Of a stretch of 64,000 nucleotides of DNA, positions 1 to 64,000 are shown piece by piece. Below the pieces are notes generated by a model that was not told the origin of the DNA, searched no databases, and worked only from the letters and a program-made list of their open reading frames with translations. The position numbers were made by a program, and so were the translations under genes. This DNA is from Dehalococcoides mccartyi (GTDB lineage Bacteria > Chloroflexota > Dehalococcoidia > UBA2979): contig CAMBFG010000004.1 in NCBI GenBank assembly GCA_945865925.1, positions 110,659 to 174,658 on the forward strand, in the 5' to 3' direction. How positions within the stretch are numbered: the first letter of the stretch is position 1; each line of letters starts with the position of its first letter.

Positions 1-303
1 GGTCGTGGAGGTCGGCAGGGGCGTGGGTGTGGTCGAGGGCGGCGCCGGGAGCGTTGGTGCGACCACAGGCGTCGTCGGGGCCGGTGCGCCGGCCGAAGGC
101 GGACTCGAGCCCGGCCGGCCGTCCACGATGCCAGTCGACGTACCCGTGGGCTCGGGGAGCGCGGGCGCCGATGCGGACGGCGCAGGCGTTGTGGTGCCGG
201 AGATACCCGACGAGCCAACCGTCTCATCGCAGGCGACGGCGAGCGTCGCCGTCAGCGCGAGGGCGGCGAGGAAAGCGAGCGGGCGGAATCTGCGTGTGTC
301 CAT
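1..303 (-). CDS. Secreted lipoprotein, N-terminal part (runs off the left edge)
   Basis: An open frame begins at the ATG at 303 on the minus strand and is still open at base 1, so only the first 101 codons are visible. It starts MDTRRFRPLAFLAALAL and continues to TLAVAC, a basic n-region, hydrophobic core and lipobox-like Cys at residue 24. This predicts export and lipid anchoring to the outer membrane face. After the Cys the chain is low-complexity, rich in Pro, Thr, Ser and Gly, like the PT-rich stalks elsewhere in this window. No catalytic domain is visible in the part present, so the function cannot be said. Confidence 0.6.
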   Translation of the reverse strand, partial: MDTRRFRPLAFLAALALTATLAVACDETVGSSGISGTTTPAPSASAPALPEPTGTSTGIVDGRPGSSPPSAGAPAPTTPVVAPTLPAPPSTTPTPLPTSTT

Positions 304-340
304 GGGGAGTGAGACGCCGGGAGGCCTCGATGGGTTCCCG

Positions 341-814
341 CTAGCCCTCGGCAGCCGCACCGGGCGGCGGCGGAGAGGCGTCCCACGTGTACATGACCGA
401 TGTTTCATGGCTCGAAGGCGGCCCGACCGAGCGGTAGGTGGCGTTCCCCGCCTCGTTGTCTGGGTCGGTGAGCACCCATAACTCGTCGAAGCCGAGGGCC
501 CGCGTCCGTTCGAGGAACGCCGTCACGAGCGCCCGCCCCATCCCCAACCGCCGGTATGCCTCGATCACGTCGAGGGAGTACAGCAGCATCTCGATGCGGC
601 CGTCCGGAAGCGGGAGCGTGTGGCCGTAGGCGACGCCGACTGGCGCGCCCTCGACCAGCGCGACCACGAAGTGGACACGGGGGTCGGTGAGCCAGCCGTC
701 CTCGAGGCCGCGTGGCTCGTCGTCGAGCACATCGTGCATGGCGCGGGCGGCGAGGGCTTCGTCGCCGACGGCGAGCCAGCGCACCTCGAAGGTGGGCGGC
801 GGCGTGCTCGTCAT
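341..814 (-). CDS. GNAT family N-acetyltransferase
   Basis: A 157-residue single-domain GNAT protein predicted to transfer an acetyl group from acetyl-CoA to an unknown amine. The acetyl-CoA pyrophosphate loop is visible as EAYRRLGMGRAL (about residues 84-95, the R/Q-x-x-G-x-G/A motif). The later DNEAGNATYRSVG segment resembles the AAC(3)-I-like subgroup, but this does not prove aminoglycoside activity. Its ATG overlaps the stop of the upstream SDR gene by four bases (ATGA), so the two are probably translationally coupled in one operon. The substrate is unknown. Confidence 0.85.
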   Translation of the reverse strand: MTSTPPPTFEVRWLAVGDEALAARAMHDVLDDEPRGLEDGWLTDPRVHFVVALVEGAPVGVAYGHTLPLPDGRIEMLLYSLDVIEAYRRLGMGRALVTAFLERTRALGFDELWVLTDPDNEAGNATYRSVGPPSSHETSVMYTWDASPPPPGAAAEG

Positions 815-1569
815 CGCGCGGTATAGCCCCCATCGACGGCGAGCGTGGTGCCGGTGATGAACGAGGCGTCATCGCTGGCGAGAAAGGCGGCAGCGGCGGC
901 CACCTCCTCCGGCCGCCCGAGGCGCGCCATCGGGTGCAGCGATTCGAGGTAGGCGCGACCTTCATCGACGCTCGTGGTGGCCGCAATCATCGGGGTGTCG
1001 ATGTAGCCGGGGCAGATCGCGTTCACGCGCACGCCTCGGCGGGCGTAGGCGAGGGCGAACTGCTTCGTCAGGCCAACGACGCCGTGCTTCGCGGCGATGT
1101 AGCCCGATGCCGGCGGCGGTGCATCGAGGGCCGGCGCGCGCGTCCCGACGAGCCCAACGAGGCCAGCGACCGAGGCCGTGTTCACGATCGCGCCTCCGCC
1201 ACGCTGCGCCATCGCGGGGGCGGCGTGGACCAGGCCGTAGTAGACCCCGGTGAGGTTGACCTCGACCGTGCGGTCCCAGCCACCGTTCGCGATGCCCGCG
1301 TTGTTCATCAGGATGTCGAGGCTCCCGAGCGCGGCGATCGTGCGCTCGACGGCTGCCTGGACGGAGGCCTCGTCCGTCACGTCCAGATGGATGGCCTCGG
1401 CGTGGCCGCCTGCCTCGGCGATGCGGGCCGCGGTATGGCGTGCCGCCTCCTCGTCGATGTCCGCGCACATGACCGCGGCGCCATCGCGCGCGAGGCGGAG
1501 CGACATCGCCACGCCAATCCCGGAACCGGCGCCGGTCACCAGCGCGTGCTTCCCCTGCAGGTCAGCCAT
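811..1569 (-). CDS. SDR family NAD(P)-dependent oxidoreductase
   Basis: A classical short-chain dehydrogenase of 252 residues. The cofactor loop TGAGSGIG lies near residue 13, NNAG near residue 90, and the catalytic Tyr-Lys pair is in SGYIAAKHG. The C terminus has the usual ITGTTLAVDGG. An acidic residue after beta-2 (DIDEE) suggests NAD+ rather than NADP+ preference. I chose the ATG at 1569 (MADLQGKHALVTG) because GGGAGG lies just upstream; a longer frame exists to 1614 but adds an atypical N terminus. It is the first gene of a pair with the GNAT gene. Substrate not predictable. Confidence 0.9.
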   Translation of the reverse strand: MADLQGKHALVTGAGSGIGVAMSLRLARDGAAVMCADIDEEAARHTAARIAEAGGHAEAIHLDVTDEASVQAAVERTIAALGSLDILMNNAGIANGGWDRTVEVNLTGVYYGLVHAAPAMAQRGGGAIVNTASVAGLVGLVGTRAPALDAPPPASGYIAAKHGVVGLTKQFALAYARRGVRVNAICPGYIDTPMIAATTSVDEGRAYLESLHPMARLGRPEEVAAAAAFLASDDASFITGTTLAVDGGYTAR

Positions 1570-1635
1570 CTCGCCCTCCCCCACCCGTCGTAACGCCTCG
1601 AAGCCCACGAGCACGCGTGACAGTATCCTGCCGGG

Positions 1636-1821
1636 ATGGCCGAGATGATGAATCGCGTCGCTGTACTTGCCGGGACGGTGCTACTGGTGGCAGGGCTGTT
1701 CACGTGGATGGTCGGCTCCGGGCGGGAGCGTCCGATGTCGCTGCGCTGGACCGTAGGCCCTGTCGCGGTAGGCGTGCTCCTGATCGGCGTGGGGCTCCTC
1801 GGATGGGCCGTGGCCGCGTGA
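1636..1821 (+). CDS. Small two-helix membrane protein
   Basis: A 61-residue ORF (MAEMMNRVAVLAGTVLL...) with two hydrophobic segments, about residues 7-26 and 40-60, separated by a short basic, polar loop. It has no recognised family. It ends inside the start region of the SIS-domain gene (TGA at 1819-1821 within GTGA), which supports it being a real, translationally coupled gene. Function unknown; it may be a membrane accessory of the next gene. Confidence 0.5.
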   Translation: MAEMMNRVAVLAGTVLLVAGLFTWMVGSGRERPMSLRWTVGPVAVGVLLIGVGLLGWAVAA

Positions 1822-2870
1822 GCGCCCGTCGCATCCAGGACTACCGGCTGTACGAGGCGATCCAGCGGCAGCCAGCGGAACTCACGCGCCTGCTCACGGC
1901 GAGCGAACCGATCGACCTCGCGGCGGACGCACTGAACGCGGCTCGGCGGGTGTTCTGCATCGGCATCGGCACCTCCTGGCACGCTGCGACCGTCGCGGCC
2001 GACCTCCTCGCCCGCGCGGGCATCGATGCGCGGGCGTGGTCCAGCGCTGACTTCGTGCAGTACACCCCGGCGTTCACGCGCGACGACGCCGCGATCGTGT
2101 TCGCCCATACCGGCACGAAGCAATACTCGCGGGCGGCCATCGAGGTGCTGGGGAGAAAGCGCTCCTCGGTCATCCTCGTGACCAGCACGGAGTCGGCGGT
2201 CGAAGCGGGGTCGCTCCCGATCGGAACGACAGTGCTGCGGACGGTGCCCCGCGAGCAGAGTGCGATGTTCACCGTCTCTCACACTGCCGCGATGTTCCTC
2301 ACCGCACGCATCGCCGACACCATCTCACGCACCTGCGTCGGCGACCTCGAGGCCGTCCCGTACGCCGTCGAGGCAGCGCTGGGGCTGGAGGGCGACGTGG
2401 AGGCGCTTGCGCACCAGTGGCACGCGAAGCGCACGCTGATCGCCCTCGGCGCTGGACCGCACGAGGTCTCCGCGCACGAGGCCGCGATCAAGATCGCGGA
2501 GGCCGCACGCCGGCCCGTCCGCGGGTACGCCGTCGAACAGTTCCTGCACGGCCCGCAGGTCCAGGTGCGCGAGAGTGACGCCGTCCTGGTCTTCACGGGC
2601 GCCGGCGGTGGCCTCGAACGCACGCGTGAGGCAGTGACCTTCGTGCGCACGCTGGGGTGCGAGGTGGCGTGGGTGGCGCCGGTGGAGGCGCCCGAGGGGG
2701 CGATGCACCTGCGCGTCCCGGATGTGGGCGAGGCGCTCGCGCCGATCGTGGAGATCGTGCCGGCGCAGCTGCTGGCGGGACACCTCGCGGCGATCGAGGG
2801 CGTGGACGGCGACAACTTCCGGCGGGACGACCCCGCGTTCGGGGCGGCACGCGCCGCGATCGACCTCTAA
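1803..2870 (+). CDS. Double SIS-domain sugar-phosphate isomerase/deaminase-like protein
   Basis: About 350 residues made of two SIS (sugar isomerase) folds, like the isomerase half of glucosamine-6-phosphate synthase but without the N-terminal glutaminase domain. The first SIS has GIGTSWHAA and HTGTKQYS; the second has LGAGPHEVSAHEAAIK and EQFLHGPQ, the latter typical of GlmS-like sugar-phosphate sites. Possible roles are an amino-sugar phosphate deaminase or isomerase (AgaS/FrlB type). The start is uncertain: the ATG at 1803 or the GTG at 1818, which overlaps the upstream stop as GTGA. The DUF3052 gene follows 2 bases after its stop. Confidence 0.85.
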   Translation: MGRGRVSARRIQDYRLYEAIQRQPAELTRLLTASEPIDLAADALNAARRVFCIGIGTSWHAATVAADLLARAGIDARAWSSADFVQYTPAFTRDDAAIVFAHTGTKQYSRAAIEVLGRKRSSVILVTSTESAVEAGSLPIGTTVLRTVPREQSAMFTVSHTAAMFLTARIADTISRTCVGDLEAVPYAVEAALGLEGDVEALAHQWHAKRTLIALGAGPHEVSAHEAAIKIAEAARRPVRGYAVEQFLHGPQVQVRESDAVLVFTGAGGGLERTREAVTFVRTLGCEVAWVAPVEAPEGAMHLRVPDVGEALAPIVEIVPAQLLAGHLAAIEGVDGDNFRRDDPAFGAARAAIDL

Positions 2871-2872
2871 CC

Positions 2873-3283
2873 GTGGTCGGCTACTCGGGTACACCGCTCC
2901 CGCAGAAACTCGGGATCAAGGCGGGATATCGGCTGATCCTCCTCGGGGCACCCGAGGGCTTCGACGCGACCCTCGGCGAGTTGCCGGAGAACGTGACGGT
3001 GCGCACGGCGGCGCGGGGGACAGCGGATGTCATCGTGCTGTTCACGACGCAGCGAGCACTGCTCGAAGCACGCATCGACACGCTGGGCGCCTCGATCTTT
3101 CCGGACGGCGCGGTCTGGGTGGCGTGGCCGAAGAAGGCCTCGAACGTACCGACCGACATGACCGAGGACGTGGTGCGCGAGGTCTGCCTGCCGCGCGGGC
3201 TGGTGGACAACAAGGTGTGCGCCATCGACGAGACGTGGTCGGGACTGCGCGTCGTGCATCGCGTGGAGCGCCGGAAGCGCTAG
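2873..3283 (+). CDS. DUF3052 family protein
   Basis: A 136-residue protein beginning with GTG (VVGYSGTPLPQKLGIKAG). The whole chain matches my memory of the DUF3052 family common in Actinobacteria: KLGIKAG, LLGAPEGF, WVAWPKKAS, TDMTEDVVRE, LVDNKVCAIDETWSGLR. Function is uncharacterised in that family. It begins 2 bases after the SIS gene stop, so it is likely co-transcribed. I rejected longer in-frame extensions to 2657 because they overlap the SIS gene and look like shadow sequence. Confidence 0.85.
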   Translation: MVGYSGTPLPQKLGIKAGYRLILLGAPEGFDATLGELPENVTVRTAARGTADVIVLFTTQRALLEARIDTLGASIFPDGAVWVAWPKKASNVPTDMTEDVVREVCLPRGLVDNKVCAIDETWSGLRVVHRVERRKR

Positions 3284-3400
3284 CCCGCCCGGGCTCTCGT
3301 CTGGCCTGTGGTGCCTCGCACCGGTACGCTCGACGCATACCGCCTGTATGACGCGTGTATGCGCGTGTATGCGGCGGCCCAGGGGAATGTGGAGGGTGCG

Positions 3401-3700
3401 ATGGCCATCGACGGAACGTGGAACCTGAAGTTGCAGACACCGATGGGCGAGCGTCCGGTGGTGCTGCGGTTGGCGGCTGCCGGCGCAACGTTGACGGGTG
3501 CGATGGTCGGACAGGCAGGCGAGACGCCGCTCCTGAATGGCAGCGTGGACGGCGAGAAGGCCGCATGGAGCGTCATGTTCTCCGGCGCGATGGGCGAAAT
3601 GAAGCTCGACTTCGAGGGCACCCTCGACGGCGACGCGCTCGGCGGGACGGTGCAGTTCGGGGGATTCGGGACGGGCACGTTCGACGGCACGAGGGGCTAG
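3401..3700 (+). CDS. Conserved hypothetical protein, small beta-rich
   Basis: A 99-residue protein, start chosen at ATG 3401 (MAIDGTWNLKLQTPMG) because GGAGG lies about 6 bases upstream; a longer frame to 3308 lacks this. The sequence is glycine-rich with alternating polar and hydrophobic residues (LTGAMVGQAGETPLLNGSV, FEGTLDGDALGGTVQFGG), suggesting a small beta-barrel or beta-sandwich. No signal peptide. Similar short proteins are, to my memory, found beside CoA-metabolism genes, but no function is known. It is followed by a bidirectional terminator. Confidence 0.7.
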   Translation: MAIDGTWNLKLQTPMGERPVVLRLAAAGATLTGAMVGQAGETPLLNGSVDGEKAAWSVMFSGAMGEMKLDFEGTLDGDALGGTVQFGGFGTGTFDGTRG

Positions 3701-3742
3701 CCCAGGGCGCTCGATCAACCTCGACTGGCTCCGGGCAAACAG

Positions 3743-3768
3743 AAGGGGCTCCCGCGTGGGAGCCCCTT
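3743..3768. terminator. Bidirectional rho-independent terminator
   Basis: An 11-bp perfect inverted repeat, AAGGGGCTCCC / GGGAGCCCCTT, with a four-base GCGT loop. It lies between two convergent genes (stops at 3700 and 3790), so it can end transcription from both sides. Confidence 0.85.
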
Positions 3769-3789
3769 CGTTGTGTCGTCCGCTGCGGG

Positions 3790-4989
3790 CTAGCCGCGGG
3801 GCAAGCCCAGGCCGCGCGTCGCGATGACGTTGCGCTGGATCTCGGAAGTACCGCCAGCGATCGTCGAGGAGACGCTGGAGAGGTACATCGTCGCCCAACG
3901 GCCACCCATCGGGGTGTGGCTGCTCTTCTGGTCGCGGAGGCCACCGTAGAGGCCGAGCAACTTCGTCGAGGTGCGCGCGATGCGCTGGTTGAACTCCGTG
4001 GAGAACACCTTCGTCATCGAGGCCTCGTAGTTGGGGATGAGCCCTCGAGCCTGCATCGAGATGACACGCTGCGACAGCGTCTTCGCCACGGTCGCCTCGA
4101 TGTAGCGGTCCACGAACTCGAGGCGCGGGGCGTCCACCTGGCCCAGGCGGGTCTTGCCGGACTTCGAGTCACGCTCCTTCAGGAGATAGTCCTTCAGCGT
4201 GTCGAGCATCTTGCGCTGGCCCACGGCCGAGCCGATCGAGGAGCGCTCGAAGTCGAGGTGCGTCGCTCCGACGTACCAGCCACGGTTGATCTCGCCGACG
4301 GCGTTCTTGACCGGGATGCGCACGTCCTCGAAGAACGTCTCGTTGAAGCCTCGCGCGTCGCTCATCTGCACGAGCGGGCGCACTTCGATGCCGGGGACGT
4401 TCATCGGCGACAGGAGGTAGGTGATGCCGCGGTGCTTCGGGGCCTCGGGGTCGGTCCGCACGAGCATGAAGATCATGTTCGCGAGGTGCGCGCCGGAGGT
4501 CCAGATCTTCTGGCCGTTGACGACGAAGTCGTCACCATCGCGGATGGCACGCGTCTGGAGCGACGCGAGGTCAGAGCCGGAGCCCGGCTCCGAGTAGCCC
4601 TGGCACCAGCGCGACTCGCCTCGGACCATCGGGGGGAGGAACTCCGCCTTCTGCTCCGCGGTGCCGTGGACCATGATCGTGGAGCCGACGTCGGGGACGC
4701 GCAGTACCGGCGCGCCCCGCTCGGCGACAGTCTCGTTCAGGATGAACTGCTCCATGGGGGAGAGGTTCGCCCCGCCGTATTCCTTCGGCCACGCGGGCGC
4801 GATCCAGCCCTTGCCGACCAGTGCCATGCGCCACTGCTTGAGCGCGTCACCGTGGTCGCCGCCGGCTTCCGCCCGCGTGCGCGGGTCGTCCTCGTCGCTC
4901 ACCTCGAGCGCAGCCGGGAAGTTCTTCGAGAAGAACGACTCGACTTCCGTCCGGAAGACCGCCTGCTCCGGGCTGTCCGCAAAGTCCAT
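3790..4989 (-). CDS. Acyl-CoA dehydrogenase (copy 1 of a tandem pair)
   Basis: A 399-residue FAD flavoenzyme predicted to oxidise an acyl-CoA to its 2-enoyl form and pass electrons to ETF. Family signatures are WCQGYSEPGSGSDLASLQT (middle domain, about residues 135-155), GDDFVVNGQKIWTSGAH, and the C-terminal GTSEIQRNVIATRGLGLPRG. It is highly similar along its length to the next gene (5153-6361), so the two arose by tandem duplication. Differences concentrate near the N terminus and in the linker after GGLRDQKSSHTPMGG. Substrate chain type is unknown. A GGAG sequence precedes the ATG. Confidence 0.93.
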   Translation of the reverse strand: MDFADSPEQAVFRTEVESFFSKNFPAALEVSDEDDPRTRAEAGGDHGDALKQWRMALVGKGWIAPAWPKEYGGANLSPMEQFILNETVAERGAPVLRVPDVGSTIMVHGTAEQKAEFLPPMVRGESRWCQGYSEPGSGSDLASLQTRAIRDGDDFVVNGQKIWTSGAHLANMIFMLVRTDPEAPKHRGITYLLSPMNVPGIEVRPLVQMSDARGFNETFFEDVRIPVKNAVGEINRGWYVGATHLDFERSSIGSAVGQRKMLDTLKDYLLKERDSKSGKTRLGQVDAPRLEFVDRYIEATVAKTLSQRVISMQARGLIPNYEASMTKVFSTEFNQRIARTSTKLLGLYGGLRDQKSSHTPMGGRWATMYLSSVSSTIAGGTSEIQRNVIATRGLGLPRG

Positions 4990-5108
4990 GAATCCTGCTC
5001 CATCTCATTTCCGGCGCCTGCCGGAGCCCATGTGTCTTAGCGCTGAGGATTCTACTGCGCCTTTGCCAGTCCACCTTGTGAAATCTGGCGCGAACCACCA
5101 CACACGAA

Positions 5109-5132
5109 GAAGGGGCCCTCGCGGGCCCCTTC
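5109..5132 (-). terminator. Rho-independent terminator of the second acyl-CoA dehydrogenase gene
   Basis: A 10-bp stem GAAGGGGCCC / GGGCCCCTTC with loop TCGC, 21 bases downstream of the stop at 5153. It separates the tandem acyl-CoA dehydrogenase genes, which therefore probably have separate transcripts. Confidence 0.8.
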
Positions 5133-5152
5133 CGGTCGTCCGAGGCCGCGGG

Positions 5153-6361
5153 CTAGCCGCGAGGCAGGCCCAGGCCGCGCGTCGCGATGACGTTGCGCTG
5201 GATCTCGGAGGTGCCGCCGGCGATCGTCGCGGAGACACTCGAGAGGTACATCGTGGCCCAGCGGCCCTTCATCGGCGAGTAGTCGCTGTTGCGGTCGCGG
5301 AGGCCGCCGTAGAGGCCGAGCAACTTCGTCGACGTGCGGGCGATGCGCTGGCTGAACTCGGTCGCGAAGACCTTGGTCATCGAGGCCTCGTAGTTGGGGA
5401 TGAGCCCTCGGGCCTGCATCGAGATGACGCGCTGCGACAGCGTCTTCGCCACGGTCGCCTCGATGTAGCGGTCGGCGAACTCAAGGCGCGGGGCGTCCAC
5501 CTGGCCGAGGCGGGTCTTACCCGACTTCGAGTCGCGCTCCTTGATCAGGTAGTCCTTCAGCGTGTCGAGCATCTTGCGCTGACCGACGGCCGAGCCGATC
5601 GAGGAGCGCTCAAAGTCGAGGTGCGTCGCACCGACGTACCAGCCACGGTTGATCTCGCCGACGGCGTTCTTGACCGGGACACGGACGTCTTCGAAGAACG
5701 TCTCGTTGAAGCCTCGGGCGTCGCTCATCTGCACGAGCGGGCGCACTTCGATGCCGGGGACGTTCATCGGGGAGAGCAAGTACGTGATGCCTCGGTGCTT
5801 CGGGGCTTCCGGGTCAGTGCGTACGAGCATGAAGATCATGTTCGCGAGGTGGGCGCCGGAGGTCCAGATCTTCTGGCCGTTGATGACGAAGTCGTCGCCG
5901 TCACGGATGGCGCGCGTCTGCAATGACGCGAGGTCAGAGCCGGAACCCGGCTCCGAGTAACCCTGGCACCAGCGCGACTCGCCTCGGACCATCGGGGGGA
6001 GGAACTCCGCCTTCTGCTCCGCGGTGCCGTGGACCATGATCGTGGAACCGACGTCCGGGACACCGACGCGCGGGGCGTTCCGCTCCGCGATCGTCTCGTT
6101 CAGGATGAACTGCTCCATCGGCGAGAGGTCGGCTCCGCCATATTCCTTGGGCCACGCGGGCGCGATCCAACCCTTGTCGACGAGCGCCGCGCGCCACAGC
6201 TTCATCGCGGTGGCCTTATCGGTCGCGGGGCCACCCATTGCCTCTTCTGAGAACGGATCCTCGTCGGCGCGCATCGCGAGCGCAGCGGGGAAGTTCTTCG
6301 CGAAGAAGTCTTCAACCTGCCCGCGGAAGACGGCCTGATCCGGGCTATCTGCAAAGTCCAT
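5153..6361 (-). CDS. Acyl-CoA dehydrogenase (copy 2 of a tandem pair)
   Basis: A 402-residue acyl-CoA dehydrogenase, near-identical to the neighbouring copy from the Met-rich centre to the C terminus (same QTRAIRDGDDF, RGFNETFFEDV and TSEIQRNVIATRG segments). I chose the ATG at 6361 (MDFADSPDQAVFRGQ) because GGAGG lies 9 bases upstream and because it aligns with the start of copy 1; the frame extends to 6538 but that part looks random. The N-terminal linker differs (DEDPFSEEAMGGPATDK). Own terminator downstream and about 190 bases of non-coding DNA upstream suggest an independent promoter. Confidence 0.93.
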   Translation of the reverse strand: MDFADSPDQAVFRGQVEDFFAKNFPAALAMRADEDPFSEEAMGGPATDKATAMKLWRAALVDKGWIAPAWPKEYGGADLSPMEQFILNETIAERNAPRVGVPDVGSTIMVHGTAEQKAEFLPPMVRGESRWCQGYSEPGSGSDLASLQTRAIRDGDDFVINGQKIWTSGAHLANMIFMLVRTDPEAPKHRGITYLLSPMNVPGIEVRPLVQMSDARGFNETFFEDVRVPVKNAVGEINRGWYVGATHLDFERSSIGSAVGQRKMLDTLKDYLIKERDSKSGKTRLGQVDAPRLEFADRYIEATVAKTLSQRVISMQARGLIPNYEASMTKVFATEFSQRIARTSTKLLGLYGGLRDRNSDYSPMKGRWATMYLSSVSATIAGGTSEIQRNVIATRGLGLPRG

Positions 6362-6504
6362 AACTCGATCCTCCATGTACTCGGCTCTTGTACGAGGCGA
6401 ATCGTATCGGGTTGCCGATTCACTTTCCAGCTCACGTGAAGGTTGCATCGATAACGATGTGCATCGCGATCGATCGTCAGATTCGTATGCGCATGTCATC
6501 ACAA

Positions 6505-6532
6505 ACAACAGCGCCCGAACGGGCGCTGTTGT
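6505..6532 (-). terminator. Rho-independent terminator
   Basis: A 12-bp perfect stem ACAACAGCGCCC / GGGCGCTGTTGT with a four-base loop, followed on the minus strand by a T-rich stretch. It lies about 20 bases after the stop of the small membrane protein gene at 6554 and would end the monooxygenase-hydrolase transcript. Confidence 0.85.
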
Positions 6533-6553
6533 CGTCATCCAACCGATCGAGGA

Positions 6554-6706
6554 TTACTCGGCTGGCTCGTCCTTGCGAGGCGCAGGCGGGGCCGCCTGGT
6601 GCAGACCGGAACGCATGCCACCAGTAAATGCCATGGCCGCCGAGCCGGTCGCCCACAACAGGACGACGGCACTGATGGCGAACGGGATCGCGGGCGGGAC
6701 GGTCAT
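6554..6706 (-). CDS. Small single-helix membrane protein
   Basis: A 50-residue protein (MTVPPAIPFAISAVVLLWATG...) with one hydrophobic segment, about residues 6-29, and a polar Pro/Lys/Glu-rich tail. The ATG at 6706 is favoured over a longer frame because GAGGAG precedes it. It sits 16 bases downstream of the fusion gene stop and ahead of the terminator, so it is the last gene of that transcript. It resembles small transporter subunits in size only; no family recognised. Confidence 0.6.
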   Translation of the reverse strand: MTVPPAIPFAISAVVLLWATGSAAMAFTGGMRSGLHQAAPPAPRKDEPAE

Positions 6707-6722
6707 CGATGGCTCCTCGCGG

Positions 6723-8795
6723 TTAGTGCTTCGAGGCGAATGCATCGAGGGTGCGCAGTACCTCGACCGGCTGCTCCAGCAGCAGTTCGTGGCCCGCGTC
6801 CTCGATCATCGTCAGTGTCGCGCCTCGGATGCCCTGCGTGAAGTCCTCGGCGTAGGACGGGGGCACCACACGGTCGTGCGCACCCCAGAGCAGGAGCGTG
6901 GGCGAGGTGACGCGGTGGATGCGTTTGCTCAGCCCTCGATTGGGGATCGGCCAGAGGTACTTGGCAGCCGTCGCGAGGGTCTTCGCACGCTCGAGGTAGG
7001 TCTCGACCAGTTGCGCACCTGTCTCGGACTTCGTCCCTGCCTGCACCATGCGCATCAGGCCAGCCTCGCCGGAGTTCTGTGCCGCCTCGCCAGTGGGGTC
7101 GGCGAAGAAGGCGGCCGTCAGTTCGCGCGGCGTACAGGCGAAGAAGTCGAACGTCGGACGGTCGGTGTGGAAGAAGCCCATCGGCGCCGCGAGCACGAGC
7201 CAGGGGAAGCGCTTCGGCTGCGTCGCCGCCACCTCGGCGGCGACCATGCCGCCCAGGGAGTGCCCGAACACCGGCACACGGTCGAGCCCGAGCGCGTCCA
7301 GCAGGTCGAGGTAGGCGTAGACGAGGTCCTGCACGGTATCGAGTTCGGTCTGGCTCGCGTCACCAAACCCCGGCGTGCGTGGGGCGATCACGCGGTACTG
7401 CCTCGCGAGACTGTCGAGGAACGGCGTCCAGTGGAGGCCAGAGATGCCGTGCAGAAACAGCAATGGCGGGCCACTGCCGTCCTCGACCGTCTCGATGGCG
7501 TAGCGACCACCGGCGACAGGTACCTGCGTCATCTTCATCGCGTGGCCGCCTTCGGCGTCGGGACGTCCGAGTAGTCGGTATACATCGGCTGCTGCTCCAC
7601 GCGGTGCTGGAGGGGCTTCGGCCACCAGCGTGTCTTCCCACTCGCTGTGGATGTGGCGCAACTTCGGCACCACGTCCTGCGCGGTGCGGCGGATGTTCTC
7701 CATCGCCAGGTCATGCGGCATCGAGCCGATCTGGTTGAGCAGCATCAGGTGGCCGACGTTGAGGTCCTTCGCGACGAACTCGAGTTGCTCCACGACCTGG
7801 TCGGCGGTGCCGGCGACGACGTTGCCGTTGGTCAGGAGGTCCTGCCAGGTCGTCCTCGGCGGGATCTCGCCGAAGCGGCCGGTCTGCGCGAGCAAGCCCG
7901 CCTTGATGGTGTCCAGTGTGCGGTAGCCGGGGGCGTCGCCCCAGCCGGGGTAGATGTGCAGCATCTTGTTGAAGAAGTACTCCGCATGTGGTGCGTATTT
8001 GTCCTCGAGTTCAGCCATCGACTCGCCGACGATCACCAACTGGAGGAAGCCGGCCTGGTACGGGTTGCGCTCGTACCCGAGTTCGTCGGCCTTGTTCCAG
8101 AAGCCGTCCAGCACCTGCTTGCCGCGTTTGAAGCCGCTGTATGACAGATACGCGTAGTTGTAGTCGCGACGAAGACACCACTCCCACGTCTCGATCGAGC
8201 CGGCACCGGGCACCCAGATCGGGGGAGGCTGCTGGATCGGCCTCGGCCAGATGTTCACGTAGCGCAGTTGGAAGAAGCGCCCGTCCCACGTGAACATCTC
8301 GGGCTCGGTCCATGCCTTCACGATCAGGTCGGCAGCCTCGGCGTACTTGTCGCGCAACTGCGCCGGGTTACTGCCGTAGGCGTAGTTCGTGTCCATCGAG
8401 GTGCCCGTGGGCATGCCGGAGACGATGCGACCGCCGCTGATACAGTCGAGCATCGCGATCTCCTCGGCGACACGCGTCGGCGGGTCGTAGAGGGCGATCG
8501 AGTTCCCCATCACGATGATCGCGACGTCCTTCGTCCGCCGCGCGAGGCTCGCCGCCATGATGTTCGGGCTCGGCATGTAGCCGTAAGCGTTCTGGTGGTG
8601 TTCGTTCACGCAGATGCCGTCGAAACCGAGACTCGCCGCGTATTCGAGTTCGTCGAGCGTGTCGTTGTACATGACGTGCGCTTTTGCCGGGTCGAAGAGG
8701 TGGGACGGCACGTCCACCCATACGCTGCGGTACTTCTCCGAGAAGTCCGAGGGCAGATCGCGGTACGGGTGCAGGTGGAACATCTCGAGTTTCAT
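6723..8795 (-). CDS. Luciferase-like flavin monooxygenase fused to alpha/beta hydrolase
   Basis: One uninterrupted 690-residue frame with two complete enzymes. Residues 1-400 are a luciferase-like (LLM class, FMN/F420-dependent) TIM-barrel oxidoreductase: FDGICVNEHHQNAYG, MGNSIALYDPPTRVAEE, LDCISGGRIVSGMPTG, WDGRFFQLRYVNIWPRP. Residues 422-690 are a full-length alpha/beta hydrolase: LLFLHGISG, nucleophile Ser513 in GHSLGG, acid Asp641 in GAHDRV, His669 in DAGHE. A linker rich in Ala, Pro and Gly joins them. The hydrolase half begins MKM at 420-422, so an internal start could also produce it alone. A plausible but unproven chemistry is oxygen insertion followed by ester or lactone hydrolysis. 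Confidence 0.9.
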   Translation of the reverse strand: MKLEMFHLHPYRDLPSDFSEKYRSVWVDVPSHLFDPAKAHVMYNDTLDELEYAASLGFDGICVNEHHQNAYGYMPSPNIMAASLARRTKDVAIIVMGNSIALYDPPTRVAEEIAMLDCISGGRIVSGMPTGTSMDTNYAYGSNPAQLRDKYAEAADLIVKAWTEPEMFTWDGRFFQLRYVNIWPRPIQQPPPIWVPGAGSIETWEWCLRRDYNYAYLSYSGFKRGKQVLDGFWNKADELGYERNPYQAGFLQLVIVGESMAELEDKYAPHAEYFFNKMLHIYPGWGDAPGYRTLDTIKAGLLAQTGRFGEIPPRTTWQDLLTNGNVVAGTADQVVEQLEFVAKDLNVGHLMLLNQIGSMPHDLAMENIRRTAQDVVPKLRHIHSEWEDTLVAEAPPAPRGAAADVYRLLGRPDAEGGHAMKMTQVPVAGGRYAIETVEDGSGPPLLFLHGISGLHWTPFLDSLARQYRVIAPRTPGFGDASQTELDTVQDLVYAYLDLLDALGLDRVPVFGHSLGGMVAAEVAATQPKRFPWLVLAAPMGFFHTDRPTFDFFACTPRELTAAFFADPTGEAAQNSGEAGLMRMVQAGTKSETGAQLVETYLERAKTLATAAKYLWPIPNRGLSKRIHRVTSPTLLLWGAHDRVVPPSYAEDFTQGIRGATLTMIEDAGHELLLEQPVEVLRTLDAFASKH

Positions 8796-8831
8796 CGCGA
8801 ACCTCTCCCGAGCCGCCTCGGCCGTCCGTGC

Positions 8832-9749
8832 CTACTTCAGCGCCGCCCGCAGCCGCTCGGCGGCGACCCCGACGGTCTTGAGGCCATACGGGAACAGATG
8901 CGCCGCCGTGAAGAACGTGTGGATCTGCCCGGGGTGGCGCGTAACGGTCACGGGGACACCGGCGGCCTGAAGCGCGGCGGCATACGCCTCACCCTCGTCA
9001 CGCAGGGGGTCGAACTCCGCGACGTGGATGTCGGCGGGGGGCAGGCCGGCGTGGCTCGGCGCGAACAGCGGTGAGATCGACGGGTGGGCGCGGTCGACGC
9101 CCTCCGGCGCGTAGTGGCCGTAGAACCAATCCATGAGCGGCTTCGACAGGATGTAGCCCTCGGCGTTCTCGGTGTAGGAGGGCGTCTCCATCCGGTGATC
9201 GGTCACGGGCACGACGAGCAGTTGGTGGCGGAAGGTCGGGCCGCCTCGGTCACGGGACAGCAGCGTGACGACGGCGGCGAGGTTCGCCCCGGCGCTCCAG
9301 CCGCCGATCGCCATCCGCGTCTGGTCGGCGCCGTAGCGTGGCGCGTTCTGCCAAGCCCACACCGCGACGGCGTACGCGTCATCGACTGCAGCGGGGTACG
9401 GGTGCTCCGGGGCGAGGCGGTAGTCCACGCTGATCACGATGGCGCCCGTAGCGACGCACAGCCGCCGCGCCGTCGGGTCGTCGCCATCGACGCTACCGAT
9501 GACCCAGCCGCCCCCGTGATACCAGACGAGGACCGGCAGGTTGGGCTCATTCGAGGGGTAGTAGAGGCGCACGGGGATCGGCCCCTCCGGGCCGGAGACC
9601 TCCATGTCCTCGACGCGCGCAACCTCCGGCCCCGGCGGTGCGGGGATGCGCGCGGCGCGGATGACCGCGGGCGGGAGCGTGTGCGTCGGCGGCGCGCCCA
9701 TGGCTGCGACCTGGTCGAGGAAGGCGCGCGCGGCCGGATCGAGCGGCAT
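8832..9749 (-). CDS. Alpha/beta hydrolase, hormone-sensitive lipase (HSL) family esterase
   Basis: A 305-residue esterase. It shows the HSL oxyanion motif HGGGW (about residue 82), the nucleophile elbow GGWSAGANLAA, a catalytic Asp in EFDPLRDEG and His in GQIHTFF. Predicted to hydrolyse short or medium acyl esters in the cytoplasm; no signal peptide. The ATG at 9749 follows GGAGGGG at good spacing. It ends 36 bases before the monooxygenase-hydrolase fusion, so it may be the first gene of that operon. Confidence 0.9.
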   Translation of the reverse strand: MPLDPAARAFLDQVAAMGAPPTHTLPPAVIRAARIPAPPGPEVARVEDMEVSGPEGPIPVRLYYPSNEPNLPVLVWYHGGGWVIGSVDGDDPTARRLCVATGAIVISVDYRLAPEHPYPAAVDDAYAVAVWAWQNAPRYGADQTRMAIGGWSAGANLAAVVTLLSRDRGGPTFRHQLLVVPVTDHRMETPSYTENAEGYILSKPLMDWFYGHYAPEGVDRAHPSISPLFAPSHAGLPPADIHVAEFDPLRDEGEAYAAALQAAGVPVTVTRHPGQIHTFFTAAHLFPYGLKTVGVAAERLRAALK

Positions 9750-9893
9750 CGAGTTCCCCTCCGCAGCCGTCCCGAGCGACCTCGGGAGGTGGGCGGGTTC
9801 TACCACATACAGGCTGTCGGTTTCCATGTGAGGATGTCGAACGGTGCCATGTACCTCGGTGGGCTGAGGCGCCGTCGGCGTACGCTGGACGGC
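9750..9893. promoter_or_regulatory. Divergent intergenic region
   Basis: About 145 bases between the divergent esterase and lhr genes. It must hold promoters for both directions, but I do not see a confident -35/-10 pair or operator. Confidence 0.35.
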
Positions 9894-12800
9894 ATGACCA
9901 CCCTTGCGCCGACCGATGTGCTGGAGCGCTTCCACCCCGCTGTGCGGGGGTGGTTCGCGGAGCGGTTCGGGGCGCCCACGGACGCGCAGGTCGAGGGCTG
10001 GCCGAGCATTTTCGAGCGGCGTGATGTGCTGCTGGCGGCGCCGACCGGGTCCGGCAAGACGCTGGCGGCGTTCCTCGTGGGGCTGGACTCGCTCGTGCGG
10101 GAGGCCGCGGCGGGGACGTTGGATGACCGCACGCGGATCATCTACGTCTCGCCGCTGAAGGCGCTCGGCAACGACATCGAGCGGAACCTGGACGAGCCGC
10201 TGGCGGGGATCCGCGCGGCGGCCGCCGCGATGGGGCTCGACCTCGATGCGGTGCGGACGGGGGTGCGCTCCGGCGACACGCCGCAGTCGCAGCGCCAGGC
10301 GATGGTGCGGAAGCCACCGCACATCGTGATCACCACGCCGGAGTCGCTCTACCTCCTGCTCACCTCGGAACGAGGCCGCGCGACGCTGCGCGGTGTCCGC
10401 ACCGTGATCGTGGACGAGATCCACGCGCTCGCGCGCGACCGGCGCGGCACCCACCTCACACTGAGCCTCGAACGGCTGGACCACGTGGTGACCTCGGCGG
10501 GCGGGGCACGGCCACAGCGGATCGGGCTGTCCGCGACGCAGCGGCCGATCGAGGCGATGGGCGCCTTCCTCGTGGGCGCGGGGCGGCCGGTCGAGATCAT
10601 CGACCGCGGGCATCAACGCGACATCGAACTGCACATCGATGTGCCGAAGACGGACCTCGAGGCCGTGGCACCGAAGGAGCAGTGGGGCGAGATCTACGAC
10701 CGGCTCGCGGAACTCGTGCTGGAGCACAAGACCACGCTGATCTTCGTGAACACACGGCGGATGTCCGAACGCGTGGCGCACAACCTCGTCGAACGCCTCG
10801 GCGAGGACGCGGTGGCCTCGCACCACGGGTCGATGTCGAAGGAACGCCGGCTGAAGGTGGAGCAGCGGTTGAAGGCGGGTGACCTGAAGGCGCTCGTCGC
10901 GACCGCGTCGCTCGAACTGGGTATCGACATCGGCAGCATCGACCTCGTGTGCCAGGTGGGGTCGCCGAGGAGCATCGCGACGTTCCTCCAACGCGTCGGG
11001 CGGTCGGGCCACGCGCTCGGCCTGCGCCCGCACGGGCGGCTGTTCCCCGCGTCGCGTGACGAACTCGTCGAGTGCGCCGCGCTCGTGCGTGCGGTGCGCA
11101 TGGGACGCCTCGACCGCATCGTGCAGCCGAAGGCGCCGCTCGACGTGATGGCGCAGCAGATCGTCGCGGAAGTCGCCGCCGAGGAGTGGGCCGAGGACGG
11201 GCTGTACGACCTCGTGCGACGCGCGACGCCGTACGCCGACCTGACACGCGAGTCGTTCGACGAGATCGTGGAGATGCTCGCGACCGGCATCGGCACGCAC
11301 GCGGGACGCACCCCGGGGCTGCTGCACCGCGACCGCATCCAGGGGATGCTGCGCCCGAAGCGCGCGGCGCGCCTCACCGCCATCACCAACGGCGGCACGA
11401 TCCCGGAGACCGGCGACTACCGCGTGATCGCGGAGCCCGAGGGCATCCAGGTCGGCACCGTCAACGAGGACTGGGCGATCGAGTCGATGGGCGGAGACGT
11501 CTTCCTGCTCGGTTCGACCTCGTGGCGGATCAGCCGCGTCGGACAGTCCACGGTGTTCGTGACGGACGCGCACGGTGCCGCCGCCAACGTCCCCTTCTGG
11601 CTCGGCGAGGCGCCCGGCCGCACCGTCGAACTCTCCGAGGAAGTCGGGCGGCTGCGGCGCGATGTCGCGGAACGCCTCGATGGCGACCCGGAGACGCTGC
11701 GGGCGTGGCTGGCGATCGAGTGCGCGCTGCCGGCGATCGGCGCGGACCAGATGGCCGACTACCTGCGCGCGACACGCGACGGCCTCGGCCTCGTGCCGTC
11801 GGACACGGACGTGGTCTTCGAGCGGTTCTTCGACGACGGCGGCGGGATGCAGCTGGTGGTCCACGCGCCGTTCGGGCAGCGGATCAACCGTGCGTGGGGC
11901 CTCGCGCTGCGGAAGCGGTTCTGCGTCGCGTTCGACTTCGAACTGCAGGCGGCGGCGAGCGACGATGCGATCCTGCTCTCGGCAGGCCCGCAGCACTCGT
12001 GGCCAATGGAGGAGGCGTTCACCTGGGTGCAGCCGGAGAACGTGGAGGAGGCCGTCCACTCCTCGGTGTTCTACATCCCGCTGTTCCCCACGCGCTGGCG
12101 GTGGAACGTCACGCGCGCCCTCGCGGTCCCGCGCTCACGAGGCGGGCGCCCGGTGCCGCCGTTCATCCAGCGGATGAAGGCGGACGACCTGATGGCGGCG
12201 GTGTTCCCGGAGCAGGTCGGCTGCCAGGAGAACATGACCGAGCCGCTCCACCTCCCTGACCACCCGCTGATGCACCAGACGATGCGCGACTGCCTCTTCG
12301 AGGCGATGGACGTCGAGGGCCTGACGCACGTCCTCGAACGGGTGCGCGCGGGCGAGATCCGCTACCACGCACGCGAGACCGTCGAGCCGTCCGTTATGGC
12401 GCACGAGATCATCAACGGCCGCCCGTACACCTTCCTCGACGACGCGCCACTCGAGGAGCGCCGCACTCGCGCCGTCAGCTTGCGTCGCGGGCTGCCGACG
12501 AACGAGCGCGACCTCGGCGCGCTCGACCCGGAAGCGATCGAACGCGTGGCGGACGAGGCGTGGCCGGACCCGCGCAACGCCGAGGAGGCGCACGACGCGC
12601 TGCTCAACCTCGTCGCCGTCGCGGAGACCGTCGTCGAGGACTGGACGGACTGGCTCGCGGAACTCGCAGCGCAGAAGCGTGCGGCAGCCCTCGACACCGC
12701 GCGTGGGCGGATCTGGTTCGCCGCCGAACACCTCGAGGCCGTGCGGCTGCTGTACCCCGAGGCGGAGTCGTTCGTGCTCGACATCCCAGCGGCGGCGCTG

Positions 12801-14147
12801 CTGCCGGTCGAGCATCGCGAGGGCGTGCGGATGCTGCTGCTGCGCGGGCACGCCGAGGCGATCGGCGTCGCGACGGCCTCGATATTCGCGACGCGGTCGG
12901 CGCTGGCCGAGCAGGACGTGATCCACGGGCTGACGATGGTGGAGGCGCAGGGCTTCGTGCTGCGCGGCCACTACACGCCGGGCGTGCGCGAGGACGAGTG
13001 GTGCGACCGCCGCCTGCTCGCGCGTATCCACCGCTACACCCTCGACCGGCTGCGGCGGGAGATCGACCCGGTGTCGAAGCAGGACTACATGCGCTTCCTG
13101 CTGCGCTGGCAGCACCTCGACCCGCGCACGCTCGTGGAGGGGCGCGGCGGGCTGCGCGCGCTGATCACGCGTCTCCAGGGCTTCGAGGCCCCGGCGAGCA
13201 CGTGGGAGGGCGAACTGCTGCGCGCGCGGATGAAGGAGTACCACGCCTCCTGGCTGGACGAACTCTGCCTCGCGGGTGAGGTGACATGGGCGCGGCTCAC
13301 GCCTCGCAAGGCGAACCCGGACGGCCCGCACCTCCTCGGCACCGCGGCGACGAGGGCGACGCCGGTGACGCTCGCGCTGCGGCCCGACATGCCGGCACTC
13401 CTCGCGGCCACACGCCACTACGCGCCCACCGAGGCCCCCGACCCCGCAGGCGGCGCGGCCGGCGAGGTGATCGCGCTGCTCCGCGACAAGGGTGCGCTGT
13501 TCTTCAACGAGATCGTGACGGGCACGCGTCGCCTCGTGACGGACGTCGAGGACGGCATGCGCTCGCTGATCGCGGCGGGCCTGCTCGCCTCGGACGGCTT
13601 CCAGGGGCTACGCGAGATCGCCGGTGGCCGGCGGCGCAACGGCCGAGGCGATGGGAGACGCGGCGGGAACTACCTGCGCGGCGGCCTCTTCGCGGGTGGC
13701 GGCCCCCCGGGCCGCTGGGCCGTCGTCCAGGCACCGGAGGTCGACCCCACCGACGAGGACGCCCTCGCCGAGCAGATCGCGCGCGTGCTCCTCGACCGCT
13801 ACGGGGTGCTCTTCCGCGACGTGACCTCGCGCGAGCCGATGACGATCCCGTGGCGCCTGGTGATGAAGGCACTCCGTCGCCTCGAAGCGCGCGGGGTGGT
13901 GCGCGGCGGTCGCTTCGTGATGGGCGTCGCCGGTGAGCAGTTCGCCCACCCCGAGGCGATCCCCCTGCTCCGCGCGATCCGCAACGAACCCCTCGACGGC
14001 ATCCCCGTCACCGTCGCCTCGACGGACCCGGCGAACCTCACGGGCCTGCTCTTCGGCAACCGCGTCCCCGCCCAGCGCGGCCGTGCCGTCACATTCATCG
14101 ATGGGTTGCCGGCGGAGATCGCGGCGCCGGTGGGAGTGCCTAGGTAA
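9894..14147 (+). CDS. lhr: Lhr-type ATP-dependent DNA helicase
   Basis: A 1417-residue superfamily 2 helicase, close to the length of full bacterial Lhr (about 1500). Walker A APTGSGKT is at residues 49-56, the DEIH box (VDEIHALARDRRG) near 175, SATQRP near 205, and motifs V/VI as SLELGIDIGSID and FLQRVGRSGH. These are followed by the long Lhr core and C-terminal winged-helix region. Lhr proteins translocate 3'-5' on DNA or RNA-DNA hybrids, and the C-terminal part has been linked to uracil glycosylase activity. The ATG at 9894 starts MTTLAPTDVLERFHP; the longer frame to 9084 is antisense to the esterase gene and is not real. Confidence 0.93.
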   Translation: MTTLAPTDVLERFHPAVRGWFAERFGAPTDAQVEGWPSIFERRDVLLAAPTGSGKTLAAFLVGLDSLVREAAAGTLDDRTRIIYVSPLKALGNDIERNLDEPLAGIRAAAAAMGLDLDAVRTGVRSGDTPQSQRQAMVRKPPHIVITTPESLYLLLTSERGRATLRGVRTVIVDEIHALARDRRGTHLTLSLERLDHVVTSAGGARPQRIGLSATQRPIEAMGAFLVGAGRPVEIIDRGHQRDIELHIDVPKTDLEAVAPKEQWGEIYDRLAELVLEHKTTLIFVNTRRMSERVAHNLVERLGEDAVASHHGSMSKERRLKVEQRLKAGDLKALVATASLELGIDIGSIDLVCQVGSPRSIATFLQRVGRSGHALGLRPHGRLFPASRDELVECAALVRAVRMGRLDRIVQPKAPLDVMAQQIVAEVAAEEWAEDGLYDLVRRATPYADLTRESFDEIVEMLATGIGTHAGRTPGLLHRDRIQGMLRPKRAARLTAITNGGTIPETGDYRVIAEPEGIQVGTVNEDWAIESMGGDVFLLGSTSWRISRVGQSTVFVTDAHGAAANVPFWLGEAPGRTVELSEEVGRLRRDVAERLDGDPETLRAWLAIECALPAIGADQMADYLRATRDGLGLVPSDTDVVFERFFDDGGGMQLVVHAPFGQRINRAWGLALRKRFCVAFDFELQAAASDDAILLSAGPQHSWPMEEAFTWVQPENVEEAVHSSVFYIPLFPTRWRWNVTRALAVPRSRGGRPVPPFIQRMKADDLMAAVFPEQVGCQENMTEPLHLPDHPLMHQTMRDCLFEAMDVEGLTHVLERVRAGEIRYHARETVEPSVMAHEIINGRPYTFLDDAPLEERRTRAVSLRRGLPTNERDLGALDPEAIERVADEAWPDPRNAEEAHDALLNLVAVAETVVEDWTDWLAELAAQKRAAALDTARGRIWFAAEHLEAVRLLYPEAESFVLDIPAAALLPVEHREGVRMLLLRGHAEAIGVATASIFATRSALAEQDVIHGLTMVEAQGFVLRGHYTPGVREDEWCDRRLLARIHRYTLDRLRREIDPVSKQDYMRFLLRWQHLDPRTLVEGRGGLRALITRLQGFEAPASTWEGELLRARMKEYHASWLDELCLAGEVTWARLTPRKANPDGPHLLGTAATRATPVTLALRPDMPALLAATRHYAPTEAPDPAGGAAGEVIALLRDKGALFFNEIVTGTRRLVTDVEDGMRSLIAAGLLASDGFQGLREIAGGRRRNGRGDGRRGGNYLRGGLFAGGGPPGRWAVVQAPEVDPTDEDALAEQIARVLLDRYGVLFRDVTSREPMTIPWRLVMKALRRLEARGVVRGGRFVMGVAGEQFAHPEAIPLLRAIRNEPLDGIPVTVASTDPANLTGLLFGNRVPAQRGRAVTFIDGLPAEIAAPVGVPR

Positions 14148-14203
14148 GTACATGCTTAGGGCATATGGGACATCCTCCCACTCCGTGCACCCCCAGTTCA
14201 GCG

Positions 14204-14923
14204 TTAGAAATCGTCCGGGTTGTACCGCGCTCGCAGAGTCCGCCCGTCACTGAGCAACGCCGTGATGTACGGATCATGCCCCAGAAGTAGAAACTCTTTC
14301 CCATTTTCGGGGACACGGAAAGCGATCCAACCTGATCGCACCTGCGCTCCCTCGAATCCAAGCGGCGTTCGGAGGTAGTCGAGATTCTGTTCCGCCCATG
14401 TAGCACCGGAGGCCCCTCCTTGTTGGAGGAACTTTGAGCCGTCGGCACCAACTGTGATCTCAGACGTCGGAACAACTGATTGTCCGGTCGTCTCAAGTTG
14501 GAACTTAACGACTGATAGGGGCGGATTCCCAACAACCGAGACCCGGAAATACAGTGCCCCGCCTCCGTAGTAGTCATCCACTGTGAGCATCGCGGCCGGC
14601 GGCTCTGGATCGCGATAGACGATCTTCTCGACGATCTGCTCCGGCGGTGCACCTTGCGACCACTTCCAGACACCAACGACCCCAACGATCGCGATGATGT
14701 ACGGGAGGTAACTCCAGCCCAGTACAAGGAGCACCGCTTCCATCTGGTACCCGTCTCCGTACTCATCCACGAAGTAGTCGTGAAGTCCGGAGGAGGCAAG
14801 GTTGACCATGAACGCGACGACCACACCGCCCAAGATGAACTTGAGCACCTTCGTCGTGATGGGCTGCTTAGGTTCCACGCCCGAGCCAATCCGAGGCGGC
14901 TCATTCGCTAACCGCCTAGACAC
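14204..14923 (-). CDS. Orphan membrane protein
   Basis: A 239-residue protein with a GTG start preceded by AAGG. Hydrophobic segments at about residues 25-48 and 63-85 suggest two membrane helices, followed by a soluble C-terminal domain of about 130 residues that looks beta-rich (ALYFRVSVVGNPPLSVVKF, QVRSGWIAFRVPENG). No family recognised. Base composition is visibly less GC-rich and codon choice less biased than in neighbouring genes, which hints at recent acquisition. It lies convergent to lhr with only 56 bases between them. Confidence 0.7.
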   Translation of the reverse strand: MSRRLANEPPRIGSGVEPKQPITTKVLKFILGGVVVAFMVNLASSGLHDYFVDEYGDGYQMEAVLLVLGWSYLPYIIAIVGVVGVWKWSQGAPPEQIVEKIVYRDPEPPAAMLTVDDYYGGGALYFRVSVVGNPPLSVVKFQLETTGQSVVPTSEITVGADGSKFLQQGGASGATWAEQNLDYLRTPLGFEGAQVRSGWIAFRVPENGKEFLLLGHDPYITALLSDGRTLRARYNPDDF

Positions 14924-14933
14924 CCTTGTACTA

Positions 14934-15314
14934 CTACTCCCCCGGCGGCGTTGCCGCGGCGACGATGCCCATGAGGTTGCCTGAGGGGTCCTTGAACTGG
15001 GCCATGGTGACGGCGCCGGGGATGACGGTGACGGGCATGACCTGGGTGCCGCCGTTGGCGAGCGCGCGGTCGAGGTATTTCTGCGGGTCGTCGACTTCGA
15101 TGTAGACGATGACGTCTGGGCCGTCCTCGGAGGCGTCGATGGCGCCGGCGATGCCGCGCTCGCCGGACTTGCTCGCGCCGGGGTCGACCATGCCGTAGTC
15201 GAAGGGGTTGTCGGTGTCGACGTTCCAGTCGAAGGTGCGCGCGTAGAACTGCTGGAGTTTCTGCTTGTCCTGGCCAGGGCCGGCCATGATTTCGAAGTGG
15301 ACGATGGGGTTCAT
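14934..15314 (-). CDS. VOC family (glyoxalase/bleomycin-resistance fold) protein
   Basis: A 126-residue protein of the vicinal oxygen chelate fold: MNPIVHFEIMAGP at the start, LQQFYARTFDWNV, VYIEVDDPQKYLDRALANGG, and the terminal FKDPSGNLMGIV. A metal-binding His is visible at residue 6. The ATG at 15314 is preceded by AGGGAG, so I prefer it over the longer frame to 15413. Activity unknown; such proteins include dioxygenases, isomerases and binding proteins. It lies 10 bases upstream of the orphan membrane gene. Confidence 0.85.
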   Translation of the reverse strand: MNPIVHFEIMAGPGQDKQKLQQFYARTFDWNVDTDNPFDYGMVDPGASKSGERGIAGAIDASEDGPDVIVYIEVDDPQKYLDRALANGGTQVMPVTVIPGAVTMAQFKDPSGNLMGIVAAATPPGE

Positions 15315-15430
15315 GCGGCGCTCCCTGACTGACTGGGTGCTGAGTGTACCCAACGAGTCCGCCCGCGGCGTACCGTGCGCGACGTACCGAGCGCGGCATA
15401 CCGCGCGGAGCACGAGGGGATGGCGAGACG

Positions 15431-16231
15431 ATGGACCTGCAACTCACGGGTAAGCGCGCGGTGGTGACCGGCGGTAGCAAGGGGATCGGGAAGGCGATTG
15501 CGCTGACCCTCGCGCGCGAGGGGTGCGATGTCGCGCTCGTGTCGCGGACGCAGGCCGACCTCGACGCCGCGGCGACGGAGATCGCGAGCGCGACCGGGCG
15601 GACGGTCATCGGGATCGCGTGCGACACGGGAGTGGACGAGTCGGTGCGCGGGATGATGCGGCTCGTCGTGTCGCGCCTCGGGGGCGTCGACATCCTGGTG
15701 AACGCGGCGGCGAAGCCGGGCGGACAGCAACCACCACCGAAACTCGCGGACATCACCGACGACGCCTTCAACGAGGACATGAACGTGAAGGTGATGGGCT
15801 ACCTCCGCTGCGCGCGCGAGGCGGCGCCGCACATGACCGCGAACGGTTGGGGCCGGATCATCAACATCTCCGGGCTCGCCGCGCGGCAGACCGGCTCGCT
15901 CATCGGGTCGATGCGCAACGTGGCGGTCGCGGCGCTGACGAAGAACCTCGCGGAGGAACTCGGGCCGCTGGGGATCAATGTGACCGTCGTCCATCCCGGC
16001 CTGACACGCACCGAGGCGACGGCGGGCGTCGTGGCGCGCCGCGCGGCGTCGCAGGGCGTCACCACCGACGAGGTGGAGCGCCAGATGGCCGAGGGCAACA
16101 CCGTGCGGAAGTTGATCGACGCGAGCGACATCGCGGCGGTGGTCACGTTCCTCGCGTCTCCGCTGTCGATCGCGCTCAACGGCGACACGATCGCGGCCGG
16201 CGGCGGCGCGCTGCGCTCGATCCACTACTAG
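15431..16231 (+). CDS. SDR family oxidoreductase
   Basis: A 266-residue short-chain dehydrogenase starting MDLQLTGKRAVVTGG. The cofactor loop TGGSKGIG is at residues 13-20, followed by the Asn motif as NAAAK in place of the usual NNAG. The usual Ser-Tyr-Lys set is altered: after INISGLAARQTGSLIGSMRNVAVAAL there is no clear YxxxK, so the catalytic Tyr appears replaced (GSMRN). Some divergent SDRs show this. It is directly upstream of an acyl-CoA dehydrogenase gene (41 bases) and likely co-transcribed. Confidence 0.88.
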   Translation: MDLQLTGKRAVVTGGSKGIGKAIALTLAREGCDVALVSRTQADLDAAATEIASATGRTVIGIACDTGVDESVRGMMRLVVSRLGGVDILVNAAAKPGGQQPPPKLADITDDAFNEDMNVKVMGYLRCAREAAPHMTANGWGRIINISGLAARQTGSLIGSMRNVAVAALTKNLAEELGPLGINVTVVHPGLTRTEATAGVVARRAASQGVTTDEVERQMAEGNTVRKLIDASDIAAVVTFLASPLSIALNGDTIAAGGGALRSIHY

Positions 16232-16272
16232 CGCTCAGCCTCAGCAACCACGGCACGAGAGCGAGGTTCGCG

Positions 16273-17478
16273 ATGCCCTCGAAGGTCATGTGGCCGAAGA
16301 CCGAAGCACAGGAGCGGCTGATCGAGGTCGCGCGTGGCATCGCGGTGGTCGCAGCCGAACACGCGCAGCGTCACGACCTCGAAGGCTCGTTCCCGGTCGA
16401 GGCATTCGAGGCGATGCGCACGTCGGGCTACCTCGCCTCGCCGATCCCGATGGCGGAAGGCGGGGGTGGGCACGGGCTGAGCGACCTCGTGCTCGCGCAA
16501 CTGACGCTGGCGAAGGGCGACGGGTCGACGGCGCTCTCGGCGGGCATGCATCTGATGACCGTGGGCAACGAGGGCACGGCGCACAACTGGCCGGATGCCG
16601 CCCGCGCGCGCGTCTTTGCCGAGGTCGTGCGCGACGGCGCGCTGGTGAACGCGATCAACAGCGAGCCGGCGATGGGGTCACCTCGCGGCGGCGGGCGGCC
16701 AGCGACCTCGATCACGCCGGACGGGCCGGGACGGTGGCGGCTCAACGGACGCAAGGACTTCGCGACGCTGGCGCCGGTGCTGGCCTACGCCACATCGCTG
16801 GTCGCGGTCGAGGATGGCTCCGGCGACGTTGCGACGATCCTCGTGCGGCTGAAGCAGCCGGGCGTGAGTGTCGAGGAGACGTGGGACGTCATCGGCATGC
16901 GCAGCACCGGGTCGCACGACATCCTCTACGACAACATCCCGCTGACGGACGACGACATCATGCGTCGCTGGAACCCGGCGACCCTCGGCAACGCGCCCCG
17001 CGCCGACGGCAACGAGGGCTGGTTCGGGATGCTGGTCGGCGCGGCGAACCTCGGCGTGGCGGAGGCGGCACGCGACTTCACGGTGCACTTCGCACAGACG
17101 CGCCAGCCGACGGGGTACCCCGCGCCGATCGGCAAGATCCCACATGTGCGCGAGCAGATCGCGCGCATGGAGGCGGCGCTGCTCGCGGCGCGCATCGTGC
17201 TGCTGACGACCGCCGAGCACCTCGAACTCCCGCGTGAGGAGCGTTCGGCGGCCGGCCCGCTGATGCAGGTCGCCAAGCGCCTCGCCACCGAGACCGCGAT
17301 CGAGGTGACCGACCTGGCGATGCGCGTGGTCGGCGGCGCGGGCCTCGAACGCGCCCACCCGCTCGAGCGGTACTTCCGCGATGTGCGCACCGGCCTCGTG
17401 AACCCACCGATCGAGGCGCGGGCGCTGGAACAGATCGCGGTCACTGTGCTCGACCGCGACCCGTTCCCGCGCCGCTAG
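16273..17478 (+). CDS. Acyl-CoA dehydrogenase family protein, divergent type
   Basis: A 401-residue flavoprotein of the acyl-CoA dehydrogenase superfamily, but clearly different from the three other copies in the window: it ends LDRDPFPRR and lacks the GTSEIQRN motif, having RVVGGAGLERAHPLERYFRDVRTG instead. That C terminus is typical of the DszC/flavin-dependent monooxygenase-like branch (Acyl-CoA_dh_2). It could be a dehydrogenase or a reduced-flavin monooxygenase. The N terminus is MPSKVMWPKTEAQERLIEVA. Operon partner of the preceding SDR. Confidence 0.87.
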   Translation: MPSKVMWPKTEAQERLIEVARGIAVVAAEHAQRHDLEGSFPVEAFEAMRTSGYLASPIPMAEGGGGHGLSDLVLAQLTLAKGDGSTALSAGMHLMTVGNEGTAHNWPDAARARVFAEVVRDGALVNAINSEPAMGSPRGGGRPATSITPDGPGRWRLNGRKDFATLAPVLAYATSLVAVEDGSGDVATILVRLKQPGVSVEETWDVIGMRSTGSHDILYDNIPLTDDDIMRRWNPATLGNAPRADGNEGWFGMLVGAANLGVAEAARDFTVHFAQTRQPTGYPAPIGKIPHVREQIARMEAALLAARIVLLTTAEHLELPREERSAAGPLMQVAKRLATETAIEVTDLAMRVVGGAGLERAHPLERYFRDVRTGLVNPPIEARALEQIAVTVLDRDPFPRR

Positions 17479-17485
17479 CGCCGTA

Positions 17486-18763
17486 CTACGCGGGCGCCTC
17501 GACGGCCTCGTCCGGCGTGACGACTCGATGCTTCCAGTAGAGGGCGACCGCGGGGACGAGGACGAGCGCGGCCACCGCAATCGAGATCCGTACCCCTGCC
17601 GCCGCAGCCAGCAAGCCAAACAGCGGCCCGCCAGCGATCTGTCCGAGGGCGTTCGACTGCCCCATCGTCGAGAGCACCGTCGCGCGCGTGGCGGACGGGA
17701 GCCCTCGGTTGACCCAGGCGGTGGCGAACGGCTCCTCGATCGCTCGTGCCCAGAAGGTGATCCACGCGCCGACGAGCGCGATCGCGAAGGCCGGCGCGCC
17801 CGCGAACAGGATCATCGTGGCGATGATCACGACGTTCGAGCCGATGAGCCCGACGGCGACGCTGCTGGAACTGTTGAAGTCCGTCCTCGACTGGGCGATG
17901 CGGAGCGCGGCGATCGACCCGAGTTGCGCGACGAGTTGGACGAGGCCGAAGAAGAGCGCCTCCGGCATCACGTCCGGCAGGCCGTCGAACGAGTTGATGA
18001 GGTGGAAGCCCCAGAGCCGGTCGAACGACTCGGATGACGCGCCCATCAGTAATGTCGTCAGCAGCGCCGTCACCACAACGGGACGTGCGCGCGCGGCGCG
18101 CAGGCCCGCTGAGGCCTGCTCGAACGGCGTGCGCCAGTTCGCGCGGCCCTCGCGAGGGGCGGGCGCGAAGCCGCGTTCGGTCATCACGAACATGAGGTAG
18201 ACGCCGGCAGCGGCGTACAGCACACCACCGGTGAGCAGCGTGCCCGCCGCCCACCACCAGCCAATGCCGACGCCGACGAACCCGCCGAGGAGTGCGCCGA
18301 CCTGGCGACGCCTCGCGAAGGCGGGGTAGAGCGGCCCCGCCGCGTCGTCGCCCACCTCGTCGGCGAGCCACGCCTCGCGTGCGCCGCTGATGAAGGTGAA
18401 GCCGACGCCCCAGACGAACTGGCCGCCAGCGATCGCAAGGAACGTGGGCGCCGCCCCCATCACGAGGAAACCGACGCCAACGAGCACGTACCCCACGACG
18501 ACTGAGAGCCGTCGCGAGATCAGGTCGGCAACGACACCTGTGGGGATCTCGAAGAGGAACGCCGCCAACTCGAGCACCGTCCCCGCGAGGACGAGTTCGA
18601 GCGGCGACAGTCCGGCGACGCGGACGGCGTAGTAGGCGTAGAGCACGAGCCCCGCGGCATTCGCGAAGCCGCTGAGGCCCGCCAGCCGCAGGTAGAGCCG
18701 AGCAGGATCACTCGGACGGCCGGGCAGCAGCGTCGGCCGTCGCAACCAATGGGATGAAGGCAT
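17486..18763 (-). CDS. MFS transporter (predicted drug or metabolite exporter)
   Basis: A 425-residue polytopic protein with about 12 hydrophobic segments. The loop between helices 2 and 3 carries the MFS signature as GVVADLISRRLS, and the family's acidic residue is in FEIPTG. The N-terminal 20 residues are basic and cytoplasmic. It is convergent with the acyl-CoA dehydrogenase gene, 7 bases apart. A short leader ORF with a strong ribosome site and a hairpin next to its own Shine-Dalgarno (GGAG) precede it, suggesting translational control as in some drug exporters. Substrate unknown. Confidence 0.9.
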   Translation of the reverse strand: MPSSHWLRRPTLLPGRPSDPARLYLRLAGLSGFANAAGLVLYAYYAVRVAGLSPLELVLAGTVLELAAFLFEIPTGVVADLISRRLSVVVGYVLVGVGFLVMGAAPTFLAIAGGQFVWGVGFTFISGAREAWLADEVGDDAAGPLYPAFARRRQVGALLGGFVGVGIGWWWAAGTLLTGGVLYAAAGVYLMFVMTERGFAPAPREGRANWRTPFEQASAGLRAARARPVVVTALLTTLLMGASSESFDRLWGFHLINSFDGLPDVMPEALFFGLVQLVAQLGSIAALRIAQSRTDFNSSSSVAVGLIGSNVVIIATMILFAGAPAFAIALVGAWITFWARAIEEPFATAWVNRGLPSATRATVLSTMGQSNALGQIAGGPLFGLLAAAAGVRISIAVAALVLVPAVALYWKHRVVTPDEAVEAPA

Positions 18764-18771
18764 GCAGACTC

Positions 18772-18788
18772 CGGGGTCAGACGCCCCG
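18772..18788 (-). promoter_or_regulatory. Hairpin next to the MFS ribosome-binding site
   Basis: An inverted repeat CGGGG / CCCCG with a seven-base loop lies between the leader ORF and the MFS start, directly abutting the GGAG Shine-Dalgarno. A ribosome on the leader could change whether this structure forms. The stem is only 5 bp, so this is suggestive only. Confidence 0.35.
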
Positions 18789-18820
18789 TGCTGACGCGGC
18801 GAGCGGTTGGGTGGTGCTCG

Positions 18821-18874
18821 TTACGCGGCGCGCGAGGCAGGCAGGGTGGACGTCCGGGTCAGCGATGCAGTCAT
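18821..18874 (-). CDS. Possible 17-residue leader peptide of the MFS gene
   Basis: A very short ORF, MTASLTRTSTLPASRAA, whose ATG is preceded by a near-perfect AGGAGG at 6-base spacing, the best ribosome site in the region. It ends 57 bases before the MFS start, in the position where attenuator leader peptides of exporters sit. Thr and Ser codons are frequent, which does not itself indicate a ligand. Nothing else explains the strong ribosome site. Confidence 0.4.
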   Translation of the reverse strand: MTASLTRTSTLPASRAA

Positions 18875-19222
18875 GGCGTCCTCCTGAGCCCTCGGGCATG
18901 CGATGTGGCCGCATCCTGCGGCCTGCGCGGAGGCGCGTCAACCTGGGCCGGACGAGCGACCACCGAGCGGCATCCAGATTCAATATGACACGTGAGAAGT
19001 GAAACAGACGTAGAAAATACATCCTGCCGACGTTCGAACTCCAACGGGCTGAAACAACGAGACGTCAGGCTCCGCGCCAAGCGGAAACAGATGTGGCCCG
19101 GATGTCCCCCTCGAGTGTCCCAGCGCGCTCGATGTCACCCCCACTCTCGTACTCCGCGACCACCAGGCACCCGGTAGCGGGTGCGCGGGCGTCGCATGTG
19201 CGACGTCAGGGAGGAGCCGTTG
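18875..19222. other. Intergenic region between the divergent MFS and TPR-amt genes
   Basis: About 350 bases with no credible gene. A relatively A+T-rich stretch at roughly 18970-19020 stands out against the GC-rich surroundings and is the likeliest promoter zone for either side, but I cannot place boxes with confidence. Confidence 0.4.
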
Positions 19223-19759
19223 ATGGCCCACCGAGTGGATGCGAGTGGCAGCGCGGCGTTACCGCGCTCGCCCGATCCGCCGCCGGCCGACGCCTGGAAG
19301 CGAGCACACCATTTGATGGTGATCGGTCAGGTCGCCGAGGCGATCCCGCTGATGGAGCGGGTCGTGGCGGAGTACCCGTCCTGGTCCGGCGCCCGGGCGA
19401 GCCTGGGTGTGGCCTACACACGGATGGGACGTATCCATGAGGCACAGGATCTGATCGATACGGCCCTGGCCGAGGCGCCCGAGGACTTCTCCTGCCGGGT
19501 GGCGAAGGCGGAGTACTTCGCACGCCTCGGGTTCTACGACAAGTCAGTGCCGCATCTGGACATCGCCCTGGAGGTCGCCCCAGGCGACGCCGAGTACCGG
19601 GCGGCGTTCGAGATGCGCCGGTTCTGTGTCGACAAGAGCAAGGGGCTGTTCTACCGGGAGACCGCGCTCCCCTGGCCACGCGGATGGCGTCCGTGGGCAC
19701 GGCGCAACCACACAGCTGAGCCCGCCTCTGTGGCGGTGCTGGAAAAGGACCTGCGATGA
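19223..19759 (+). CDS. TPR repeat protein coupled to the ammonium transporter gene
   Basis: A 178-residue soluble protein with about three tetratricopeptide-type helical hairpins between residues 25 and 125 (AWKRAHHLMVIGQVAEAIPL, ARASLGVAYTRMGRIHEAQD, CRVAKAEYFARLGFYDKS). The C-terminal 50 residues are basic and Trp/Pro-rich and may contact membrane or protein. The ATG at 19223 follows GGGAGGAG, preferred over the upstream frame at 19181. Its stop overlaps the amt start as ATGA, so the products are likely made in fixed ratio and may interact. Confidence 0.8.
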   Translation: MAHRVDASGSAALPRSPDPPPADAWKRAHHLMVIGQVAEAIPLMERVVAEYPSWSGARASLGVAYTRMGRIHEAQDLIDTALAEAPEDFSCRVAKAEYFARLGFYDKSVPHLDIALEVAPGDAEYRAAFEMRRFCVDKSKGLFYRETALPWPRGWRPWARRNHTAEPASVAVLEKDLR

Positions 19760-21927
19760 CTACGGCACTCTTCCTGATGCCGCTCCTGTTCACCATCCTG
19801 ACCGCGCTCTCGCGGGTCGTCGCTGTGCGTGGCGCGACCGTCGAGGGCAAGGTGCAACGGGAGTTCAGCCTCTCCTTCGGAGAGCGGCTGCGCTACCACC
19901 AGTTCTCGATCTACTCGCTCGGAACACTGCTGGTCCTGGGGGCGCTCTCCGGACTGATCCACCTCACCCTCGAACTCATCGCGATGACGGCGATGTACGT
20001 GGTGGTGAGCCGCCCGATCCGCTACCGGCTGACGAGCGCGGGCATCGCGGTGAACCGCGTCGTGTTCCGCCCGTGGTCCGAGTTCAGTGGCTACGAGGCG
20101 CGTCGTGGCAGCCTCCGGCTGGTCGGTGCGCCAGGTGCTGGCCGCTTCGATATCCGTGTGGCCATCGCGCGCTACGCGCCCGTGACAGCCGTGGTGTCGC
20201 GGTACCTGCCGGCCGTGACGACGACCTCTGCGGGGACGCCGCGCAAGTCGCTGTACTCGGCACTGATGCTGGTGCCAGTGTTCGCCGTCGTGGTGATGCT
20301 CGGCGTGGGCGCTCACACCGCCTTCGCGGACGGCCCGGACGACGAGCCGGCCATCGATGTGGCGGGCACCAAGGTCGGCACGCCGGAGGACCTGGCGGGC
20401 ATCGGTACTGGTGGTGGCAGCCTGGCTGTCCTGGACAAGGGCGGGGTCCTGGACCCGGACGCGACGGCGAAGATGTTCGCGGACGCGCAGACGAAGGAGC
20501 CGTTCGCCTACAACCTGGCGGCGTACGTCAACCAGAACCGCATCGCGATCAACTTCGTGTGGGTGCTGGTCTGTGGCTACCTCGTCATGTTCATGCAGGC
20601 CGGCTTCGCGATGGTCGAAACCGGATTCTGCCGTGCCAAGAGTGCGATGCAGGTCATGATGACGAACTTCATGGTCTACGGCGTCGGCATGCTGGCGTAC
20701 TGGGCCATCGGCTTCGCGATCCAGTTCGGCGGTGTCGGCCTGACCGGCCCGACGAACCTCGGCGCGGGACTGCTCGCGCTGAACAAGGAAGCCGGCATCA
20801 CGATCGGCGACACGAAGTGGGGCCTGTTCGGCTACAAGGGCTTCTTCCTGGGGCCGGACGTCCTGGACGTCGGTGTCGCGGTGCTGTTCCTCTTCCAGAT
20901 GGTGTTCATGGACACGGCAGCCACGATCCTGACGGGCGCCGTCGCTGAGCGCTGGCGCTGGGTGTCGTTCCTCATCTGGGGTGTCTTCATCGGTGGGTTC
21001 ATCTACCCGATGTTCGGCAACTGGGCGTGGGGCGGCGGCTGGCTCTTCCAGCTGAAGGATTCCGCCATCGGCAGGCCATACGTGGACTTCGCTGGTAGTG
21101 GCGTGGTGCACTCGGTCGGCGGGTGGTCCGCGTTTGCCGCGGCGTGGGTGCTGGGGCCGCGGCTGGGCAAGTACAACAAGGACGGCAGCGTCAACGCGAT
21201 GCCGGGCCACAACATCAACATGGCAGCGATCGGGACGTTCATCCTGGCGTTCGGGTGGTTCGGGTTCAACCCGGGCTCCACGCTGGGCGCGTCCGGCAGC
21301 GGCAACCTGCGCATCGGTGAAATCGCGGTGGTGACCATGCTGGCGGGCGCCGCCGGCTCCGTGACCGCGATGGCGTTCGCACGCATGACGCTGGGCAAGT
21401 ACGACCCTGGCTACATGATCAACGGCATCCTGGCCGGCCTGGTGGCTATCACCGCGCCGTCCGGGTATGTCAGCCCGATCCTGGCTGTCCTCATCGGCGG
21501 CATGGCGGGTGTGCTCACCTGCTGGGCGATGGGCTTCATCGAGCGGGTCGTGAAGGTAGATGACCCGGTGGGCGCCATTGCGGTCCACGGGGTGAGCGGC
21601 ATCTTCGGCGTGATCTGCGTCGGATTGTTTGCTGATGGGACGGCGCCAGACTTCCTCGTCGTGGGGTACCCGATCAAGGGACTCTTCTTCGGGGACGGAG
21701 CGCAGTTGGTGGCGCAACTCGTAGGCGCCGCGACGGCCATCATCTGGTCGTTCGGCACCTCGTTCATCCTGTTCACCGTCCTGAAGGCGATGGGGCTCTT
21801 CCGGATCTCGCCCGAGGACGAGATGACCGGCATCGACATTCCAGAGATGGGTACACACGCGTACCCACCGCAGGAAATCCCGGGCTACGGCACGGCGATG
21901 ACGGGCGAGTTCGTCCCGGCTCGGTAG
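19756..21927 (+). CDS. amt: Ammonium transporter (Amt) with an extra N-terminal membrane/PH-like module
   Basis: A 723-residue frame. From about residue 260 it is a complete Amt channel: NFVWVLVCGYLVMFMQAGFAMVETG, the pore His of the twin-His pair in SGVVHSVGG (about 451) and in AVHGVSG (about 609), and DFAGSG just before the first His. Residues 1-160 are not part of Amt: one hydrophobic N-terminal helix, a helix pair at about 52-85, then a domain (YRLTSAGIAVNRVVFRPWSEF) resembling bacterial PH/DUF5673 domains. Residues 165-191 look like the usual Amt signal peptide with an AFA cleavage site, now internal. The TPR gene is coupled upstream; no P-II gene is adjacent. Confidence 0.92.
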   Translation: MTTALFLMPLLFTILTALSRVVAVRGATVEGKVQREFSLSFGERLRYHQFSIYSLGTLLVLGALSGLIHLTLELIAMTAMYVVVSRPIRYRLTSAGIAVNRVVFRPWSEFSGYEARRGSLRLVGAPGAGRFDIRVAIARYAPVTAVVSRYLPAVTTTSAGTPRKSLYSALMLVPVFAVVVMLGVGAHTAFADGPDDEPAIDVAGTKVGTPEDLAGIGTGGGSLAVLDKGGVLDPDATAKMFADAQTKEPFAYNLAAYVNQNRIAINFVWVLVCGYLVMFMQAGFAMVETGFCRAKSAMQVMMTNFMVYGVGMLAYWAIGFAIQFGGVGLTGPTNLGAGLLALNKEAGITIGDTKWGLFGYKGFFLGPDVLDVGVAVLFLFQMVFMDTAATILTGAVAERWRWVSFLIWGVFIGGFIYPMFGNWAWGGGWLFQLKDSAIGRPYVDFAGSGVVHSVGGWSAFAAAWVLGPRLGKYNKDGSVNAMPGHNINMAAIGTFILAFGWFGFNPGSTLGASGSGNLRIGEIAVVTMLAGAAGSVTAMAFARMTLGKYDPGYMINGILAGLVAITAPSGYVSPILAVLIGGMAGVLTCWAMGFIERVVKVDDPVGAIAVHGVSGIFGVICVGLFADGTAPDFLVVGYPIKGLFFGDGAQLVAQLVGAATAIIWSFGTSFILFTVLKAMGLFRISPEDEMTGIDIPEMGTHAYPPQEIPGYGTAMTGEFVPAR

Positions 21928-21950
21928 CCACCGAGGCCGGTCGGAATCTG

Positions 21951-21979
21951 GAGGGGCGGGGCTTCGGTCTCGCCCCTCT
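21951..21979 (+). terminator. Probable terminator after amt
   Basis: An inverted repeat GAGGGGCG / CGCCCCTC, extended by G-U pairs, lies 24 bases downstream of the amt stop. The following sequence is only weakly T-rich. Confidence 0.55.
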
Positions 21980-22120
21980 CGCGTCTCGGGGAGTTCGCTG
22001 GGTCATGCAATGAACTCGTTACCCGCATGAGACTCGGCCGTCACGTCCACGAAACACGCCCTCCGTAGCCTTCGGAATGTCGAGCACCTCACCCAAGGGG
22101 CCGGCAGACGGGAACCTCAG

Positions 22121-22204
22121 ATGGCAGCAGGCATCGTCTTCTTCGGGCTCTTCGCTGTGAGCACGGCCGTCCACTACTTCCGGAGCCAGCGCTCGGCGTC
22201 GTAG
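22121..22204 (+). CDS. Possible 27-residue membrane microprotein
   Basis: A short ORF (MAAGIVFFGLFAVSTAVHYF...) that is strongly hydrophobic with a basic C terminus, in the otherwise empty 370 bases between amt and the antiporter gene. The upstream ribosome site is poor. It may be chance; kept because it is the only sensible reading of this gap. Confidence 0.25.
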   Translation: MAAGIVFFGLFAVSTAVHYFRSQRSAS

Positions 22205-22295
22205 CCTCCCGCCCGACGGGGTCGCGTCCCAGACTCCGCGACTGCTCGAACCCGCTCGAGTCTCCTTCGGCCCGGGCTAGCGTCCCGGAGCATCC

Positions 22296-23510
22296 GTGGA
22301 ATCCTCTGCTGAACTCCTGATCAGCCTGGCGCTGATTCTGCTGGCGGCACGGATCACCTCCTCGATTGCCACCTCCCTCGGCTTGCCCAGCGTCTTCGGC
22401 GTGCTGGTCGCTGGCGTCCTGCTCGGCCCCAGCGTGACCGGCCTGGTCCACCTCTCCCCTGCCCTCGAGGGCATGTCCAGCATTGGCGTCGTCCTCCTGC
22501 TGTTCGTCGCGGGGATCGAGACCGACCTCGTGGAAATGCGCCGAGTCGGTACCGCCGCCACCCTGGCTGCCGTGGGCGGCGTGGCCTTGCCAATGGCGGG
22601 GGCCGCAGGCCTCGCTATCGCCTTCGGGTACGACACCTCCGAGGCCGTGTTCATCGGCACGATCATGACTGCCACGAGCGTGACCGTCTCCGCGCATGTG
22701 CTGAAAGAGGCCGGGTTCCTCCAGAGCCGGATCGGGAGTGCCATCCTCGGCGCTGCGGTGATCGACGACATCATCGGTGTCGTTGTCCTGACTGTGGTCG
22801 TGAGCATCGAAGGTGGCGGGGGGATCTTCGACCTCGTCCGGCTGGCGATGTTCATACCCATCGCGCTCCTGGCCGGGCATTTCATTACGAGAGTTGCTGC
22901 GGTCCGTCTGGTGCTGATGGAGACGCGCGAGCACAAGTTCCTCGAAGTGCTGGCGCTGGTGCTCGCATTCGCGTGGGCAGCACAGGAGATCGGCGGGCTC
23001 GCAGCGATCTCGGGGGCGTACCTGGCGGGGGTGCTCTTCGGCCGGACGATCCTGCAGGAAGACCTGGCCGACTTCGGCAACCTCATCGGCTATGCGCTCT
23101 TCGCGCCGATCTTTTTCGTCACGACCGGCATGTCCGCAGACCTCGGGGGCCTCGGGGCGGTCCCACTCTTCGCGACACTGCTGCTGGTCGTCGCGGTCGT
23201 CACGAAGGTCATCGGCTGCTATGGGGGCGCACGGCTGGGCCGCTTCAGCCACTCGGAGTCGATGGCCGTCGGTACAGGGATGATCGCGCGCGGCGAGGTC
23301 GCCCTTGTGATTGCGGTGATCGGCCACCAGTCGGGGGTAATCGGCGACGACACGTACACCGCCAGCATCGTGGTGACGCTGTTGACGACCCTCGCAGCCC
23401 CGCTGTTGCTCCGCGTGACGCTGCCGAGGCAGGCGCCTCCCCCGGAGACCGACGCTGAGTCCGAGCACCGCCTCGAACTCGCTACGCAGATCGATCAACT
23501 CGAGGGCTAG
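22296..23510 (+). CDS. CPA2-family cation/proton antiporter
   Basis: A 404-residue membrane protein, GTG start, with about 12 hydrophobic segments and no C-terminal TrkA domain. Signatures of the Kef/NapA-type exchanger family are FGVLVAGVLLGPS, GIETDLVEMRR, the double acidic motif in GAAVIDDIIGVVVL (the ion-binding Asp pair) and GMIARGEVALVIA near the C terminus. Predicted to exchange Na+ or K+ for protons across the cytoplasmic membrane. It is convergent with the following acyl-CoA dehydrogenase gene, 26 bases apart. Confidence 0.9.
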   Translation: MESSAELLISLALILLAARITSSIATSLGLPSVFGVLVAGVLLGPSVTGLVHLSPALEGMSSIGVVLLLFVAGIETDLVEMRRVGTAATLAAVGGVALPMAGAAGLAIAFGYDTSEAVFIGTIMTATSVTVSAHVLKEAGFLQSRIGSAILGAAVIDDIIGVVVLTVVVSIEGGGGIFDLVRLAMFIPIALLAGHFITRVAAVRLVLMETREHKFLEVLALVLAFAWAAQEIGGLAAISGAYLAGVLFGRTILQEDLADFGNLIGYALFAPIFFVTTGMSADLGGLGAVPLFATLLLVVAVVTKVIGCYGGARLGRFSHSESMAVGTGMIARGEVALVIAVIGHQSGVIGDDTYTASIVVTLLTTLAAPLLLRVTLPRQAPPPETDAESEHRLELATQIDQLEG

Positions 23511-23536
23511 CGCCCGTCACGGCATCGTCGCCGGAT

Positions 23537-24682
23537 CTAGCCGCGAGGCAGGCCGAGGCCGCGCGTCGCGATGATGTTGCGCTGGATCTCGGACGTGCCG
23601 GCGGCGATCGTCACGGAGACGGTGCGCATGTAGAGGTCGCAGAACTCGCCGCCCATCGCGGCCTGGGGGTTGCCGGGCTTCAGCGCACCGGCGAGGCCGA
23701 GCATGTTGAGGCCACGTCGCGCGCTCCGCTGCTGCAACTCGGAGCCGAACATCTTGGACATGCTCGACTCCTGGTTGGGCACCAGGCCGGCGGACTGCAT
23801 CCAGGTCACGCGGTAGCCGAGGAGGCGCGCCACCTCCACCTCGATGGCGGTGTCGGCGACGGCCGTCCGGTGGGTGCCTGCGAGCGACTTCGCGTTGGTC
23901 TGGGCGTACTTGAGCAGGCGCTCGAACGGGCCGACGGCGGCCGCCATGCGCTGGATGCCGCTGCGCTCGAAGTCAAGGGCAGTCGCGGCGACATACCAAC
24001 CTCGGTTGTGCTCGCCGATCACGTTCACGGCCGGTACGCGCACGTCCTCGAAGAAGGTCTCATTGAAGCCGGCCGCGCCGTGCATCTGGACGATCGGGCG
24101 GATCGAGATGCCCGGCGTATTCATCGGGATCATGAGGTAGGTGATACCTCGATGCTTGGGGGCGTCGGGATCGCTGCGCGTGAGGACGTGGATCCAGTCG
24201 GCGTTCTGCGCGCCGCTCGTCCAGATCTTCTGGCCATTCAACACGTAGTCGTCGCCGTCGCGGACCGCGCGCGTCTGCAGCGAGGCGAGGTCGGAGCCAG
24301 CGCCGGGCTCGGAGTAGCCCTGGCACCAGACTTCGCGTGCCTCGGCAATGGCGGTGAGGTGCTGCTGCTTCTGCTCCTCGGTGCCGTGGATCATGAGGAC
24401 GGGCCCGACGCGGTCAGCACCCTGCCCACCGGTGGGCGCGCTGGCGAACGCGGACTCTTCGGCGAAGATCATCTGCTCCCACGGCGTCGCGGCGCCGCCG
24501 CCGTACGCCTTCGGCCACGCCATCGTCAGCCAGCCGTTCGAGGCGAGCGCCTTCGAGTAGGCGCGTGCGCGGTCCGGGCGCTCTTCCTCGCCGCCACCGG
24601 CACCGTCGCCCCATTCGCGCTGGATGAACTCGCGCACCGCCGCACGGAACTTCCGCTGTTCGTCGCCCCAGGCAAAGTCCAT
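23537..24682 (-). CDS. Acyl-CoA dehydrogenase
   Basis: A 381-residue acyl-CoA dehydrogenase starting MDFAWGDEQRKFR (ATG at 24682 after AAGGGG). It carries VWCQGYSEPGAGSDLASLQT and ends SEIQRNIIATRGLGLPRG, the same C terminus as the tandem pair at 3.8-6.4 kb, so the three share recent ancestry, but this one is more diverged. Likely function: acyl-CoA oxidation with FAD and ETF. It lies 83 bases after the copA stop and might be transcribed with the copper genes or from its own promoter. The longer frame to 25618 is antisense shadow. Confidence 0.92.
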   Translation of the reverse strand: MDFAWGDEQRKFRAAVREFIQREWGDGAGGGEEERPDRARAYSKALASNGWLTMAWPKAYGGGAATPWEQMIFAEESAFASAPTGGQGADRVGPVLMIHGTEEQKQQHLTAIAEAREVWCQGYSEPGAGSDLASLQTRAVRDGDDYVLNGQKIWTSGAQNADWIHVLTRSDPDAPKHRGITYLMIPMNTPGISIRPIVQMHGAAGFNETFFEDVRVPAVNVIGEHNRGWYVAATALDFERSGIQRMAAAVGPFERLLKYAQTNAKSLAGTHRTAVADTAIEVEVARLLGYRVTWMQSAGLVPNQESSMSKMFGSELQQRSARRGLNMLGLAGALKPGNPQAAMGGEFCDLYMRTVSVTIAAGTSEIQRNIIATRGLGLPRG

Positions 24683-24765
24683 CGATGTCCCCTTGAGTCG
24701 TCGGGTACGTGTCGTCCGCCGCGCGATTCTACCCCTCGGGGTCGAGGGCAGGCGGGACGCCCGAC

Positions 24766-27147
24766 CTAGTCGATGCGCGCGCGGCGCAGGCGGAGGCTGT
24801 TCGTCATCACGCTCACGCTGGAGAATGCCATCGCGGCGGCGGCGACGATCGGGTTGAGGAAGCCGCGCGCACCGAACACGGGTCGCAGCACCGATGGCAC
24901 CGTGGCACCATCGAGGGCGACCTCGAAGAGCAGGTAGCCCGCGCCGGCGGCGACCGGGATCAGCACGACGTTGTACCCGAAGGCCCAGACGAGGTTCTGG
25001 CGCATCACCCGCATCGTCGCGCGGCTGACCTCGATGGCCCGGGCGACGGCGCCGAGGTCGGCGCGCATCAGCGTCACCGCAGCGGTCTCGATCGCGACGT
25101 CCGTACCGCCACCGATGGCGATGCCGACATCGGCGGCGGCGAGGGCGGGAGCGTCGTTGATGCCGTCGCCGACCATCGCGACGACGCGGCCTTCGGCCTG
25201 CAACGCGCGGATGACCTCGGCCTTGCCCTCGGGGCGTACGTCGGCTTCGACACGGTCGATGCCGGCTTCGGCAGCCACGGCGCGCGCCGTCGCGAGGCCG
25301 TCGCCGGTGAGCATCACCACCGTGGCGCCCGCATCTCGCAGGCGCGCGATCGCCTCGCGGGCGTTGGGACGGAGGCGGTCGGCGACGGCGATCACGCCAG
25401 CCGGCCGGCCATCGACGGCGACGCGGATCGCGGTCGCGCCACCACGCGTCGCCTGCTCCACGAGGAAGTCGAGGCGCATCCCGCCCCGGGTCGTGCCATC
25501 GATACCGGACGCCCGCAGCAGTTCCGCGTTCCCGACCAGCACCGCGTGGGTGATGCCGTCGAGGGCCACGCCCGCCTCGATGCCAAGGCCAGGGGCGGCA
25601 CGGAACGTCGCGGGCCACTCGATGGGGAGCCCTCGACGTTCAGCCTCGGCGACGACGGCGCCCGCGTAGGGGTGCTCGCTGCCGCGTTCGGCGGAGGCGA
25701 CGAGGTGCAGCAGGGTGGCCTCGTCAACGGGAGCGTCGGGTACGAGGTCGATGGCGGTGACGGACGGGCGTCCCTCGGTGATCGTGCCGGTCTTGTCGAA
25801 GACAACGGTGTCGATGCGCCGCGCGTCCTCGAGTGCCTGGGCGTCGCGGATGAGGACGCCCGCGCGCGCGGCACGGCCGAGGCCCACCATCACAGCGGTC
25901 GGCGTCGCGAGGCCGAGGGCGCACGGGCAGGCGATGATCAGCACGGTCACCGCGTTCAGGATGCCGAGCGTCACGCGCGGCTCCGGCCCGAGCGCCCACC
26001 AGCCGAGGAACGTCGCCGCGGCGATCACGAACACCACGGGGACGAACACCGCCGCCACCCGATCCGCCAACGCCTGCACGGGTGCCTTCGAGGTCTGCGC
26101 CTCCTCCACCAGCCGCACGATGCGCGCGAGTGCGGAGTCGGCACCGACGGCGGTCGCGCGGACGCGCAACAGGCCGGTCGTGTTCATCGTTGCGCCGAAG
26201 ACGGGGTCACCGGGGCCCTTGGCAACCGGGAGCGACTCACCGGTGAGCATCGACTCATCGACAGCGGACGCGCCCTCGACGACCTCACCGTCCACGGGCA
26301 GTTGTTCGCTCGGGCGGACGACGACGATGTCGCCGGGCTGCACGGCGCGCGCGGGGATTTCGAACTCCTGGCCACCCTCGAGCACGCGCGCGGTCTGCGG
26401 GCGCAGGGCGAGGAGGGCGCGGATCGCCTCGGAGGTCTGGCCCTTCGCGCGGGCCTCCAGCCAGCGGCCGAGCAGCACGAAGCCCACGATCGCCGCCGCG
26501 GTGTCGTAGTAGACGGAGACCTCGATGCCGCCCCTCGCGACGACCGATGGCGCAAAGGTGACGACGACGGAGTACGCGAACGCGGTGAGGGTGCCTACCG
26601 CGATGAGTGTGTTCATGTCGCTCGAACCGTGACGGCCAACCTTCCAGGCGGCGCGGAGGATCGGCCACGCCGCCCATGTCACCACGGGCAACGCGAACGT
26701 CAACTGCACCCGATTCGCGAGGCTGAACGAGATGTCGTGGATCCAGTGCCAGCCGAACCAGGTCACGCCATAGGTGTGGATGATCATCCACGTCATCAGC
26801 CCCGCTGCGATGACGAGTGCGAACCCGGCCCGCCGCGCGAGGTCGCGCGACTCATGTTCCCGTTCCGCCTCCAGCGAGTGGCGCGCCGCGTCGTCGTCCT
26901 CACCGGCGTCGGGCAGACGGAGGTCGTAGCCCGCGCGGTCAACAGCCGCCCGCAACGCCTCGAGGTCTACGCCCGCAGGCACCTCGACGGTGGCCTGTTC
27001 GGTCGCGAGGTTCACGGCAGCGCTCGCGACACCCTCGACACTCGTCAGGGCGCGCTCGACGCGGCGTACGCAAGAGGCACAGGTCATCCCGCGCACGCCG
27101 AAGCGGAGGCGCTCCGGAGCCGGAGCAGGCGGTGGTGCGGTGGTCAT
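24766..27147 (-). CDS. copA: Copper-exporting P1B-type ATPase
   Basis: A 793-residue heavy-metal P-type ATPase. One N-terminal metal-binding domain with GMTCASC (Cys23, Cys26); TGES phosphatase motif at 302-305; membrane CPC at 407-409; phosphorylated Asp in DKTGT at 451-455; HP at 492-493; GDGIND at 660-665; and the membrane YN (725-726) and MAFSS (773-777) motifs. CPC with YN and MxxSS is the Cu(I)-exporter (P1B-1) pattern. It pumps Cu+ out of the cytoplasm. The gene begins 6 bases after the csoR stop in a copper-response operon. Confidence 0.95.
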
Positions 27148-27153
27148 CGGAGC

Positions 27154-27420
27154 CTACTTGTTCGCGAGGCGGTACAACTCGACGAGTTCGCCGAGCACCT
27201 CGTCTGTCTCACCACGCTGGACGGCGTCGAGGACGCAGTGATGGAGGTGGCCTTCGAGCATCTGCGCCTCCATCTTTTCGATGGCCCGGCGGACGGCGAA
27301 GGTCTGCTTCATCACGTCCACGCAGTACTGCTCCTCCTCGATCATCTTGCGGACACCCTGCAGGTGGCCGTCGATGTAGTTGAGGCGTTTGAGGACATCC
27401 GCACGTGTGCCTGCATCCAT
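27154..27420 (-). CDS. csoR: CsoR-family copper-sensing repressor
   Basis: An 88-residue all-helical protein (DUF156/CsoR-RcnR-FrmR family). It has the Cu(I) ligand set of CsoR: a Cys in EEQYCVDVMKQ and the H-x3-C pair in GHLHHCVLD, rather than the RcnR or FrmR patterns. CsoR binds a GC-rich palindrome and leaves DNA when Cu(I) binds. The ATG at 27420 follows AGGAG; the longer frame to 27783 overlaps the HMA gene and is shadow. It sits between the HMA gene and copA, and a matching operator lies upstream of the operon. Confidence 0.93.
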   Translation of the reverse strand: MDAGTRADVLKRLNYIDGHLQGVRKMIEEEQYCVDVMKQTFAVRRAIEKMEAQMLEGHLHHCVLDAVQRGETDEVLGELVELYRLANK

Positions 27421-27439
27421 CGAGGTCTCCTCGGTCTGC

Positions 27440-28006
27440 CTAGCGGGCGATCGCCATCGCGGCTTCCATCGGCTGGCCCCACGGCATCGTGACCGTCTGC
27501 ACATCGATGACCTGGTAGCCATCAATGGCACGCAGGCGGGCGGCGGCATCCGGCGCGACGAGCACCTGGTGGTTACAGCACGCATGTGGCGCCTGCTCGG
27601 TGCGACTGCGGTCGTAGTGAAAGACCTCGGTGGTCGAGCCACAGGGGCACGAGTAGACGACATCCGCACCTGCTGGTGACGCCTGTGGCCGGTAGGTCGG
27701 GACGAACGCCGGCTTCGCGCCTGCCATCGGTAGCATCGTGACGTTCGAGGGCATCGAAGCCATCGGCACCGCCATGCCGCCACCGCTCGGTGCGTCCTCG
27801 GGCCCGCCCAGCGGGTACCCCTCGTCGGCGAGCGCGACCGCGAGGGCGTCGAGCGCCGCGCCAGAAGGCACGTCGAGGCGGAACGAGCGCGCGTCGGGGT
27901 CGCCAGCGATAAAGCGAACGCCTTCGATGCCCGTGGCGGCGGTCTTGATCGTGGCGATGCAGTGATCGCAGGTGATGTCAGGGGCGTACAGGGTCATTTG
28001 CGGCAT
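27440..28006 (-). CDS. HMA-domain protein with a second C-terminal Cys/His cluster
   Basis: A 188-residue protein, first gene of the copper operon. Residues 1-66 form a heavy-metal-associated ferredoxin-like domain with DITCDHC (Cys13, Cys16). A Met-rich linker (residues 78-94, five Met) follows. Residues 116-150 hold a compact cluster: Cys120, Cys122, His141, Cys143, Cys144 and His146, which could bind Cu(I) or Zn(II). No signal peptide, so it is likely a cytoplasmic copper chaperone or store that passes metal to CopA. The start has AAAGGAG upstream. I do not recall this combined architecture as a named family. Confidence 0.85.
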   Translation of the reverse strand: MPQMTLYAPDITCDHCIATIKTAATGIEGVRFIAGDPDARSFRLDVPSGAALDALAVALADEGYPLGGPEDAPSGGGMAVPMASMPSNVTMLPMAGAKPAFVPTYRPQASPAGADVVYSCPCGSTTEVFHYDRSRTEQAPHACCNHQVLVAPDAAARLRAIDGYQVIDVQTVTMPWGQPMEAAMAIAR

Positions 28007-28029
28007 GAGGGGGCTCCTTTGGAAGCGAC

Positions 28030-28052
28030 TATACCCCTACCCGGGGGGTATG
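28030..28052. promoter_or_regulatory. CsoR-type copper operator
   Basis: A GC-rich pseudopalindrome with half-sites ATACCCC (28031-28037) and GGGGTAT (28045-28051) around a 7-base C/G centre. It lies 24 bases upstream of the first copper gene. This fits the TACCC...GGGTA pattern known for CsoR operators and overlaps the expected promoter position. It could also affect the divergent MFS gene at 28154. Confidence 0.75.
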
Positions 28053-28153
28053 GGTCAAGTAGCACCTCATAGACCTCGACGGCAGGTGGACAATCCCTCC
28101 GTGAACCGCACCGCACCGGGGCCCGAGCCCGGGCGGGAGCAAGGGACAGCACG

Positions 28154-29416
28154 ATGGCGATCGAGGCGCAGCCCGATCCAGCCGCCTCGCCGGTGCCTCC
28201 GGCGAAGCAACGCCCGAACGCCTTCGAGTCTCTGCGGAACCGCGACTTCAGGCTCCTCACCCTCAGCACGATCTCCATCGGCTTCGGCCAGTGGGGGCAG
28301 CAGATCGCGCTCGGCTGGCTGGTCTTCGTCCTGACGAACTCAGCAGTGCAGCTCGCGAATGTCGCCTTCATCGGCGGTGTGCTCTCGCTGTTCCTGACGC
28401 CGATCGGCGGGATCGTCGCGGACCGCTACCCGAGGCGCACAGTGATCGTGTGCGCAACGCTCGCCGACACGTTGCAAGCCACTGCGATCGCCATCCTCGT
28501 GCTGAGCGGAAACGTCGAGGTCTGGCACGTCTACCTGTTCAGCCTGCTCACCTCGCTGACGACGGCAATGAACCAACCCGCGCGCCAGGCGTTTGTGGCC
28601 GACCTCATGACGCCCGCCACCCTGCCGAACGCGATCGCGATGAACTCGATCGCACAGAACATCTCGCGCATCCTCGGCCCGTCGCTCGCCGGCGTGCTCA
28701 CCGCGGCGTCCCTTGGAGCGCCGTTCGTCTTCGTCGCGGCAATGCGAGGCCTCGCCTGCATCAACACTCTGATGATGCGCCCGCCACAGCGCCCGATCGA
28801 GGACCGCCCGACGCGCAACCCCCTGCGCGAGATCATCGAGGGCTTCAAGTACGTCCTCGCCGATCCGAAGACCCGCGTCCTGCTCGTCGTCAACATGCTG
28901 CCGTCATTGCTCGTCTACCCGTACATCTCGTTCATGCCGCTGTTCGCGCGGGTCGAACTGGGGCACGGCTCCGGGACGTACGGAATGCTGGTGTCGGGCA
29001 TCGGCGTCGGCTCGATCTTCGGGTTGTTGGGCCTCGCGTTCCTCGGGGACCGGCTACGGCGACGCGGGACGGTCACGCTCAGCGGGCTGATCATCTACCT
29101 GATGCTGGTGATGGCATTCACGCAGACGCGCGAACTCTGGCAGTCGCTGGCGGTGCTGATCACGGCAGGCGTGATCCATGGGTTCTGCCTGGCGCTCAAC
29201 AACACGCTGTTCCAGACCTCGCTGCGCCCGGACATGCGAGGGCGGGGGATGGCCGCCTGGCAGATGGGCTCGGGCTTCAACCCGTTCGGCACGCTGGTGA
29301 TGGGCCACCTGATCAGCGAGTTCGGCGTCCGCTCGACCGAACTCGGCTTCTTCTCCACCTGCCTGACGATCTTCGTCCTCATCCTCATCTTCAACCGTGC
29401 GATCCGGCGCGCCTGA
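28154..29416 (+). CDS. MFS transporter
   Basis: A 420-residue exporter-like MFS protein (EntS/MFS_3-type). Starts MAIEAQPDPAASPVPPAK, then FRLLTLSTISIGFGQWGQQIALGWLVF. The conserved loop 2-3 is GGIVADRYPRRTV, and helix 5 region has PARQAFVADLM, typical of this subgroup. About 12 hydrophobic segments. It is divergent from the copper operon and shares the CsoR-box region, so copper response is possible but unproven. Substrate unknown. Confidence 0.9.
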   Translation: MAIEAQPDPAASPVPPAKQRPNAFESLRNRDFRLLTLSTISIGFGQWGQQIALGWLVFVLTNSAVQLANVAFIGGVLSLFLTPIGGIVADRYPRRTVIVCATLADTLQATAIAILVLSGNVEVWHVYLFSLLTSLTTAMNQPARQAFVADLMTPATLPNAIAMNSIAQNISRILGPSLAGVLTAASLGAPFVFVAAMRGLACINTLMMRPPQRPIEDRPTRNPLREIIEGFKYVLADPKTRVLLVVNMLPSLLVYPYISFMPLFARVELGHGSGTYGMLVSGIGVGSIFGLLGLAFLGDRLRRRGTVTLSGLIIYLMLVMAFTQTRELWQSLAVLITAGVIHGFCLALNNTLFQTSLRPDMRGRGMAAWQMGSGFNPFGTLVMGHLISEFGVRSTELGFFSTCLTIFVLILIFNRAIRRA

Positions 29417-29478
29417 CATCGGGGGTGTCGGGTAACATCGAGGACGCACGCAGCACCAACGGACCGGGCGGTATCCCC

Positions 29479-30153
29479 ATGACCATGCAGAACTTCGCAC
29501 ACGGCGTCTGGCATCCAAGCGGTGGCGACGGCCTGCTCCCCACGATCGTCGCGTTTCACGGACACGGGGCACACGGGCAGGACCTAATGGGCCTCGCCCC
29601 GTTCCTCGGCGGCGGGCGGTCGCTGCTGCTGTTCCCGGAGGCGCAGTACCTGCTGCAGCCCGGCGCGCTCTCCTACACCTGGTTCGCCTCGAGCGGTGAC
29701 CTCCGTCGCACGCCCGAGGAATTCGAGCGCGTGATCGGCCTCGTGGGCGAGTTCATCGACGAAGCACTGGTGAGGTACGGCGGCGACCCGGAGCGCGTCG
29801 CGCTTCTCGGCTTCTCGCAGGGCGGCAGCATCGCCTACCGCCTGGGGCTCGGCGAGCCGGCCCGCTGGCGCGGCGTGGCCGCACTATCGACCTGGCTCCC
29901 CGAGGAAGCCGAGGCGGCGGGGCATGCAGCAGACTCTGCCGCGATCGCCGCGCTGCCGATACTGATCCAGCACGGCACACAGGATCCGCAGGTCGCCCTC
30001 GACCGCGCACGCGACTCCAAAACTCGCGTGGAGGCGCTGGGCGGACACCCGGACTACCGCGAGTACCCCATGGCGCACCAGATCGGGAACGAGAGTCTGC
30101 GCGACCTCGCGCAGTGGACGCAGCAGGTGCTGGGCGTCACGCCCGAGGTGTAG
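29479..30153 (+). CDS. Phospholipase/carboxylesterase-type alpha/beta hydrolase
   Basis: A 224-residue esterase of the carboxylesterase/YpfH type. VAFHGHGAHG forms the oxyanion region, GFSQGG holds the nucleophile Ser, Asp is in HGTQDPQV and His in PMAHQIG. Cytoplasmic, no signal. The start at 29479 (MTMQNFAHGVW) has no strong Shine-Dalgarno. It follows the MFS gene by 62 bases. Confidence 0.88.
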   Translation: MTMQNFAHGVWHPSGGDGLLPTIVAFHGHGAHGQDLMGLAPFLGGGRSLLLFPEAQYLLQPGALSYTWFASSGDLRRTPEEFERVIGLVGEFIDEALVRYGGDPERVALLGFSQGGSIAYRLGLGEPARWRGVAALSTWLPEEAEAAGHAADSAAIAALPILIQHGTQDPQVALDRARDSKTRVEALGGHPDYREYPMAHQIGNESLRDLAQWTQQVLGVTPEV

Positions 30154-30261
30154 CCGCAGCATCGAAGCAGGCTGGCCGCCGATCCGGTAGCATCCGGCGC
30201 GCCTCGACACTCTGGATCGAGACAGGGCCTCGACAACTGCGAGGACTCGAAGGGAACCCCG

Positions 30262-31212
30262 ATGACCACGTCCGCCTCACCGTTTGCGAACTACCTCGAC
30301 GACATGCGCGCGTGCGCGGAGGCGATCAACCTGACGCCTCGCGAGTTCGTGCAGCCGACGGACCATCACGCCACGATCAATGGCATCGACTTCCACTACG
30401 TCGACTGGGGCAACCCACACCTGCCACCGCTGGTACTGCTGCACGGCGGCAGCCTGACGGCGCACACATGGGACATGGCCGCGCTGCTCCTCCGCGAGCG
30501 CTACCACGTGATCGCCCCCGACCAGCGAGGTCACGGCGACACTGGCTGGACGCCGGAGTCCCAGGCCAACGAGGACAATGGCGACCTCATGCTCAAGGAC
30601 ACCGAGGCGTTCATTGAGCATCTCGGCTTCCCCACGGTCGTGCTGTGCGGGATGTCGATGGGCGGCATGAACTCGATCCGCTACGCCGCACGGCACGCCA
30701 ACCGCCTGTCGCGGCTGATCATTGTGGACATCGCGCCGGTCACGATGCAGGAGGGCCTGATCGAGATGGAAGCGTTCCGCCGCGAGACGGAGACGATGAA
30801 CCATTTCGAGGACTTCTTGGACCGCGCGATCAAGTTCAACCCGCAGCGCAAGCCCGCGCACCTGAAGTACAGCCTGATGCACTCGCTCAAGCCGATCACC
30901 GAAGGCTGGACATGGAAGCAGGCCCACCGCGAGCGCCCCGCCGCCGCGCCCGCTGACGAGGCCGCCGCGAAGGCCGCCGGCCAGAAGCGCAGCGAGGCGC
31001 TCTGGGCGGACGTGCGCGCGATCACGACCCCGACGCTGCTGATGCGCGGTGGGATCTCGAAGATCCTCTCGCCGGAGGCCGCTGCCGAGACCATCAAGTC
31101 GATGAAGGACGCCGAACTCGTGGTGATCGAGGGCGCGGGCCACTCGGTACAGGGCGACCAGCCAGCGGCGTTCGCGCGCGAGGCGATGGCGTGGCTGGAC
31201 CGCCGCGCCTAG
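30262..31212 (+). CDS. Alpha/beta hydrolase
   Basis: A 316-residue alpha/beta hydrolase with VLLHGGSLTAHTW (oxyanion), PDQRGHGDTGW, nucleophile Ser132 in CGMSMGG and His in EGAGHSVQGD. The usual acid position before strand 7 reads RGGISKILS, without the common Asp in RGxxSDxLS relatives, so the acid residue may be elsewhere. An Ala-rich insertion lies at about residues 230-250. Function open: esterase, C-C hydrolase or epoxide hydrolase. Convergent with the Eis-like gene, 7 bases apart. Confidence 0.88.
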   Translation: MTTSASPFANYLDDMRACAEAINLTPREFVQPTDHHATINGIDFHYVDWGNPHLPPLVLLHGGSLTAHTWDMAALLLRERYHVIAPDQRGHGDTGWTPESQANEDNGDLMLKDTEAFIEHLGFPTVVLCGMSMGGMNSIRYAARHANRLSRLIIVDIAPVTMQEGLIEMEAFRRETETMNHFEDFLDRAIKFNPQRKPAHLKYSLMHSLKPITEGWTWKQAHRERPAAAPADEAAAKAAGQKRSEALWADVRAITTPTLLMRGGISKILSPEAAAETIKSMKDAELVVIEGAGHSVQGDQPAAFAREAMAWLDRRA

Positions 31213-31219
31213 CCCTCGG

Positions 31220-32452
31220 CTAGAACCCCTCGGGCATGTGCGGTGCGTACGCCGTCGCGAAGATCGCGTCGGCGCGGCGCACCGCGTCCGGATCACCCGA
31301 AAGCATCCCGGCGCGCTCGATGCGTGTCGCGGAGCGGAACCCCGTCAGCAGTGACGCCAGCGCGTTGATCGAGAGGTCGAGGTCGGCCGTCGCGCCTGCA
31401 GCCTCGACGACGCGCGTCTGGTCCCCGTCGGTCTCGAAGCGCCACGTCGTGTCGTTCCATGGCGCTAGGTTGTCGTGGACGCGCAGCGTCAGCGCGCCAG
31501 CCTCGCTATAGGGGCGGGCCTCGAGGGCGCGCGGGACGTCAACGATGCGCACCCACATCGCGTCGCCAGTGAAGCGCCGCAACTCTCGCGGTTCGAGGAG
31601 CAGGTCCTGGATCGGGTCGTCCGGGTCCATCATCTGGAATTTTGCGCGCAGCACGAGGTCGTGCGCACGGACATACTGCCAGAGCGCTCGCCGCGCATCG
31701 AGGTCGAGCGCGAAGAACCCACGGATCTCCATCTGCTGATCGGGCTCCGGCTCACCCGGTACGAAGATCTCCTTCGTCGTGTACGCGATCGAACCGCGGG
31801 CGTGCCCGGCGGCATCCTCGGCGACGGCGACGTGATACCCGCGCCACTGCCCCTCCCACCACAGGTGCGTCCAGCGGGCGGCATCGCGGATGGGGACGAG
31901 GTTCCGCGGACGCACCCATTCGTCGTAGACGCGCTCGACAATCGCTCGCTCCGCCTCGGATGTCTGGTCGATCAGCCGAACGTCACCGTCCCAGGTGAAC
32001 GGCTCACGCAGTCCGATGTATCTCGGGTCAGCGTTGTAGTGGACGGCCTCGGAGCCCCGGCCGTAGCCGAAGCGCTGGTAGATCGCACCCATCGAAGCCC
32101 ACAGCATGACGATCGGCTCGTTGCGCTCGCGATGGACCTCCATCGCCCTCGTCATCAGCATGCGCAGATGGCCACGGCGACGGAACTGTGGGTATGTGCC
32201 GACGGCAGTGACGCCCGGAATCGACGTCGGTCGACCGTTGAGGCGCACCTGCCACGGGATCCATCCGTAGCTCGTCGCGACTTTGCCATCGACGTACACA
32301 CCGAGGCGGACGGCCGAAGCCAGCGGTACCGGCTGCGTCGAGTACGCCCGCACGTCCTCCTGTGGCAAAGCGAAGACGTAGTGCGGCACCGCGTCGAACG
32401 CCGCGGCCTCTGCCTCGCTGGGGGCACGAACCTCGATGTGGCGGTCGGCCAC
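31220..32452 (-). CDS. Eis-like GNAT acetyltransferase with sterol-carrier-type C terminus
   Basis: A 410-residue protein with the Eis architecture. The first GNAT domain has the acetyl-CoA loop TYPQFRRRGHLRML (about residues 80-95) and the YQRFGYGRG segment; a second, degenerate GNAT region follows; the last 110 residues resemble an SCP2-like domain (ADLDLSINALASLLTGF). Mycobacterial Eis acetylates amines, including aminoglycosides and a host protein. The GTG at 32452 shares its G with the TAG stop of the CoA-transferase gene, indicating coupling. Its natural substrate here is unknown. Confidence 0.88.
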   Translation of the reverse strand: MADRHIEVRAPSEAEAAAFDAVPHYVFALPQEDVRAYSTQPVPLASAVRLGVYVDGKVATSYGWIPWQVRLNGRPTSIPGVTAVGTYPQFRRRGHLRMLMTRAMEVHRERNEPIVMLWASMGAIYQRFGYGRGSEAVHYNADPRYIGLREPFTWDGDVRLIDQTSEAERAIVERVYDEWVRPRNLVPIRDAARWTHLWWEGQWRGYHVAVAEDAAGHARGSIAYTTKEIFVPGEPEPDQQMEIRGFFALDLDARRALWQYVRAHDLVLRAKFQMMDPDDPIQDLLLEPRELRRFTGDAMWVRIVDVPRALEARPYSEAGALTLRVHDNLAPWNDTTWRFETDGDQTRVVEAAGATADLDLSINALASLLTGFRSATRIERAGMLSGDPDAVRRADAIFATAYAPHMPEGF

Positions 32453-34959
32453 TACGTCTGCCTCATCGCTTGCGCGACGGCGACGCCGGGTTCGCTCCAT
32501 ACGATGTTCTTGGCGCGCAACTCCGCCGCCTGCTCCTCGGTGTAGCCGAGTTCGGCGAGAAGCGAGTCCGTCTGCTCGCCGCACATCGGGCCGGCGTGGA
32601 GCCGGACGGGTGTCCGCCGCAGGCGCACGACGGGGCCGTGGCGCTGATACCGACCGAGGCCGAGGTGCTCCACGGTCGAGGTGTATTCGTTCACTTTCAT
32701 CTGCTCGTCCCGATGGAAGAACTCCGCCGGCACGGGGCCGTCCGCACGCACGCAGCCGATGCCCGCGACCGTCAGCAGTTTCTCCCACTCGTCGGCCGTG
32801 TCCGTGCGGAACAACTCACCAAGAAGGTGAGTGAGGGCCTCGGCGTTGGCTTCACGCGCCTCCCGCGTATTGAAGCGCGGGTCGACAGCGAGTTCGGGGC
32901 TGCCGATGCGACGGCAGAAGCGCACCCACTCCTTCTCCAGCATCATGCCGAGGAAGACCCAGCCCTCTTTGCACTCGTAGAGCCGATAAAGCGGGCCGGT
33001 GCCGTGCAGGCCTTCGTCGATGGCGGGACGCGGCTCGCGGTCCTCGTACCAGAAGAAATCGTCCGAGTTGGCGTAGGCGTTCGCTCCCATCATGTCGATG
33101 AAGATCTCCTGGCCTTTGCCCGTCCGCTGCTTCGCCCACAGCCCGAGCATCGCCGTCGTCGCCACCACCGCCGAGGTGTTGGGGTCGGGGTTGACCTCGT
33201 TCGCCTTGAACAAGCGTCGGGCGCCCTCGCGAAGCACCTTCAGGTCGTCGGAGATCGGCGGCATGCCGCCCGCCTGGTACTGCGCGCCACCGAGCGCTGC
33301 CCCGGGGATCGGGTGCGTCGCCGGGCGGTGTGAGCCCGGGCCATCCGGCCCGTAGCCGTTCACGTTCACGTAAACAATGTCCGGCTTCACCGCCTTGGCG
33401 TGCTCGTAGGAGATGCCGAGGCGTTCCGGCACACCGGGCCGGAAGTTATGCACGATGATGTCGGCCTTCGCGATCAGCGCGTGGACGACCGCCTGCCCCT
33501 GCGGGTCTTTCAGGTCGACGGAGATGCTCTCTTTGCCGGCGTTCGTCTTCAGCGCGCCCAGCGATCCGTTTCCCATCCATCGCCACGGGTCGCCACCCAC
33601 CTGCTCGATCTTGATCACGCGCGCGCCGAGGTCGGCGAGGTGCGAGCAGCCGAGTGGCGCCGCGATGATCGTCGAGAAGTCGAGGACCGTCACACCTTCG
33701 AGGGCGGCGGTGGGCTGCTGCTCGCCGACCTTCGACTGCCACGTCGCGCGCTTCGGCTCGCTCAGGACGGACATCGTGTGCTGGCCGACGGCCGGGATCT
33801 CGCCTCGGACGGCGCCGGGCGTCTCAGTCAGGCGGGCGACGAGGCCGATCTCGCGCATCGGCGGGCGCTCGTGCTTCGCCTCCCCGTAGAAACCGAGGAC
33901 GGCCTCCATCACGGACGTCGCCGACTTCAGTCGTGACCCTCGGGGGTCTTTCACCTCGACGACATGGCCGTTCGCGAGGACATCCGGGTCATCGAGCGCC
34001 TCGGTGGTGGTGTGGTACGGGTGGGCGACGACACCACCGTTAGCGATGAAGATCTCCATCCACTCATCGATGGTCTTGGTGCGCATGTGGGCGAGCATCC
34101 GGTCGCGGAACGCCTCGCGCACCTCTTCCTTCCATGTGGCTGGCGACCCCACGTGGTCATCGTCTGCGTAGATGTCCACCAGGTCCGCCGCGGCGACGTA
34201 GTTGTCGAACAGGTGCTGGAGCAGGTTGCCCATCTGGATCCACTTGCCGTCCTTCGTGGCGGCGGGGTGGTAGTTGATCGTCGGCATCGTGGGCGGTGGC
34301 GGCGCGGGCCACTTCTCTGGCTCGCGCTCACGCAGCGAGGCCATCAGCAGCCCGCCCATGTCGTATGACATCAACCCCTGCAGCAGGCTCGTCTCCAGAT
34401 ACTGCCCGTAGCCGAGGCGTTCGCGAGCGACGAGGCCGGCGATGATCCCCGTGATCGCTGCCTGCGACGACGCGTGCGAGGCGACCTGCACCGCGGCGAA
34501 CTGCGGCCCCGGCCTCGGCGCGACGCCAGAGAACGACATCATCCGTCCGACCTTCGCGGCGACGACGCCTTCGTAACCGGGGTAGCCGACGTAGGGCCCG
34601 TACGGGCCGAAGCCGGAGATGTTGCAGTAGACGATGCCCGGGTTGCGGTATGCCAGCACGTCGTAGTCGCAACCGAGGTCCACCGCCGCCTGACCTCGGA
34701 ACGAGGTGACGACGACGTCCGCGGTCTCGACGAGGCGGGCGAGGCGCTCGCGCTCGACCTCGCGCTTCAGGTCGAGTTCGACCGAGCGCTTACCGCGTAG
34801 CCACATCGGCGCAGAGGGCATGAAGCGGAAGGGGTCGCCGCCGGGACGTTCGACCTTGATGACGTCCGCGCCGAAGTCGGCGAGCACCATGGTGGCGATG
34901 CCGCCTACCGAGCCGTTCGTCAGATCGATCACACGAATGTTGTCGAGCGGTCCGGGCAT
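32452..34959 (-). CDS. Double-domain CaiB/BaiF (family III) CoA-transferase
   Basis: An 835-residue protein with two complete family III CoA-transferase modules in one chain, residues 1-395 (MPGPLDNIRVIDLTNG) and about 413-835 (LEGVTVLDFSTIIAAPLG). Each repeats ADFGADVIKVE or ADLGARVIKIE and the GFGPYGP/GYGPDGP loops. The catalytic Asp expected in the GDxxxG-like helix appears as Asp in the second half (NPDPNTS, about residue 591) but as His in the first half (ASHASS, about 161), so only the second half should be active. This parallels heteromeric transferases in which one subunit lacks the Asp. ATG 34959; frame extension to 35025 not used. Confidence 0.9.
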   Translation of the reverse strand: MPGPLDNIRVIDLTNGSVGGIATMVLADFGADVIKVERPGGDPFRFMPSAPMWLRGKRSVELDLKREVERERLARLVETADVVVTSFRGQAAVDLGCDYDVLAYRNPGIVYCNISGFGPYGPYVGYPGYEGVVAAKVGRMMSFSGVAPRPGPQFAAVQVASHASSQAAITGIIAGLVARERLGYGQYLETSLLQGLMSYDMGGLLMASLREREPEKWPAPPPPTMPTINYHPAATKDGKWIQMGNLLQHLFDNYVAAADLVDIYADDDHVGSPATWKEEVREAFRDRMLAHMRTKTIDEWMEIFIANGGVVAHPYHTTTEALDDPDVLANGHVVEVKDPRGSRLKSATSVMEAVLGFYGEAKHERPPMREIGLVARLTETPGAVRGEIPAVGQHTMSVLSEPKRATWQSKVGEQQPTAALEGVTVLDFSTIIAAPLGCSHLADLGARVIKIEQVGGDPWRWMGNGSLGALKTNAGKESISVDLKDPQGQAVVHALIAKADIIVHNFRPGVPERLGISYEHAKAVKPDIVYVNVNGYGPDGPGSHRPATHPIPGAALGGAQYQAGGMPPISDDLKVLREGARRLFKANEVNPDPNTSAVVATTAMLGLWAKQRTGKGQEIFIDMMGANAYANSDDFFWYEDREPRPAIDEGLHGTGPLYRLYECKEGWVFLGMMLEKEWVRFCRRIGSPELAVDPRFNTREAREANAEALTHLLGELFRTDTADEWEKLLTVAGIGCVRADGPVPAEFFHRDEQMKVNEYTSTVEHLGLGRYQRHGPVVRLRRTPVRLHAGPMCGEQTDSLLAELGYTEEQAAELRAKNIVWSEPGVAVAQAMRQT

Positions 34960-35038
34960 GGCGGTCTCCTCGGTGCCGCCGTCTGCGGCGCGCCGCAGTG
35001 TAGCCGAGCCCGCCCCGCCCGGCATCGAGGCCTGCCCG

Positions 35039-35476
35039 TCAGGCTCCGAAGACGATCATCCGGCCGTCGCAGTCGGCAATCGCGAACTCAACCATGTCGT
35101 AGAACGTCTCGCCCAGCGGACGGACTGCCGGGACACCTCGCCGTTCGCACAGGTCGTGGAGGTCTGCGACGTCCTGGGGCTCCGCCATCCAGACGTACAG
35201 GTCGATGGCCTCGGAAGCGCCCGGGAAGTCGCGGTTCGGGCGGACGGCCTCGGTGGTGGTGGCGAGCATGACCGCGACATCGCCTCGCTGAATGATGGCG
35301 AACACCACGGGGCCGGTGTGCTCGTGTTCATCGTCGACGTCGTCGTCCTGGCCTGGCCCGTGACCGCGCATCGAGGTCGCCACCTCGAATCCGAGCACCC
35401 GCTCGTACCACTCGATCGTGCGCTCCACGTCGATGACGAGGAACGTTGTCGCGGCATTCAGGAACGGTTCAGCCAT
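35039..35476 (-). CDS. VOC family (glyoxalase-like) protein
   Basis: A 145-residue VOC-fold protein: TTFLVIDVERTIEWYERVLGFEV at the start, an acidic loop DDDVDDEHEH in the middle that may bind metal or be disordered, IDLYVWMAEPQDVADLHDLC, and a terminal EFAIADCDGRMIVFG. Function unknown. The ATG is preceded by GGAGG. It lies 80 bases upstream of the double CoA-transferase gene and is probably in the same operon. Confidence 0.88.
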   Translation of the reverse strand: MAEPFLNAATTFLVIDVERTIEWYERVLGFEVATSMRGHGPGQDDDVDDEHEHTGPVVFAIIQRGDVAVMLATTTEAVRPNRDFPGASEAIDLYVWMAEPQDVADLHDLCERRGVPAVRPLGETFYDMVEFAIADCDGRMIVFGA

Positions 35477-35495
35477 CGGAGTCCTCCAACTACAT

Positions 35496-36542
35496 CTAAC
35501 GGATCGCCGTCACCATCTCCTCGCCGGGCAGCGTCCCCGCCGCCTCGCCGAGGGCGCGCGTCAGCACCTCGAACCGCCCCGCCACCGCATCGATGTCGCC
35601 CGATGCCACGAGGCGTCGTGCGACTGCCCGTGCGAGGTCGCCGGCGTGCTGTGTCGCGCGCACGTCGCGGAAGCCAGCAGCCCGCAGCGCCTCGACGAGC
35701 CACGGCGTCGTCCAGCGTCGCAGCTCCACGACCATCGAGGCGAGGGCCAGCGGCGCGAGGCGTTCGAGCAATGGCACACCCAGCGGTGAGCCGCCCCGCA
35801 GCAACGTCTCGCCGTACGCCCTCGGCTCCTCCGCACTCGCGATCAGGGCGTCGCGATGGACCTCAGCAGCCGCGCCGTCCGAGGGCAGGAGCAGGAGGTA
35901 GCGGCGCTCCCGCGCGGGCGTCTGTGAGCGGCGCGCGTAGACATACAGGAGCCCGTCGACGGCCTCGGTCAGCGCTACGGTCTCGATCTCTGGCGCGGGC
36001 AGTCGCCAGACCTGGTAGGACGCGCGGAGCACGCCGCCCGGGCGCAACACGCGCGCAATCTCTTCGAATACCGCATCCGGCCTCGGCGTCTCCTCCAGCG
36101 AGGCCGCTGCGGTGACGAGGTCGACCGCGCCGTCCGCGAATGGCAGCGCGTCCGCCGACGCCGTGACGAACGAGGCGTTCCCAACGCCGTGCCGCGACGC
36201 GTTGGCCATGCACACCTCGGTGCGGCGGGAGGCGGGGTCGACGCCAACGAGGCGCGCACGTGGCATCGCCTGCGCCAGCGGGATCGAGGGCCAGCCGTCA
36301 CCGGGGCCGATGTCGATGACAGTACCGGCGTCGGGCAGTGCCGCGGCGTAGTCCGCGATGCGGGCCGCCGCCGCCCAGTGGTCCTCGCGTCGCGGGTCAT
36401 ATGGCACATCGACGGCGGGGAGGTTACCGCTCGTCCACAGACGCGTGCGCTGGTAGACGGCGCGTGCCGCGTCGCTCGCCTCGGGTGGTGCGAGGGCGCG
36501 CCAGCGCCGTTCGAGGTCGGTCAGGTCGTCGAGGAGTGCCAT
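35496..36542 (-). CDS. Class I SAM-dependent methyltransferase
   Basis: A 348-residue protein. The SAM-binding motif I is TVIDIGPGDGWPSIPLAQ (about residues 73-90), with the acidic residue of motif II in LVGVDPAS and the later ALPFADGAVDLV and RVLRPGGVLRASY segments, typical of the UbiE-like fold. The C-terminal 150 residues extend beyond the core and probably form a substrate cap. Substrate unknown. It is likely co-transcribed with the following VOC gene (19 bases). Confidence 0.88.
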   Translation of the reverse strand: MALLDDLTDLERRWRALAPPEASDAARAVYQRTRLWTSGNLPAVDVPYDPRREDHWAAAARIADYAAALPDAGTVIDIGPGDGWPSIPLAQAMPRARLVGVDPASRRTEVCMANASRHGVGNASFVTASADALPFADGAVDLVTAAASLEETPRPDAVFEEIARVLRPGGVLRASYQVWRLPAPEIETVALTEAVDGLLYVYARRSQTPARERRYLLLLPSDGAAAEVHRDALIASAEEPRAYGETLLRGGSPLGVPLLERLAPLALASMVVELRRWTTPWLVEALRAAGFRDVRATQHAGDLARAVARRLVASGDIDAVAGRFEVLTRALGEAAGTLPGEEMVTAIR

Positions 36543-36557
36543 CGAAGGGTGATAGCA

Positions 36558-36598
36558 GAGGGGCGACCCCCGCGCGATCTACGCGGTGGCCGCCCCTC
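36558..36598 (-). terminator. Probable terminator after the MaoC pair
   Basis: A stem GAGGGGCG / CGCCCCTC with an inner CCGCG/CGCGG hairpin lies between the downstream MaoC gene and the methyltransferase gene. The inner stem makes this strong even though no long T-run follows. Confidence 0.5.
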
Positions 36599-36616
36599 GA
36601 TGTATCGGATTGCGCC

Positions 36617-37039
36617 CTACGGGTCGATGCGCGCGGACGCCGAGCCCGTGACGACTTCCTTGCCGTCCTGGTTCACCGTGCTGAGCTTCAGGTCGACGAA
36701 GTGCTGGCCGCCCTCGGAACGGAGCGCCTCCACCTCGGCCTTCGCGGTCAGGGTGTCGCCGGGGAAGACCTGTGAGACGAAACGGACGCCGTACTTCGTG
36801 AGCCGGCCGTCGCCCACGTAGTTCGTCAGCATCGTGCCCGTCAGCCCCATCGAGAGCATCCCGTGGGCGAAGATCGAGGGGTACCCCCCGACCTGCGTCG
36901 TGAACACCTCGTCCGTGTGGAGGGGGTTGTAGTCGCCGGAGGCGCCGGCGTACTGCACGATCTGTGTGCGGCTGAGTTCGCGCACGACGACCGCCTCGTG
37001 CTGGTCTCCGAGTTTCAACTGGCTCGCCTTGAGTGCCAT
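36617..37039 (-). CDS. MaoC-type dehydratase, catalytic subunit
   Basis: A 140-residue hot-dog-fold enoyl-CoA hydratase. The hydratase motif is visible as GDYNPLHTDEVFTTQVGGYPSIFAHGM (Asp and His of the hydratase-2 signature). Start at ATG 37039 after GGAGG; the frame to 37084 is not used. It pairs with the preceding FAS1-type gene, 10 bases upstream, like the HadA/HadB heterodimer that hydrates or dehydrates (R)-3-hydroxyacyl-CoA or -ACP. This is the catalytic half. Confidence 0.9.
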   Translation of the reverse strand: MALKASQLKLGDQHEAVVVRELSRTQIVQYAGASGDYNPLHTDEVFTTQVGGYPSIFAHGMLSMGLTGTMLTNYVGDGRLTKYGVRFVSQVFPGDTLTAKAEVEALRSEGGQHFVDLKLSTVNQDGKEVVTGSASARIDP

Positions 37040-37049
37040 CGAGGTCCTC

Positions 37050-37556
37050 CTAACCCTGCGCGACCGGGCGTTCGGTTTGCACACCGACCGACCGTGCCGT
37101 GATCACGAGGTTGTCGTTCTGGTCGTAGTACTCCGTGATCGACTCGGAGAACTTCAGTTTGCCGGCGCGGCGGCCCTCGGCCTCCCACGTCTTGCCCGGC
37201 TTGTTCACCGAGTGCAGGACGTCACCCGGCTTCAGGTGCCGGTGGTACTCGTAGTGCTGCTCGGCATGCAGTCCAGAACCCCCACCGGCGCTGCGCGGGG
37301 CCACCTGGGCCGGCGGCTCGGCGTTGCTGCCGCTTGCCGCCTTGCCGGAACCGAACCAGCGCTCACCGATCTTCGGGCGCAGCCCGTAGTCCGGCTCGAA
37401 CTGTGCCGATGACTGCACGAAGGTCGGCGGGGCGATCATGCCGCCCGGCTCGGTCTGCTTTGCTGCCTCGTCGCTGTAGTAGATCGGGTTGATGTCGCCC
37501 ACGGCACGGGCGAACAACATGATGTGTCCGGCTTCCACCGGGAATCGGTCGACCAT
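37050..37556 (-). CDS. FAS1-type (MaoC N-terminal) dehydratase subunit
   Basis: A 168-residue hot-dog-fold protein (MVDRFPVEAGHIMLFARAVGDINPIYYSDEAA) matching the N-terminal, non-catalytic half of bipartite (R)-hydratases. It has a central Gly/Ser/Ala-rich insertion (about residues 80-100) and HYEYHRHLKPGDVLHSVNK near the C terminus. It sits directly upstream of the catalytic MaoC gene and is expected to form a heterodimer that binds the acyl chain. The start is preceded by GGAGGAGG. Confidence 0.88.
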   Translation of the reverse strand: MVDRFPVEAGHIMLFARAVGDINPIYYSDEAAKQTEPGGMIAPPTFVQSSAQFEPDYGLRPKIGERWFGSGKAASGSNAEPPAQVAPRSAGGGSGLHAEQHYEYHRHLKPGDVLHSVNKPGKTWEAEGRRAGKLKFSESITEYYDQNDNLVITARSVGVQTERPVAQG

Positions 37557-37682
37557 GTAAGGCCTCCTCCTCGAATGCAGTCGTCACCACCGAGGTAGAC
37601 GCTGCCACTGCTGGACGGGCGGCATCGTACCGTCCCGTGCAGGACGACTGTGTTCTGCCGTGCGCAAGTGCGAGGTTCGGGG

Positions 37683-37796
37683 CTAGAACAGCCCGCCGGT
37701 GCGAATCCAGCGCTCGACGCCGTAGAGCACGAGCAGCCCGGCGCCGATCGCCAGCCACTTCCAGTAGTACTTGCCGGGGTCTTCGAGGAGGTTCAC
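37683..37796 (-). CDS. Small membrane protein (37 residues)
   Basis: A short ORF with a GTG start: VNLLEDPGKYYWKWLAIGAG and onwards to RWIRTGGLF. It has one membrane helix with Trp/Tyr residues at both ends, the pattern of genuine small membrane proteins. It starts 9 bases after the stop of the LhgO-like gene, so it is likely its downstream operon partner. No family recognised. Confidence 0.5.
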   Translation of the reverse strand: MNLLEDPGKYYWKWLAIGAGLLVLYGVERWIRTGGLF

Positions 37797-37805
37797 CGGC
37801 TCAGG

Positions 37806-38969
37806 CTATCCCGTCCCCAGCGCCTCGGCGACCACACGCGCGATCGGCAGGCTCGCCGTCAGGCCGGGCGACTCGATGCCGCCGAGGTGGACGTAGCCAC
37901 GGTCGTGCCAGATCAGGAAATCGACGAGCCCCTGCCCCGGCTGCTGGATCTTCGGGCGGTAGCCCACCTGCCCGGGCGCGATCTGGTCGTCGCGCAGCCC
38001 GGGCAGAAAGCGTCGCCCCGCCTCGAGAAACCGTGCGCGCCACTCCGGCTCATCGGCCTGCCGGTAGTCCAGCGCCGCGCCGTCCGGCAGCCACTCCGTC
38101 GAGGGACCGAGGTGTGCGCCGCCGTCCGTGTCCACGGTCAGATGGAGCCCTAGCCCGCCCGCCTGGTGCTCCGGCAGCGGGTACACCGGCCGCGAGATCA
38201 TCCGCGCCGCTGCCGAGTCCACGATGTCGTAGTACCGCCCGCTATTCGCGCGCTGGCGCAGCACCGGCACCTGGATGCCCTCGTGTACGCCACCATCGAG
38301 GGGGTAGCCCAGCGCCGAGGCCAGGTCCGGCGCGCCGTGACCGGCGCTGTTCACGAGGGCCGCACATGTCACGCTGCTGCGCTGGCCGTCCGCGTCCCGC
38401 AAGTCGAGGCGGAACCCTCCCGCGGTCCGCGCTGCTCCCACGATCGTGTGCCGGTAGACCACGAGCGCGCCTCGGTCGCGGGCGGCGCCCTCGTATGAGC
38501 GCGCGAGCGCGGCCACGTCCACCACGCCGGTCGAGGGCGACCAGATCGCCTCCACGCTGGGGACGTGCGGCTCCAGCACGCGCGCCTGCTCGCCCGTGAG
38601 CCGCTCGATGCCGCGTACGCCGTTCGCGGTCGCCTGCCGCCACACGTCGTCGAGGCCGCCACGTTCATCCTCGGACAACGCGACGATCAGTTTGCCGCAA
38701 CGCAGCACGGGGACGTGGTGGGCGTCCGCCCACTCGTAGATAAGCGGGTTCCCCTCCCAGCACAGCGTGTGCTTGAGCGATCCCGTCTCGTAGTAGATCG
38801 AGGCGTGGACAACGCCCGAGTTGTGTGACGACGTCTCGCGCGCGTAGCCCTCGCGCCGCTCGATCACGAGGACGGAGCGCGTCCGCGCCAGCCGCTCCGC
38901 GATCGCGAGGCCGACCGCGCCCGCCCCGACGACCACCACTTCGGCATCGTGGGGGACGTCGCCGGTCAC
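37806..38969 (-). CDS. lhgO: FAD-dependent oxidoreductase, L-2-hydroxyglutarate oxidase (LhgO)-like
   Basis: A 387-residue DAO-fold flavoprotein. The FAD-binding loop is VVVGAGAVGLAIAERLA near the N terminus. The segment SSHNSGVVHASIYYETGSLK strongly resembles the LhgO/L2HGDH signature, and the C terminus has GYVHLGGIESPGLTASLPIA. LhgO oxidises L-2-hydroxyglutarate to 2-oxoglutarate, passing electrons to the membrane quinone pool. I chose the GTG at 38969, which overlaps the upstream gene stop as GTGA; the longer frame is shadow. The small membrane protein gene follows by 9 bases. Confidence 0.82.
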   Translation of the reverse strand: MTGDVPHDAEVVVVGAGAVGLAIAERLARTRSVLVIERREGYARETSSHNSGVVHASIYYETGSLKHTLCWEGNPLIYEWADAHHVPVLRCGKLIVALSEDERGGLDDVWRQATANGVRGIERLTGEQARVLEPHVPSVEAIWSPSTGVVDVAALARSYEGAARDRGALVVYRHTIVGAARTAGGFRLDLRDADGQRSSVTCAALVNSAGHGAPDLASALGYPLDGGVHEGIQVPVLRQRANSGRYYDIVDSAAARMISRPVYPLPEHQAGGLGLHLTVDTDGGAHLGPSTEWLPDGAALDYRQADEPEWRARFLEAGRRFLPGLRDDQIAPGQVGYRPKIQQPGQGLVDFLIWHDRGYVHLGGIESPGLTASLPIARVVAEALGTG

Positions 38970-39913
38970 ACCCGCGTCCGGGTGCCGTCGGCGGTGATCA
39001 CTTCGTTGCTCGCCACGACGCCTTCGAGGTGCGCGCCGGGGGCGACGAGGACGTCGCGCAGTGTGCAACCACGCACGACCGCGCCCGCGCCGACCACCAC
39101 ATTGAGGCCCAGCGTGGAGCCCTCGACCGTCGCGTCCGGCGCGACGAGCGCCGGAACACCCTGCCCGCCGAGGAGCGCGCGCTGGGTCGCAAGCAGGCTG
39201 GCGAGGGTGCCCGTGTCGAGCCAGTCGCCTCGATACTCCGCGCCGCCCATCGGGAAGCCCTCGGCGTGCATCGTCGCGAGGGTGCCGCTCAGTTCGATTT
39301 CGCCACGGACGCTGACCGCCGGGTTCGCGCGCAACCGCTCGACGGCGCGCGGCGAGACCATCCAGATCCCGACGAGCGCCAGGTTCGAGCGGGGCGCGGC
39401 TGGTTTCTCCTCGAGATGGAGGACGCGCTCGCCCTCTAACACCACGATCCCCATCTCCTTCGGACGGTCAGTCTCGTGCAGCACGTACCAGGCGTCCGTA
39501 CCCGAGGCGAGGAACGCGCGCACCTGCGCCCCCAAGCTCCCCGGCGCGCCCTCGTCACCACGCAGCACGGTGTCGACGGCTGCTACCACCACGTAGCGGC
39601 CATCGAGGTGGGCACCAGCGGCCAGCAGCGCGTCGCCGGAGCCCCGGGGCTCCGCCTGCACGGCAACGTGGACGGTCATCCCCGGAGGTGCCGCTTCGCG
39701 GGCGGCGCGGCCGGTGCGGTCGTCCTGGCCGCCTACAACGACGACCACTTCGCGGATCCCGGCGCCGAACAGCAGGTCGAGCGAGTAGGCGATGAGCGGG
39801 CGGTTCAGAAGCGGGATGAGCGACTTCGGCATCCCGTCCGACAACGGACGCAGCCGGGTGGCCCTGCCGCCCGTGAGGATGACGCCGAGCGGCGGTGTAT
39901 CGAGGTCGGGCAC
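38966..39913 (-). CDS. Sugar-1-phosphate nucleotidyltransferase
   Basis: A 315-residue NTP-transferase (RmlA/GlmU-N type), GTG start. The nucleotide motif is VILTGGRATRLRPLSDGMPKSL (residues 11-32, GGxxTRLxP...PK), then VVVAAVDTVL, the metal-binding Asp, and GDWLDTGTLASLL. The last 70 residues resemble a left-handed beta-helix (APDATVEGSTLGLNVVVGAG). Predicted to make an NDP-sugar from sugar-1-phosphate and NTP; sugar unknown. It is coupled to the LhgO-like gene, an unusual partner. Confidence 0.88.
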   Translation of the reverse strand: MPDLDTPPLGVILTGGRATRLRPLSDGMPKSLIPLLNRPLIAYSLDLLFGAGIREVVVVVGGQDDRTGRAAREAAPPGMTVHVAVQAEPRGSGDALLAAGAHLDGRYVVVAAVDTVLRGDEGAPGSLGAQVRAFLASGTDAWYVLHETDRPKEMGIVVLEGERVLHLEEKPAAPRSNLALVGIWMVSPRAVERLRANPAVSVRGEIELSGTLATMHAEGFPMGGAEYRGDWLDTGTLASLLATQRALLGGQGVPALVAPDATVEGSTLGLNVVVGAGAVVRGCTLRDVLVAPGAHLEGVVASNEVITADGTRTRV

Positions 39914-40010
39914 AGGATCCCCTTCGGCTCCTCAGCCGATTGCCGAGTGCATCGGTAATACCGGAGACACCCAACTGCCACAACCCCCGTCCGGCGTAGG
40001 ATCGACCTCG

Positions 40011-40391
40011 ATGTCGCCCAACCGCCTCGCGCTACCCCCGCGCGCCGTCTCCCCGACCGTGCGCCCGACCGTCCGGCCAGACGTGGTCATCGAGGACAAC
40101 ACCGAGGTCGTCCTGGAGCCGCTCTGGCGCCTCGTCCTCCTGGACGACAACGACCATTCGTACGACTACGTCATCGAGATGCTGGGGGCGGTCTTCGGCT
40201 ACGGGGTGGAGAAGGCGTTCGCCCTCGCGCGCATCGTGGATACGCAAGGGCGCGTCACGCTGATGACCGCCGAGCACGACGCCTGCATGGCGAAGCAGTC
40301 GCAGATTCACGCCTACGGCGCGGATCCTCGGATCGCGGGCTCGAAGGGCTCGATGTCTGCGATCGTCGAGCGGATCGACACCGTCGGCTGA
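40011..40391 (+). CDS. clpS: ClpS-like adaptor protein (cyanobacterial-type variant)
   Basis: A 126-residue ClpS-family protein. The core WRLVLLDDNDHSYDYVIEML has the acidic pocket residues that recognise N-terminal hydrophobic residues, followed by VDTQGRVTLMT and QIHAYGADPRIAGSKGSMSAIVERI. This sequence style matches the longer ClpS form found in cyanobacteria and planctomycetes. Predicted to bind N-degron proteins and hand them to ClpA/ClpC. The first 30 residues are Pro/Arg-rich and probably flexible. The ATG at 40011 is chosen over the upstream frame at 39792, which overlaps the nucleotidyltransferase. A second ClpS is at 47226. Confidence 0.85.
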   Translation: MSPNRLALPPRAVSPTVRPTVRPDVVIEDNTEVVLEPLWRLVLLDDNDHSYDYVIEMLGAVFGYGVEKAFALARIVDTQGRVTLMTAEHDACMAKQSQIHAYGADPRIAGSKGSMSAIVERIDTVG

Positions 40392-40415
40392 GGTACGAAG
40401 TAAGAGGAGTCCGGC

Positions 40416-41123
40416 ATGGTGGTACCGCTCACGGCGAAGGCGTTCATCACCGCGCTCAAGGCTCGCCAGTCGGCCATCGAACTCAAGAAGTACGAACGCT
40501 TCTTCCCCCTCGCCAGGCGCGGCGACGACGAGTTCCTCGGCGTGCGCATGGGCGAGGTCTTTGCGCTCGCCAAGGCATCGATGGAGATGCCCCTCGCTGA
40601 GGTGGAGCGCTTGCTGGAGAGCAACCTGCATGAGGCGAGGGTCGGAGCAGTCAGCGTGCTCGACTTTCAGGCGCGAGCGAAGAAAACGACCGACTCACGT
40701 CGGAAAGAACTGTTCGACCTCTACATCCGCCGGCACGACCGCATCAACACCTGGGACCTCGTCGACCGCAGCGCCATCTACGTGGTGGGTGGGTACCTCT
40801 CGGAGCGCCCGCGGACGATTCTCCGGAAGCTCGCCCGGTCGAAGCAGATGCCAGAACGGCGGACCGCCATAGTCAGCACGATGTACTTCGCGATGCGGGG
40901 GGACGTCGGTGACACGTTCGCCATCGCGAATCTGCTACTCAAGGATCAGGACGAACTCATCCAAAAGGCGACCGGCTGGGCGCTCCGCACCGCAGGTGGC
41001 AACGAGTTGCTGGGGTTCCTCGACGAACACGCTGCGACGATGCCGAGGCCAACCCTGCGCGCGGCCATCGAGAAACTCGAACCGCGCCAGCGGGCCCACT
41101 ACATGGGGCTTCACGAGGGCTAG
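40416..41123 (+). CDS. alkD: AlkD-like DNA alkylation-repair glycosylase (HEAT-repeat)
   Basis: A 235-residue all-helical HEAT-like repeat protein of the DNA alkylation repair (DUF1061/AlkD) family. The catalytic pair of AlkD is visible in NTWDLVD as Trp113 and Asp117. Members remove N3- or N7-alkylated purines without base flipping. The sequence is less GC-biased than neighbours. It follows clpS by 24 bases and may be co-transcribed. Confidence 0.85.
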   Translation: MVVPLTAKAFITALKARQSAIELKKYERFFPLARRGDDEFLGVRMGEVFALAKASMEMPLAEVERLLESNLHEARVGAVSVLDFQARAKKTTDSRRKELFDLYIRRHDRINTWDLVDRSAIYVVGGYLSERPRTILRKLARSKQMPERRTAIVSTMYFAMRGDVGDTFAIANLLLKDQDELIQKATGWALRTAGGNELLGFLDEHAATMPRPTLRAAIEKLEPRQRAHYMGLHEG

Positions 41124-41239
41124 CGTCCTGCTACCTCCATCCGCCAGATTCCCGCGTGCCAACTTCTAGGAACGATCGCCTCAGCGGATCCAACTCGTGT
41201 ATTGTTCGCAGCGCGACGGGGGTGCAGAGGAGGGGTCCT

Positions 41240-41653
41240 ATGCACCTGGAGTCAGTCAGTCTCAGCGTCCTTGGCGTGGTACTCGGGATGGCCGCCCACT
41301 TCGTGACGGGCGCCGTCTGGTACACGTTCCTGTTTTCAAAGCAGTGGATGGCCGCCCTCGGAAAGTCGATGGGCGACCCGGCGGGTATCCCGCTGCCGAT
41401 CTGCCTCGGCATCAACGCCGCCGGCAGCCTCGTCACCACAGCGATCGTGGCGCTGCTCTACATCTGGGGCGGCGGCGACGGGCCGCTGGATGGGCTCGTG
41501 TGCGGCCTGATCGTCGGCGCGGGCGTCGTCGCGATCGAGGGACTCAACCGCCCGACGTACGAGGGGTCGCCGTGGTCGCTCTACCTGATCAACGCTGGCT
41601 ATGCGGTGATCGGGTACGGCCTGGCTGGTCTGGTCTACGGCTTCATCGCGTAG
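41240..41653 (+). CDS. DUF1761-type four-helix membrane protein
   Basis: A 137-residue membrane protein with about four hydrophobic helices (MHLESVSLSVLGVVLGMAAHFVTG..., VGAGVVAIEGLNRPTY...). It matches the pattern of DUF1761 (FVTGAVWYT near the start). Function unknown in that family. The start at 41240 follows AGGAGGGG; the frame to 41156 is not used. It is isolated between alkD and the acyl-CoA ligase. Confidence 0.75.
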   Translation: MHLESVSLSVLGVVLGMAAHFVTGAVWYTFLFSKQWMAALGKSMGDPAGIPLPICLGINAAGSLVTTAIVALLYIWGGGDGPLDGLVCGLIVGAGVVAIEGLNRPTYEGSPWSLYLINAGYAVIGYGLAGLVYGFIA

Positions 41654-41725
41654 CGCGGCCCGTCGAGGGCACCCGTACACGCGAGTCCGCGTCGCCTGCA
41701 CGCGCAGGCGGCGTAGACTCGCGGC

Positions 41726-43249
41726 GTGCCTGACGACGACATCTCCGGCCCGCCGCTGAACCTCGCCCGCTGGTGCCTGGAGGCGCGTGCCTCAGGCCCG
41801 CAGGGTGACCGGCCCGCGTTCACCTTCGTCCACGGCGATGGGCGCCAGGAGCGCTGGACCGCCGCCGAGGCGTGGGCACGCATCGAACGCACCGCGCGTG
41901 GCCTGCTCGACCTCGGGCTCCGGCAGGGCGAACGCGTGCTCATCCGGCTGCCACACGCGCCCGCCTATGCTTTCGCCTTCTTCGGCGCGAACCTCGCCGG
42001 CCTCGTCCCGATCCCCGCCTCGCCCGCCCTCACCGCCGATGAGGCCGCGTTCCTCGCGCAGGACGCCGAGGCTGCGGCGCTGATCGCCGGAGACGGCATG
42101 GCGATCGAGGGCTTCCGCGGCCGGGTGCTCTCCGAACGCGACCTCGAAGCCCTCGATGGCACGGCGACACTACCGATGACCCACGCCGAGGATCCGGCGT
42201 TCCTGATCTACACCTCGGGCACCACGAGCAAGCCGAAGGGCGTCCTCCACGCGCAACGGACGGTGCAGGGCCGCGCGATGATGCGCGAGGGCTGGCAGGG
42301 GTTCACGCCAGACGACGTCACGCTGCACGCGGGCACGCTCAACTGGTCGTACACCCTCGGCGTGGGACTCATGGACGCGTGGGCGGCGGGATCGCACGCC
42401 ATCCTCGCGGCTGGCGTCGAGACGACGCAGTGGCCCGCACTCATCGAGCGGTTGGGCATCACGGTCTTCGTCGCGGTGCCCACCGTGTACCGGCAGATGC
42501 TGAAGTACGCGCGGCCCGAGGACCACGACCTCTCGCGCCTGCGCCACGTCCTCGTCTCCGGGGAAGCCCTCGCACCCACGCTCTACGACGAGTGGACGAC
42601 TCGTACGGGTACCGAGATGTACGAGGCGCTCGGCATGACCGAACTCAGCACGTACATCTCCGCTGGCCCGGTCACCCCGGTCCGTCGAGGGTCACCCGGC
42701 CGCCCCCAGCCCGGACGGCGGATCGCCATCCTCGACCCCGCCAGCGCGGAACCTCGGCTGCTTCCACCGGGCGAGGTTGGCCTGCTCGCCTCGCACCGGA
42801 GCGACCCGGGTCTGATGCTGCGCTACTGGCATCGCCCGGACGAAGAGGCCGTGGTCTTCCGTAGCGAGTGGTTCACCGGCGGCGACCTCGCAGCCCTCGA
42901 CGCCGACGGCTACGTCTGGTTCCACGGCCGCGCTGACGACACCATCAAGTCGTTCGGCTACCGCCTCTCCCCCAACGAGATCGAGGCCGCCATCGAGGCG
43001 TGCCCGGGCGTCCTCGAAGTCGCTGTCGTGGGCCGTCGTATTGACGAGCAGAAAACGATCGTGACGGCGTGCGTCGTGCCACAGGCCGGGATGACCCTCG
43101 ATATCGCGACACTCGAGGCACACGCGGCGCAGCACCTCGCGGAGTACAAGCGCCCGCACGAGTTCGTGCTGCGCACGGAGCCGCTGCCACGCACGCGCAA
43201 CGGGAAACTCGTGCGCCGCGTTGTGCTCGAGGAGTTGGCGGGCGGCTAA
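41726..43249 (+). CDS. AMP-binding acyl-CoA synthetase
   Basis: A 507-residue ANL-superfamily ligase, GTG start. The AMP-binding motif is IYTSGTTSKPKGVLH (about residues 157-171), then YEALGMTELS and the C-terminal GRADDTIKSFGYRLSPNEIE with the catalytic Lys in PRTRNGKLVRR. Predicted to activate a carboxylate to acyl-AMP and then acyl-CoA. Sequence flavour (benzoate-CoA-ligase-like GEALAPTLYDEW) suggests an aromatic or medium acid, but the substrate cannot be settled. Confidence 0.92.
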   Translation: MPDDDISGPPLNLARWCLEARASGPQGDRPAFTFVHGDGRQERWTAAEAWARIERTARGLLDLGLRQGERVLIRLPHAPAYAFAFFGANLAGLVPIPASPALTADEAAFLAQDAEAAALIAGDGMAIEGFRGRVLSERDLEALDGTATLPMTHAEDPAFLIYTSGTTSKPKGVLHAQRTVQGRAMMREGWQGFTPDDVTLHAGTLNWSYTLGVGLMDAWAAGSHAILAAGVETTQWPALIERLGITVFVAVPTVYRQMLKYARPEDHDLSRLRHVLVSGEALAPTLYDEWTTRTGTEMYEALGMTELSTYISAGPVTPVRRGSPGRPQPGRRIAILDPASAEPRLLPPGEVGLLASHRSDPGLMLRYWHRPDEEAVVFRSEWFTGGDLAALDADGYVWFHGRADDTIKSFGYRLSPNEIEAAIEACPGVLEVAVVGRRIDEQKTIVTACVVPQAGMTLDIATLEAHAAQHLAEYKRPHEFVLRTEPLPRTRNGKLVRRVVLEELAGG

Positions 43250-43266
43250 AAGCCGCGCGGCCCTCG

Positions 43267-44154
43267 TTAAGCCTTCGCCAACAACGCCTTCGCCTTGCCA
43301 CCTGGCGCCGACACCAGCATCTCGACGAGGGTACGCATGATGTTTGGCTCGAGGCCCTCGGTGTGGCCCTTGTCGAGGCGCACGACATCCGCGATCACAC
43401 GGCCATCGCGCGCGTTCGGGTAGACATACACCTGCGCGGTCCCCGGACGAGCCGCGAGGCCCCACGCCGCGGTCGAGTTGCCCTCGCGCAGTTTGTCGTA
43501 GATCTGGCCGGGCTCGGTGTCGACCACGTCCGCGAGGCGCTGCTTGGGGCCTGCGCCATACTTCTCCGCCCACGGTGAGGCTTCAGGCAGCGCGACCATC
43601 TCGTTCTCGCCGACCGCGAAGATGAACGACATCTCGACGTCAGGCGTGATCGCCTGGCCGGGACGCGGGGAACCCTCCGGCATGACCGGTCGGGCGCGGC
43701 CCGCGAAGAACGACTCGGGCAGTTCGATCGGGCCGATGCGACCGCCGGACAGGCTCAGCCAGCCGTCGACACGCTGCTGGAAGAAGTCCTGCTGAAGTAG
43801 CCGGTTCGAGGTCATCCCACCCTGCGAGTGCCCGACCAGCCAGAACGCGCGGATGTTGGCCGGCCCGTACTTCTCGAACACGAAGTTCACGATGTTCTTC
43901 AGGTGCTCGTCGTCTGCCTCGGCGACCCAGCGCCGCATCGGCTCTTTCGTCGCTGCCGAGGGTGTGGCGATGACGAGGCGGTGCGACTCCTTAAAGTCGA
44001 CCGCCGGGAAGTACGCCCGCTGCCACGCACCGACGGAGCCGCCCCCGTGGATGTTGAGGATGAACGTGACCGGCTCACCCGGCCGGAGGTCGTCCGGGTC
44101 ATCGAGGTAGAACTTCCGACCGGTGGCCTCGTCGACGGCTGCAGTGCTGCTCAT
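43267..44154 (-). CDS. Alpha/beta hydrolase (tandem copy B)
   Basis: A 295-residue alpha/beta hydrolase, downstream member of a duplicated pair. LNIHGGGSVG is the oxyanion region, Ser is in LVGHSQGGMTS, and the C terminus has VVRLDKGHTEGLEP with the catalytic His. The start is ATG 44154. It shares long identical stretches with copy A, for example DEATGRKFYLDDPDDLRPGE and the C terminus SAPGGKAKALLAKA, and diverges mainly in the lid after LSGGRIGPIELPESFF. Function unknown; possibly an esterase or PHB depolymerase-like enzyme. Downstream end of the crotonase operon. Confidence 0.88.
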   Translation of the reverse strand: MSSTAAVDEATGRKFYLDDPDDLRPGEPVTFILNIHGGGSVGAWQRAYFPAVDFKESHRLVIATPSAATKEPMRRWVAEADDEHLKNIVNFVFEKYGPANIRAFWLVGHSQGGMTSNRLLQQDFFQQRVDGWLSLSGGRIGPIELPESFFAGRARPVMPEGSPRPGQAITPDVEMSFIFAVGENEMVALPEASPWAEKYGAGPKQRLADVVDTEPGQIYDKLREGNSTAAWGLAARPGTAQVYVYPNARDGRVIADVVRLDKGHTEGLEPNIMRTLVEMLVSAPGGKAKALLAKA

Positions 44155-44192
44155 GACTGACTCCTCCTCAGCGACCCCGGTCGTTCTCCTCG

Positions 44193-45077
44193 TTAGGCCT
44201 TCGCCAGCAAGGCCTTCGCCTTGCCGCCCGGCGCCGACACCAGCATCTCGATCAGTGTGCGCATGACGTTGGGCTCCAGGCCCTCGGTGTGGCCCTTGTC
44301 GAGCCGCAGCACGTCCGCGATCACGCGACCGCCACGCGCGTTGGGATAGACGTACACCTGCGCCGTGCCCGGCCTCGCTTCGAGGCCCCACGAGGCGTTC
44401 GACTTCCCCTCGCGCATCCGGTCGTAGATCTGACCCGCCTCGGTGTCCACGACATCGGCGAGGCGCTGCTTCGGGCCCGCGCCGTACTTCTCCGCCCAGG
44501 GCGAGGTCTCCGGCAGCGTCACGATCTCGTGCTCGCCGATCGCGAAGATGAACGAGAGGTCGGTGTCGGGAAGCGGTGGTGGCGCAGGGCGCTCGGACGG
44601 TGGCGGGACGGTGCCGCGGACGGGAAGGAAGAAGGCGTCCGGCCGCTCGTGGCCACCCAGACGCCCGCCGGAGAGGCTTAACCATCCGTCCACGCGGTCA
44701 CGGAAGAACGCGTCTTGCAGCAGGCGCGCCGAGGTCTGCCCGCCCTGGGAGTGTCCGACCAGCCAGAACGACCGGATGTTCCCGACGCCGTACTTCTCGA
44801 ACACGTAGTGCACGATGTGCTTCAGATGCTCATCATCCGCCTCGGCGACCCAACGCCTCGAAGGCTCTTTCGTCGCGGCGGACGGTGTCGCGATGACAAG
44901 GCGATGCTGCTCCTTGAAGTCGTGCGCCGGGAAGTAGGCATGCTGCCACTGGCCGACGGAGCCTCCGCCGTGCAGATTGAGGAGGAACGTCACCGGCTCA
45001 CCCGGTCGGAGGTCGTCCGGGTCATCGAGGTAGAACTTCCGCCCGGTGGCTTCGTCGACGGCTGCGATGCTGCTCAT
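44193..45077 (-). CDS. Alpha/beta hydrolase (tandem copy A)
   Basis: A 294-residue alpha/beta hydrolase, the upstream copy of a tandem pair with the gene at 43267. Motifs: LNLHGGGSVGQWQ, LVGHSQGGQTS with the nucleophile Ser, and DKGHTEGLEP. The lid region is Pro-rich (PPPSERPAPPPLP) and is the main difference from copy B. Start at ATG 45077, 20 bases after the crotonase stop, so all three genes form one operon. The longer frames upstream are shadow. Confidence 0.88.
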   Translation of the reverse strand: MSSIAAVDEATGRKFYLDDPDDLRPGEPVTFLLNLHGGGSVGQWQHAYFPAHDFKEQHRLVIATPSAATKEPSRRWVAEADDEHLKHIVHYVFEKYGVGNIRSFWLVGHSQGGQTSARLLQDAFFRDRVDGWLSLSGGRLGGHERPDAFFLPVRGTVPPPSERPAPPPLPDTDLSFIFAIGEHEIVTLPETSPWAEKYGAGPKQRLADVVDTEAGQIYDRMREGKSNASWGLEARPGTAQVYVYPNARGGRVIADVLRLDKGHTEGLEPNVMRTLIEMLVSAPGGKAKALLAKA

Positions 45078-45096
45078 AGCTGACTCCTTGCGGGCG

Positions 45097-45891
45097 CTAG
45101 CGCCAGACGAACTTCGGTTTTCGGTTCTCCAGGAACGAGGCGCGGCCCTCCGCCACGTCGGCGCTCCCACGCAATGAGGCCTGCGCGGCCCACTCGAATT
45201 CGATCTGGCGCTGCAGGTCACCGAGCCACGAGTTCCGCACTTCGCGCTTCTGCCACATCATCGAGAGCGGTGCGCCGTCGACGAGTCCGCGTGCGACCTC
45301 CATCGCGCGCGCGAGCGCGTCCGCCACAAGTTCGTTGCCGAGGCCGAGGCTGGCCGCCTCTGGCGCCAGCACGTCGCGCGAGGTGTACAGCAGTTCGAGC
45401 GCCTTCGCATGTCCCACCAGCCGAGGCAGCCAGTAGGTGATCCCGCAGTCTGGCGAGAGCGCGCGGCGTCCGAAGACGGTGACGAACCGCGCGTCCGGCC
45501 CGAGGTAGCGAAGGTCGAACGAGAGGGCAAGGGCGTACCCCGCGCCGGCACATACGCCGTTGATCGCCGCGATCGTGGGTTTGTCGATCCGCTGCATCGC
45601 GAGGCCTATCGCGCTGATGCCCATCGAGTCGGTCGGTGTCGCCTCGGGTGCGGCGTCCGGGTCGGCGGGGTTGCGGCTGACGAGGTCGGCGCCGGCGGAG
45701 AAGCCGCGCCCCTCGTGCGAGGCGACCACCACGCGTACGTCGTCGTCCACCTGGAGGCGCTTGCCGAGTTCGACGATCTGCCAGAACGTCCGCGTGCGCA
45801 TCGCGTTCAGCAGGTCCGGGCGGTTGATCCGCCAGTGGGCGATCCCGTCCGCCACCTCCACGATCAGGTCATCGAGGTCGTCGTACCGCAT
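45097..45891 (-). CDS. Enoyl-CoA hydratase/isomerase family (crotonase) protein
   Basis: A 264-residue crotonase-fold protein. Oxyanion-hole segments GRGFSAGADL (about 61-70) and GVCAGAGYAL (about 112-121) are intact. Of the two catalytic Glu of classic hydratases, the first position aligns with Phe140 in ARFVTVFGRRAL, while Glu166 in KALELLYTS may match the second. This makes simple enoyl-CoA hydration doubtful; an isomerase or other CoA reaction is possible. First gene of an operon with two hydrolases. Start ATG 45891; longer frame is shadow. Confidence 0.85.
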   Translation of the reverse strand: MRYDDLDDLIVEVADGIAHWRINRPDLLNAMRTRTFWQIVELGKRLQVDDDVRVVVASHEGRGFSAGADLVSRNPADPDAAPEATPTDSMGISAIGLAMQRIDKPTIAAINGVCAGAGYALALSFDLRYLGPDARFVTVFGRRALSPDCGITYWLPRLVGHAKALELLYTSRDVLAPEAASLGLGNELVADALARAMEVARGLVDGAPLSMMWQKREVRNSWLGDLQRQIEFEWAAQASLRGSADVAEGRASFLENRKPKFVWR

Positions 45892-45980
45892 CGTCGCCTC
45901 CGCTCGCGCGCCCCGTTCTAACACCACGGCCGAGGCCTCACAACCGCGCCCGCTGTTAGAGTGGCGCTTCCGGAGGATGG

Positions 45981-46739
45981 ATGGGCGTCTTCGAATACCC
46001 GATCCTCGCGCTGGCGGCATTCGCTGCGGGCGCGATCAACGCCGTCGCCGGTGGCGGGTCGCTCGTGTCGTTCCCTGCGCTCGTCGCCGCGGGCTACACC
46101 TCGAAAGTCGCGAACGTGACGAACACCGTCGCGCTGTGGCCGGGGTACGTCGGCGGCTCGATCGGCTACGCGGCCCAACTGAGCGACCAGCGGCGGCGCA
46201 TCCTCGTCCTCACGGTGCCGAGCATCCTCGGCGCGATCGCCGGCTCGGCGATCCTCCTGACCACGTCCGAGGCATCCTTCGACCGCATCGTCCCCTTCCT
46301 GATCCTGTTCGCCGCCGGCCTCATGGCGGGGCAGCCTCGGCTCTCCGCGTGGGTCGCGAGCCACCGCCCCGAGGGCATCGAGGGCAAGACACCGATCGAG
46401 TTGATGGCGGCCACGTTCGTGCTCGCGATCTACGGCGCGTACTTCGGCGCGGGCCTCGGCATCCTCACGCTCGCGGTCCTCGGGATCTTGTTGCCGGACG
46501 ACCTGCACCGCTCGAATGCGTTAAAGGGCCTGCTGTCCGCGATCATGAACGCCGCGGCCGTCGTCTACTTCGCCATCTGGGGGCCGGTCGAGTGGCTCCC
46601 CGCCGCCGTGATGGCCGTGGCGGCGCTCGGCGGCGGCTACCTCGGCGTGGGCGTCGCACGGAAGATCTCCGCACCGCGGCTGCGCATGGGCGTCATTGCG
46701 TACGCCCTCGTGGTCGCCGCCGTTCTGTTCGTTCGCTAA
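45981..46739 (+). CDS. TSUP (TauE/SafE) family permease
   Basis: A 252-residue polytopic membrane protein with about eight hydrophobic segments and the family's AFAAGAINAVAGGGSLVSFPAL N-terminal repeat, mirrored by IYGAYFGAGLGILTLAVLG in the second half. TSUP proteins move sulfite, sulfonates or related anions across the membrane, but direction and substrate are not predictable here. Divergent from the crotonase gene. The following flavoprotein gene starts 19 bases downstream. Confidence 0.9.
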   Translation: MGVFEYPILALAAFAAGAINAVAGGGSLVSFPALVAAGYTSKVANVTNTVALWPGYVGGSIGYAAQLSDQRRRILVLTVPSILGAIAGSAILLTTSEASFDRIVPFLILFAAGLMAGQPRLSAWVASHRPEGIEGKTPIELMAATFVLAIYGAYFGAGLGILTLAVLGILLPDDLHRSNALKGLLSAIMNAAAVVYFAIWGPVEWLPAAVMAVAALGGGYLGVGVARKISAPRLRMGVIAYALVVAAVLFVR

Positions 46740-46758
46740 CCGAGGGAGTCGTCGAACC

Positions 46759-47229
46759 ATGCCCAACCCCCGCGCCCGCCTCGTGCTGACCGAGGCCGAA
46801 CAGGCCGAACTGCTGAACGAAGCACGCGTCCTGCAGGTCGCCAGCATCAACCACGACGGGACACCCCACCTCGTGCCGATGTGGTTCGTGCTGGACGACG
46901 AGGGCGTGATCGCGTTCACGACCTACGCAGTGGCACAAAAGACACGGAACCTCGAGCGCGACCCGCGTATCACCGTGCTCGCGGAGGCCGGCACCACCTA
47001 CAACGAACTGCGGGGCGTCTCGATCGACGCACGCGCCGAGGTGATCCGCGACCCTCAGGTGACGGCGCGAATCAGCGCCATCGAAGGCGCGCGGTACGCC
47101 GGCCGTCCTCGCCCCGAGCGCCCCTCGACACCACCCACCGAGCTGCCCGCGGCGGCCTATAAGCGAGTCACCGTGCGCGTCCACCCGATCCGTGTGCGCT
47201 CGTGGGACCACCGGAAACTGGGCTCGTGA
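46759..47229 (+). CDS. PPOX-class F420/FMN-dependent flavoprotein
   Basis: A 156-residue split-beta-barrel flavoprotein of the pyridoxamine-phosphate-oxidase-like class. Motifs are VLQVASINHDGTPHLVPMWF, VIAFTTYAVAQKTRNLERDP and a C-terminal VRVHPIRVRSWDHRKLGS. This subgroup often uses F420 in Actinobacteria and Chloroflexota, but FMN cannot be excluded. Start ATG 46759 after GAGGGAG; the frame to 46696 overlaps the permease. Its stop overlaps the GTG of the ClpS gene. Confidence 0.87.
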   Translation: MPNPRARLVLTEAEQAELLNEARVLQVASINHDGTPHLVPMWFVLDDEGVIAFTTYAVAQKTRNLERDPRITVLAEAGTTYNELRGVSIDARAEVIRDPQVTARISAIEGARYAGRPRPERPSTPPTELPAAAYKRVTVRVHPIRVRSWDHRKLGS

Positions 47230-47549
47230 CCTCGACCGGCACTCCGCGCCTCGATGTGGCGCCGGGCACGGATGTCGCCGAGCCCGTGCAGCAGGAGGTC
47301 ACCGGCACCGAGATGGTGCGGCGAGCCACCGTGGTCATCCACAACGACGACGTGAACGGCATGGACGACGTCGTGCATGCGCTGCTCGCCTCGGTGCCAG
47401 AACTGTCGGTCGAGCGAGCGGTCGAGGTGATGCTGACGGCGCACCACCACGGACAGGCGGACGTCATCACCTGCCCGCTCGAGCGCGCGGAGATGTACCG
47501 CGACCGCCTCGCCGCGCACCACCTCACGGCCACCATCCGCCGCGAGTAA
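47226..47549 (+). CDS. clpS: ClpS adaptor (canonical type)
   Basis: A 107-residue ClpS protein with a Thr/Val-rich flexible N terminus and the standard core: VVIHNDDVNGMDDVVHALL, LSVERAVEVMLTAHHHGQAD, and CPLERAEMYRDRLAAHHL. The NDD and the H-x-x-G/H motifs form the N-degron pocket and ClpA/C contact. The GTG at 47226 overlaps the flavoprotein stop (GTGA). It differs clearly from the other ClpS at 40011. Convergent with the double GNAT gene. Confidence 0.88.
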   Translation: MTSTGTPRLDVAPGTDVAEPVQQEVTGTEMVRRATVVIHNDDVNGMDDVVHALLASVPELSVERAVEVMLTAHHHGQADVITCPLERAEMYRDRLAAHHLTATIRRE

Positions 47550-47562
47550 CGCCTGCCGAGGG

Positions 47563-48510
47563 TCAGACCAGCCGCTTGCCCATGAAGACGCTGAGCGGGT
47601 GCGTCCACGCCTCGCCGAAGCGCGGGATCACCTCGAAGCCGGCGCGCGTGTACAGCGCGATCGCCTCCGGCTGGCGGTCGCCCGTCTCCAGGATCATCCG
47701 CGCGACGCCGAGGGCTCGCGCTTCGGCTTCGAGCGCATCGAGGACCACGCGCGCCACGCCGTGCCCGCGTCCTTCCGGCACCACGTACATCCGCTTCACC
47801 TCGGCAGCGTCTTCGAGGCCCGGCTCGGACAGCCGGCGAAGCGCGCCGCAGCCGAGGACGCGCCCGCCCTCCTCCGCGAGGAGGAACGTGCCGCGGCTGG
47901 GTGCCACGTCGGCAGGGTCGAGCGGATTCGGCGGACTGTCGTCCTCGTAGCGGGCAGCGACCTCGGCAGCCACCGCTCGTTGCAGGGCGACGGCCTCGGG
48001 CGCATCGACGGCGACTCGTCGCGTGGTGATGGGAGCGAGGTGCTTCTGCATGCAGACGCTGAGCGGGGAGTCGACGTACTGGCCAAAGCGGCCGATGCGG
48101 TTAAACCCGACGCGGTGGTAGAGCGCCAGCGCCTCCACCTGCCGGTCGCCCGTCTCCAACAGCAACCGTCTCAGCCCGAGCGCCCGGGCCTCTGCCTCCA
48201 GGCGGTCGAGGATCAGCGCCCCGATGCGTCGCCCGCGCGCCTCGGGGATCACATACATGCGCTTGACCTCGCCCGCATCATCGAGGCCCGGTCCGAGTAG
48301 CCGCCGGACAGCGCCGCAGCCGAGGGCGTGCGCACCTTCCCACGCGATCACGAACGCACCGCGCCCCGGCATCACCTCGTCCAGGTCGAGATCAAAGTGC
48401 GTCGCGCCTTCCTCGGGATAGCGCGCGAGGATCTGGGCGTTCAGCGCAGTGATCAGGCCCAACGCCACATCGGACGCCAGATCGGCGCGGGCGACCATGA
48501 TGTCGGGCAT
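47563..48510 (-). CDS. Tandem double GNAT acetyltransferase
   Basis: A 315-residue protein formed by two complete GNAT domains in head-to-tail repeat. Each contains VKRMYVIPEARGRRIG or VKRMYVVPEGRGHGVA (acetyl-CoA loop) and LLLETGDRQVEALALY or MILETGDRQPEAIALY. The domains are far more similar to each other than to other GNATs here, so an internal duplication is likely. Each ends with similar SVCMQKHL or SVFMGKRLV. Both look catalytically competent. Substrate unknown. Confidence 0.9.
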   Translation of the reverse strand: MPDIMVARADLASDVALGLITALNAQILARYPEEGATHFDLDLDEVMPGRGAFVIAWEGAHALGCGAVRRLLGPGLDDAGEVKRMYVIPEARGRRIGALILDRLEAEARALGLRRLLLETGDRQVEALALYHRVGFNRIGRFGQYVDSPLSVCMQKHLAPITTRRVAVDAPEAVALQRAVAAEVAARYEDDSPPNPLDPADVAPSRGTFLLAEEGGRVLGCGALRRLSEPGLEDAAEVKRMYVVPEGRGHGVARVVLDALEAEARALGVARMILETGDRQPEAIALYTRAGFEVIPRFGEAWTHPLSVFMGKRLV

Positions 48511-48547
48511 GCCTCGATTGTAGGGACGAGGAGATGCGCCGCTCGCG

Positions 48548-49078
48548 CTATCGAGTCCGCAACGGCGAGAGACCGAGCGCCCGCCGTCGTGTGTTCGCGG
48601 CGCGGAACACGAACTCCTCCTCCGCGACGAACCGGCCGAGGGCTGCCGTGCTGACACCGAGGTGCGCCGCCGCGTCGGCGAGCGACCAGCCGTGCGCCTC
48701 CAGCAGGTCGAAGACCACGGCGATCGCGGCGGCGTAGCGCGGCTCCCGCCGGATCGCGGGGCCACTTCCCACCCGCACCAACAGCACGAGGGCGGCTGGC
48801 GGTTCCCACGTGTCCCGGTCGAGCGGCTCCCGCACCTCGACCGCGACGGCGAGGCGCAGGCGGCGCACCGCCTTCGCGCGGTTCTCGTGCTGGGAACGGG
48901 ACTCGTCCGCCTCGGCGGACACGCCAGTGGCCAGGTGGCGCAGGCGGACCGCGGAACTCGTCTTGTTTCGCTTCTGCCCGCCCGGCCCGGACGCCTTGAA
49001 CGTGTCCATGGTGCATGCGGAGGCCAGCGCGGCGTCGTCCAGCGCGAGTGTGCGGTCGCGGAGCGAGGGCTGCGGCAT
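48548..49078 (-). CDS. GGQ peptide chain release factor-like protein with C-terminal HTH
   Basis: A 176-residue protein with the RF-1 catalytic domain: SGPGGQKRNKTSSAVRL (GGQ at 33-35) and ESRSQHENR after it. It lacks the codon-recognition domain of true RF1/RF2, so like ArfB or PrfH it probably hydrolyses peptidyl-tRNA on stalled ribosomes. Unlike ArfB it does not end in a Lys-rich tail; instead residues 115-150 form a helical region with a helix-turn-helix-like LADAAAHLGVSTAALGRFV. This matches an uncharacterised release-factor-like family seen in planctomycetes, from memory. Confidence 0.85.
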   Translation of the reverse strand: MPQPSLRDRTLALDDAALASACTMDTFKASGPGGQKRNKTSSAVRLRHLATGVSAEADESRSQHENRAKAVRRLRLAVAVEVREPLDRDTWEPPAALVLLVRVGSGPAIRREPRYAAAIAVVFDLLEAHGWSLADAAAHLGVSTAALGRFVAEEEFVFRAANTRRRALGLSPLRTR

Positions 49079-49174
49079 GCCTCGAAGGTAGCCCGCCCAC
49101 CTCGAACGTGGGGTGCGGGCGGGCTATCCTCGGCGTCCGGCGGGGCTGCCGTCCGGATCACGACGGAGCGAGCG

Positions 49175-50242
49175 ATGGCCACCAAGATCCGTGCGCAGTT
49201 GATCGGTGCCACCGGCTACGGCGGCCTCGGCATCCTCGAATTGCTCATCGGCCACCCCAACTTCGAGATCGCCGCCCTCGTGGCGCGTGACGACGCCGGT
49301 AAGCGCATCGACGAGGTCTACCCGCACCTAACGGGCCGCTGCGACCTGCCCGTGCAGGGGCCAGATGCCATCCAGGTGGGCGCCGACTGCGACGTCGTGA
49401 TCTTCGCCACGCCCGACCGCGTCTCGCAGCCGTATGCCGCCGACCTCGTCGCGCACGGCGTGCGCTTCATCGACTACTCGGGCGACTTCCGCTTCGCGAA
49501 CACCGAGGACTACGCGCGCTACGCCGACCGCCACCCCTCGATCAGCGACACCTCGCACCAGACGCCCGACCTCCTCGGCAAGGCCGTCTATGGCGTGACC
49601 GAACTGAACACGAAGGGCGTCGAGGGCGCATCGATCGTGGGTAACCCCGGCTGCTTCGCGGTCGGGATCGTGCTCGGCATGGCACCGCTGTACCGCGAAG
49701 GCCTCGTCGAGGACGGCGTGGTGATCGTGGACGGCTTGACGGGGTCTTCGGGCGCGGGGAAGAAGCCGGCGCCACTGCAGCACTTCAGCCACCTGAACGA
49801 CAATGTGATCCCCTACCGGGTCCTCAACCACCAGCACACCGTAGAAGCCGAGTTCACCCTCGGTCGGCTGGGGAAGGCGAAGGGGGCCACGGTCGACTTC
49901 ATCCCGCACCTGCTGGGGACGACGCGCGGCATCCTGAACACGATGCACACCACCCTCACGAAGTCGATCTCCCGCGCGTCGCTGCTGGAGCAGTACCGCG
50001 CCGCCTTCGAGGGGCACCCGTTCGTCCGCGTGCTGGACACCCCGCCGACGCTCAAAGGCACACTCGGCTCGAACTACATCGACATCTCGGTCTTCACGTC
50101 ACCTGACAATCGTCGAGCGGTTGTGATGACGTCGATCGACAACCTGATGAAGGGCCAGAGTGGCTCAGCGATGCAGAACCTGAACGTTATGTTCGGTTTG
50201 CCGCAGATCGCTGGCCTCGATCGCGGGCCGCTCTACCCGTAG
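49175..50242 (+). CDS. argC: N-acetyl-gamma-glutamyl-phosphate reductase
   Basis: A 355-residue arginine-pathway enzyme that reduces N-acetylglutamyl-5-phosphate to the semialdehyde with NADPH. The nucleotide loop GATGYGG is at 11-17, FIDYSGDFR at 98-106, and the catalytic Cys160 is in VGNPGCF. HLNDNVIPYRVLNHQHTVEAE and FIPHLLGTTRGILNT are typical. Start ATG 49175 (MATKIRAQLIGATGY). It is isolated from other arg genes here and ends in its own terminator. Confidence 0.93.
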   Translation: MATKIRAQLIGATGYGGLGILELLIGHPNFEIAALVARDDAGKRIDEVYPHLTGRCDLPVQGPDAIQVGADCDVVIFATPDRVSQPYAADLVAHGVRFIDYSGDFRFANTEDYARYADRHPSISDTSHQTPDLLGKAVYGVTELNTKGVEGASIVGNPGCFAVGIVLGMAPLYREGLVEDGVVIVDGLTGSSGAGKKPAPLQHFSHLNDNVIPYRVLNHQHTVEAEFTLGRLGKAKGATVDFIPHLLGTTRGILNTMHTTLTKSISRASLLEQYRAAFEGHPFVRVLDTPPTLKGTLGSNYIDISVFTSPDNRRAVVMTSIDNLMKGQSGSAMQNLNVMFGLPQIAGLDRGPLYP

Positions 50243-50297
50243 ACGCGCCGATTCACAGAAATGTCGCGGCGCGAATCCAGAAACCCCTCCTGCTCCC

Positions 50298-50323
50298 GAA
50301 CGAGGGCTGAGTAGCCCTCGTTC
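50298..50323 (+). terminator. Rho-independent terminator after argC
   Basis: An 11-bp perfect inverted repeat GAACGAGGGCT / AGCCCTCGTTC with a GAGT loop, 56 bases after the argC stop, followed by a short T/C-rich stretch. Confidence 0.8.
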
Positions 50324-50351
50324 TCCATCTGTCAGGCACCAGTCTGACAGG

Positions 50352-50436
50352 CCGGGTACGGCTGGAGCCGCCACCCCGGAGTACCCGGAAAGCCGGTGCC
50401 GGCCGTTCCCCCGCCTTGGCCGGCACCGCTTTCGGG
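50352..50436 (+). promoter_or_regulatory. Structured leader upstream of the sigma factor gene
   Basis: Two adjacent strong inverted repeats. The first pairs CCGGGTAC (50352-50359) with GTACCCGG (50381-50388), enclosing a smaller CGGCT/AGCCG hairpin. The second pairs about GAAAGC-CGGTGCCGGCC (from 50388) with GGCCGGCACCGCTTTC (to 50433), 16 bp with one bulge. I do not recognise a known riboswitch consensus. It lies in the likely 5' leader of the ECF sigma gene and could be a regulatory RNA element or a terminator-attenuator. Confidence 0.4.
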
Positions 50437-50520
50437 GCCATCAAATCTGCGCGGGACGGTCACCGTGAAGCGGGCGCGGACGATTCGCGCCACTTGAGGG
50501 GCGTTATCGTGGGTATTCGG

Positions 50521-51171
50521 ATGACGGCACTCTGGGGAACAGGCACGCTGCCTCTGCCCATGCCGTTCAGCGGTGCGAAGGCGGGCGCGTTGGACCGTAC
50601 TGCAGCGCGCGACGTCGTCGCCCCGGCAGACCCGGTCGACCTGACACGCCTCGTCGAACGCGCGAAGAGTGGCGACGCTCAGGCCTTCGGCGCCCTCTAT
50701 GACCGCTTCCAGCCCGAAATCCTCCGCTACCTCACCCACCGCACCCGCGACCCCGAAGCCGCCGAGGATCTCACCCAGCAGGTCTTTCTGAAGGCATGGC
50801 AGGCGATCCCCCGCTTCGAGCAGCGCGGCGTGCCCTTCAAGGCCTGGCTGTACCGCATGGCGCACAACCAGATGGTTGACCACTTCCGCACTCACAAACC
50901 CACGACTGAACTCGGCGACTTCGACCTCCCGGATGAGGCCGACCAGGAGTCCGCCCTGCTCACCGGCGAGATGAACGAGGCGCTCCAGCGCGCCCTCGCC
51001 CGACTGTCCGAGGACCACCGCCAGGTGCTGACGCTCCGCTTCCTGATGGAGAAGTCCGCCCGCGAAATCGGCGAGGTGATGGGCCGCAAAGAGGTCACCG
51101 TGCGCGGCCTCCAGATGCGCGCACTGCAGGCGCTCCGCCGCGAGATCGATGAGATGGGAGGGCTGCCATGA
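50521..51171 (+). CDS. ECF-type sigma-70 family RNA polymerase sigma factor
   Basis: A 216-residue sigma factor. Region 2 is FGALYDRFQPEILRYLTHRT...AEDLTQQVFLKAWQAI (about residues 60-105), with FKAWLYRMAHNQMVDHFR ahead of the linker; region 4 is LARLSEDHRQVLTLRFLMEKSAREIGEVMG. Regions 1 and 3 are absent, as in ECF sigmas. Start taken at ATG 50521, though the frame is open to 50416. It overlaps the FecR-domain gene by four bases (ATGA), the normal layout for a sigma with its cognate regulator. Confidence 0.88.
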   Translation: MTALWGTGTLPLPMPFSGAKAGALDRTAARDVVAPADPVDLTRLVERAKSGDAQAFGALYDRFQPEILRYLTHRTRDPEAAEDLTQQVFLKAWQAIPRFEQRGVPFKAWLYRMAHNQMVDHFRTHKPTTELGDFDLPDEADQESALLTGEMNEALQRALARLSEDHRQVLTLRFLMEKSAREIGEVMGRKEVTVRGLQMRALQALRREIDEMGGLP

Positions 51172-53273
51172 CGACACCGCTCTCCATCGACGAGATCCTC
51201 GATCGCTGCATCGACGACATTCGAGGCGGCCACGCCACCGTCGACGAGTGCCTGACGCGCTACTCGGAACACCGCGCCGAACTGGAGCCCCTGCTCCGCA
51301 CCGTCGCCTCACTGAGCACGCTCCCTCGCAGTGAAGCCGTCGCGCCAGCTTCCGAGCGCCGCGTCGCTTTCATGGACGCGTTGCACGCCACGCCGCAGGA
51401 ACGCCCGCGGCGGTTGCGCGTGCCCTCGCTCACCGGCGTCTTCGGCGCTGGGGCGTTCCGCATCGTCGGGCCCGCCTTCGCGATGGCGGCACTCGCGGTC
51501 GCACTCGTCCTTGGCGGCGGCGCCACCCCGGCTGCCGCCTCCACGCTCACCATCTTTGACGGCGACGTCGAACGTCTCGATGGCGCTGAGTGGAAGCCCA
51601 TGCACGACGGCGACGCACTCGAGGCTGGCGTGCGCATGCGCACGGCGGCCGGCGGGTACGCGATGATTACCTTCCCGGATGGCTCGACCATCGCCCTCGA
51701 CCCCGCGACCGAGCTCACGATCGAGACACTGGCCGTTGCCCCTCGACGCATCGAAGTGCGCCAGCAGTCCGGCCGGATGTGGCACGACATCGTCCACGAC
51801 GAAACCGAGGGCTCACGCTTCGTCGTACTGACGCCGGACACGCGCGTGGAAGTGCTGGGCACGGTCTTCCAGACCGTCGTAGACGCTGCCACCGGGCAGA
51901 CTGACGTCGCCACCGTGGACGGTGAAGTGCGCGTGGTCACCAGCGAGCAGGCCGTCCCGGTCGGTCGCGGCGAGACGGTGCGCACTCACAAGTCGACCAT
52001 CGAAGAAGTCGCCATCGCCCCGCTGGTGGACAGCGCTCTCATCATCCGTGGCCCGCTCGCGGCAGCCGTGATGGCCTCGGACGGTCGCGGGACCGGTGTG
52101 CGCGTGGACGGTGTGACCTTCCGCCAGTTGCGTGGCATCACCACCGCCAGCACAGACGGCGTCCAGCGCTTCGACCTCCAGGGCATCGATGCCGGCACGT
52201 ACACCCTGATCCTGCAGCGCTACGGCGATGGCGCGGGTTCGATCGTGCTCGGCACGCCGGGCGGTCAGCAGCAGTTCACCGTGGACGCCGACGCGAAGAC
52301 GGCGCGGCTGCCGCTGCGCCTCGAAGTGAAGGCGGGCCTGCCCGTCCTCGTCGCGGGCTTGCTCCAGACGGCGGGCGACGTCCCGGCGACCGCGCCGACT
52401 GCACGCGTCGCCGAGAGCGACCGCACGAAGGCTGCCGTTGAACTCGCCGCCCAGGCGCGCCAACGCGAGGAGGCGACCACCGTCGCCGCACGCGCGACCG
52501 CCACCAAGACGCCGACTCCGAAGGCGACCGTGAAGGCCACCGAGCAAAAGACCCCCACGCCGAAGGCGACCGAGCGCGCCGCGGATCGCACGGCCACAGC
52601 AACCCGGACCGCAGCCCCGACTCGGACCCCCACACCCACTGCGACGCCCTCGTTCGACCCTGCTCTCGTCGCCTACGCGCAGCGCCTGCGAAACGCGATC
52701 GCTTCCGGCAAGGCCGAGGAGATCCGACCAGCACTGACGGAAGCCCTCGCTGGTGACAACGCTGCGCTGAAGCGCGGACGCGTCACGATCATCGCCGGCG
52801 CGCTCGACAATGAGACCAACGCCCAGCGCGTCGCGAACCTGTTCGTCGGCGGCCAGAATGCAGCACTCCGGGACAGCCTGCGGGCGGCACTCTCCGCGAA
52901 CGGGGGCGACGGTCGAGGTCGCTTCGACGCCGCGATCGTGGTCGCCGACGCTCGTCGCATCAAGCAGACGACCACGCTCACCAGGACACCGACGCCTGCG
53001 CCGTCCCCCACCGGGACGGCACTTCCTATCACCACGGTGACGGTGACGGTGACGCCGACGCCTGCCCCGACCTCCACCGCCACGCCGTCGTCGACACCTA
53101 CCGCCACGCCGTCCCCGACACCCACGGCCACACCATCGCCGACACCCACCGCCACACCGTCGCCGACACCCACCGCCACGCCATCGCCGACACCCACTGC
53201 GACCCCAACACTGCCGATCTCGATCCCAACGACGTTCCCGACCGTCAGTCCGATCGCCACGCCGACTCGCTAG
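51168..53273 (+). CDS. FecR-domain membrane protein with PT-rich stalk (candidate anti-sigma)
   Basis: A 701-residue protein. Residues 1-80 are a soluble N-terminal segment (SIDEILDRCIDDIRGGHATVDECLTRY) of the kind found beside ECF sigmas. One membrane helix follows at about 97-125 (IVGPAFAMAALAVALVL). Then comes a FecR-type domain at about 125-270 (LTIFDGDVERL, TFPDGSTIALDPATELTIE, VRVVTSEQAVPVGRGET). The remainder is extracellular, Ala/Arg-rich, then TPTP repeats. It lacks a zinc-binding anti-sigma motif, so its sigma contact would be through the N-terminal segment. Translationally coupled to the sigma gene. Confidence 0.85.
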   Translation: MTTPLSIDEILDRCIDDIRGGHATVDECLTRYSEHRAELEPLLRTVASLSTLPRSEAVAPASERRVAFMDALHATPQERPRRLRVPSLTGVFGAGAFRIVGPAFAMAALAVALVLGGGATPAAASTLTIFDGDVERLDGAEWKPMHDGDALEAGVRMRTAAGGYAMITFPDGSTIALDPATELTIETLAVAPRRIEVRQQSGRMWHDIVHDETEGSRFVVLTPDTRVEVLGTVFQTVVDAATGQTDVATVDGEVRVVTSEQAVPVGRGETVRTHKSTIEEVAIAPLVDSALIIRGPLAAAVMASDGRGTGVRVDGVTFRQLRGITTASTDGVQRFDLQGIDAGTYTLILQRYGDGAGSIVLGTPGGQQQFTVDADAKTARLPLRLEVKAGLPVLVAGLLQTAGDVPATAPTARVAESDRTKAAVELAAQARQREEATTVAARATATKTPTPKATVKATEQKTPTPKATERAADRTATATRTAAPTRTPTPTATPSFDPALVAYAQRLRNAIASGKAEEIRPALTEALAGDNAALKRGRVTIIAGALDNETNAQRVANLFVGGQNAALRDSLRAALSANGGDGRGRFDAAIVVADARRIKQTTTLTRTPTPAPSPTGTALPITTVTVTVTPTPAPTSTATPSSTPTATPSPTPTATPSPTPTATPSPTPTATPSPTPTATPTLPISIPTTFPTVSPIATPTR
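53082..53201 (+). repeat. Five 24-bp tandem repeats coding TATPSPTP-type units
   Basis: Five head-to-tail units of 24 bases, each coding eight residues (TPSPTPTA in phase), inside the C-terminal stalk of the FecR protein. Units differ mainly at third codon positions, so the repeat is kept at protein level. Such units commonly vary in number between strains. Confidence 0.85.
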
Positions 53274-53308
53274 TCAACCGCTGACCTCGACGAACACGCG
53301 GCGCCCCG

Positions 53309-54340
53309 TCACCTGACGGCGATGCCCTCTGCGATCAGACGCGCGTGCATACGTTGCATCAGTACGTGCCGGAGCGCAGCCGCGTCCGCGAAGGACTGAG
53401 CGCGCACTCGCACGACCACCTCGATGTTGGCGTCCGCGAATCGGGTGAGGCGCACCACCGGCTCGCTGCCCGGCGCGGCGCCCGGCTCCTCGTCGCGCAC
53501 GCGTCGGGCTTCGGCGGTCAGGAGTTCCACCACGCGTGCGAGGTCTGCGGTGTATGGGAGCCCAAGTTCCACGCGCGCGTCCATGGTGGGGTCGCCCGCC
53601 GAGTAGTTCGTCACAACCGAGCCTGCGAGCAAACTATTCGGCACGATCACGATGTTGTTGTCGCCGTTGCGTAGCCGCGTCGCGCGCCAGCCGATGTCCT
53701 CCACGCGCCCGGACGGCCCCCCCGCGACCTCGATCTGGTCGCCCACACGCACCGAGGCGTCCGACAGCATGTACGACGAGGCGAACAGGTTGGCGAGCAG
53801 TGGCTGCAGCGCCAGTGCGACCGCGAGGCCGCCGATGCCGAGGCCAGCGAGCAGCGGGCTGATCTGAATCCCCAGGGTGTCGAGGACGATCATCGCGCCC
53901 GCCAGGACGATGACGACGCCGGCCGCACGTCGCAACAACGGCGCCGAGCGCGAGTCCAACCGCCCTCCGGCCACACTCGAACGGCCCGTGTACCAGGTCA
54001 GCAGTCTCGACACGATGCGCTGCGTCGCGAACGTCACGACCGCGACGGTTGCGGCCACCCAGACCTGGTCCACCCTCGGGCGGTGCGGTCCGAGGTAGGA
54101 GAGCGTGCGCAGGGCGAAGAAGAGCGCCTGCGCGAAGACGAGGAGGACGACCGGGCCTCGCAGCGCCCCGGCGAGCGCCTCGTCCAGGTCGCGGTGGGAG
54201 GCGCGGGTGACGCGATGGACGCCCCAGCGCAGAGCCATCGTCAGCAGGCGGCCGGCAGCGGCGGCGAGCAGCACGAGGCCCAGCGCGATCGCCGTCTCGC
54301 CCCATTCGGCACGCGTCAGCCCGAATCGGAATCCATCCAC
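53309..54340 (-). CDS. mscS: MscS-family mechanosensitive ion channel
   Basis: A 343-residue small-conductance mechanosensitive channel. Four hydrophobic segments precede the core; the pore helix region is LLAGLGIGGLAVALALQPLLANLF, with Gly/Ala packing as in MscS TM3, followed by SSYMLSDASVRVGDQIEV and the cytoplasmic vestibule (GRVEDIGWRATRLRNGDNN, VPNSLLAGSVVTNYS). It relieves osmotic pressure. Convergent with the FecR gene. Confidence 0.92.
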   Translation of the reverse strand: MDGFRFGLTRAEWGETAIALGLVLLAAAAGRLLTMALRWGVHRVTRASHRDLDEALAGALRGPVVLLVFAQALFFALRTLSYLGPHRPRVDQVWVAATVAVVTFATQRIVSRLLTWYTGRSSVAGGRLDSRSAPLLRRAAGVVIVLAGAMIVLDTLGIQISPLLAGLGIGGLAVALALQPLLANLFASSYMLSDASVRVGDQIEVAGGPSGRVEDIGWRATRLRNGDNNIVIVPNSLLAGSVVTNYSAGDPTMDARVELGLPYTADLARVVELLTAEARRVRDEEPGAAPGSEPVVRLTRFADANIEVVVRVRAQSFADAAALRHVLMQRMHARLIAEGIAVR

Positions 54341-54419
54341 CGTCGCATCCTATCCCACACTTGTTTCACATCTGGAACCGAATGAGATGCCATACTGCGG
54401 ATGTTCAAGGAGAACACCC

Positions 54420-55274
54420 GTGTTTCAGTCGATCTCTCACACCTTCGGCCTGATGAAGACCTCATGGCGCGTGCTCATGCAGGATCGGGAACTGATGCTC
54501 TTCCCCGTCCTGTCCGGCATCGTCGTCATCGCCGTCGCCGGCTTCTTCGCGGCCCTCGGATACAGCCTCGGCACCTTCGACCGCGTCGCCGCCTCCAGCA
54601 ACGAGGCGAGCACGGCAGCCACGGTGAATGGCGCAGACATGGCGCTCTTTGTCGCGCTCTCGTTCGTGATGACCGCCGTCGCGGTGTTCTTCAACGCGGC
54701 CCTGATCTCGGCGGCGCTGGAGCGGCTCAACGGCGGCGACCCGACGGTGCGCTCGGGCCTCAACGCCGCCGTCCGCAGCCTGCCCGCCATCCTCGGCTGG
54801 GCGGCGATCTCCGCGACGGTCGGCCTGCTCCTGCAACTCGCCCGGAGCCAGGCCCGCGAGGGCGCACTGGCCATCGTCACGAGGATCGCGATCGCGATCG
54901 TCGGTGGCATCTGGGCCTACATGACCTTCTTCGTCGTACCGATCATGGTCGCGGAACGCCTCGGCCCGATCGCCGCGATCAAGCGCTCGAAGGCGCTGTT
55001 CCGTCAGACCTGGGGCAACCAGGCCGTCGCCGGTTTCGGCTTCGGTCTGATCTACCTCGGCGCGATCGTGGTGACGGCGGTGGTCGCGGTGCCGCTGTTC
55101 ATGGTCTACCCGCTCCTCGGCATCATCGCGGGCGCGGCCGTCTTCTCGGTTACGTTCGGCACCGTGGCGGCGATGGAGGGCGTCTTCAAGGCAGCGCTCT
55201 ACGGCTTCGCCGCCGGCAAGCCCTCGGAGGCCTTCGACAACGCCACACTGCGTTCCGCCTACCGCGCCATGTAA
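54420..55274 (+). CDS. DUF6159-type membrane protein
   Basis: A 284-residue polytopic protein, GTG start after AAGGAG, with about six hydrophobic segments. The N terminus (FQSISHTFGLMKTSWRVLMQDRELMLFPVLSG) matches the DUF6159 family as I recall it; FRQTWGNQAVAGFGFGLIYL lies in the second half. Function unknown. It is divergent from mscS. Confidence 0.8.
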   Translation: MFQSISHTFGLMKTSWRVLMQDRELMLFPVLSGIVVIAVAGFFAALGYSLGTFDRVAASSNEASTAATVNGADMALFVALSFVMTAVAVFFNAALISAALERLNGGDPTVRSGLNAAVRSLPAILGWAAISATVGLLLQLARSQAREGALAIVTRIAIAIVGGIWAYMTFFVVPIMVAERLGPIAAIKRSKALFRQTWGNQAVAGFGFGLIYLGAIVVTAVVAVPLFMVYPLLGIIAGAAVFSVTFGTVAAMEGVFKAALYGFAAGKPSEAFDNATLRSAYRAM

Positions 55275-55302
55275 TACCCGATGCCCTCGGCGGGCCTCCA
55301 GA

Positions 55303-55836
55303 TCAGTGCTGCGCATCCGCGCCGAGGCGTTCCCCGGCGCGGATGTGTATGTCCAGACGGTTTTCGGCAGGCGGGATCGGGCACGAGTACGCCGCGTTGT
55401 ATGCGCAGTACGGGTGGTACGCGTAGTTGAAGTCCAGCAGCAGCCGTCCGCCTTCGAGTTCCGGCAGGTCGAGGTAGCGCCCGGCGCCATAGGTCTCAGA
55501 CCCCGCGCCAGCGTCGACGAACGGCAGGAACAGGGCGCCGGTGTGCGGATCTCGGAACACCGTGAGCGCCTGCTCCTTCCCGTCTACGACGAACCCGATG
55601 CGTGCCCACCGTTCGTACTCCCGCGCCTCCCCGTCCGACGTCGCCAGCTCGACGACCTCGAGGTCTTCGTACGGCTGCGGCGTCACCTCGAAGACGAGCG
55701 ACGGCGCCTCCGGGTAGTACGCGAGGCCGGTGAAGGTGCGGCGGTGCGCGGGCGTGAGCGGGGACTCGGGCTCGTCGCGGAAGAACGCGTCTTTCGCCGC
55801 ACGATACTCCTGCAGCTCGCTCGGCTCGTCCGTCAT
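55303..55836 (-). CDS. DUF1684 family protein
   Basis: A 177-residue soluble protein. The family hallmark is the C-terminal FNYAYHPYCAYNAAYSCP and PPAENRLDIHIRAGE; earlier comes YRAAKDAFFRDEPESPL, which starts many DUF1684 proteins. Function unknown; the fold is predicted beta-rich. The ATG at 55836 overlaps the YqeC stop by four bases (ATGA), so it is coupled to that gene. The longer frame to 56160 is shadow of yqeC. Confidence 0.88.
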   Translation of the reverse strand: MTDEPSELQEYRAAKDAFFRDEPESPLTPAHRRTFTGLAYYPEAPSLVFEVTPQPYEDLEVVELATSDGEAREYERWARIGFVVDGKEQALTVFRDPHTGALFLPFVDAGAGSETYGAGRYLDLPELEGGRLLLDFNYAYHPYCAYNAAYSCPIPPAENRLDIHIRAGERLGADAQH

Positions 55837-56615
55837 CGCAAGGGCTCCTCTGAGTCGCGCAGCGCGGCCACGAGGACGCGGGCCACGCCTGCCTGTTGGA
55901 TCGCCTCGGCGATCGCCTGCGCCGCTCCAGGGTGCGAGTCCGCCTGGTTCACCACCACCGCGAACGGACGCCCTTCGAGGTGCTTCCGCCCACCTCCCTC
56001 GTGCGCCAGCACCCGCGCGATGAGCGAGGCGTCGCACACGGCATCGGCGGGCAGGCCAGACACCAGCGCGCGCACGCACTCCGGACGATGGACGTGCGCC
56101 TCGTCCAGTGGCTGGCCGAGGACGCTCGCGCCGACGACGGCGACGACGTGCGTCGCGCACGCCGGGATCACCGGCTCGTGGTCGCCCGGCGCTTTGAACG
56201 GTCGCGCGCGACTGCCATCCGCCTCTACCAGCACCGCGTCCACGCCACCGAGGCCAACCAGCTCCGCGATGGCCTCGGGGACGAGCGGCGCGAGGCGGCC
56301 CGCCGGCTGCGGTTCCACGCCCGCAACGACGAGCGTGCCGGCACCCGGTGCCCGCACCACGCGCGCTGCTACCTCGGCTGGCGGCGCTTCGATGAGCGGC
56401 GGCATCGGCCAGCCGTGGGGCGCAGGGGTGAAGCGCGTGGTGCCGGTCACGATGGCACGACCACCAAGCGCCGCCACCTCTCGCGCGAGCGCGTAGACCA
56501 GCGAGGTCTTCCCGCCACCACCGACGACCGCGACGACCGGCACGCCTCGGAACTCGTCGAGCGCCAGTGCGTGCCAGAGCGGCGCGCGAGCAGGGGCTTC
56601 GGCGTTCCGTATCAT
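55833..56615 (-). CDS. yqeC: YqeC-like molybdenum hydroxylase accessory protein
   Basis: A 260-residue P-loop-like protein with VVGGGGKTSLVYALA at about 30-44 and VLVEADGSRARPFKAPGDHEPVIP, the hallmark of the YqeC family annotated as selenium-dependent hydroxylase accessory. It is next to a divergent MobA-like gene, a combination that supports a role in molybdenum cofactor maturation. No hydroxylase or selenium genes are visible in this window. Start ATG 56615; longer frame is antisense shadow. Confidence 0.85.
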   Translation of the reverse strand: MIRNAEAPARAPLWHALALDEFRGVPVVAVVGGGGKTSLVYALAREVAALGGRAIVTGTTRFTPAPHGWPMPPLIEAPPAEVAARVVRAPGAGTLVVAGVEPQPAGRLAPLVPEAIAELVGLGGVDAVLVEADGSRARPFKAPGDHEPVIPACATHVVAVVGASVLGQPLDEAHVHRPECVRALVSGLPADAVCDASLIARVLAHEGGGRKHLEGRPFAVVVNQADSHPGAAQAIAEAIQQAGVARVLVAALRDSEEPLR

Positions 56616-56685
56616 CGGGCGTGCAACATCGAGGCCGACTGTGAGGTCATGCGGGCGATCGTAGGCCGCAGGGACGGGGGACGGG

Positions 56686-57312
56686 ATGATCGAGGCGGAC
56701 GTCACCGCCATTGTCCTCTGCGGTGGGCGCTCCTCACGCATGGGGCGCGACAAAGCCTCGATCGAGTTCGAGGGGGCGCCGCTGCTCCAACGCACGGTCT
56801 CCGCTGCAGCCGCGGTGGCGTCGGAGATTGTCCTGGTACGCGCACCCGGGCAGACGCTGCCGCCCGTCAACGCCTCATGTCCTGTCGTGACGGTCGAGGA
56901 CGCCGTCGCGGGCGAGGGGCCGCTATACGGCATGGCGACCGGCCTCGCTGCCGCACACGGCGCGCGCTGCCTGCTGCTCGGAGTGGACATGCCGTACCTG
57001 CAGCCGTCGTTGCTCCGCCTACTCCTCGAGGCCCTGCGCACCGGGAATGGCGCACGCTGGGTCGTCCCGATCGCGGAGAAACGCCCCCAGCCACTCTGCT
57101 CCGCGATGGCACTCGACGCGCTCTCGGTATTGCGGGCGCACCTCGAGGGCGGCGACCGGGCACCGATGGCCGTCGCGGCCGACCTCGGTCTGCTGCGCCT
57201 GGGCGAGGAGCTGTGGCGCGCCGCGGATCCGAGTGGGCTGTCGTTCGTGGACGTCGACACGCCGGAGGCGCTGGAGGCGGCACGAGCGCTGTCTGACAAA
57301 ACGGGCCCGTAG
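56686..57312 (+). CDS. mobA: Molybdenum cofactor guanylyltransferase
   Basis: A 208-residue nucleotidyltransferase with the MobA motif AIVLCGGRSSRMGRDKASIEFEG at residues 8-30, then EGPLYGMATGL and LLLGVDMPYLQ. MobA or the related MocA links GMP or CMP to molybdopterin. The CGG-RSSRMG-DK motif favours MobA, but MocA cannot be fully excluded without further context. Divergent from yqeC, 70 bases apart. Confidence 0.87.
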   Translation: MIEADVTAIVLCGGRSSRMGRDKASIEFEGAPLLQRTVSAAAAVASEIVLVRAPGQTLPPVNASCPVVTVEDAVAGEGPLYGMATGLAAAHGARCLLLGVDMPYLQPSLLRLLLEALRTGNGARWVVPIAEKRPQPLCSAMALDALSVLRAHLEGGDRAPMAVAADLGLLRLGEELWRAADPSGLSFVDVDTPEALEAARALSDKTGP

Positions 57313-57420
57313 TCACCGCGAAACACGCAGGGGCAGGTGCCTGCGCTACCGTGCGCGACGCGGCGTCAGCGGCTCGCGAGGAGGCGAGGCGCTCTTCCCA
57401 CGCCGCAGGCGGAGGTCTTC

Positions 57421-59460
57421 GTGCGGCGGCGCCTTCGCGTCTGGCTTGGGGCGTCCCTCGTGGGCGTTGTCCTCGGTGCGGCGGTGCTGGCACCGGCGCG
57501 GTCGGACGGTAACCTCCTGCCCAACGGTGGCTTCGAACTGGGCACCCAGAAGTGGGCTGCGCCGATCGGTGCCACGCTCGCCGTGAACGCCTCGGTCCCA
57601 CCGATCGAGGGCGCCAGCGCGGCACTCCTGACCTCGACCACCGCCGGCACGATGTCGCTCGCGAGTCAGTACTGGGAGACGGCGGCCACTCCGGCGTGGA
57701 CCTACGCGCTCAGTGCCTTCCTCCGCGACAACGAGGCGTCGACCTCCGGCGCGCAGGTGAAGCTCGCGATCCTCGGTGCCGGCGACGTCGTGATCGCTGA
57801 GCAGGCGACGTTCCTCGGTGGTTCCGACAGCGCCTCGTTCCGTGCGCTGTCGGCGACCGTTGCTGCGCCCGCCGGTGCGCTCTGGGTGCGCGTGACCTTC
57901 ACGGCGCAGGCCTCGGCGGGTGGGGCACACCTCTCGATCGACGGCGTGAGCGTGACCGGCACCCCACCGCCACCACCGCCGCCACCACCGCCGGCGACCC
58001 CGACGGCCCCAGCGGCCCCGCCCGTCATCGATGCCCCTTTCGAGGCGCCGCCAGCTTCGACACCTGTCACCGTCGCGACCCCACGCGCGACCACAACCCG
58101 TACGCCGACACCTATCCCGACCCCGACGGCAACTCCTGTCCCGCCGCCCGGCTTCGTTTTGCGCAACGCGGACTTCGCGCAGGGGACGACGGGCTGGAGC
58201 GTCACGCGAGGGCGCATGAGCGCCGCCTCGATGCTCGATGGGCAAGGGCAGTCGCTGGTGTTGACCGCCGAGGACTCCTCGACGGTCTGGGTGCAACAGA
58301 CGGTCGCCGTCACGCCCCGCGGCTGGTTCGCCGCCAGCGCGCTCCTCGAGCCATTCGATGGGATCGAGGCCGCGTGGTTGCGCATCGCGTGGTACGCGAG
58401 CGCGGATGGCAGCGGCGCACAACTCAGCACGGAGGATTCGCCCGCGGTGACCTCGGCCACGCCGACCGCGATGGTGCGCAGTGCCTACGAGGTCGTCTCG
58501 ACCGGGCCGGTGCAGGCGCCAGCAGAAGCGCACAGCGCGCGCGTGCGCATCCTCCTGCGTGCTACCACCGAACGTGGTGCCGCTGTCGCCATCGACGACG
58601 TGACGTTCGCCGCGAGCGAGCCAGCGGAGGCAGCACCACCCTCTCCGGCGGCGCGTGTGCAGTCGACACCTAGTGCCACACCGATCGCGAGCCCGACGCC
58701 GCCACCGCGCACGGCGAGCGCACCCACCCCCGAGCCCGCGGACGACGCACCCACCGTCGCGAGCGATGGTGTCCCACGCACCACCTCGAACGCCACGACG
58801 GCGGCGCAGCGCCGGCTTCGGATCACCGAGATCGTGAGTGACACCGGAGAGTCGGGAGCGGACGGCGACTTTGAGTGGATCGAGGTGATGAACACAGGCG
58901 GCGAGGCGGCAAGCCTCGCGGGGATCTCGCTACGCGACCGGCGTACCGGGAACGTGCTACCGCCGTACACGCTCGACCCGGGCACCGTGGTCGTGATCGC
59001 TGCGCCGGGCGCGAACATTCCGGACGGCGTCCCGTTGATCCGCCTGCGTCGCGCGATCGGCAACGGGCTGGGCAACACGGGCGACCGCGTCGCCCTCGTC
59101 GCGGCGGATGGCCGCGAGATCGACGCCGTCGCCTACGGCGAGGGTGCCGAGGAGGGCGATGAGCCGCTGCCAGCGCCCGGTCCCGGCCAGTCCCTCGAAC
59201 GGCTCTTCTCGCCGGCAGGACTCCTGCTGGAAGCGCGGGTCACCGACTCTCCCACGCCAGGTGTCGCACCCGAGGCGAAGTCCGAGTCCTCGCGCGCCTC
59301 ACGAGGCGGCACCGCCGCCGGGGTCCCCTCGGCCCTCACGGCGGCCGAAGGCCTCGCTCCTTCGTGGCTCGCGCTCATCGGGCTGGCGGGTGGCCTGCTG
59401 CTGGGCGCGGGAGCGGTACGAGCGGCCTCGGTCGCGCGGGGACGGGATATCGAGGCCTAG
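57421..59460 (+). CDS. Lamin-tail-domain surface protein with beta-sandwich modules
   Basis: A 679-residue secreted or membrane-anchored protein, GTG start after GGAGG. N-terminal signal sequence (VRRRLRVWLGASLVGVVLGA). Two carbohydrate-binding-like beta-sandwich modules follow, the first at about 30-180 (NLLPNGGFELG...) and the second starting FVLRNADFAQGTTGWSV, separated by a Pro/Thr-rich linker. A second linker leads to a lamin-tail (LTD) domain (RITEIVSDTGESGADGDFEWIEVMN...). The C terminus has one membrane helix (LALIGLAGGLLLGAGA) with a basic end, so it is probably cell-surface anchored. Function unknown. Confidence 0.85.
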   Translation: MRRRLRVWLGASLVGVVLGAAVLAPARSDGNLLPNGGFELGTQKWAAPIGATLAVNASVPPIEGASAALLTSTTAGTMSLASQYWETAATPAWTYALSAFLRDNEASTSGAQVKLAILGAGDVVIAEQATFLGGSDSASFRALSATVAAPAGALWVRVTFTAQASAGGAHLSIDGVSVTGTPPPPPPPPPPATPTAPAAPPVIDAPFEAPPASTPVTVATPRATTTRTPTPIPTPTATPVPPPGFVLRNADFAQGTTGWSVTRGRMSAASMLDGQGQSLVLTAEDSSTVWVQQTVAVTPRGWFAASALLEPFDGIEAAWLRIAWYASADGSGAQLSTEDSPAVTSATPTAMVRSAYEVVSTGPVQAPAEAHSARVRILLRATTERGAAVAIDDVTFAASEPAEAAPPSPAARVQSTPSATPIASPTPPPRTASAPTPEPADDAPTVASDGVPRTTSNATTAAQRRLRITEIVSDTGESGADGDFEWIEVMNTGGEAASLAGISLRDRRTGNVLPPYTLDPGTVVVIAAPGANIPDGVPLIRLRRAIGNGLGNTGDRVALVAADGREIDAVAYGEGAEEGDEPLPAPGPGQSLERLFSPAGLLLEARVTDSPTPGVAPEAKSESSRASRGGTAAGVPSALTAAEGLAPSWLALIGLAGGLLLGAGAVRAASVARGRDIEA

Positions 59461-59498
59461 CGAGTGCGCGCTGTTACGATCGGTGTGGAGGCCAGCGC

Positions 59499-60422
59499 AT
59501 GCCGCACACCATCCTGCTCGCCGAGCCGCGCGGCTTCTGCGCCGGTGTCGTCCGCGCCATCGACGTCCTCAACCAGGTCCTCGATGCCGAGGCGGGCCCC
59601 GTCTATGCCTTCCACGAGATTGTGCACAACAAGTACGTCGTCGACGGCTTCCGCGAGCGCGGCGCGATCTTCGTCGAGTCCGTCGAGGAGGTTCCGGTCG
59701 GGTCGCGCATCGTCTTCTCCGCACACGGCGTCGCCCCCGCCGTCATCGCCTCCGCCCGCGAGCGAGGGCTGCGCGTCATCGACGCGACGTGTCCGCTCGT
59801 TACCAAGGTGCATCTGGAGGCGAAGAAGGCGGCGAAGGACGGCTTCGAGATCCTCCTCGTCGGTCACGAGGGGCACGACGAGGTCGAGGGCACAAAGGGC
59901 GAAGCACCTGATCGCACGCGTGTCGTCGACAGTCGCCGCGACGTGCAGGCGCTCGGCGAGCCGGGTCGCCCGGTCTTCGTCGTGACGCAGACGACGCTGT
60001 CCGTCGACGACACGGCCGACACCATTGCGGCCGTGCGCGAGCGCTTCCCCAACGCGCAGATCCGCAACGACATCTGTTACGCGACGACGAACCGCCAGGC
60101 AGCGGTGAAGGTCCTTGCCGAGCGGGCCGGACTCGTGATCGTCGTCGGCTCAGCGAACTCATCGAACTCCGTCCGGCTGTGTGAGGTGGCACGTGCGATG
60201 GGAACGCCGGCCTACCGCGTTGACGGCATCTCCGAGATCGACCCCGCCTGGTATGAGGGCGTCGAGGTCGTCGGCCTGACGGCCGGGGCGTCCGTGCCGG
60301 ACGACCTGCTCCAGCCGATCATCGAAGACTTGCGAGCACGCGGCGTGACCCGCATCGAGCCGGTGGTAGTCGCGGAAGAAACGGTGGAGTTTCGCCTGCC
60401 GGAGGAACTCGAAGTCCGCTAG
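59499..60422 (+). CDS. ispH: 4-hydroxy-3-methylbut-2-enyl diphosphate reductase
   Basis: A 307-residue [4Fe-4S] enzyme of the MEP isoprenoid pathway that makes IPP and DMAPP. The three cluster Cys are Cys14 (RGFCAGV), Cys98 (DATCPLV) and Cys193 (NDICYATTNRQ). HNK, SAHGV and VGHEGHDEVEG hold the substrate His residues. Start ATG 59499. Its stop overlaps the response regulator stop by four bases (CTAG), convergent. Confidence 0.95.
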   Translation: MPHTILLAEPRGFCAGVVRAIDVLNQVLDAEAGPVYAFHEIVHNKYVVDGFRERGAIFVESVEEVPVGSRIVFSAHGVAPAVIASARERGLRVIDATCPLVTKVHLEAKKAAKDGFEILLVGHEGHDEVEGTKGEAPDRTRVVDSRRDVQALGEPGRPVFVVTQTTLSVDDTADTIAAVRERFPNAQIRNDICYATTNRQAAVKVLAERAGLVIVVGSANSSNSVRLCEVARAMGTPAYRVDGISEIDPAWYEGVEVVGLTAGASVPDDLLQPIIEDLRARGVTRIEPVVVAEETVEFRLPEELEVR

Positions 60423-61297
60423 CGGATCACGTACCCCACGCCTCGGATGGTCGTCACCACGTCGGGCGCCCCGGCCTTCGCGAGTTTCGAGCGCAGGCGT
60501 GAGATGTGCGCCTCCACGAAGTTCCGCGAACCAAACGTCTCGTACCCCCAGATTGCGAGTGAGAGTGCGTCCGGGCTGATCACTTCACTGCGCCGGTCGA
60601 GGAGCACGCGGAGTACCGAGAACTCCTTGGGCGTGAGGTCCACGATCACACTCCCGACGAATGCCTCATGCGAGCGCATGCGCAGCAGGAGGCCACCCGG
60701 CCCTGCCAGCTCTTCGCTGACGCGCGCGCTTGACCCGCGCACTCGGCGGAGTAGCGCTCGAGTGCGTCGCCCGAGTTCTTGTACCTCGACGGGCTTCAGC
60801 ACGTAGTCGTCCGCGCCGAGGTCGAAGCCGGCGACGCGCTCTGCGAGGCTGTTGGCACCGGTCATCATCATGACCGGGATGTCGCTGCGTTCCCGCAACT
60901 GACGGAGCGCCTCGAACCCTGACAGCCCCGAAGACCCAACATCGAGGATCATGAGATCGAATGCAGACTCCTCGAGGATCTCGAGTGCCGCCTCCGCCGA
61001 CGCAAGTTCGGTGACGTCTGCGCCATCCGCATTCAACACGTCGCGGATGATCTTGCGCACGAGCGGATCGGCATCAACGACTAGGAGGTGGGTGCCGCGC
61101 AATTCCCCATCGCGGAGTAACCCGCCCTCACCCGGTACGGAACGTGGCGGGGGGATGGCAGAAGTCCGAGCACAGGGGCCTGCGTGGAACAGACCGTCCG
61201 AAGCTGAGTCGGGGGGCCTAGGTTGAGCGGGCTCGGGACGCCGAGACGTCAAGGCGAACAACCAAATTCCAAGCACCCACAAACCACCCGGGTGCAT
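60419..61297 (-). CDS. OmpR-family response regulator with N-terminal extension
   Basis: A 292-residue response regulator. The receiver domain begins near residue 69 (THLLVVDADPLVRK), with phospho-acceptor Asp119 in LMILDVGSS, switch Thr146 (MMMTG) and Lys168 (VLKPVE). The winged-helix output domain has VDLTPKEFSVLRVLL and SRNFVEAHISRLRSKL. The first 68 residues are not part of the family: they include a hydrophobic stretch GGLWVLGIWLFALT. I see no better in-frame ATG or GTG for a standard start, so either the start is non-AUG or the extension is real. No histidine kinase gene lies nearby. Confidence 0.85.
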   Translation of the reverse strand: MHPGGLWVLGIWLFALTSRRPEPAQPRPPDSASDGLFHAGPCARTSAIPPPRSVPGEGGLLRDGELRGTHLLVVDADPLVRKIIRDVLNADGADVTELASAEAALEILEESAFDLMILDVGSSGLSGFEALRQLRERSDIPVMMMTGANSLAERVAGFDLGADDYVLKPVEVQELGRRTRALLRRVRGSSARVSEELAGPGGLLLRMRSHEAFVGSVIVDLTPKEFSVLRVLLDRRSEVISPDALSLAIWGYETFGSRNFVEAHISRLRSKLAKAGAPDVVTTIRGVGYVIR

Positions 61298-61404
61298 AGA
61301 GGCAGGATATCGACCTGGATCGACTCCGGTGTTCGAGAAGTGTGAAGAGGTTGTGAGGGCATCGTCAGACTCGTCAGTCTCACAACGGAGTGCTCAGACG
61401 CCGA
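61298..61404. other. Short gap between the response regulator and SCO1664 genes
   Basis: About 107 bases with relatively A/T-rich content near 61325-61385. It likely contains the promoter of the response regulator, read leftwards. No ORF or clear terminator seen. Confidence 0.3.
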
Positions 61405-62154
61405 TCACACCATTGGCCAGGGCACACACCGCCACGGATACATCTCCGGCAATACCGGATCGGCCAGCAGCGCCTCGCACCGTGCCACCAACGCGCGGCG
61501 TTCCGGATCGCTGAGCGGCGCCAACAGTGCGGCCGCCTCTGAGGCCTCCGACGCCACCGCATCGCGCGCGCAGGCAATCGATTCGCACCACTTCTCGGGG
61601 ATGCGCGTGCCCGCATAGTCCCAGATCACCGTGCGCAACTTCTGGTCCTCGTGGAAGCAGAGGCCGTTGTCGATGCCCCACAGCCGGCCTTCGGGGTCGA
61701 GCAGCACGTGGCCGCCCTTCCGGTCCGCGTTGTTGGCGAGCAGGTCGAAGACCGCCATCCGCACCAGCGCTTCGTCGTGTGCATCGCCCTCGCGCAGTTC
61801 GAAGTAGTGCTGCGATGGGTCATGCTCGATGAATAGCTGCAGCGACCCGGCACCTCGAGGGCCGTCCGGCCGCAGCACCGTCGGCGGCACGATCGGCCAG
61901 CCGAGCAGTCGTGCGAAGTCGTACGCCGCCACCTCGCGCCGGTCGAGTCCACCAGGAAAGTCCCACAGCGGGTTCTCGCCGTCGCGCGGCTTGTACACCG
62001 CGAGGCCTTCACCGTGCTCGGGGTGAGAGAGCCGGGCGAGGTAGACGTCGTTCGAGGAGTAGGGAATGAACCGCAGTTCGCCGAACGTCGCCTCGCGCAG
62101 GGCGTCCTCCACCCACAGGTCGTCCGGCCGCCACGCATTGCTCAGCGTCGCCAT
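61405..62154 (-). CDS. SCO1664 family protein (PI3/4-kinase-like fold)
   Basis: A 249-residue protein of the SCO1664 conserved family. The kinase-like core is recognisable as LAVYKPRDGENPLWDFPGGLDRREVAAYD, the catalytic loop-like FDLLANNADRKGGHVLL, and the metal-binding GIDNGLCFH. The relation to PI3/4 kinases or HipA-like kinases is distant; function is unknown. It is the third gene of an operon with the IMPase and DehI-like genes. Confidence 0.85.
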   Translation of the reverse strand: MATLSNAWRPDDLWVEDALREATFGELRFIPYSSNDVYLARLSHPEHGEGLAVYKPRDGENPLWDFPGGLDRREVAAYDFARLLGWPIVPPTVLRPDGPRGAGSLQLFIEHDPSQHYFELREGDAHDEALVRMAVFDLLANNADRKGGHVLLDPEGRLWGIDNGLCFHEDQKLRTVIWDYAGTRIPEKWCESIACARDAVASEASEAAALLAPLSDPERRALVARCEALLADPVLPEMYPWRCVPWPMV

Positions 62155-62165
62155 CGAGGCCTGCC

Positions 62166-62993
62166 TTACGCCTGCACGACTTCGCGCGCCCGCACACCCA
62201 GCCCCAGCCGCATCGCCTCCGCGTGCATGATCATCATCGCAACGGCAGGCAATGCGTCGTCGACCGCCACGCGGGCCGCGTCGATCGTGGCGTCGTCAAG
62301 GCCAGCCGCACGCAGGGCCGCGGGGTCGGCCTCCAGTGGCTCGGCTAGGAATCGCGCGCCGGAGCGAGCGTAGAAGTAGAGCCCGCGCCCGCGCCGCCGG
62401 AACGGCGGGTACGCCGCCAGGTGCTGCAGTTCCTCCCACGCTACCTCGAGGTAACGCGGCCAGACGGCGACCGCGCGGTAGAGGTCCGGCGGCGTGTCGA
62501 GGTTCATCGCAGCGGCGACCTCGGGCAGCAGACCTGCCTCAGGCGATGCGAGCCGCAGATCGAGCACGAGGTGGCTGCGTTCGCGCTCGGTCACCTCGCG
62601 TGGGTCGGCCTTGCCGTAGCCACCGACGCGGTCGCGCCCGAACGCCTCGGCAAGCGCGGCGAGCAGTAGCAGCAGTTGCGGCTGCCCGTAGTGGAAGACA
62701 TCGATGGCCTCGAGAATGGAGGCGACATCGCTCTCGACCACGCCCGCCTCGCGAAGTGCCTCGGGCGTGAGCACGGGCTCGTACGACGCCTCGACCTCGG
62801 CCAGCGCCATGTCAGCGAGGTAGAGCGCGGACCCGAGGAACCCCGCTGCGTCCACGGACGAGGCAACGCGCGGCCACACGACCTCGAGGTAGCCCGGGGC
62901 GACCTCCGCCAGCCGCGCGATGGGCGACGGCACGATCGGAGCGCGCAGCGCGAGGCGCACGTCCTCCACGACCTGCGTTGCTCGCGCTGTCAT
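62166..62993 (-). CDS. DehI-like/AhpD-like all-helical protein
   Basis: A 275-residue predominantly helical protein with a repeated pattern YLEVVWPRVASSVDAAGFLG and YLEVAWEELQHLAAYPPFRR, resembling the two-repeat halocarboxylic acid dehalogenase DehI family, an AhpD-like fold. No Cys pair of AhpD peroxidases is seen. Catalysis as a dehalogenase is not proven; the assignment is by pattern memory. Coupled to the upstream IMPase by an ATGA overlap. Confidence 0.55.
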   Translation of the reverse strand: MTARATQVVEDVRLALRAPIVPSPIARLAEVAPGYLEVVWPRVASSVDAAGFLGSALYLADMALAEVEASYEPVLTPEALREAGVVESDVASILEAIDVFHYGQPQLLLLLAALAEAFGRDRVGGYGKADPREVTERERSHLVLDLRLASPEAGLLPEVAAAMNLDTPPDLYRAVAVWPRYLEVAWEELQHLAAYPPFRRRGRGLYFYARSGARFLAEPLEADPAALRAAGLDDATIDAARVAVDDALPAVAMMIMHAEAMRLGLGVRAREVVQA

Positions 62994-63922
62994 CGATGCC
63001 TCGCGGTGAGCCGTCGGCGGATCTGCGCGAGCAGACTCGGCGGGCGCTGCCGTTCGCGGATCAGCCGTGTCGCCTCGGTGGTACCGAGGACGAGCGGGGC
63101 GCGCCAGTCGCGCACGCTCGGCGCGCGGTCCTGTCCCTTCGGGGCCTTCGCTGGCGCAACGAAGCGCTCCAACGGCTGCCATGCACCGCCCTCGCGCGTC
63201 CACGCTTCGAGGCCTGCTGCTCGTACGAGGACGACACCGGCCGCAACGTCCCACAGTTTCAATCCCCAGAACGGCACGGAGGTGAAGATGCCGGCGGCGA
63301 CGTACGCGCACTCCAGCGCGGCGCTGCCCGTCACCCGGTGATCCCACTCGCGTGTCCCGCCGGGCGAACCGCCCGGTGCTGCCGCCAGCCGTCGTTTCAC
63401 CACCGTCGTCCGCGCGCCCACCTCGACGCCATCGAGCGCAAGCGTGCCACCGAGGTGGGCGTGGTAGACCCCCGCGCGCAGGGCAGGCGTGCTCGCGCAC
63501 CAGATCGCACCGGCGACCGGACGTCCGTAGTGGAGGACACCGATCGAGACGGCGAACAGCGGAAAGCCGTTGACGAAGTTCGCCGTGCCGTCGACAGGGT
63601 CGATCACCCACAACCACTCGGCGTCAGCGGCGGGGAGCGTGTCGACTTCCTCGCCCACGATCGCGTGGCCCGGGAACTGCGCGCCGACACGTCCGCGGAT
63701 GATCGCCTCGACCGCGCGGTCGACCTCGGACACCGGGTCGCCGGTGTCCTCTTTGCCCTTGCGGTCGGCCTTGTACGCGACATCGATGGTGCGTCCGAGC
63801 GCCGCCTGTGCCTCCGCGCCCGCCGCCCGCGCGAGTTCGACCGCGAGCGCCTCCACCTCGACGAGCAGGGCTTCCGCAGGCAGCGCGGGCAACCCGGTCG
63901 TCGAGGGCGCGCCCGCAGTCAT
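62990..63922 (-). CDS. Inositol monophosphatase family protein
   Basis: A 310-residue IMPase-fold Mg2+-dependent phosphatase. The metal-binding Glu is in HAIVGEEVD, the signature is WVIDPVDGTANFVNG, and the last metal Asp is in GLKLWDVAAG. Substrate may be inositol-1-phosphate, histidinol phosphate, FBP or PAP; not decidable. First of a three-gene operon with the DehI-like and SCO1664 genes. The longer C-terminal tail ends QIRRRLTARHR. Confidence 0.9.
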   Translation of the reverse strand: MTAGAPSTTGLPALPAEALLVEVEALAVELARAAGAEAQAALGRTIDVAYKADRKGKEDTGDPVSEVDRAVEAIIRGRVGAQFPGHAIVGEEVDTLPAADAEWLWVIDPVDGTANFVNGFPLFAVSIGVLHYGRPVAGAIWCASTPALRAGVYHAHLGGTLALDGVEVGARTTVVKRRLAAAPGGSPGGTREWDHRVTGSAALECAYVAAGIFTSVPFWGLKLWDVAAGVVLVRAAGLEAWTREGGAWQPLERFVAPAKAPKGQDRAPSVRDWRAPLVLGTTEATRLIRERQRPPSLLAQIRRRLTARHR

Positions 63923-63925
63923 CGC

Positions 63926-64000
63926 CTAGACCTTCGTACCGAAGTCGGTGCCGATGGTGAGCAGCCGCCCGCGCTGCTGAGTGACCATCGTGCCGCGCGT
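63926..64000 (-). CDS. C-terminal end of a CDS running off the right edge
   Basis: The minus-strand frame ending at the TAG at 63926-63928 reads TMVTQQRGRLLTIGTDFG and two dozen residues in total. The stretch RGRLLTIGTDFG resembles the middle of an SDR, but here it is close to the stop, so it may be a different protein or a truncated one. It lies 3 bases upstream of the IMPase ATG and would be its operon neighbour. Too short for a function. Confidence 0.35.
   Translation of the reverse strand, partial: TRGTMVTQQRGRLLTIGTDFGTKV

Follow-up and report, generated by a model that had tools for sequence, protein, structure and literature searches.

In Chloroflexota, a gene for a TPR-repeat protein, a PH-like membrane module and an ammonium transporter (Amt) gene are predicted, from the comparison of genomes, to form a conserved operon. 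In the window (the whole stretch of 64,000 nucleotides that was analysed) the module and the transporter are joined in a single reading frame, and the arrangement points to a dedicated Amt accessory system without dependence on the usual P-II regulator. What is understood of Amt control in bacteria comes largely from GlnK/P-II. An operon conserved with a different partner pair, mostly in genomes lacking P-II, would open a second system of control or assembly to investigation; its recurrent gene fusions directly name the partner pair, and an Amt partner family outside the Pfam and NCBIfam models marks an annotation gap. We searched the literature, covering few of the subscription papers, and found no published description of this operon or fusion.

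The locus and the fused protein

The features of the locus are collected in Table 1. Reading of the open frame from 19756 to 21927 revealed no internal stop. The ATGA at 19756-19759 provides both the stop of the TPR gene and the start of the fused ORF, and by this overlap the two are translationally coupled. The TPR protein is matched over the Pfam cut-off by TPR_14 in three stretches, by TPR_2 in three and by TPR_19 in two. The fused frame is 88% identical across its full length to that of its relative L003, with synonymous-biased change in both the module and the Amt; it is therefore not a chance frame. Within the module, the differences between the window and L003 number 31/17/54 by codon position, a third-position excess that speaks for translation of the module. 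Conservation is lowest in the linker (61% identity in the same comparison), where no clear codon-position bias of this kind is seen.

Table 1. Features of the TPR–module–amt locus; positions are those of the window, residues those of the fused protein.
Feature	Position	Strand	Basis or remark
Shine-Dalgarno-like GGAGGAG of the TPR gene	19210..19216	+	sequence
TPR-repeat protein gene, 178 aa	19223..19759	+	several TPR matches
Shine-Dalgarno-like AAGGA, within the TPR gene, 6 bases 5′ of the fused ORF start	19745..19749	+	
Fused ORF, PH-like membrane module and Amt, 723 aa	19756..21927	+	
Module TM1, aa 2-21, probably N-out	19759..19818	+	AlphaFold2 model; topology inferred
PH-like domain strand 1, aa 33-38	19852..19869	+	AlphaFold2 model
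TM2-TM3 hairpin, aa 49-84, between strands 1 and 2	19900..20007	+	AlphaFold2 model
Remaining PH-like strands and C-terminal helix, aa 89-150	20020..20205	+	AlphaFold2 model, alignment
Junction signal-peptide-like helix, aa 166-191, predicted cleavage AFA↓DG	20251..20328	+	alignment, full-length model, rule-based scan
Predicted extracytoplasmic tail of mature Amt, aa 192-265, mostly low model confidence	20329..20550	+	
Amt domain, aa 266-703; H452/H611 His pair, Phe-gate F384, D444, S508	20551..21864	+	
CPA-type cation/proton exchanger gene (PF00999), 3′ of the fused ORF	22296..23510	+	recurrent operon neighbour

The C-terminal part of the fused protein is a predicted ammonium transporter and, judged by its profile matches, a complete member of the Amt family. 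PF00909 aligns with residues 268-703 over the whole of its model (1-399 of 399; 368 bits), TIGR00836 scores 375 bits against a cut-off of 343, and the chain ends about 20 residues past the Amt domain. His-452, His-611, Phe-384 and the selectivity-filter residue Ser-508 are invariant across 14 aligned relatives.

The module comprises about 150 residues and lies N-terminal to the Amt; residues 1 to ~160 of the fused protein have no Pfam or NCBIfam match. It was modelled with AlphaFold2 from 14 sequences (pLDDT 87, pTM 0.74). The model has a helix (2-21), a strand (33-38), two helices (49-65 and 70-84), strands between 89 and 134 and a closing helix (137-150). The predicted fold is PH-like, with seven strands of at least three residues in addition to helix 137-150, most of it at pLDDT about 90. 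Strand 1 comes before the hairpin and the other strands after it, so that in the model the first loop of the PH-like domain contains the transmembrane hairpin. The conserved motifs YxxT..G and RxW..F sit in the part comprising residues 89-150. A Foldseek search with the module model returned weak matches (best E 0.006, none below 0.001). On re-alignment, the top structural matches were the PH domains of Pob3/SSRP1, neurobeachin, kindlin and dynamin, with Z 7.7-9.4 over ~80 residues (78-83) within residues 31-156 and rmsd 2.2-2.7. The original prediction that a complete Amt carries an additional membrane/PH-like module at its N terminus is thus borne out by the full-length PF00909 match and the AlphaFold2 fold. 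Its PH-like guess agrees with the predicted fold and the PH-superfamily matches; its DUF5673 label has no Pfam or NCBIfam match behind it.

No Pfam bacterial PH family scored over its cut-off in any of the 14 modules, the best being bPH_7 at E 8.9. We take YcxB (PF14317) to be the nearest known architecture. Aligned with YcxB by hhalign over the PH part, the module gave P 1.5e-4 and a probability of 52%, a weak profile similarity; with no PF14317 match over the cut-off either, membership of the YcxB family was rejected. Transmembrane helices occur in known bacterial PH families (PHb, PMC2817789), and it has been suggested that PH domains in bacteria form the end pieces of complexes associated with membranes (PMC2817789). 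The module shares with PHb and YcxB a transmembrane hairpin and a cytoplasmic PH-like fold; it differs from them in being unrecognised by the Pfam models, in its extra TM1 and in its attachment to an Amt. We note that many Chloroflexota have a stand-alone paralogue of the module, which mostly adjoins yebC, ruvC/ruvA/ruvB or the gene of a RarA-like ATPase (genes named from their sequence by eye). No transporter lies near these paralogue loci (L116-L129, L133 and L134, for example L117:5975-6472). The paralogue is an uncatalogued family of PH-like membrane proteins.

Conservation, fusion and P-II context

Relatives were found by searching genome contigs with the fused protein, and the best 80 loci were examined. 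Among these the module occurs only in Chloroflexota. It is fused in frame to the Amt in L003, L004, L005, L007, L009, L010, L011 and L013, and forms a separate ORF directly upstream of amt in L006, L008, L012, L015 and L058. A TPR gene precedes the module, often overlapping it, in all 13 of these module-bearing relatives; together with the ATGA this upholds the originally noted overlap of a TPR gene with the start of the fused ORF. Most of the genomes examined are metagenome bins; L007 is an isolate. Across the phylum, 50 of 400 Chloroflexota genomes (25 of 225 genera) have a module-like match, as do 11 of 393 genomes of the window's class. The strong matches show the order TPR–module–amt, in G038 with a weak TPR match. 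G377 has a weaker module before amt and no TPR gene; the other weaker matches in the phylum search are the stand-alone paralogue. An Amt-linked module is found in about 23 genomes, an approximate number because the two collections seem to share some organisms, and the TPR gene is present in all but one of them and weak in one more. In L005, L006, L010, L012 and L058 the TPR protein begins with a zinc-ribbon-like CxxC...CxxC, which is absent in the window's genus. The module-linked amt of G305 lies in two frames (L155/L156, G305:C129:27696-28992), either a real frameshift or an assembly error.

The fused state occurs in three groups, namely Dehalococcoidia relatives, Ktedonobacteria and one Anaerolineae bin; elsewhere the module is a separate gene just upstream of amt. 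The fusion of the original prediction is thus real in three groups, while many relatives have separate module and amt genes with an intact stop. This separation argues for a module that began as an Amt partner and became fused, and against an intrinsic Amt domain. In an Amt tree of 42 rows, built by a quick method with no bootstrap, the module-associated Amts form one Chloroflexota clade (support 99), which includes L014, a contig-truncated Amt whose N terminus is not visible. L131 falls just outside the clade, and the placement of L130, on a long branch, is uncertain. The fused state maps to three changes on this tree, at least two of them forced by well-supported branches: the window group (window, L003, L162, L004 and L005) has support 100 and falls within split relatives (99), the fused Ktedonobacteria form a group apart (100), and L010 is on its own. 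The remaining Chloroflexota Amts read fall into different Amt groups, and neither partner was seen in those of their flanks that were read. That the two genes were fused more than once speaks for a functional link between the module and the Amt. A constant gene order, coupling through the ATGA and repeated fusion together mark the module as an apparent partner of this Amt and, on less direct grounds, the TPR protein as well.

In the window no P-II gene is adjacent to the fused amt. The only P-II found in the genome adjoins a second, quite different Amt (C4:191190-192737) on the same contig and outside the window; this canonical amt/P-II pair lies ~60 kb downstream of the fused locus. Pfam searches matched P-II in 4 of 14 genomes with an Amt-linked module and gave no match in the other ten. 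P-II directly follows the module-linked amt in G066, G305 and G029 (Pfam searches; by eye in L012), and the original observation that no P-II gene is adjacent therefore holds for the window but not as a property of the system. Replacement of P-II by the module system was considered and rejected. Among the 400 Chloroflexota genomes P-II is matched in 166 and unmatched in 234 (Amt is found in 297); its absence is common in the phylum and alone is thus no evidence of replacement, and three module-Amt genomes carry it after amt. P-II is neither generally replaced nor required by the module-Amt system.

A candidate accessory complex and its alternatives

The junction between module and transporter (residues 166-191) has an n-region of net charge +2 and a hydrophobic core and ends HTAFA↓DGP, as expected from the original claim that the Amt keeps its own internal signal-peptide-like segment with an AFA site. 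An AxA or a lipobox was seen by eye at the junction in 9 of 9 aligned fused proteins, and a crude rule-based scan placed a cleavage site there in 8. Both inspection by eye and this rule were used to judge signal peptides; the lipobox regular expression alone also matches elsewhere in the same proteins, so position and hydropathy were used. In the full-length model confidence is low for the junction helix (166-188) and the tail (189-233). That the fused proteins have kept an AxA or a lipobox here points to cleavage of the precursor, most likely by signal peptidase at AFA↓D; a cut there would give the same final parts in fused and split lineages. The split amt genes mostly carry a signal peptide; those of L012 and L015 have no clear cleavage site, and processing seems, from these sequences, not to be universal.

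We lean towards a reading in which the TPR protein and the module make up an accessory complex on the cytoplasmic face of the Amt, the fusion probably being cleaved. We infer the topology, the cleavage, the physical contact and the regulatory role. The module would be anchored in the membrane by TM1 and by the hairpin within the PH-like fold; from the model and the charge distribution TM1 would be N-out and would be followed by the hairpin, with the PH-like domain in the cytoplasm. The next helix would be the Amt's own signal peptide, running from inside to outside and placing the Amt N terminus outward. Such a signal peptide is consistent with an outward Amt N terminus, and the topology originally proposed is workable on both the AlphaFold2 model and the charge distribution. 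Signal peptidase would then release free module and mature Amt in a 1:1 ratio. At the cytoplasmic face of the trimeric Amt, in a position like that of GlnK, the PH-like domain would be found together with the soluble TPR protein, and both may control Amt activity or assembly; the built-in or partner-based sensing originally suggested is a conjecture. Several points count against an accessory complex: it is uncommon for a folded membrane domain to be followed by an internal signal peptide, the two split amts lack a clear cleavage site, the paralogue beside yebC/ruv has no transporter nearby and thus the module need not act on an Amt, G377 dispenses with the TPR gene, and the Foldseek matches are weak. 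More tentatively, and at well under an even chance, the operon may serve P-II-independent control of ammonium uptake, in which the TPR protein acts on a special Amt subfamily by way of a PH-like subunit in the membrane, with a self-splitting polyprotein in some lineages; the cutter, as part of this joint reading, could be either signal peptidase or lipoprotein signal peptidase.

Two alternatives concern the junction itself. The Amt might be translated from an internal start, the module frame being merely stop-free; the window does have an in-frame ATG at codon 171, directly before the hydrophobic core. No Shine-Dalgarno sequence accompanies codon 171, the junction frame is open in about ten genomes of three groups including the isolate L007, and the module has synonymous bias, which together make a mis-called start most improbable. 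The split amt genes have their own Shine-Dalgarno sequence (AAGGAGG, AAGGAG or AGGAG; at least five bases in 5 of 6, only AAGG in L015). Before the in-frame starts between module and Amt none of at least four bases was found in the window, L003, L004, L005 or L010, and L007, L009, L011 and L013 have a few short Shine-Dalgarno-like runs of four or five bases. An internal Amt start was thus rejected for want of a ribosome site in the window and its nearest relatives. The fusion could also remain uncut, giving a transporter whose built-in cytoplasmic PH-like regulatory domain gates the pore through TPR binding or a lipid/metabolite. In several lineages the frame is open throughout and lacks an internal ribosome site, which fits this, as does the compact domain before the junction helix in the predicted fold; we consider it unlikely in view of the cleavable-looking signal peptide or lipobox kept at the junction and of the split relatives, where no covalent link exists.

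Other alternatives concern function. Ks-Amt5 is an ammonium sensor in which an Amt is fused to a histidine kinase (PMC5764959), and its high-affinity ammonium site comprises Gln-24, Glu-31, Asn-47, Asp-50, Thr-51, Thr-109 and Thr-112 (PMC5764959). The solved sequences closest to the window Amt are 6eu6 (279 bits), which agrees with the Ks-Amt5 residue numbering in PMC5764959, and 8qj3/8qpf (225 bits), not AmtB (105 bits). Five of the seven ligands are kept (Gln-281, Glu-288, Asn-304, Thr-390 and Thr-393) and are invariant in 14 relatives. On these grounds the protein could be a sensor rather than a transporter, signalling ammonium inward through its PH-like and TPR parts. However, Asp-50 and Thr-51 are replaced by Val-307 and Tyr-308 and the pore-blocking Tyr-30 by Val-287, and the extra part is N-terminal where Ks-Amt5 has a C-terminal output domain, with no kinase or cyclase linked; we regard a sensor as quite unlikely. 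Identity as a Ks-Amt5-type sensor was rejected, the site being incomplete and the C-terminal signalling output domain absent. Although five ligands are kept, loss of the acidic Asp-50 and of Thr-51 suggests that the tie to Ks-Amt5 is a matter of Amt subfamily. A doubtful but possible alternative is that the TPR protein and module serve biogenesis only, aiding insertion or assembly of an Amt subfamily whose extracytoplasmic N-terminal tail is long, with no part in regulation. A TPR protein and a membrane-anchored scaffold suit a chaperone role, the pair goes with one Amt subfamily only and the other Chloroflexota Amts read do without it, and the module occurs elsewhere without an Amt. Against biogenesis alone, close Amt relatives with similar tails in Myxococcota, Acidobacteriota and Armatimonadota have no fused module.

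Known systems and neighbouring genes

The accessory complex that we favour resembles AmtB–GlnK in the Amt fold, the His pair, the Phe gate and other pore residues, and in having a small partner gene beside amt. It differs in that its partners, instead of P-II, are the TPR protein and the membrane module with the PH-like fold, and in that most module-Amt genomes lack P-II while three have it directly after amt. Production of two membrane proteins as one chain has a precedent in Bradyrhizobium FbcH (cytochrome b/c1), where signal peptidase cuts an internal signal peptide; the proteins are unrelated, and in module-Amt the cleavage is only predicted. Ks-Amt5 (PMC5764959; 6eu6) likewise joins an Amt to a fused extra domain with no adjacent GlnK gene, and the window Amt is closer to it in sequence than to AmtB. 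In the window protein, however, the extra part is N-terminal and PH-like with its own membrane helices, followed by the signal-peptide-like helix, and the sensor-site Asp-50 is missing.

In Thermogemmatispora the gene after the fused Amt (L007:8466-13175 and L011:6184-10893) resembles, by eye, the large subunit of glutamate synthase. A PF00999 exchanger, as found in the window, also lies near the operon in L003 (6135-7352), L004 (8483-9742), L005 (9391-10596), L006 (8337-9533) and L058 (8336-9532), at L131 (2822-4027) and, there upstream, in L015 (23-1126). This exchanger is possibly part of ammonium or pH handling.
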